Source: a virus
Length of the DNA stretch: 20,338 bases
Virus record (IMG/VR): IMGVR_UViG_3300029787_000431
Location: 1 to 20,338 of that record
Strand: one strand, 5' to 3'
Part shown: positions 1 through 20,338 of the stretch, one piece after another
Position numbering within the stretch: the first letter of the stretch is position 1
Layout of the letters: the number at the start of each line of letters is the position of its first letter
Translations under genes and position numbers: made by a program
The notes under the pieces: model-generated
What the model was told of the DNA's origin: nothing
Database searches by the model: none
Seen by the model: the letters and a program-made list of their open reading frames with translations, nothing else

Positions 1-1692
1 TGTTGCTGTACTTGATGTAGACGCGTCTAGTGGGTGCGCTATTGATAAAGTAGCTGTTCTAGCGGTTGCGCCAATTGGAGATCCAAGATGATTTATTTGA
101 TCTTGATTTCTTATAGCTATAGGATGCTTAAACATACCGCTAGACTGTCCACCTACTTGATCCCAACCAGTAGATTGAGGAATAACCCAGTCTTTAGGGG
201 TAGGCGAGTCTATAGGATATTGACCTTGAATAATGTTTAAAGGTATTTCTTGCATCTGAGCTTGAGTAACATTTGTGTTAGTAAAAGCGTAAACGTAATG
301 TGTTATTCCTTGCGTTTCACCTAAAAGTGTTTCATCACCTCCGTATACAAATATTGGTTGAGGTCCATTGTTACTAGGTATAGCTTCCCACTCTGTGGCA
401 AGAGGACTAACGTGACTTATTACTTTTCCAGTAGAAGTAAAAACAGCTTCATTACTAGTAAAGTTAAAGTCGTAGCCTGAGGCTACATAGTTGTCGTATA
501 ACAATTCTATAGAGTCTACACTGTCTGTAGCTATTTTTAATAATATGTATGGAGTTTCTTGTTGATATATAGTAAAACTTGTTCTTAATATTAAAGGATA
601 TTTATTGTCTCTTACCTCGACAGTTAAAGTTCTATTAGCTAAACCAACATCAATAGCATTTACATCAAAGAAATATTCATATTGATTACCTCCTAAAAAA
701 ATTGTAGACGCATCTCCAGCTTGCGCCCAGACTGCACTAAATGTAAAAGTAACATCGTCAGAAGGTATATTGTTTACTACAAAAGTTTTTGAAGCTTCAC
801 TTGTTGAAGTTGCAGCCCCATCTAATGCATCACCAGCACCTGTAGCACCAACTATCATTTGATTATTTCCAACATTAGCAATAGAATATGGGCTAGAGTT
901 TTGATAACAACTATACGTGGTATCAAACTGTACTTCGCTAGGGCCTTCGCTATCTCTAGTGTATGTTAGTCTAAATATATATGAGTATATATTATCAAAC
1001 TGATCGTTAATAGTTTCAATAAGATTCCAATCAAACGCGCCGGCATTTGGAATATTGTTTCCGGAAAGAATAATGGTTGGATCGTTGATGAAAGATCTCA
1101 TACCTTCAGTGCTACTAGCTGAAAACTTTATGTCGCATACCATTAATGGGCCGTCTTGTGTAGCTGCAAAACTAATAATACCTTGATCTTGGTTTGGATA
1201 ATTAGGGTTAGAATTAGAAATAAAGTTAAAGTTTGAAACTTGAGCAACACCAGGAATATTTGAAAAAGGTAAAATATCTGCAACAACATTGCTCCATATA
1301 GTATCTGCATTTTGATTACTAAACGAAGGGGCAATATTAACTTCAACTAAAGTAGAGTTTACGTCATAAACTTGATTAACATCATCAAATTTTATAACTA
1401 AATTAAAATCTATATCATCTGTTAATGTAGTGTTTGCAGCCCAAGTAATGTTTACATTAACTTTATTGTCCGCTGCAAATCCTATTGTAGTGTTTGAAAA
1501 AGTAATACTAGTTATTTCAGCGTTGTTTTCTAGTATTTCTTCAAGATACTCTTCATCTATGCTAAATTGAGACTCTGCTATAAAATAACCTTCAGCTGGA
1601 GATATTAAAAAATTAGACTGAAGTATACCGGCAACACCTACTTGAGTTATGTTGTTTATGTCTAATCCTTGTGATGATAATATATTTGGCAT
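1..1692 (-). CDS. Large beta-rich tail/structural protein, 3' end cut off by the window
   Basis: An open frame runs from an ATG at 1692-1690 to the window edge with no stop, giving at least 564 residues; the C-terminus is missing. It begins MPNILSSQGLDINN and starts 11 bases after the stop of the muzzle gene, with an AT-only leader (AAATTAAATT) and no Shine-Dalgarno. The protein is rich in Asn, Thr, Ser and Val, with many alternating hydrophobic stretches typical of beta-sandwich virion proteins (for example TVEVRDNKYPLILRTSFTIY), and has no signal peptide or membrane segment. One Glu-rich helical-looking stretch (IDEEYLEEILENN) lies near residue 45-57. I recognise no enzyme motif. Its position after the muzzle suggests a tail appendage, fiber or surface protein; that role is inferred from context only. 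The reading frame is well supported, the function is not. Confidence 0.72.
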   Translation of the reverse strand, partial: MPNILSSQGLDINNITQVGVAGILQSNFLISPAEGYFIAESQFSIDEEYLEEILENNAEITSITFSNTTIGFAADNKVNVNITWAANTTLTDDIDFNLVIKFDDVNQVYDVNSTLVEVNIAPSFSNQNADTIWSNVVADILPFSNIPGVAQVSNFNFISNSNPNYPNQDQGIISFAATQDGPLMVCDIKFSASSTEGMRSFINDPTIILSGNNIPNAGAFDWNLIETINDQFDNIYSYIFRLTYTRDSEGPSEVQFDTTYSCYQNSSPYSIANVGNNQMIVGATGAGDALDGAATSTSEASKTFVVNNIPSDDVTFTFSAVWAQAGDASTIFLGGNQYEYFFDVNAIDVGLANRTLTVEVRDNKYPLILRTSFTIYQQETPYILLKIATDSVDSIELLYDNYVASGYDFNFTSNEAVFTSTGKVISHVSPLATEWEAIPSNNGPQPIFVYGGDETLLGETQGITHYVYAFTNTNVTQAQMQEIPLNIIQGQYPIDSPTPKDWVIPQSTGWDQVGGQSSGMFKHPIAIRNQDQINHLGSPIGATARTATLSIAHPLDASTSSTAT

Positions 1693-1703
1693 AATTTAAT
1701 TTA

Positions 1704-4700
1704 TTAATATGAGCTACTACTAGAGCTAGAACTACTACTACTACTACTGCTGCTGCTACTATTATAGTTGTTGCTACTACTAAAGCCTTCAGCGTTAACA
1801 AATCCGTCGGAACCTGACTCAAAGCTAAAAACAGGTACTATATCTACATCATACCCTGCCGCTGGAAGAGTTCCACTTATAAGGGTTACATTTGATGTTA
1901 AATTACCTAAACCTTGAACTGAAAATTCTTTAGTATCTATGTTAGTATCGTCGATAGTGCCACCATCTGCAACATTAGTATGCTTAGTAGTAACGCCTTT
2001 AACATAAGAAAACCATTTGCCTTCTTTATCTAAAAAATATGTAGGTATTGACTCTTGCAAATTAGTGTTTAAGTATTCACCATACCAACCGTCTTTTGCA
2101 AATAAATTATAATAGTCGTTATCTTCTTCGTTTATATTAACTCTAGCTTGAGTGCCCTCGTAATCAAAATATCTAAAAGCTTTTACTACGCTAGGCTCAT
2201 CGTTGAACAAACATGTTATTGAAGAATTATACTCTGTACCATAAAAAATATTATAACCTTCTTTATCACTATGGTGTCTGTAAATTTCACCATTTTTAAA
2301 CGTATAGTATTTATTATTTAAAGTTAAAGCAGCTTCTTTTATAAAAGACTTAAAACTAGTCCAACCGTCTACAGTTTCGTTATAAGATAAAGTGTTAACT
2401 AGTTTTGTAGCATTTCGCTGTATAACTTCATGAATACTTATATTATAATCTTCTTTATCACTATCAAAAGATCCTATAATTGCTTTAGAGTTGGTTAAAT
2501 GATCTTTAAACCAGTCATTCATACCTACTTTTGATATAGGTGTTATTCCGTCTCCAGAAAGTCTTATTACCGCGTTTCTTTGAACATCTGTAAAATAACA
2601 TCTATATTCGTCTGCCGCAAAGCTTTCAGGATTTTTAGATATACCATAATCACCTTTAAAAGGTATTGCTTGACCTAGCACTTTATCTGTAGCTAATAGT
2701 TGTTGATTACCATCAGCATTAAATAAAGCATCTTTTTGAGATAGTACTTTTAAACACTTTTTTTCACAAAGCGTTAATAAATCATTGTTTCTTGAAAACA
2801 ACTTTTGTATACTACCGTAATCAGGGTTTATTTGTTTAATAATGTCTTTAGCCATTATAAACTCATTAAATCTATTTAGCCCTCTATTTTCATTGTATAT
2901 TTCAGAAAATATTATATCGTTTGGCTTAGTGTATTCTGAATAGTTTATAATAGGAGTACTAGCTTTTACACCACTTTGTTTTCCACTAGCTATATATTTA
3001 AAAAGTTCTGCGCCATTAAAATCATCTCTAATAGTATCAGACTCTACGCCATTACCAAAAGATATACAGTTATACCAAGAAAGGCTATTTTGCAAGTAAC
3101 TAACACCATTGTCATAAGCCGTATCATAGTGAACTATAGGATTTAAATATATAGAATGTTCTCCTAAGCCTAAATATCTACCTAAAAAAGCTTCAGTATA
3201 AGACCCGTCAGAATTAGTAAATCTAACTTTAAAATTACCCATAGCTGGATTAAAATTGTAGTCTGAAGGCGTACTTAGTCTTACTCTGCAATAATAATCT
3301 GTGTCATTATTTAAGTTTTGAGCCGCACCATTAGTAACGCCACCTTCAACGCTTATAACAGAAGGATTTGAGTAACTGTTTTCACTAAATATACCATTTA
3401 CCATAGCAATATCTTCGTGTATCGTTACTTTAGCACCTTTTTTAATGTACTTACTTGCTTGTCCTTTTTCAAGCCTAACAGGGTAAGCATCACCTATTTC
3501 ATAATAAAGATCTAAGTCTAATTTATTATCAGGCTCAACTTCAAACACAGCACCGTTATTACTACCAACTGATGTTATAGCGCCATCGTCGCCAAGGATT
3601 CCAAGAGTAGACTCTGCTGTTCCGTCAATATTAACTCTAGCTACTTTAACAAAAAACTTACCATCAAGCTCGTTTGCATCAACTTGTAAGCTTGGTGGTA
3701 CAATAACTCCTTCTAAAGTTGTATTATTATCTGCGTCTATTTTTGCTTCACCTATTATTGACACAACTCTATGTCTAGCGTCTTTGCTCGTTATAGGATT
3801 GTTTGAGTCATGTTGCTTTTTAGATATTAAATAGTTTCCAGTTTTTACTTTATCTTTATCTACAGAGTTAAACACTAAATACATATAGTCTCCTTCGTCT
3901 GAAGCAAACGCCGCTTCTAAAACTAAGTTTTCATATTTAGAAGTGTTTTCTTTTATGAAGTATTTATATGTTTTAGCCCAAGACGGCGCGTTATTTCTAG
4001 GCGAAACTATTAAACTGTTTTTATTGGGCGCTTTATCTTTCGAACAATTAAAGTCTTCATCTTCACCAATTAAAACAGAGGTTTCTCTACCTAAATCATC
4101 TCTATATACAATACCTACGTTATAGTTTCTTTCTGACTTTATAGATTTTTGACCTATTAAACTAGGTAGCTCAAATGTTGTTGAAGGAGCAGAAGTAATT
4201 TCAAAACTAGCGTTAGTAATGGTCATAATATCTAAAAAATTAGTGACCGGATCTTCGTCAGACTGAACATGTAAAGATAATCGCTGATTAGCTTGTAGAA
4301 AAACTTCTACTTCAGGTATTTCAATATCATAAGCAGCGCCTGGATAATTACCTAAAGAATTAGCTTCAAATCCATTAGCTTGCATTTGATTTTCGTCGTT
4401 CCAACCACTAAACACAGGTGCAGTTTCATTGTTTATTGCAAAATTATTATAGTAAGTCCAAGGAACTGAGCTAAAACCAGTGTATGCCCCAGTATCTCCA
4501 TTAAAACTTTCCGCACCTACTATAGTACTAACCGTTTGATTAGCATCTCCGTTAGTATCAATATCAGGCGATGCTAAACCAACATTAACGTCCCCAATAG
4601 CAGTCCATATTGCACTCTCTAAATCTACTGCTGGTAAAATTATAAGCCTAACTCTTCTTGGTCTAGGAGAATTACCATTAGCAAACTCAGAGTAATCAGC

Positions 4701-7001
4701 TCGAACTCTAGCTGAAGCTTTTATTTTGTAAAAACCTTCTTCAGGGGCTGTGTAAACGCTAAACTCATTTCCTGCAGTAAAGTTATCTCCTGGATCACTT
4801 TCAACACCCATTTTAATAGACATGCTAGTCATTATATTAGCAGTGCTACCCATAGTACCGTTTAATAAATAACTCGTTGGGTTGTTTACAAATATATCTT
4901 CTCCGTCATTATTTTCTATAAGACTATTATGCACTCCTTGACTAGCGCTAAAAATATTTGCAGAATTAAAAGAGCCAAGAAATCCTCTTGAATCACTTTT
5001 AATATAACTAGTAATGTTAGGTGTTATAGCATTGCCATAGATGTCAAACAAATTATAATCTTGTGTATAATTAGCATACATCAACCTATTAGCTTGTATT
5101 TCTTGTGCTACGGCTTTTTTTGGAACCGCATCAAAAGTTCTTAATAATTGATCAGACGGAATAGTATATCCAAATAATCTTTCTTTTATATTTATAGAAG
5201 AAGTTTCGTAAGAGCTTACATTTCTATATGCTTGCAAACCTTGTAATACAAGAGATGGTAAAGGCGCGGCTAATTTATCTACAGTTCTAAAAACAAAGAT
5301 ATTATCTGATTTTGAACTTTTAAAAGCTAATTCAACAGCAATTACATCTCTTGGGGTATGATCGTGAATAAAATCAGTTAAATCAATTTCCTCTAAAATA
5401 TTTTGCATGCCAAGATTAAATCCGTCTTTTGGTGAATACGAGTAGTTATCAGGCAAAAACATTGCGGTTGTAAAAGGAGCTAAGCAAGAAGTTTCGTTAT
5501 CAGTATATATATACCTGTAAGAAAAACTAATAAAGTCATTATTATACAGCTCTTCTTTAGCAATTGAACTAGCCTTCCAAACTTCAGCCACAGATCCAGA
5601 ATCGTAGCCTTCAGGATATTCACTTGTTCTTTTAACTACATAATAACCTCCAAGTTCTGCGCTAGGATTACTTCCGTAAACTTCTGTAATTTGAATTGTA
5701 ATTGAAACAGCGCTGCTGTCACCATTAAGCTTTAGTGTTGTACCTACAGGCCAAGGGGCTTGTAATGTAGTTTGAGGCTGTATATATATATTAGCGTTTA
5801 AGTTGTAAAGATTACCTGAAGCATCAACAAAATTCCAAAGTGACCAAGGGGCATCGCTACCTCCCGGCTTACTATAAACAGGAATATCATTTATATTGTT
5901 AGAGCCAGATAAAACTTCTGTAGCTTTTATAGCAGTTTCAGGATTAGGCTTTAAAACTGTAATATGAGATTCTTTTGCGTAGTCTACTGGAAATAGTGTT
6001 TTATTTTTTCTAGAAACAAGCATTGTATGTGGGCAAGCAAAAATACTTGGTAAAGACTCAGTAGCTGGATTACCGGCTATTGATCTTTCTACACTTAGTT
6101 TTTTAGGCTCATTTCTTCCGTCGGTAAAAAATAAATAATCATCTATTACGTTAATAGCGCTTATATAAGAATTATTAGGAGTGAAACTTGTTGGTGATCC
6201 TTCTACATTAGTCTCTTGTTCGTTAGAAGATCCTTTTGTAAAATTTAAAATTCTTGGCGCTGTAAACTTTAAATAAACGCCTTGGTTTCTCATGTTGTTA
6301 TTCCACAATACGTTTTCCGCGCTATATATTCTATTAGTTGTTATATCAAAAAGATTGCCGCCTATATCTCTAATGTTTTTTACTATTATTACGTTATCAT
6401 TGCCGTAAACATCAATACCATTAATATCTATAGCTTGAACTCTCATGCCTACTCTTATATCACTAGCGTTTATAAAAGTATCAGCAGGATATTCTGTATT
6501 TGGCAAAGTATAAAATTCACCAGCAACAGCTCGTATTACACTGTTAGCATTTTCATCAGTTTGATATGGTCTTATGTTAACTTGATAAACGTCGTTAAAA
6601 ACTACTTTTGATTTAGTTAAAGAACTTTCAGTTTTGTGAGGAGTTATTTGCTCAATTAAATCAGATCTTTTACCAAGAAATAAAGTTTTGAGACCATAAT
6701 CAGTGTTAACTTCAAATTCGTCAAAGTTTGAAGCATCACAAACAAAGTTATATATATGATTATTTTCTGCGTCATTAAAAACGCCAACAGTTTGAGCAGA
6801 GCTATGCTTTGCGTAAGAGTTTACTGTGTCTGATGCCCATCTAGTATTACCTTTTAATGTTTGAGCTGTTCCAACATCTGGACCTTCAGAGCTTGATATT
6901 TCAATATTTAAAGCATCTCTGTATTCGCCTTTTGGAACAAGTCTTTCATCTAAGTCTTTGTTCATTTTGGCTTTTAAAAAAGTTCTTTTTAATTCAGCCA
7001 T
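1704..7001 (-). CDS. Giant tail muzzle/stabilization-like protein (1765 aa)
   Basis: The N-terminus (KAKMNKDLDERLVPKGEYRD, then ALNIEISSSEG) and a later block with GDYGISKNPESFA, RCYFTDVQRNAVIRLSGDG and IIGSFDSDKEDYN near residues 1440-1520 match, from memory, the large 'stabilization'/muzzle tail proteins of crAss-like and related marine phages, which cap the short tail below the ring proteins. It is long for the family. Residues of about 715-940 look like an inserted jelly-roll domain (FSVYTAPEEGFYKIKASARV, then QRLSLHVQSDEDP and NASFEI); the family-like sequence resumes at SERNYNVGIVYRDDLGRETS. The C-terminus is 17 serines followed by a single Tyr. The gene starts with ATG three bases after the previous stop, with an A/T leader and no Shine-Dalgarno. 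No enzyme motif is evident. The structural role is fairly secure; the muzzle assignment is from family resemblance and position. Confidence 0.82.
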   Translation of the reverse strand: MAELKRTFLKAKMNKDLDERLVPKGEYRDALNIEISSSEGPDVGTAQTLKGNTRWASDTVNSYAKHSSAQTVGVFNDAENNHIYNFVCDASNFDEFEVNTDYGLKTLFLGKRSDLIEQITPHKTESSLTKSKVVFNDVYQVNIRPYQTDENANSVIRAVAGEFYTLPNTEYPADTFINASDIRVGMRVQAIDINGIDVYGNDNVIIVKNIRDIGGNLFDITTNRIYSAENVLWNNNMRNQGVYLKFTAPRILNFTKGSSNEQETNVEGSPTSFTPNNSYISAINVIDDYLFFTDGRNEPKKLSVERSIAGNPATESLPSIFACPHTMLVSRKNKTLFPVDYAKESHITVLKPNPETAIKATEVLSGSNNINDIPVYSKPGGSDAPWSLWNFVDASGNLYNLNANIYIQPQTTLQAPWPVGTTLKLNGDSSAVSITIQITEVYGSNPSAELGGYYVVKRTSEYPEGYDSGSVAEVWKASSIAKEELYNNDFISFSYRYIYTDNETSCLAPFTTAMFLPDNYSYSPKDGFNLGMQNILEEIDLTDFIHDHTPRDVIAVELAFKSSKSDNIFVFRTVDKLAAPLPSLVLQGLQAYRNVSSYETSSINIKERLFGYTIPSDQLLRTFDAVPKKAVAQEIQANRLMYANYTQDYNLFDIYGNAITPNITSYIKSDSRGFLGSFNSANIFSASQGVHNSLIENNDGEDIFVNNPTSYLLNGTMGSTANIMTSMSIKMGVESDPGDNFTAGNEFSVYTAPEEGFYKIKASARVRADYSEFANGNSPRPRRVRLIILPAVDLESAIWTAIGDVNVGLASPDIDTNGDANQTVSTIVGAESFNGDTGAYTGFSSVPWTYYNNFAINNETAPVFSGWNDENQMQANGFEANSLGNYPGAAYDIEIPEVEVFLQANQRLSLHVQSDEDPVTNFLDIMTITNASFEITSAPSTTFELPSLIGQKSIKSERNYNVGIVYRDDLGRETSVLIGEDEDFNCSKDKAPNKNSLIVSPRNNAPSWAKTYKYFIKENTSKYENLVLEAAFASDEGDYMYLVFNSVDKDKVKTGNYLISKKQHDSNNPITSKDARHRVVSIIGEAKIDADNNTTLEGVIVPPSLQVDANELDGKFFVKVARVNIDGTAESTLGILGDDGAITSVGSNNGAVFEVEPDNKLDLDLYYEIGDAYPVRLEKGQASKYIKKGAKVTIHEDIAMVNGIFSENSYSNPSVISVEGGVTNGAAQNLNNDTDYYCRVRLSTPSDYNFNPAMGNFKVRFTNSDGSYTEAFLGRYLGLGEHSIYLNPIVHYDTAYDNGVSYLQNSLSWYNCISFGNGVESDTIRDDFNGAELFKYIASGKQSGVKASTPIINYSEYTKPNDIIFSEIYNENRGLNRFNEFIMAKDIIKQINPDYGSIQKLFSRNNDLLTLCEKKCLKVLSQKDALFNADGNQQLLATDKVLGQAIPFKGDYGISKNPESFAADEYRCYFTDVQRNAVIRLSGDGITPISKVGMNDWFKDHLTNSKAIIGSFDSDKEDYNISIHEVIQRNATKLVNTLSYNETVDGWTSFKSFIKEAALTLNNKYYTFKNGEIYRHHSDKEGYNIFYGTEYNSSITCLFNDEPSVVKAFRYFDYEGTQARVNINEEDNDYYNLFAKDGWYGEYLNTNLQESIPTYFLDKEGKWFSYVKGVTTKHTNVADGGTIDDTNIDTKEFSVQGLGNLTSNVTLISGTLPAAGYDVDIVPVFSFESGSDGFVNAEGFSSSNNYNSSSSSSSSSSSSSSSSSY
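1710..1760 (-). repeat. Serine-codon repeat encoding a 17-serine C-terminal tract
   Basis: Seventeen consecutive serine codons sit just before the final Tyr codon and stop of the 1765-residue muzzle gene. Read in coding direction they are AGT, three AGC, six AGT, then TCT, AGC, TCT, two AGT, AGC and TCA, so the middle is an almost pure AGY triplet run and the end is mixed. The run could slip during replication by whole codons without breaking the frame. The mixed codons near the end argue that serine itself is selected, not only DNA repetition. Confidence 0.9.
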
Positions 7002-7004
7002 TTA

Positions 7005-7877
7005 TTAATGTTTAATTTGTTTAGATCTACCTCTTAATACTTGAGTTATTTCTTCTATTTTTATGTTTGAAAGTCTTAGTTTGGCTTGACGCTTCGTAGC
7101 TCTAGCTTCTTTTTTTAATCTTTCTATTAATCTATTAGGCATGTTTGCTTTAGTAGATACAATAGCGTAAGCTATATATTTATATAAAGCTTCTTCTGCA
7201 AATTTATGAACTTGCATTTCAGCATCAGTACCTAAGCTATCGCTTATATATTTTAGTATTATAGTAACACCTGAAAGGTTAGAGCTAAAGTGTATTTTAC
7301 CTCTTAATTCATCTATATAAAAAGATCCGTTTGTTTGTGCAAACTGAGGGTCTAAGCCGTACCTTTGACCCAGATTATAATCTACTATATCGTCGTCATA
7401 ATCAAAGTCGTCCATGTTTTCTTCTGAAGGAGAGCTTGCTTGGTAATTAGCCCAAGTATCTGAGTCAGATGTTTGTATTTCATTACTTGAAAAAGTGTAA
7501 GTGCCGTCTGCGTTTTGAGTTATTTTTTCTGGATTACTACTAACTCTAGCTGGATGTATAACGTGCTCTATACCTGCTTTGTCTGACCAAGTTAATTTAA
7601 CATAGTTAACATAGTCTTGAGGCAAAGTCATTTGCAATGTTGTTGGCACAGATATTTCAAAAGCTTTTGTTGATTTAAAAGTATCAAAACTTAATTCTTG
7701 CAAACCTCGTTTAGCATGAAAAACAACATCAGTTCTTTTTATTTTACTTATTATTTTATCTTCTCCAACGTATGCTATTATAAATTGATCAATAACATTT
7801 TTTAATGAAGTAAATTGATAACCACCTAAGTTGTTACCACCGTAATACGCGCTACCTGTTTCGTTAATTAAAGGCAT
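7005..7877 (-). CDS. Tail tubular/connector ring protein (gp4-like fold family)
   Basis: This 290-residue protein resembles tail tubular proteins of podoviruses and the ring proteins of crAss-like phages, which form a ring below the portal that extends and seals the channel. The helical N-terminal block (residues 20-70: GYQFTSLKNVIDQFIIAYVG, KRTDVVFHAKRGLQELSFDT) is followed by a beta segment with the typical LPQDYVNYVKLTW (85-97). A C-terminal helical block (217-290) contains HKFAEEALYKYIAYAIVSTK and a basic tail (RLKKEARATKRQAKLRL). An acidic loop at 151-166 (SEENMDDFDYDDDIVD) lies between them. It sits three bases from each neighbour: the CBM-bearing ring protein upstream and the muzzle downstream, the usual connector order. 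The start is ATG with an AT-rich leader. The exact ring layer cannot be set from sequence alone. Confidence 0.8.
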   Translation of the reverse strand: MPLINETGSAYYGGNNLGGYQFTSLKNVIDQFIIAYVGEDKIISKIKRTDVVFHAKRGLQELSFDTFKSTKAFEISVPTTLQMTLPQDYVNYVKLTWSDKAGIEHVIHPARVSSNPEKITQNADGTYTFSSNEIQTSDSDTWANYQASSPSEENMDDFDYDDDIVDYNLGQRYGLDPQFAQTNGSFYIDELRGKIHFSSNLSGVTIILKYISDSLGTDAEMQVHKFAEEALYKYIAYAIVSTKANMPNRLIERLKKEARATKRQAKLRLSNIKIEEITQVLRGRSKQIKH

Positions 7878-7880
7878 ATA

Positions 7881-9077
7881 TTATGATTTTTCTTGTTGAA
7901 CTTCTTTGTTATCTTTACTCTCAGCAAATCCTTGTATATCTTGTTTTTGCATTGCAACACCAGCTAACTCTAATATTTTATTTACAATAGTTACGGTTTC
8001 AGACTGATGTAATTCAAAGTTAACAGAGCTAGCAGAATCATACATTGCTTGCTCGTTAACAACAGTATAGCCCCAATTACATTGAGTAGGCTTAGCTATA
8101 TAATTATAAGAAACACTACTAACACCTACGCTAGAAGGGTAAAGTGAAATTGAAAAGTCTCCTATCGTTCCAGTGCTACTTTTTTCTAATACATAAACTG
8201 GATTTGTAGTTGAAGGCTTGGTTAAAGGTGAAGAGTTTACATATATTAACTCGTTTGGCAATACTTTATCTACTTCAACAAATTCGCCTGAAGAGTTTGT
8301 AAATAGTATTGTGCCTAGTCTATATATATCGCTATTAAGTGAAATTTTTCTACTACTTACTTCGCTAACTTCTACATTATCAAACAAAGCAAAATCAGCC
8401 GCGCCGGTGTTACCATTGCCAGATATAAATAGCTTTAAATTAGTAAAGTTTCCAACAGCGCTAGCATAAACTTCTAAAGTACTATCAAATCCAGGCCCAA
8501 GAGTTGGCGAAGGAATACCATTAAAAAGAACTCCAGCAGTAGCTGTAGCGTTAGTTCCAGTAGCATTTAAGCTGGCAGTATTTACGCTTGCTCTAGCTCT
8601 ATATAAAGTTCCAGCAGTTGTAGCGACAGCTTGAGTTGTTCTAAACACATTGTTAGCGGCGTCGTTTTCTAGCTTTAAACTTGCGGTACCGGCATCATGC
8701 GATTGACTACCTCCATTTTCTGTAGCAGAAACACCCGCGGTAAAACCAGTGATGTCATCATCAAAAGTTCCATTTGTAACTAGATTAGCTCCAAAAGTAG
8801 CTAAATAGCCAGGCGTGTTTACAGTAGAAAGAACTGTAGTTTGATTACGTTTAAATATAGATATTTTTTCATCAAGACCCTCTAGCATATCAGAATATTC
8901 GGTATCATTACCGTGAGTCCTGCTAAATTGATTTATATCATAAAAATATTGCCCAAATATTTCTAGTTGAGCTTGATTAGCAAATAAGTTAAACTCTTGA
9001 GGTGTAATATAACCTCTTTGCTCTTTGTTGGCGATTGCCAAAACCCTTTGATATACCGTATCTATACTTATCGCCAT
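7881..9077 (-). CDS. Connector/tail ring protein with an inserted carbohydrate-binding-like domain
   Basis: A 398-residue protein in two halves around an insertion. Residues 1-85 (ISIDTVYQRVLAIANKEQRG, YITPQEFNLFANQAQLEIFG) and 240-380 (KISLNSDIYRLGTI, ELIYVNSSPLTKP, NPVYVLEKSS, SYNYIAKPTQCNWGY) fit the pattern I know for ring/stabilization proteins of crAss-like and related marine phages, where these halves are normally close together. Residues of about 97-239 separate them and look like a CBM4/9 or galactose-binding jelly roll: NLVTNGTFDDDITGF at its start and ALFDNVEVSEV at its end, rich in Thr, Ala, Gly and Asn. It lies between the 291-residue virion protein and the tubular ring protein, so a structural place at the connector is likely. 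ATG start with an A-rich leader. The last 20 residues are charged and probably disordered. Confidence 0.7.
   Translation of the reverse strand: MAISIDTVYQRVLAIANKEQRGYITPQEFNLFANQAQLEIFGQYFYDINQFSRTHGNDTEYSDMLEGLDEKISIFKRNQTTVLSTVNTPGYLATFGANLVTNGTFDDDITGFTAGVSATENGGSQSHDAGTASLKLENDAANNVFRTTQAVATTAGTLYRARASVNTASLNATGTNATATAGVLFNGIPSPTLGPGFDSTLEVYASAVGNFTNLKLFISGNGNTGAADFALFDNVEVSEVSSRKISLNSDIYRLGTILFTNSSGEFVEVDKVLPNELIYVNSSPLTKPSTTNPVYVLEKSSTGTIGDFSISLYPSSVGVSSVSYNYIAKPTQCNWGYTVVNEQAMYDSASSVNFELHQSETVTIVNKILELAGVAMQKQDIQGFAESKDNKEVQQEKS
8358..8789 (-). other. Inserted CBM/galactose-binding-like domain inside the ring protein
   Basis: This stretch encodes roughly residues 97-240 of the ring protein. 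Its borders are the NLVTNGTF opening and the FDNVEVSEV closing, both typical of carbohydrate-binding module 4/9-type beta sandwiches, where the last strand often reads as a variant of hFDNVxVxEh. The sequences flanking it join into a normal ring-protein region. Calling it a carbohydrate-binding domain rests on pattern memory; ligand residues cannot be placed from sequence alone. Confidence 0.6.
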
Positions 9078-9100
9078 TTTTTATATTTTTTATTATAGAT

Positions 9101-9128
9101 GTTGAGCCATCTAAAAAGATGACCCAAC
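9101..9128 (-). other. Intergenic RNA hairpin (11-bp stem with G-U pairs)
   Basis: In the 66-base gap between two virion genes, the minus-strand transcript can form an 11-bp stem of GUUGGGUCAUC with GAUGGCUCAAC around the loop UUUUUA. Two pairs are G-U wobbles; on the plus strand the same positions would be A-C mismatches, so the element appears to be minus-strand RNA. No U-tract follows it: an A-rich leader and the next ATG do. It therefore does not look like a standard intrinsic terminator and may be an RNA-processing, stability or attenuation element. The role is unknown. Confidence 0.6.
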
Positions 9129-9143
9129 TCTATAAATAATCAC

Positions 9144-10019
9144 TTAGTTTAACCGCTTTTCAATATTAGAGTATATCTCCATACCTTCATCAGTTTTAAA
9201 CCATGCAGCTAGCGCAGAATAAGGATGTTCGTCAAATGGAACTGTCATTAGCTTTCTGTCGTTTGAACCCCAACTAAAAGTTCTTTGATCAGAAGATAAT
9301 TTTATAATACCTGACTCTGTAGCTCTAATACCAAAGTTTCTAAGAACTACATTTTCATCATTAACTAATTCTAAGAACAAACTAGGATTTCTCTTAGCAT
9401 ATAATAGCAAATCTCTTCTAAGCTCTTTAGAACTCATCTCTGCTACTTTAGAACCTACTTCTACTCTCATGATAGCTTCAGCCATATCAATATCAATGTT
9501 CTTAGCAGCATTTAAAGCTTCTATTTCTATTTCTATGCTTTCTATTTCACTAACAGCGTTTGCAACTGGTTTTTCTTCATAAAACAATTTGTCTCTATCA
9601 GGGTGATATAGTGAAAGAAGTTTTTGTAATATTGTTTTTTCTCTTTCAACTATTAGCATGCCATTTCTAAATACAATATGTTCTAGTCTTTGATCGCCTT
9701 TCATTTCATCTACAAACACTGTTTTTTGATTTTGACAATATTTAAGTTCTCTTTCATAACCTTTTTCTTCGTCAAACCAATGTATGTTTGCAGATCTAAT
9801 AGATCTTGATAGCGGTCTTTTTTTACCTACTAACCTATATATTCTATTTTTTATTTCCCAACCGTCTTCTAGAGTCTTGTATTTTTTTTCTACTCTCTTT
9901 GGTTTTTGTACAACTAGAGCTTCTTCAACAACAGTTTCTTCAATAGTAATAGGTTTCATCTCATTAGTAGCTTTTACTTCAGGTGCTACTTCAACCTTTT
10001 TAGCTTGTTTTTTTGCCAT
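9144..10019 (-). CDS. Virion-associated protein of unassigned role, downstream of the capsid gene
   Basis: A 291-residue protein whose first 50 residues are a Lys/Glu/Val-rich low-complexity segment (MAKKQAKKVEVAPEVK and on). A mixed alpha/beta region follows with KTLEDGWEIKNRIYRL, ANIHWFDEEKGYERELKYCQ and LEHIVFRNGMLIVEREKTIL, then LLSLYHPDRDKLFYEE, an Ile/Glu-rich helix (AVSEIESIEIEIEALNAAKN), and a C-terminal block ending EGMEIYSNIEKRLN. I do not recognise a named family, though similar proteins recur beside the capsid gene in marine phages as I remember them. It stands between the post-capsid terminator and the ring genes, so it may be a capsid accessory, head-completion or internal cargo protein. 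It has an ATG start and an AT-only leader. It follows a strong terminator, so it needs read-through or a promoter of its own; I could not identify one in the 60-base gap. Confidence 0.7.
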   Translation of the reverse strand: MAKKQAKKVEVAPEVKATNEMKPITIEETVVEEALVVQKPKRVEKKYKTLEDGWEIKNRIYRLVGKKRPLSRSIRSANIHWFDEEKGYERELKYCQNQKTVFVDEMKGDQRLEHIVFRNGMLIVEREKTILQKLLSLYHPDRDKLFYEEKPVANAVSEIESIEIEIEALNAAKNIDIDMAEAIMRVEVGSKVAEMSSKELRRDLLLYAKRNPSLFLELVNDENVVLRNFGIRATESGIIKLSSDQRTFSWGSNDRKLMTVPFDEHPYSALAAWFKTDEGMEIYSNIEKRLN

Positions 10020-10042
10020 GATATAATATAATAAAAATTAAT

Positions 10043-10072
10043 AAAAAAGATCGAGGACCGTAGCCCTCGATC
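10043..10072 (-). terminator. Rho-independent terminator after the major capsid gene, UACG tetraloop
   Basis: Ten bases past the capsid stop codon, the minus-strand RNA forms GAUCGAGG paired with CCUCGAUC. The stem is extended by a G-U and a C-G pair and capped by UACG, a member of the very stable cUNCGg tetraloop family, and is followed directly by six U residues. On the plus strand the G-U pair becomes an A-C mismatch and the UNCG loop is lost, so the signal acts on the minus-strand transcript. It probably ends part of the transcription after the capsid gene. Confidence 0.9.
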
Positions 10073-10081
10073 ATAATTGAT

Positions 10082-11587
10082 TTACTTCATTAACATGAAG
10101 TTGTTAGCAGCTTGTGTCACTAAACATCTTTCAGATAAATAGTGAACTTGCATTGCATCAAGCGCAGATGTAGTAGCTCCAACAGAACCAGTAACCCAAG
10201 TCTTCATTCTTCGGTCATCAGTTTGAGAAGCTCTATAACGTACGTGTAAGAAAGGACGTTTAAGGTTCTTTCCTAAAGCTTGATCGTAAACAGAAGATAC
10301 ACCAGCTGGAATAATAACACCACGGATAGCTGCGCTACCTGCTCTATCGTTAATACCACCACGTGTAGCTTTGTCGTTTAAGTAACGGAAGTCAGACTTA
10401 TAGAAGTCATAAGATCCTCTACGGAAACCAGAGAAGCCTAAGTTTAATGCCATGTCTTCAGAGTTATCAAATACACCGTAAGATGTACCACCAGCTCCGT
10501 AAGAATTCATAGAAGCTAACATATCGTCCATAGCCAAGCTTGTAGCACGGTTAACAAATAACATGTTTTCTTCAATAGCACCCTGCTTGTCAAACTCTGC
10601 TAAGATAGCGTCAAACTCAGCTAAATCAGTAGCAGGGTTAACACCAGTTACACCAGAAGTAAGATTACCTCTTGATTCAATAGCAGCGAATAATCCTTCA
10701 GTACCAGAACCACCGGCACCAGAATCAGCAGCGCCTCTAATCTGTCCATCGTCACCAAAGCCGATGATAGAGTTAGCAACTGTTAATTCACCTTCTAACA
10801 TAGACATTTCTAAGTAGTCAGTAAAACGAGCTCTTGTGTCACCTTCAGCTTTTAAGTACCAGAAGTAACCGCTTTGTCCTTCTTCACCAGAAACTTCAAC
10901 CCAACCAATTTGAGCAGCATCAGATCCAGAGATCTCATAGTAGTCTTTCATTATGATTGGCTTGTTAGTAAATGATTTGAAAGTAGGAGTAAGAGCTTGT
11001 CTCTTGCTAGATCTAAAAGTACCAGTATCATCTGTATACTCTTGACCTTTTCCGTACTCAGAACCAATAACTAATAAAGTAGCAGTTCCGTCAGCAAGTC
11101 CTGCGGCAGTACCTGTAGCCTCTGAATAAGGCTCAAAGCTTACAACAGCAGACTCTGGAGTTTCAACGATAAGAGCTTTAACAACAACACCCGCTTGCGC
11201 GATTAATACAGTGTCGTTAGTTCTAATACCGTGATTAGCTACAACAAATCCATCAGCTAAAACGTTACCGTCGATGTCAGATGTTACAGTAAAAGTACCG
11301 TTAACATCACCGTCAGCGTCAACAGTTCCGATGTAAGATAAGTGTAAACGTGATTGTTCAGACCAGACAACTTGATCAGATGTCATAGCCTCTTCAGCAC
11401 CTACTTGAGAAAGAAACCCTGAGATAGTTCTGTTTCCAAAAACCTCAGCTTCTTTTTCCATAAGTTCTGGCAAGTATTGTTGAGCCCAGTCATTACCTGC
11501 GCCCGTAAAATCAATGTAATTGCTAGCAAGCGTTTGCTGCTGTGGAGCAGCTATGCTGTTTAACAATGGTCCATTAGTAATAGCCAT
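10082..11587 (-). CDS. Major capsid protein (HK97-fold, crAss-like type)
   Basis: The 501-residue protein has features I associate with crAss-like and related major capsid proteins: an N-terminal helix region with LMEKEAEVFGNRTISGFLSQ (42-61) and SDQVVWSEQSRLH (70-82). A beta-rich inserted segment follows at about 90-175 (SH3-like in appearance: HGIRTNDTVLIAQAG). Near the C-terminus come GFRRGSYDFYKSDFRYLND, IRGVIIPAGVSSVYDQALGK, KRPFLHVRYRASQTDDRRMK and the final CLVTQAANNF. It builds the icosahedral shell. It lies after the scaffold-like gene and just before a strong terminator. Codon choice differs from its neighbours (TTC, AAC, AAG, GAC and CGT favoured in the stretches I read), as expected for the most highly translated virion gene. 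ATG start, AT-rich leader without Shine-Dalgarno. No separate prohead protease gene is present between portal and capsid. Confidence 0.92.
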   Translation of the reverse strand: MAITNGPLLNSIAAPQQQTLASNYIDFTGAGNDWAQQYLPELMEKEAEVFGNRTISGFLSQVGAEEAMTSDQVVWSEQSRLHLSYIGTVDADGDVNGTFTVTSDIDGNVLADGFVVANHGIRTNDTVLIAQAGVVVKALIVETPESAVVSFEPYSEATGTAAGLADGTATLLVIGSEYGKGQEYTDDTGTFRSSKRQALTPTFKSFTNKPIIMKDYYEISGSDAAQIGWVEVSGEEGQSGYFWYLKAEGDTRARFTDYLEMSMLEGELTVANSIIGFGDDGQIRGAADSGAGGSGTEGLFAAIESRGNLTSGVTGVNPATDLAEFDAILAEFDKQGAIEENMLFVNRATSLAMDDMLASMNSYGAGGTSYGVFDNSEDMALNLGFSGFRRGSYDFYKSDFRYLNDKATRGGINDRAGSAAIRGVIIPAGVSSVYDQALGKNLKRPFLHVRYRASQTDDRRMKTWVTGSVGATTSALDAMQVHYLSERCLVTQAANNFMLMK

Positions 11588-11613
11588 AATTGTTTAATTT
11601 AAGCGTTAATAAA

Positions 11614-12822
11614 TTATTTTTTGTTTTTAATTTTAAACTTAAAATCTTTGGAGCTTTCACCTAACACTTTAAACTTTAAGCCGCCAGCTTCTACTTCACC
11701 ATGAGACTGTCTTGGACTCATGCTTACATTTTTGCTTTTTGCGACACTCTCCTTGAGAGCATCGGCTTTACCTTGCTCATAAAAGTGTTTAGCGACAATA
11801 TCAGGATTCATTGCTGTAAATAAAGATTTATGATAACCCTTAGCATCTGACATTGTATTATCTTCGTTCAAAAACTTTTTAACGAAGTTATTAATGTCGC
11901 TTTGAGTTGTCTTAACCTTTTCAGCATCCTTAACGTTAAACCTATACTTTTTGTCTCCGACATTGTATTCAAAACCTTTGAACTTGTCGTTAAAAACTTC
12001 ATTAGTCTTTTTGTCAAACTTAAGTTTAGCGTTTTCTGCCACCTTTTGGTTTTCCTCAGATTCTTTGTTATATCGATTAAAAAAGTCCCAAGCTTTTTGC
12101 TGTTCAGGCGTCAAGCGTGATCCTGCTTTAATCTCTTCATAATATTTAGACTTTTGCCCGTCTAAGTAGGCTTTAGCACTGGCAACTTGCTCTTTTAGCG
12201 CTATCTTTTTCTTTTTAATATCTTTTTCATCGTCTACCTCTTCATCAAAGTTAAACTGATCTTCAATTAAAAAGTCTATTTCATCAACCGACAAATGCGG
12301 TTTTGTAACTTTATAGTATTCTGTTAAAGCCGTTAAATTATCTAGCTCAGAATAATCTCTATTTAAATCAACATAATCTTGAAGTGAGCCTCCAGTTTCT
12401 TCCATAAAGTTCATTAACTTTTGAATATTTTCTGGCAACTCTTCTCCGGTTTGTTGAGCTTCGTTTACAGCTTCTTGTACTTCTTCTGCTAACTCTTTAA
12501 CCTCTTCAGTTGATTCTTCAGTAACCTCTTCTAAAACTTCTTCAAGTTCTTGTGCTTCTGCTTGCGGCTGTACGTTTTCTTGCTCAACCTCGGTGGTGGT
12601 ACTTTCATCGCTTGCAACCACTCCTGTGTTGTCAGCTCCACTTCCATCAGCTTCTGGCTCTGTTGTTTCTTCTTGGTTTTCATCATTGTCTATTGGTTTA
12701 CTTAAATCTACTTTAATAATGCTGTCGTCACCAGCGCTTTGAAACTTACTTTCGTCAATAGTTTGCTCTTGCGTAGTTTCTTCTTGTGTAGTTTCTTCAA
12801 CTACGTTTTCGTTTTCTTCCAT
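11614..12822 (-). CDS. Acidic scaffold-like / capsid assembly protein
   Basis: A 402-residue protein between portal and major capsid genes, the usual place for a scaffold. Residues 1-130 are extremely acidic and rich in Glu, Thr and Gln (for example EENENVVEETTQEETTQEQ), probably disordered. Residues 95-125 and 195-270 have heptad-like charged helices (KDIKKKKIALKEQVASAKAY), and the C-terminus is strongly basic (FKFKIKNKK), as in many scaffolds that dock on the inner capsid surface. Residues 27-40 (FQSAGDDSIIKVDL) resemble the C-terminus of the portal (FESAGNDTLGGFDL). I see no protease motif. The scaffold role is inferred from position, composition and the basic C-terminus; an internal head protein is the main alternative. 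Confidence 0.62.
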   Translation of the reverse strand: MEENENVVEETTQEETTQEQTIDESKFQSAGDDSIIKVDLSKPIDNDENQEETTEPEADGSGADNTGVVASDESTTTEVEQENVQPQAEAQELEEVLEEVTEESTEEVKELAEEVQEAVNEAQQTGEELPENIQKLMNFMEETGGSLQDYVDLNRDYSELDNLTALTEYYKVTKPHLSVDEIDFLIEDQFNFDEEVDDEKDIKKKKIALKEQVASAKAYLDGQKSKYYEEIKAGSRLTPEQQKAWDFFNRYNKESEENQKVAENAKLKFDKKTNEVFNDKFKGFEYNVGDKKYRFNVKDAEKVKTTQSDINNFVKKFLNEDNTMSDAKGYHKSLFTAMNPDIVAKHFYEQGKADALKESVAKSKNVSMSPRQSHGEVEAGGLKFKVLGESSKDFKFKIKNKK

Positions 12823-12844
12823 AATATAAAATATAAATTAGTAA

Positions 12845-15262
12845 TTATCTAGGTTCAAATCCACCTAAATCAAATCCACCAAGTGTATCATTACCTGCAG
12901 ATTCAAAACTTTTAGGTGCGCCACCTGTTTTTCTTTGTTCAATAAGCTCGCTTTGTTGTGACGCTTGAATTTTAGTTCTTTCGTCTTTTCTATCTTCTTT
13001 TTCTTTTTCTTTACCTTTTAAAGCTTCAACTTCCATTTGCTTAAGCTGCATGTTCATTTGAAACTCTAGCTGCATAAGCTGCTTTTTAACTTCAGCTTCT
13101 TGATTTAATTTTTGAGCATCTAACTGTCCTTGTAATTGGGCTAGCTGGGCTTTTGTTTGAGCCATAACTTGTTCTTTCTGCGCTTCAAGTTGCGCAGCAT
13201 TTTGAGCGGCTTGCGTGTTAGACTGCGTTTGCAACTGTATGTTTCTTTCTTGCATTTGTTGGTCCCGCTTCAGTTTTTCTTTTCTTCTTATTTTTAATAG
13301 TTGATTAGCAAGAGTAACATTTCTTATTTCTCTAATATCTATAGCATCTTCTAAATCAATATTTTTTTGAGCTAAAGCTTGTTGAATATTATTTTCAAGC
13401 AAAGCTTTTTCTTCTTCATCTGGTGCTAATTCTAAAAATATACCAAAGTCATAAAGATGAAGATTACTCATTTCTTCTAAAGTTCCTACGTTATGAGAAC
13501 CTATTGCTTCTATAAAAGCCTCTCTAGTTGGAGAGTATTCTATAACGTCTGATATTCTAAGAGACAGAGACTCTGCGACGTCACTAGATAAAAATAAACC
13601 AGCTTGAAGTATATGTCTAGTAGCAGTGTTTGAGTTTGCTGCAGCTAGCTTTTGTATACCAACTAAAGCGTTTGAGTCTGGCGTGCTGCCATCTCTAGCT
13701 TCGTTAAGCCCTGTTGTATCTCTAATCATCTGTAAGTAGTAATTGTAATTAGCTATCAAGCTTTGCATTTTACCTCCACCGTTACTACTTCTTATTTCTT
13801 GTATAGGTACTTTACCAGGATTCATATCACCATCAGCAGTCATTGATCTACCAATAACACTACCTGTTTGGAAGAACATATTTAAAGCTTCTTGTGGATT
13901 ATAGTTTGTGCCGTTGCCTAAATCAACCTCAGCTAAACCGTCAGCATCTAAATAAACACCATCAGGCACCATACGCGACATTACTTGTTGTAACTTCAAG
14001 TGTGTTAATTGTATCATGTCAGCAAAACCAGTAATACGACTAACTAGAGACTCTATACGACCTTTATACATACGAGGTGCAACTATAGAATAATTCATTT
14101 TAACTTTAGTATAATCGCTTTTTGGTCGCATCATGTTTTTTGACATTTCCCATTTTAAAAGCTTTTCAGTACCTAGCACTAAAGCGCCTTCGTACAAGCA
14201 CTCTACATTTCTTTGTATTTTAGAAAAGTTTGCTTCAGGATTTTCTGGTGGATTAAATGTATCATCTTTTTCAATTGCTTTTTCCATACCTGAACCAGTC
14301 TCTTTTACTTTGTAGACTTGGTTCATATACGTCTTATAATTAAAATATAACACTCTAACTTTGTTTGAATCTTCTTTTTCGTTAGAATAATTATCTGGCT
14401 TTTTGTTAGGGCCTTTTTGTATTTGTTCTAAGTCTTCTTGTGTTAAGTGTGGAAACTGTTTAGCAAGTTCATTAATAGGTATAGACTTTACTTCTCCAAC
14501 ATAATATATGTCATCAAAGTACGGTGACTCAGTATAAGAGTAAACTAAATCTGCAGGATCTACATAATCTATAGTAATGCCTTCAGATGTATTAAAATTT
14601 GTTTTAACTGCACCAATACCTAAAACTGTTAAATCGTAATAAAATCTTTTTTTAGTAAGCTCATATTTGTTGCCTTCAAATAATACTCTTAACGCTTGTT
14701 CTTCGGCTAGCTCTACAGCTTGTTTGTAAGAAAGCTGCATGTGAAGTTTAAGTTCTTCTTGAGTTTTAGGTAAAGTCTCAGGATCATTCTCATACATATT
14801 TAATCCAAACGCTTTGCCTACGTAATCGTTAAACTCTTGAGTTTTCATATCTTTAAGTACAGACTCCATATACTCAGTTCTTAAACTAACTCCGTATGGA
14901 TCTTGAGAATATGCTTTTATATCGTAAGTTCTTTCAGCAATACCATTAACAACAATATCAACAAACTTAGGTATTATTGGCACTGGCTTCCAGTCTAAGT
15001 TTAAATAACTTAAATCGCCATTAATAGATAACTCATCTTTATATTTTTGTATAGACTGTTCACCTCTAGCGTATAATCTTAAATTATGAAAGTTTCTTTG
15101 ACTATGACCGTGCATGTTATAGCTAGATCCTCTATGAGACGTATTATCACCATACCATTCACTCTCTATAGCTCTTGCTACTTTTAAACCATAGTCATAA
15201 CTAACTTTTTCTATATCACTTACTACTTGGCTTGGAAAATAACTATTACCAGAATATGCCAT
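12845..15262 (-). CDS. Portal protein with a long Gln-rich coiled-coil C-terminus
   Basis: The 805-residue protein lies directly after the terminase (two-base gap) and before the scaffold-like gene. Portal proteins form the dodecameric ring through which DNA enters and leaves the head. Family-like segments are PVPIIPKFVDIVVNGIAERT near residue 95, DLTVLGIGAVKTNFN with YVDPADLVYSY near 210-245, YKGRIESLVSRITGFADMIQ near 410, and TGLNEARDGSTPDSNALVGI with NSNTATRHILQ near 515-550. Residues of about 650-780 are a Gln/Ala/Lys/Glu-rich coiled coil (LEAQKEQVMAQTKAQLAQLQ and similar), followed by a Gly/Phe-rich tip FESAGNDTLGGFDLGGFEPR. The coiled coil is longer than in short portals and may reach into the capsid interior. 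ATG start with an A/T leader. Confidence 0.93.
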   Translation of the reverse strand: MAYSGNSYFPSQVVSDIEKVSYDYGLKVARAIESEWYGDNTSHRGSSYNMHGHSQRNFHNLRLYARGEQSIQKYKDELSINGDLSYLNLDWKPVPIIPKFVDIVVNGIAERTYDIKAYSQDPYGVSLRTEYMESVLKDMKTQEFNDYVGKAFGLNMYENDPETLPKTQEELKLHMQLSYKQAVELAEEQALRVLFEGNKYELTKKRFYYDLTVLGIGAVKTNFNTSEGITIDYVDPADLVYSYTESPYFDDIYYVGEVKSIPINELAKQFPHLTQEDLEQIQKGPNKKPDNYSNEKEDSNKVRVLYFNYKTYMNQVYKVKETGSGMEKAIEKDDTFNPPENPEANFSKIQRNVECLYEGALVLGTEKLLKWEMSKNMMRPKSDYTKVKMNYSIVAPRMYKGRIESLVSRITGFADMIQLTHLKLQQVMSRMVPDGVYLDADGLAEVDLGNGTNYNPQEALNMFFQTGSVIGRSMTADGDMNPGKVPIQEIRSSNGGGKMQSLIANYNYYLQMIRDTTGLNEARDGSTPDSNALVGIQKLAAANSNTATRHILQAGLFLSSDVAESLSLRISDVIEYSPTREAFIEAIGSHNVGTLEEMSNLHLYDFGIFLELAPDEEEKALLENNIQQALAQKNIDLEDAIDIREIRNVTLANQLLKIRRKEKLKRDQQMQERNIQLQTQSNTQAAQNAAQLEAQKEQVMAQTKAQLAQLQGQLDAQKLNQEAEVKKQLMQLEFQMNMQLKQMEVEALKGKEKEKEDRKDERTKIQASQQSELIEQRKTGGAPKSFESAGNDTLGGFDLGGFEPR

Positions 15263-15264
15263 AT

Positions 15265-17475
15265 TTATTTTATTATTTTAGAAGTAAAGCCATCGTTTTT
15301 ATATTTAGCTATACCTAGGTTTATTTTTTGTTTTTTTCGACTAGCTGTTGGTCTATATAAGTTTTTATTACAAGCCATGATAGCTAGCCCTGAGCTTATA
15401 GAGGCATCGTGTTTTGTTCTTTTGTTTATATCAAACTTTGCCCAGTCATTTAATGTTTCATTAAAGTAAACACTACCGTAATTACCATTTTGCAAATGAC
15501 CAACATGATCGTTTATATACATTTCAATAGCAGCAGCATGAGCTTGTTTTATATCTTCGCTTGAGTTTGGTATACCACCAACTTCTTTCTCAGAAGTACT
15601 AAGCTTGCTCCATATTTTATCAGGTCTATTCATACTAAATCCTCTATAGCCTCTTCGCTTAAAATAATAAAGTAATCTTGGTTTATTGTTTTCTGCAAGT
15701 AATGGCATGCCGTAAAAAACACAAGCCATAAGAACATCTTCAAAAAATATTTCAGCGGTTTGTGGTCTAGCTATATATTCTAGAAAAAGCTGGTTTGCCG
15801 GCGCATTATCCATGCTAAATTTAGTTAGTCCATGAAGAGATCCGTTGGATCCTCTACCATCAACAGTACCGCTAATATCATAGCTATCGCAACCAAAAGC
15901 GCCAATATGCTCATTTCCAGGATATTTTATTCCATTTTTAAGTATTACTCGGTTTTGTAAATTTCTATCAGGAATCCAGCTAACTTTAAATCTACCGTTA
16001 GGATCTGGGTGAAATATAACTTGAGTGTCTTTAACACCATTAGCCCATTGAAAAGCTCCTTGAGTAACTACAGAAGAGTTTCTATTACCTTCGTTGTAAT
16101 CTATTTGCTCGTATATTTTTACAAGATTAAACAAACTATTTTTTGTTTCATCTCTAAATGCATGCTCTTCAGTTCTTGGAAACTGTCTGTAAAACTCATT
16201 TAAAGCATCTTGATCATCTTTTAATCCTTGAGCTTCATTTTCCCAATGATCAATAACGCCTACATCTATTAATTCACCATCTGGTCCGAATACATCATTG
16301 CTAGGGTTATTAAATACTGGTTGTCCATGTTCGTCAATAAATCCTTCAAAGTTCCATTCCATTGGCATAAACAAAGAATATAAACCAGATTTTGTCTGTC
16401 CATTTCTATTTCTACTTCCGACGTCTGAGTCATTATATAATTTTTTAAAGTTATCACCACCTTTGTCTAGCGAGTTGCTAGTAGATCCCATCATACACTT
16501 GCCAATTACTCTACTACCTAAACGCAAACAAGTTTTAGTTACACGCCAGTTATTTAATATATTATCAGGTCTTTCCCATTTACCGCTTTCATCGTGAACT
16601 AACAAATTAAGCTTTTCACCGTCATAGCTGTTATCACCTGTATTTTTCCAATCAATAGTAGTATCAAGTCCAACCAACTCTTCCTGCTTTTCGTTCGCAG
16701 TAATTTTCCTACGCGTAAACTTACTCGCAGGAACCCTATAAGCAAGTTCACTTTTAGGTCTGTCCATACCATCTTGTATAGGTTTGAAGAAAAACGGATA
16801 GTTAATAGATATTGGTACAACTTTGTCGGTAAACATTTTTTTAGCATCTGCTCCTGATTTTGATAATATGCCATATCTTGCATCTGAAGATATTGTAGCT
16901 TGATTTACTGTTTCTGCGGAAGACATAAAAGAAAAGCCGCTACGTCTGTTTTTTAAATAACACATACCGTAGCAGCGCTTATCTGCTTTACAAGCCTCCC
17001 AAAATATATAGAATAATCTATTAGCTTCTCTAAAGTCTGGCGCGCCTACATCTATTTTGCTCCATTGCAAATACATATAATGGCTACCAGTAATATACGT
17101 AGGCTTACCGTTATTCATAAACCAAAAGCCTTCGTCACGACGTTTAAACTCTTCGTCTATATAATCGTACCATTGCTCTTTTGCTTCTTCTGGATAACTT
17201 CTCCAGTCAAATATGTTTTTTAACTTGCCTAGCTCTTTAGGATATTCTATTTTTTGCCATTTATCTACTTTGCCGTGCAACTTCCCTGGCACTCCTGGCA
17301 GCGCAATTCGCAAACCTTGGATCTCAAGTATTTCACCGATTCTTCCAGTTTTAGAAATAACAACAATATCATTTTCTTCATTATATCCATATTTCCATTT
17401 TTTAGATTTGTTAAGTCGACTCATAGTAGTCTTCTTAACTGGTTCAACAATTTTATATAGCGTTTGTTCGTACAT
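15265..17475 (-). CDS. terL: Large terminase subunit (packaging ATPase and nuclease)
   Basis: This 736-residue protein drives DNA into the procapsid and cuts the concatemer. The ATPase has a deviant Walker A, KNRRSGFS at 175-182, with the lysine at the front of the loop as in lambda gpA-type terminases. Walker B is LLVHDE (291-296), with catalytic Glu296, and a motif III-like GSTSN is at 330-334. The RNase H-like nuclease probably uses Asp530 and/or Asp533 (AFGCDSYDISGTVDGRG), an acidic residue at 579-580 (FFEDVL), and Asp690 (KRTKHDASISSGLA). The length fits crAss-like terminases. The ATG overlaps the upstream stop as TAATG, so translation is probably coupled to the preceding small gene. Three cysteines (162, 168, 172) cluster just before Walker A; I know no role for them. 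Confidence 0.96.
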   Translation of the reverse strand: MYEQTLYKIVEPVKKTTMSRLNKSKKWKYGYNEENDIVVISKTGRIGEILEIQGLRIALPGVPGKLHGKVDKWQKIEYPKELGKLKNIFDWRSYPEEAKEQWYDYIDEEFKRRDEGFWFMNNGKPTYITGSHYMYLQWSKIDVGAPDFREANRLFYIFWEACKADKRCYGMCYLKNRRSGFSFMSSAETVNQATISSDARYGILSKSGADAKKMFTDKVVPISINYPFFFKPIQDGMDRPKSELAYRVPASKFTRRKITANEKQEELVGLDTTIDWKNTGDNSYDGEKLNLLVHDESGKWERPDNILNNWRVTKTCLRLGSRVIGKCMMGSTSNSLDKGGDNFKKLYNDSDVGSRNRNGQTKSGLYSLFMPMEWNFEGFIDEHGQPVFNNPSNDVFGPDGELIDVGVIDHWENEAQGLKDDQDALNEFYRQFPRTEEHAFRDETKNSLFNLVKIYEQIDYNEGNRNSSVVTQGAFQWANGVKDTQVIFHPDPNGRFKVSWIPDRNLQNRVILKNGIKYPGNEHIGAFGCDSYDISGTVDGRGSNGSLHGLTKFSMDNAPANQLFLEYIARPQTAEIFFEDVLMACVFYGMPLLAENNKPRLLYYFKRRGYRGFSMNRPDKIWSKLSTSEKEVGGIPNSSEDIKQAHAAAIEMYINDHVGHLQNGNYGSVYFNETLNDWAKFDINKRTKHDASISSGLAIMACNKNLYRPTASRKKQKINLGIAKYKNDGFTSKIIK

Positions 17476-17753
17476 TACTTAGATCTTCCTTCAGCAAAGC
17501 CTTTAAACACTTTTTCTTTTTTTTCTTCAGGCTCTTTGCCTTCTAATATATTCTGTTCTTCTTGTATACGATTAAGTATTTCAAAAGCATCGAATATAGC
17601 TAGCTTTTTTGTAGCTGCAGCATTTTTTAATCTGTCCGCAGACACATCATCTTCGCTGTGAGTAATAATTTGTTCTTGAGCCACTTTAATAAGCTCTTCA
17701 ACTGCTTTATGCCCAGCTTGGATTATACTCTTCTTCGTCTCCTTGATATTCAT
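17475..17753 (-). CDS. Small helical protein, candidate small terminase subunit
   Basis: I start this at the ATG at 17753, giving 92 residues beginning MNIKETKKSIIQAGHKAVEE; a start further upstream would overlap the GroES-like gene more deeply and add a peptide unlike phage proteins. It still overlaps that gene by 47 bases. The chain is almost entirely helical: AGHKAVEELIKVAQEQI, DVSADRLKNAAATKKLAIFD and AFEILNRIQEEQNIL, then a charged tail EGKEPEEKKEKVFKGFAEGR. Its stop overlaps the large terminase start by one base. Size, helical content and position fit a small terminase subunit that recognises phage DNA, but I see no clear helix-turn-helix, so the role is a contextual guess. Confidence 0.72.
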   Translation of the reverse strand: MNIKETKKSIIQAGHKAVEELIKVAQEQIITHSEDDVSADRLKNAAATKKLAIFDAFEILNRIQEEQNILEGKEPEEKKEKVFKGFAEGRSK

Positions 17754-18288
17754 ATTTAATTGTAATAAACTTAGAGTAAACTCTATATAACTTTTCGTTT
17801 TCAATAACAAACTCGTATTTTGAAAACGGCTCAAAACCTACAATATCTCCTTCGCTAAAACTTCCATCAGTATATTTAATTACACCTTTAGTTTTATGTT
17901 CTACTTCAATATCGAATTTATTAATAGATTTTATAGGTTTAACAAAACAAAAACCTTGCATTGGCTTCCAAGTGTCTTTTGACTTATAAGCAAATATTTG
18001 ATCCTTGTTTACAAAGTACATATCTTCACGATAGTAAGCTTTACTGTTTCGCTCTTTGCCTTTTATATCATGCCACCTTCTAAACACATTATGATGAACT
18101 ATAATAGTATCACCAACTTTAAGCTTAGAGCCTGCATTTATAGGTAAGGCTAATATTTCAGCTTCTCTATTAACGTATTGATGATTAAAAACCTCTGTGT
18201 TAACTATTAAGCTTTTACCATCTACATCTACAGAATTATTATATCTTTTACCTAAAGGCTTTATAATATAGTTATACAAAGACTTCAC
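17707..18288 (-). CDS. Tandem GroES-like (Cpn10) phage co-chaperonin
   Basis: A 193-residue protein in which I see two GroES-like halves. Half one (1-101): NYIIKP (6-11), a loop with KSLIVN (25-30) where GroES has its GGIVL mobile-loop motif, EILALP (44-49), LKVGDTIIVH (56-65) and YFVNKDQIFAY (91-101). These line up with GroES strands RVIVK, GEVLAVG, VKVGDIVIF and LIMSESDILAI. Half two (110-179): GFCFVKP (112-118), KGVIKY (134-139), FSEGDIVGFEP (144-154) and KLYRVYSKFITIKY (166-179), with a shorter loop. The C-terminus ends EEEYNPSWA. The start is GTG in a TAGTG overlap with the previous stop, implying coupled translation. By analogy with T4 gp31 it would cap host GroEL so that capsid subunits fold. 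Alignment was by eye. Confidence 0.78.
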   Translation of the reverse strand: MKSLYNYIIKPLGKRYNNSVDVDGKSLIVNTEVFNHQYVNREAEILALPINAGSKLKVGDTIIVHHNVFRRWHDIKGKERNSKAYYREDMYFVNKDQIFAYKSKDTWKPMQGFCFVKPIKSINKFDIEVEHKTKGVIKYTDGSFSEGDIVGFEPFSKYEFVIENEKLYRVYSKFITIKYEYQGDEEEYNPSWA

Positions 18289-18509
18289 TAGTATTCTAAG
18301 TTATACTCTACAGATATTGCCATGTTTTTGTTGAAGTCTTTCCAAGGCAAAACGTCTTTACCTTTCTTTATATATATACTATACTTTTCTTCTTCTTCAA
18401 TAATGTCGCAAATAGTATGACCACCATACACTTCTTGATTAACAGAGTAGTGCATAGCGTCAATCTTGTAGTCTTTACCTATTGTAATTTTACGGATTAA
18501 CTTGCTCAT
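18288..18509 (-). CDS. Small hypothetical protein in the packaging operon
   Basis: A 73-residue protein, MSKLIRKITIGKDYKIDAMH at the start, with an early basic strand (KLIRKITIGKDYK), a middle VYGGHTICDIIEEEEKYSIY and a final KGKDVLPWKDFN. The alternation suggests a small beta-barrel fold, but I recognise no function; similar short proteins recur near terminase genes in marine phages as I remember them. It overlaps the coiled-coil gene upstream by 20 bases and the GTG start of the GroES-like gene by one base (TAGTG). The ATG is preceded by an A-rich leader (AAAAACAAA). The tight overlaps on both sides support it being a real gene. Confidence 0.75.
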   Translation of the reverse strand: MSKLIRKITIGKDYKIDAMHYSVNQEVYGGHTICDIIEEEEKYSIYIKKGKDVLPWKDFNKNMAISVEYNLEY

Positions 18510-18771
18510 TTTGTTTTTCTGTTATAACGCCATCAGCAATACTAATATCTACGTTGCCGTATTCTTCTTTAAGTTTTTCTTGAATACTATTAGCCATAGT
18601 TTGAAGCTGCATTATTTCATGAAGAAGATTATGCTTTTTTACTTCTATAGATCCAACATCTGATTGAGCCCCTTGAATAGCTCTAACTACAGTTTGTATC
18701 TCGTTTAATTGTTCTTTTGTAATTTTTTTAGGGCCAAGGTCTTTTACCTTAGGCGTTTTTCTTTTTGCCAT
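18490..18771 (-). CDS. Small coiled-coil protein of unknown function
   Basis: A 93-residue protein with a basic N-terminus (MAKRKTPKVKDLGPKKITKE), a long amphipathic helix pair at about 17-72 (EQLNEIQTVVRAIQGAQSDV, then LLHEIMQLQTMANSIQEKLK) and a short acidic beta-like end (NVDISIADGVI). The pattern is that of a helical hairpin or coiled coil, perhaps prefoldin-like in shape. It opens the run of small overlapping genes before the terminase. The ATG follows an AT-only leader (TTAAATTAAATAAA) after a 28-base gap from the LamG gene. Function not recognised; a structural adaptor is only a guess. Confidence 0.76.
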   Translation of the reverse strand: MAKRKTPKVKDLGPKKITKEQLNEIQTVVRAIQGAQSDVGSIEVKKHNLLHEIMQLQTMANSIQEKLKEEYGNVDISIADGVITEKQNEQVNP

Positions 18772-18799
18772 TTTATTTAATTTAATTAGTTATTTAATT

Positions 18800-19849
18800 T
18801 TAAAGACTTACAAAGCTAATATCTCCTGATAAGTCTGCGCCGGTTTTCATATAATCAACCATATTATGATTTAATGGATAGTATAATACAGGTGGTAGAG
18901 CTTTTGGTACTACAAACGCACTATCATTATTAACTGTCTCTCTGTAATCGTTAAAGTTTCCACTATTGTATAATGCCGTTGCTTGTGAAGATGATAATTC
19001 ATAGTTAAATACAGCAAAGTCTCTTATACGCATAGATGATAAAGTTGAATTATATGCAGTTGAGCCACTGTTATAAGCACTTGTTTTTTGTCTATAAGTT
19101 CCTATGCCAAGAAAGTTTGCGGTATCATTTGTAAACTGAGGATCATCATCTCCTGTGCCAATATCTATGTTCATACCTAGAGATGTACCATTCCAATAAA
19201 CGTCCCAAGCAGCACCACCTGTTTGTTCACCTCTAGTAAAAACTAAATGAACATAACCTTCAGTATTAGTGTTGCCAGGATTATCTGTGTCCCAAAGACT
19301 GTTAGTGCTGCTACCGCTAGACCCTGTACCTGTTGTACCGTTAACATCGTGCATAGCTCTTTGAGTGCCAGCCCTATCAGTTCCACCATCTAAAAGAACA
19401 GTAATCCTATTTCTAAAGCTACTACCACTTCTATAATTTAAATAAGCAAGAATAGACATATCGCCACCTAAAGCATTAGATGTATTCATTTGAAATAAAA
19501 TTAAATTAGTAGTTCCGTTTGACCAATTACCACTTGAAGCACTGCCTGAATGACTCCATGTAGGTTTAATCCACATTGAAAAACCTATCTTGTCGCCAAA
19601 GTCAGCGTCTGTAGTTAATAAATCTTGTATTGAAACTCCACTGTTTTGAGTGCCTAGTTCTGTAATATTTCCATCGGCAGCTAATTGTAATCCGGGTTCA
19701 AAGTTATAACCAGCAATTCTTTCGCCATCTGTATAATTGCCATCAAACTCGTGCCCGTTAGTTTGACAAGCGTGAGTCGCAGCCCATTCATAGCGATTTG
19801 CGTTATTGCTAGGTTTTACACTAGATAAAGAAGCGTTTAATCCTATCAT
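18800..19849 (-). CDS. LamG/concanavalin-like domain protein, likely surface adhesion or glycan binding
   Basis: I choose the ATG at 19849 (MIGLNASLSSVKPSN, 349 residues) because it overlaps the previous stop as TAATG and has GGAGA a few bases upstream; the longer frame begins with a TTG. Residues of about 85-298 have the LamG-like jelly-roll pattern: KIGFSMWIKPTW (88-99), EGYVHLVFTRGEQ (197-209), WDVYWNGTSLGM (215-226), NFLGIGTYRQ (245-254), and the closing MRIRDFAVFNYELSSSQATA (273-292) with LYNSGNF. Such domains bind glycans or act as decoration on phage heads and tails. There is no signal peptide. A Gly/Ser/Thr/Asn-rich stretch at 160-197 may be a flexible loop. It sits upstream of the packaging genes, away from the tail genes. 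Ligand unknown. Confidence 0.78.
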   Translation of the reverse strand: MIGLNASLSSVKPSNNANRYEWAATHACQTNGHEFDGNYTDGERIAGYNFEPGLQLAADGNITELGTQNSGVSIQDLLTTDADFGDKIGFSMWIKPTWSHSGSASSGNWSNGTTNLILFQMNTSNALGGDMSILAYLNYRSGSSFRNRITVLLDGGTDRAGTQRAMHDVNGTTGTGSSGSSTNSLWDTDNPGNTNTEGYVHLVFTRGEQTGGAAWDVYWNGTSLGMNIDIGTGDDDPQFTNDTANFLGIGTYRQKTSAYNSGSTAYNSTLSSMRIRDFAVFNYELSSSQATALYNSGNFNDYRETVNNDSAFVVPKALPPVLYYPLNHNMVDYMKTGADLSGDISFVSL

Positions 19850-20202
19850 TAGTCTCCAAAATAACAAATTATACCACCATCAGCGTCTGCAGCTGGAGTA
19901 ACACTTGTCCATCTACCAAATATAGTAGAGCCACCAGGAAATTTAGCGCCAGATAAAGCTAAACCACCATCACCGTGGTCAGTAGCATTAGTACCTGACG
20001 TGTCTTGCTCGTGAGCAGCTGAAACTGTATTAAAATACATTAATGGATCTTCAGACACTAAAGCTCCAATTGTATTATCAGCTATAAAATATATAGCTAT
20101 TATAACTTTTCCCGCTGGAGGTGTTACTGCTGTAGCAGTATCACAATAAGCGCTTCCTAACTGTCCAAATTGATAAGCTACTTCTGTTGAATTTATTCCC
20201 AT
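19849..20202 (-). CDS. Small beta-rich phage protein of unknown role
   Basis: A 117-residue protein starting MGINSTEVAYQFGQLGSAYC. It contains TPPAGKVIIAIYFIADNTIG, SEDPLMYFNT, a His/Asp/Gly-rich loop (EQDTSGTNATDHGDGG), and a closing FPGGSTIFGRWTSV with DGGIICYFGD. The strand pattern suggests a compact beta-sandwich, as in small capsid decoration or fiber-tip proteins. I remember similar short proteins in uncultured marine phages but know no function. Its stop shares one base with the ATG of the LamG gene, so the two are probably made together and may act in the same virion structure. ATG start with an AT leader (AAATAAATAAA). Confidence 0.78.
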   Translation of the reverse strand: MGINSTEVAYQFGQLGSAYCDTATAVTPPAGKVIIAIYFIADNTIGALVSEDPLMYFNTVSAAHEQDTSGTNATDHGDGGLALSGAKFPGGSTIFGRWTSVTPAADADGGIICYFGD

Positions 20203-20207
20203 TTTAT

Positions 20208-20338
20208 TTATTTATTAGTTTGTTCGTTTTTCTTTGAACTTCCACCGAAGAAGAAGTCTATTATTGTATTTACTTTAGCACTCATAGCACCAAATATTGT
20301 TGATATAAAACTTATTTCAAATTCACCAAGCTCAAGCG
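20208..20338 (-). CDS. C-terminal part of an unidentified protein, 5' end outside the window
   Basis: An open frame enters from the window edge and ends with TAA at 20210-20208, leaving 42 readable residues that include LELGEFEISFISTIFGAMSA and end IIDFFFGGSSKKNEQTNK. It is five bases upstream of the 117-residue gene and in the same direction. A hydrophobic stretch precedes a Lys-rich hydrophilic tail, a layout seen in small membrane proteins such as holins, but too little is present to say. An internal ATG (MSAKVNT) could also start a 25-residue peptide. Confidence 0.6.
   Translation of the reverse strand, partial: LELGEFEISFISTIFGAMSAKVNTIIDFFFGGSSKKNEQTNK

Follow-up and report, generated by a model that had tools for sequence, protein, structure and literature searches.

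The window analysed here is the whole stretch of a 20,338-base IMG/VR virus record (IMGVR_UViG_3300029787_000431), the minus strand of which carries, in order, the terminase, the portal protein, one unassigned protein, the probable capsid protein, a conserved protein at the position of crAss001 gp33, a ring protein (hereafter ring A), a probable second one (ring B) and a muzzle-like tail-tip protein (Table 1). With the muzzle-like gene coming after the ring genes, the order agrees with a crassvirus-type tail module, ring B occupying the place of crAss001 gp43 ahead of the muzzle gene, and residues 1583–1668 of the muzzle-like protein match Pfam crAss_MUZ_C (E 3.5e-5) at 24.6 bits against a cut-off of 27. 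The muzzle-like protein has a C-terminal run of about 20 serines, and it is highly divergent among relatives with near-identical capsids (11–28% in most comparisons of residues ~826–900). Directly downstream of its gene, a 564-aa open reading frame (ORF; window 1–1692) runs off the window end and displays, by eye, many beta-type, possibly Ig-like, repeats. Upstream of the terminase block, two overlapping ORFs (window 18800–19867 and 19849–20202) resemble, on visual inspection, a surface protein of the LamG/concanavalin type together with a companion; neither had a Pfam match, and the 355-aa one had no PHROG match.

TABLE 1. Features of the structural gene block and of ring A (window positions).
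Feature	Position	Strand	Basis or remark
Terminase large subunit	15265..17475	-	PHROG 6681, E 5e-173; phage matches
Portal protein	12845..15262	-	PHROG 6547, E 1e-152
Probable major capsid protein	10082..11587	-	Synteny (place as crAss001 gp32); PHROG 13704 virion structural protein, E 1.9e-95
Conserved protein at crAss001 gp33 position	9144..10019	-	PHROG 34748; synteny
Ring A, tail ring (adaptor) protein with inserted domain, 398 aa	7881..9077	-	PHROG 14543; AlphaFold2; Foldseek
Ring A: conserved N-terminal helical part of ring fold, residues 1–83	8829..9077	-	
Ring A: pre-domain linker, residues 84–96	8790..8828	-	Present in group nearest the window, shorter in other carriers
Ring A: CBM4/9-like jelly-roll insert, residues 97–240, 144 aa	8358..8789	-	Fold, profiles, absence from most relatives, selection
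Ring A: post-domain linker, residues 241–248	8334..8357	-	
Ring A: remaining beta domain and C-terminal helices of ring fold, residues 249–398	7884..8333	-	
Ring A: second insertion slot (approximate), residues ~305–322	8112..8165	-	Empty in the window
Ring B, virion structural protein, probably second ring protein	7005..7877	-	PHROG 13977, E 4.5e-45; synteny
Muzzle-like tail-tip protein, 1765 aa	1704..7001	-	Pfam crAss_MUZ_C; crAss001 gp43-gp44 gene order

By terminase, the nearest phage records are an uncultivated Manatee Spring podovirus (65%) and the Flavobacterium elemo phages (46%), with further matches to phages of Cellulophaga, Tenacibaculum and Maribacter; no terminase match lay outside these groups. 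The phage is a relative of the Flavobacterium, Maribacter and Cellulophaga podophages, and likewise of the crAss-type phages; the relatives looked up are classed in Elemovirus, Pachyviridae and Pervagoviridae, and their records place none under Crassvirales. As the cultivated ones among the nearest relatives infect Flavobacteriia, the host is probably a member of the Bacteroidota.

Ring A is interrupted by a block that opens with (A)NLVTNGTFDDD and closes with FDNVEVSEV. The original prediction, made from the DNA letters, had a block of ~143 residues breaking the sequence of a ring protein here, and this was borne out, with exact boundaries as in Table 1 and relatives aligning to both flanks. 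The PHROG virion-structural family 14543 (profile of 234 aa) matches ring A in two separate stretches (the best at residues 1–82, E 8.8e-30), consistent with an interrupted protein. Most IMG/VR relatives lack the block, have a length of 228–254 aa (about 230 aa) and can be aligned with ring A to either side of it, and the ring A counterparts of isolates are short as well (Panino, 230 aa; elemoE, 240 aa), as are, by annotated length and gene position, those of phi38:1 (232 aa), phi13:2 (234 aa) and the Manatee Spring virus (256 aa). The same insert occurs in two other records (L002/L084 and L085, 87–89% identity) and is under purifying selection in these copies (dN 0.054 and dS 0.75 between the window and L002; dN 0.054–0.067 and dS 0.55–0.75 across close relatives, i.e., dN/dS of about 0.07–0.12), which rules out an assembly artefact as its source. 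Among these closest relatives, changes were not significantly enriched in loops (p 0.29).

In viral-contig searches the insert was found in 39 of 246 distinct ring A proteins, every copy in the same slot; because the searches listed their matches in order of similarity, this count is no population frequency. About five-sixths of the distinct ring A proteins sampled thus lack it, and the block, being absent from most homologues, is not part of the conserved ring core. Searches of viral contigs with single inserts led to six loci, and to ring A in all of them; no relatives of the insert were found in the bacterial genomes or phage records searched, nor was the domain carried by any other ORF of the loci then collected. 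No stretch of the insert alignment is conserved enough to serve as a query. The inserts nevertheless fall into two groups, one close to that of the window and one distant, which profile comparison shows to be homologous (E 5e-10), and a profile made solely from distant inserts gave the window insert 101.7 bits, vs. 14.1 bits for the best of 1000 shuffles. In 27 relatives, what looked like a C-terminal extension of 60–320 aa proved to be an alignment artefact caused by the insert.

The AlphaFold2 model of ring A (40-sequence alignment, mean pLDDT 84.5) folds the insert entirely as beta structure, in the form of a beta sandwich, with block pLDDT values of 76 to 96, all but one of which are at least 84. 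Foldseek matched the insert to CBM16 (E 5e-6), CBM4-2 and a porphyran-binding module, and the rest of the window model to the phicrAss001 tail-barrel chains 7qoj_E, 7qoj_D and 7qoj_F. With VIA-align, residues ~95–241 superpose on many carbohydrate-binding domains (Z 13–15, rmsd 2.0–3.2 Å), led by an arabinanase domain (Z 15.1, rmsd 2.0 Å over 127 residues), with CBM16 at Z 14.5 and both CBM4-2 and CBM22-1 among the partners, which corresponds to a jelly-roll beta sandwich of ~140 residues. Profile evidence is in line with this fold: the insert profile matches xylanase Xyn10B in its N-terminal (CBM22-1) region (E 1e-3), and the same-slot inserts of relatives L015 (27.8 bits) and L016 (26.0 bits) reach the curated cut-off of Pfam CBM_4_9 (PF02018; 25.9 bits). 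The window insert itself scores 15.6–15.7 bits, below that cut-off, and we therefore call it CBM4/9-like rather than a member of the family. The suggestion of a CBM4/9-type jelly roll thus stands for the predicted fold and its superpositions, and stops short of family membership for this copy. Neither the full-length protein nor an alignment of it gave useful matches in a sequence search of solved structures. Overall, the block is almost certainly an inserted CBM-like fold within a ring protein.

What the domain might bind is less constrained by its shape. The structural matches include porphyran-, alginate-, xylan-, galactan- and hyaluronan-binding modules, so that the fold names no ligand, and HpiC1-type cyclases also occur among them, the jelly roll having non-sugar roles as well. 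The window insert contains no tryptophan and only two tyrosines, and a canonical aromatic binding platform is therefore not evident.

For the ring core, comparisons from the window model were swamped by CBM matches, and an insert-free relative (L037) was modelled instead (pLDDT 82.4). This model includes the helical bundle and beta domain of the ring fold, and its best match is the phicrAss001 tail-barrel chain 7qoj_D (Foldseek E 4e-9; Z 13.2, 187 residues, rmsd 4.5 Å). Next come the ring proteins of Pa223 and SU10 (Z 9–10; SU10 at Z 9.6), cyanophage A4, GP4, KHP30 and others, whereas T7 gp11 (Z 4.8) and KP32 TTPA (Z 3.9) match less well. On these models, the ring A core is a predicted tail ring (adaptor) protein fold, and a comparison of the window and L037 models places the insert in the loop that follows the first beta-domain strand. 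The original prediction of a connector ring at the head-tail joint therefore holds for the ring fold; since the closest solved ring proteins form the phicrAss001 tail barrel, however, ring A may belong to the barrel, closer to the muzzle, and not strictly to the joint. In sequence comparisons with single crAss001 rings, gp34 came out best (E 0.0076 but a 5% probability), too weak a match to pick a ring.

A later loop of ring A holds a different, unrelated insert in 18 relatives (L024, L045, L069, L180 and 14 others), 60–90 residues long and beta-rich by sequence (FIEAGQTVTGSGIP...TLTFASDDIKCNYIKKP). The second-slot inserts of four carriers matched no Pfam family above cut-off. None of the relatives sampled carries both inserts (39 and 18 carriers), where ~3 double carriers would be expected by chance, which is weak evidence of mutual exclusion between the two types, as the sequences are related to one another.

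Evolutionarily, the insert diverges far faster than the neighbouring proteins: between the window and L005, identity is 89% for the capsid protein and 92% for ring B, vs. 39% for the insert. A quartet of carriers is decisive here. For the capsid and gp33-position proteins, the window pairs with L015 (89 and 86% identity, respectively) and L004 with L014 (87 and 84%), the cross pairs being at 65–71%; for the inserts, the window pairs with L004 (53%) and L015 with L014 (71%), the remaining pairs being at 17–24%. Capsids nearly 90% identical thus go with inserts 17–24% identical, and capsids 65% identical with inserts 53% identical. As head genes and inserts pair the quartet differently, the insert has moved between head-gene backgrounds (trees, drawn without support values, serve as illustration only). 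Across 13 carriers (L003 being omitted from the Mantel tests because its capsid ORF is only partial), insert distance correlated with muzzle distance once capsid distance was removed (partial r 0.60, permutation p 5e-4), vs. r of 0 with capsid distance once muzzle distance was removed. The insert also covaries with the rest of ring A. Overall, the insert has passed from phage to phage in company with the tail-tip side of the block and without the capsid genes.

With moderate confidence, we read the insert as a laterally swapped, outward-facing adhesion domain that would bind surface polysaccharide. A CBM4/9-like domain plugged into the first beta-domain loop would enter and exit through that single loop and could thus hang off the ring without disturbing its fold, as the model and the insert-free relatives suggest. 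The rings of phicrAss001 are dodecamers, and several constrictions of its barrel are narrower than 50 Å (PMC10172136). By analogy, up to twelve copies of the insert, about 174 kDa in total, would be displayed around the barrel, and for a mass of this size next to such constrictions an outside position is more plausible. The insert loop lies in the beta domain, the equivalent of which is the outward fibre dock in SU10, T7 and KP32; the dock domain is the part of those adaptors outside the helix bundle and, in SU10, has loops that protrude radially (PMC9509320). From an outside position, numerous weak contacts with polysaccharide of the host surface or capsule could keep the virion in place and suitably oriented during muzzle engagement. 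That the insert tracks muzzle rather than capsid divergence is the pattern expected of a host-contact part, although this covariation could instead reflect linkage or assembly contacts; the few aromatics, the sub-cut-off Pfam score, the many relatives without the insert, the non-sugar roles of the fold and the lack of a significant enrichment of changes in loops all count against adhesion. It is tempting to go further and see the tail barrel ring as a receptor-binding organelle, with at most 12 exchangeable sugar-binding domains gripping the host capsule and passed on jointly with the muzzle, the two making up a single adhesion cassette, such that host range would change by a ring-domain swap and not by a fibre, but this is a speculative step and we hold it only tentatively.

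A possible alternative, to which we give clearly less weight than to adhesion, is that the CBM fold is a docking platform that holds a tail fibre, a tail hub or another virion protein on the ring and is swapped along with its partner. The equivalent beta domain of the SU10, T7 and KP32 adaptors is indeed the dock of the long tail fibres (PMC9509320), R1 and R2 of phicrAss001 carry tail hubs (PMC10172136), and covariation with the muzzle and the rest of ring A would follow, as would the lack of an obvious aromatic platform. However, the five-sixths or so of distinct ring A proteins without the insert must attach fibres otherwise, and inserts of 17% identity at capsids of 89% identity exceed what a docking partner would normally need, though fibres also change. 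Less likely still is a purely structural role, in which the domain would brace the barrel, or the junction of the barrel with capsid or muzzle, and never meet the host. The peripheral Ig-like domain of the dodecameric R4C adaptor, credited by its authors with local stability and considered unlikely to act in adsorption (PMC10276861), is a precedent, and the muzzle covariation fits, but a brace would be expected to change with its conserved neighbours, whereas this insert is optional, highly divergent and swapped between capsid backgrounds. We consider it improbable that the domain serves to retain virions where polysaccharide abounds around the cells, as in algal exudate, on particles or in biofilm, and not on the host cell itself: porphyran- and alginate-binding modules are among its structural matches and the nearest cultivated relatives infect Flavobacteriia, but xylan-, galactan- and hyaluronan-binding modules match too, and the muzzle covariation favours a role in cell contact. 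A neutral passenger without function, which the patchy distribution might evoke, can practically be dismissed given the purifying selection and the homology and shared slot kept by highly diverged copies among 39 distinct carriers.

Host recognition in short-tailed phages is usually credited to fibres and spikes, and it is well established that phage structural proteins can bear accessory beta domains. The swappable ring domain suggests, but does not prove, that the virion neck, and not the fibres alone, touches the sugary surface of the host. If the adhesion reading is true, the barrel would join the host-recognition surface of a widespread phage group probably infecting Bacteroidota, and the ring insertion slot would offer a readable genomic marker of host-contact differences among uncultured viruses. 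The open-access literature searched contained no description of a ring protein with a CBM-type insert, nor of such a domain in a crAss-type tail ring being exchanged independently of capsid genes.

Among known systems, CBM16, CBM4-2, CBM22-1 and Pfam CBM_4_9 share the jelly-roll fold of the whole insert and a weak profile similarity; these modules, unlike the insert, ride on polysaccharide-degrading enzymes. The dodecameric head-tail adaptor of roseophage R4C bears a peripheral accessory beta-sandwich domain, as in our reading of ring A, but this domain is Ig-like, N-terminal rather than inserted, and touches the capsid (PMC10276861). Tail tubular proteins of phage OWB bind a host receptor and are needed for adsorption, a precedent that favours the adhesion reading; that receptor is a protein (Vp0980) and not a glycan, and the abstract mentions no inserted domain (PMC7241545). 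SU10 gp11, T7 gp11 and KP32 TTPA (tail adaptor or tail tubular protein A) have the same overall ring fold as ring A, and in KP32 TTPA a lectin-like element that may bind exopolysaccharide has been reported at residues 57–99 (PMC5440376). That element, a short beta-sheet, belongs to the adaptor proper, unlike the inserted 144-aa CBM-type domain of ring A; enzymatic activity has also been claimed for the KP32 protein. Closest in structure are the phicrAss001 tail-barrel rings gp34, gp35, gp40 and gp43 (PDB 7QOJ, 7QOG): although shorter (225–238 aa), free of such an insert and of negligible sequence similarity, they share with ring A the core fold and an order of ring genes followed by the muzzle gene.

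Follow-up and report, generated by a model that had tools for sequence, protein, structure and literature searches.

How a phage might use a gene that reads as two GroES-like halves in one chain, and on which chaperonin ring, is the question raised by a locus beside packaging genes. The window, meaning the whole stretch of 20,338 nucleotides analysed here, carries on its minus strand an open reading frame of 193 codons plus stop with a GTG start (positions 17707-18288), which we call the tandem Cpn10-like, or double GroES, protein. Directly upstream on the same strand is a 73-residue ORF (18288-18509) whose stop shares one base with that GTG. Downstream, all on the minus strand, follow a 92-residue ORF (17475-17753), by its place a small-terminase candidate, the large terminase TerL of 736 residues (15265-17475; phrog_6681, 5.1e-173) and the portal protein of 805 residues (12845-15262; phrog_6547, 1e-152), so that the placing of the gene inside a packaging operon by the earlier note on this DNA was correct. 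The longer reading of the 92-residue ORF (17475-17834) gave nothing above the curated cut-off in family searches. Still on the minus strand lies a virion structural protein of 501 residues (10082-11587; phrog_13704, 1.9e-95), a candidate major capsid protein and candidate client of the double. The seven annotated records of relatives that were examined have the same order of a small ORF, the double, sometimes an ORF of about 95 residues, TerL and portal. Elsewhere in the window, a 355-residue ORF with a TTG start (18800-19867) resembles by eye a LamG-type (concanavalin-like) domain protein, and a 1765-residue protein (1704-7001) closes with over a dozen consecutive serines.

The double belongs to phrog_13932, annotated "co-chaperonin GroES" (4.6e-19, residues 1-172). 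At least 596 IMG/VR stretches were confirmed as relatives of the window protein and the best 80 were taken, the matched stretch starting at ATG or GTG in 77 of these 80 loci. With other homologues as queries, IMG/VR relatives numbered 540 for the Manatee Spring phage (the best 80 of the 540 were taken), 20 for the elemovirus and 4 for phi38:1, with 5 loci for phi18:3, lists that may overlap; no relative was confirmed in IMG/VR for the protein of Maribacter phage Panino. Among GenBank phages, 77 records match the window protein (68 of them Flavobacterium phages from one isolate set) and 85 match the Manatee protein, the named genera being Flavobacterium, Cellulophaga and Maribacter. Another 20 matching loci, in bacterial and archaeal genome bins, are taken as putative phage contigs swept into the bins. 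The double is carried by a family of aquatic phages with hundreds of relatives, and its database labels in annotated relatives run from "hypothetical protein" to "chaperonin cpn10".

Comparisons across the family used an alignment of 76 rows, the window protein and 75 representatives at 90% identity, every one of which matches phrog_13932. From 187 ORF matches, 19 failed the start or length rule, and 8 of these loci were restored by hand while 11 were not. Rows with ambiguous letters, one locus with a misplaced start (L163) and loci from annotated records were left out, the start of L130 was moved, and L089 and L099 were shortened at the C-terminus, by 5 and 6 residues, to bring them in line with their clade.

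AlphaFold2 modelling of the whole chain from this alignment reached a pLDDT of 80.2 and a pTM of 0.72, and half one modelled alone reached 89.4 and 0.76; it was folded separately because one domain can fill the structure-match lists of a whole chain. The predicted structure has two Cpn10 barrels head to tail, as the Cpn20 architecture requires, and thus differs from T4 gp31, which is a single domain. Among solved structures, 7ekq_R, a plastid Cpn20 and itself a tandem Cpn10, matched the whole chain best and was the sole Foldseek match below 0.001 (2.5e-5, rmsd 7.3, a value implying that the angle between the barrels differs from that of Cpn20 or is uncertain). A second aligner gave the same chain a Z of 10.0 and an rmsd of 3.7 over 156 residues, spanning residues 1-180 of the model. 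Among predicted viral structures the top match was an unnamed protein (TM 0.88 by query), followed by the phi18:3 "Chaperonin cpn10" (TM 0.75).

Domain 1 (residues 1-106; 17971-18288, minus strand) also leads to Cpn10 when compared alone. Its 16 leading entries were all Cpn10 or GroES, with Z from 8.2 down to 5.6, followed by dehydrogenases and oxidoreductases, enzymes that contain a GroES-like domain; two chains only reached a Z of 8, below which, by the caveat of the aligner, a match may reflect a common arrangement. Foldseek with half one alone returned nothing below 0.001, its best entry being GroES at 2.1e-3. The structure of T4 gp31 matched domain 1 (residues 1-103) with a Z of 6.6-6.7. 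Domain 2 (residues 107-177; 17758-17970, minus strand) matched GroES structures with Z up to 8.9 over residues 106-180 of the model. Both halves are, as modelled, GroES-type beta barrels. The two halves that the earlier note had made out by eye are supported by the whole-chain and half-one models and by structure comparison, and its parallels with Cpn20, the best match, and with gp31 are both recovered.

Sequence comparison favored the halves unequally. In hhalign, the C half scored 96.9% against bacterial GroES and 91.5% against phage single GroES, whereas the N half scored 36.7% against phage single GroES, 9.4% against bacterial GroES and 12.2% against the C half; the maximum in six sets of 50 column shuffles, a soft control, was 8.5%. 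Half two is clearly Cpn10 by sequence and by fold; half one is assigned to Cpn10 by its fold and the family to which it belongs, with a faint signal from sequence. With a Cpn10 profile match found and two barrels in the predicted fold, neither outcome that would have refuted the earlier note came about; the half nearer to Cpn10 by sequence is the second, a correction to that note. The window protein itself has no Pfam or NCBIfam match, PF00166 included, and its sequence alone found no useful match among PDB sequences; the 76-row profile reached GroES only at 0.008. Across the alignment, PF00166 was found at E<=0.01 in 4 of 76 members and phrog_3188, the single-GroES family, in 16 of 76, and for the homologues of phi18:3, phi38:1 and Calle_1 the second half scored above the curated PF00166 cut-off. 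Since the window protein lacks a PF00166 match, we assign it to Cpn10/GroES in the wide sense, through phrog_13932 and its fold, and do not file it as a standard GroES. In a domain tree the 14 N halves clustered with a support of 0.943, as one old fusion would predict; the C halves did not cluster, and that of Baltivirus fell among bacterial GroES.

The two domains differ most in the loop with which GroES would grip GroEL. Loop 1 (residues 12-40; 18169-18255, minus strand) carries an LIV tripeptide at residues 27-29, counted on the translation, and is 25-29 residues long across the 76 rows. Its hydrophobic triple is present in 74 of 76 rows (38/39 in the window clade, 27/27 Manatee-like, 6/6 elemo-like, 2/3 Callevirus-like and 1/1 Baltivirus). 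Loop 2 of the window protein (residues 119-135) has 17 residues and no hydrophobic triple. It is likewise 17-19 residues long throughout the window, Manatee-like and elemo-like groups, with the triple in 1/39, 3/27 and 0/6 rows, respectively, whereas the Callevirus-like and Baltivirus rows have 26-28 residues and the triple in 2/3 and 1/1. One Callevirus-like loop 2 (L191) contains GSIIVPNSG, close to GGIIIPD in bacterial GroES. Under a similar but not identical rule, the bacterial GroES loop measures 22 residues in 10 of 11 sequences, the eleventh being mis-split by the pattern.

By sequence, then, domain 1 has a mobile-type loop with its tripeptide and domain 2 a shortened one, mobility itself being putative. 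The uneven loops described by the earlier note are real in the group of the window, as is its long loop with a hydrophobic tripeptide in half one; its short, altered loop in half two holds for the lineage of the window but not for the whole family. To judge from a few lineages, the ancestor may have had a mobile loop in each domain, with that of domain 2 disappearing afterwards. The segment corresponding to the roof hairpin has median lengths of 8 residues in N halves, 9 in C halves (a range overlapping the bacterial one), 7 in phage singles and 11 in bacteria; the phage double thus has a shorter roof segment than bacterial GroES, as does T4 gp31. An insertion of 12 residues after HHN is peculiar to domain 1, giving a span of 14 residues compared with 2 in C halves, singles and bacteria. 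In the 76-row alignment N67 and G77 are invariant and H65, H66 and F69 nearly so, and all five lie in or beside this insertion.

The chain ends in a nearly invariant tail, KYEYQGDEEEYNPSWA (residues 178-193 and stop; 17707-17757, minus strand), which, by comparison of reading frames across rows, overlaps the start of the 92-residue gene in a different frame. Among the 38 rows carrying KYEYQG, 37 have an ATG in the frame of that gene, and the frame is open over 90-93 residues in 37 and over 62 in one. Dual coding may be the source of the conservation of the tail. The 39 rows of the window clade were assigned by this tail in the loop comparison, so its absence outside the clade is partly a matter of definition. 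In three phages (L081, L184 and L185) the small gene ahead of TerL is missing, and TerL itself, at 876-879 residues, has an extra N-terminal part that by eye closes with G(F/Y)(A/P)E. A similar GFAE stands towards the end of the small protein that the window and Manatee phages encode separately and, again by eye, not in phi18:3. On these sequences, the extra part of TerL may be a small terminase that has become joined to it.

To see the double beside other chaperonin genes, we searched 25 records, chosen because they carry it and hand-picked for length, 18 of them of at least 55 kb; W03 and W07, and W05 and W06, look like near-identical pairs. A separate single Cpn10 was found in 18/18 records of at least 55 kb (17 above the cut-off, and G011 just below) and in 3/7 shorter ones, and a GroEL match in 15/18 and 3/7, respectively. 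The three long records without a GroEL match, those of phi18:3, phi19:3 and L191, all have the single. This co-occurrence is an observation and not a test, because the records were hand-picked and lack a baseline of unselected phages. In the five window-clade records with a GroEL match, 11-14 bases separate GroEL from GroES, and the double lies on the same strand, downstream of the pair by 3.2-4.5 kb; of these five, one needs a circular contig, in one the GroEL is cut by the contig end and in one it is in two pieces. The phage GroELs, of which 14 of 19 loci were aligned, have TKDGVxVA in 14/14 and GDGTT in 13/14 (GDSTT in the elemovirus). The L073 record (G011), with GroEL in two pieces and its single Cpn10 just under the cut-off, holds an interrupted or misassembled GroEL-GroES pair. 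The window record has no separate Cpn10 match, as expected of a record that stops at 20,338, about 2 kb beyond the start of the double. Given these hand-picked long records, the picture of the double as the only lid, set on a host GroEL, is probably wrong for most members.

The fold of both halves, the contrast between loops, the family spread, the gene position and the co-occurrence are all computed here, and together they lead us to propose, with a probability of about 0.6, that the double is a tandem-Cpn10 co-chaperonin subunit that would join the single Cpn10 in a mixed lid on the GroEL of the phage or of its host. Two GroES-type barrels on a short linker would form part of the lid that closes the ring while late phage proteins fold, with domain 1 supplying the putative GroEL-binding mobile loop and domain 2, which in the lineage of the window has lost most of its loop, acting mainly as a ring element. 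We favor a ring shared with the single, since a single Cpn10 and in most cases GroEL are encoded by these phages as well. Three doubles and one single, for example, would give seven domains. Plastid Cpn20 and Cpn10 are reported to form mixed lids, as seven-domain hetero-oligomers (extract of PMC3542282); Arabidopsis Cpn10(1) is likewise described as functioning only together with Cpn20 (extract of PMC4242682). The clients would be head proteins such as the 501-residue structural protein, a suggestion modelled on the T4 gp31-gp23 pair (PMC3012670, in extract). Against the proposal weigh further points: a plain lid does not account for the domain 1 insertion, which holds several of the most conserved residues of the family; a second lid has no obvious use in phages that already bring a GroEL-GroES pair; and a place before TerL fits a packaging factor equally well.

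The double could instead form a lid of its own, as a trimer of six or a tetramer of eight domains on the seven-fold ring, leaving the single to other clients. Cpn20 homo-oligomers are reported to function, as are concatemers with six, seven or eight GroES domains, in the available text of PMC5780408 and PMC3542282. The single lies 3.2-15.8 kb from the double on the same strand in 13 of the 18 records compared and on the opposite strand in 5. The presence of a single in every long record, even in the three without a GroEL match, argues against this arrangement, which we regard as possible, at perhaps a minority chance.

We consider it slightly less probable still that a GroES fold was recruited as an accessory of head assembly or packaging, for instance as a partner of terminase or portal, and lost chaperonin binding, with the single Cpn10 as the genuine lid. 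The fixed place by TerL and portal in the seven annotated records, the coexisting GroEL-GroES pair in most long records, and the domain 1 insertion with the loss of loop 2 would all suit such a role. Against it stand the preserved length and hydrophobic pattern of loop 1 and the tripeptide that domain 2 retains in the Baltivirus row and in 2/3 Callevirus-like rows. In the phi18:3 record, moreover, four proteins of the stretch have an MS/MS note and the double a similarity note only, which speaks weakly against a virion part and is silent on a transient factor. Capping of the ClpP protease by the double, with the single, to protect phage proteins, in the manner of the Chlamydomonas Cpn11/20/23 lid, is very improbable: the best structural match, 7ekq, is titled as a ClpP complex containing Cpn20, and CPN11, CPN20 and CPN23 are reported to associate with the Clp core (PMC8889267, in extract), but that match may merely reflect 7ekq being the tandem Cpn10 listed, most of these phages carry GroEL, and none of the 25 phage records searched has a ClpP match, so that the protease would have to be the host's.

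The mixed lid has a bolder form, which we hold to be doubtful. Three doubles and one single would close the phage's own GroEL ring with seven barrels, and in lineages that lost loop 2 only four loops would grip GroEL, so that large head proteins would fold in a cage held less tightly or set off-axis; this would be a second, independent invention of the plastid solution.

Plastid Cpn20 (also Cpn21), found in chloroplasts and apicoplasts, is the nearest known system: its single chain, about 190 residues long, likewise contains two Cpn10 barrels and matches the double over its whole length. It too coexists with a single Cpn10 in chloroplasts (as stated in the extract of PMC5780408). The double differs in being phage-encoded, in its domain 1 insertion and in an identity of 14-17%. 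In apicomplexan Cpn20 a mobile loop and roof are reported for both domains (PMC3542282, available part), whereas the phage loop 2 is shortened in most rows; since loop 2 of the window protein is short and has no hydrophobic triple, we describe the protein as having Cpn20 architecture yet do not file it as Cpn20. T4 gp31 resembles the double in its proposed role of phage lid protein and in the match to domain 1, but works with host GroEL (PMC3012670, in extract), while the double has two domains and most long records have their own GroEL. The phage EL chaperonin is, like those found here, a phage-encoded GroEL homologue; it is reported not to interact with E. coli GroES and has no known lid in the accessible part of PMC7185714, whereas here GroEL, single and double occur together.

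As a co-chaperonin, the gene already has its name in databases. The phrog_13932 label is simply GroES, and the seven annotated records leave the tandem architecture unmentioned. The Panino paper, in the portion available, mentions GroEL and GroES homologs only, without the tandem architecture. In the literature searched, which does not establish absence from print, we found no description of tandem Cpn10 in phages or of its coexistence with a single lid and GroEL. Tandem Cpn10 poses the puzzle of an even number of lid domains on a seven-fold chaperonin, one addressed until now in plastids. Phages of Cellulophaga, Flavobacterium and Maribacter that are in culture and carry GroEL, single and double lids would open it to testing in bacteria, where the domain 2 loop is kept in some natural variants and not in others. 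Such a phage would also be an example of a virus equipped with an entire folding machine in modified form, in part linked to its packaging genes.

Two other Cpn10 frames from a marine bin, of 160 and 216 residues, were considered as doubles and rejected, being by eye single Cpn10 domains with N-terminal extensions. In a marine bin that has 11 Cpn10 matches, the contig loci L287 and L288 each encode one Cpn10 domain preceded by a long N-terminal extension, and near them lies a Glu-rich ORF that by eye is scaffold-protein-like.
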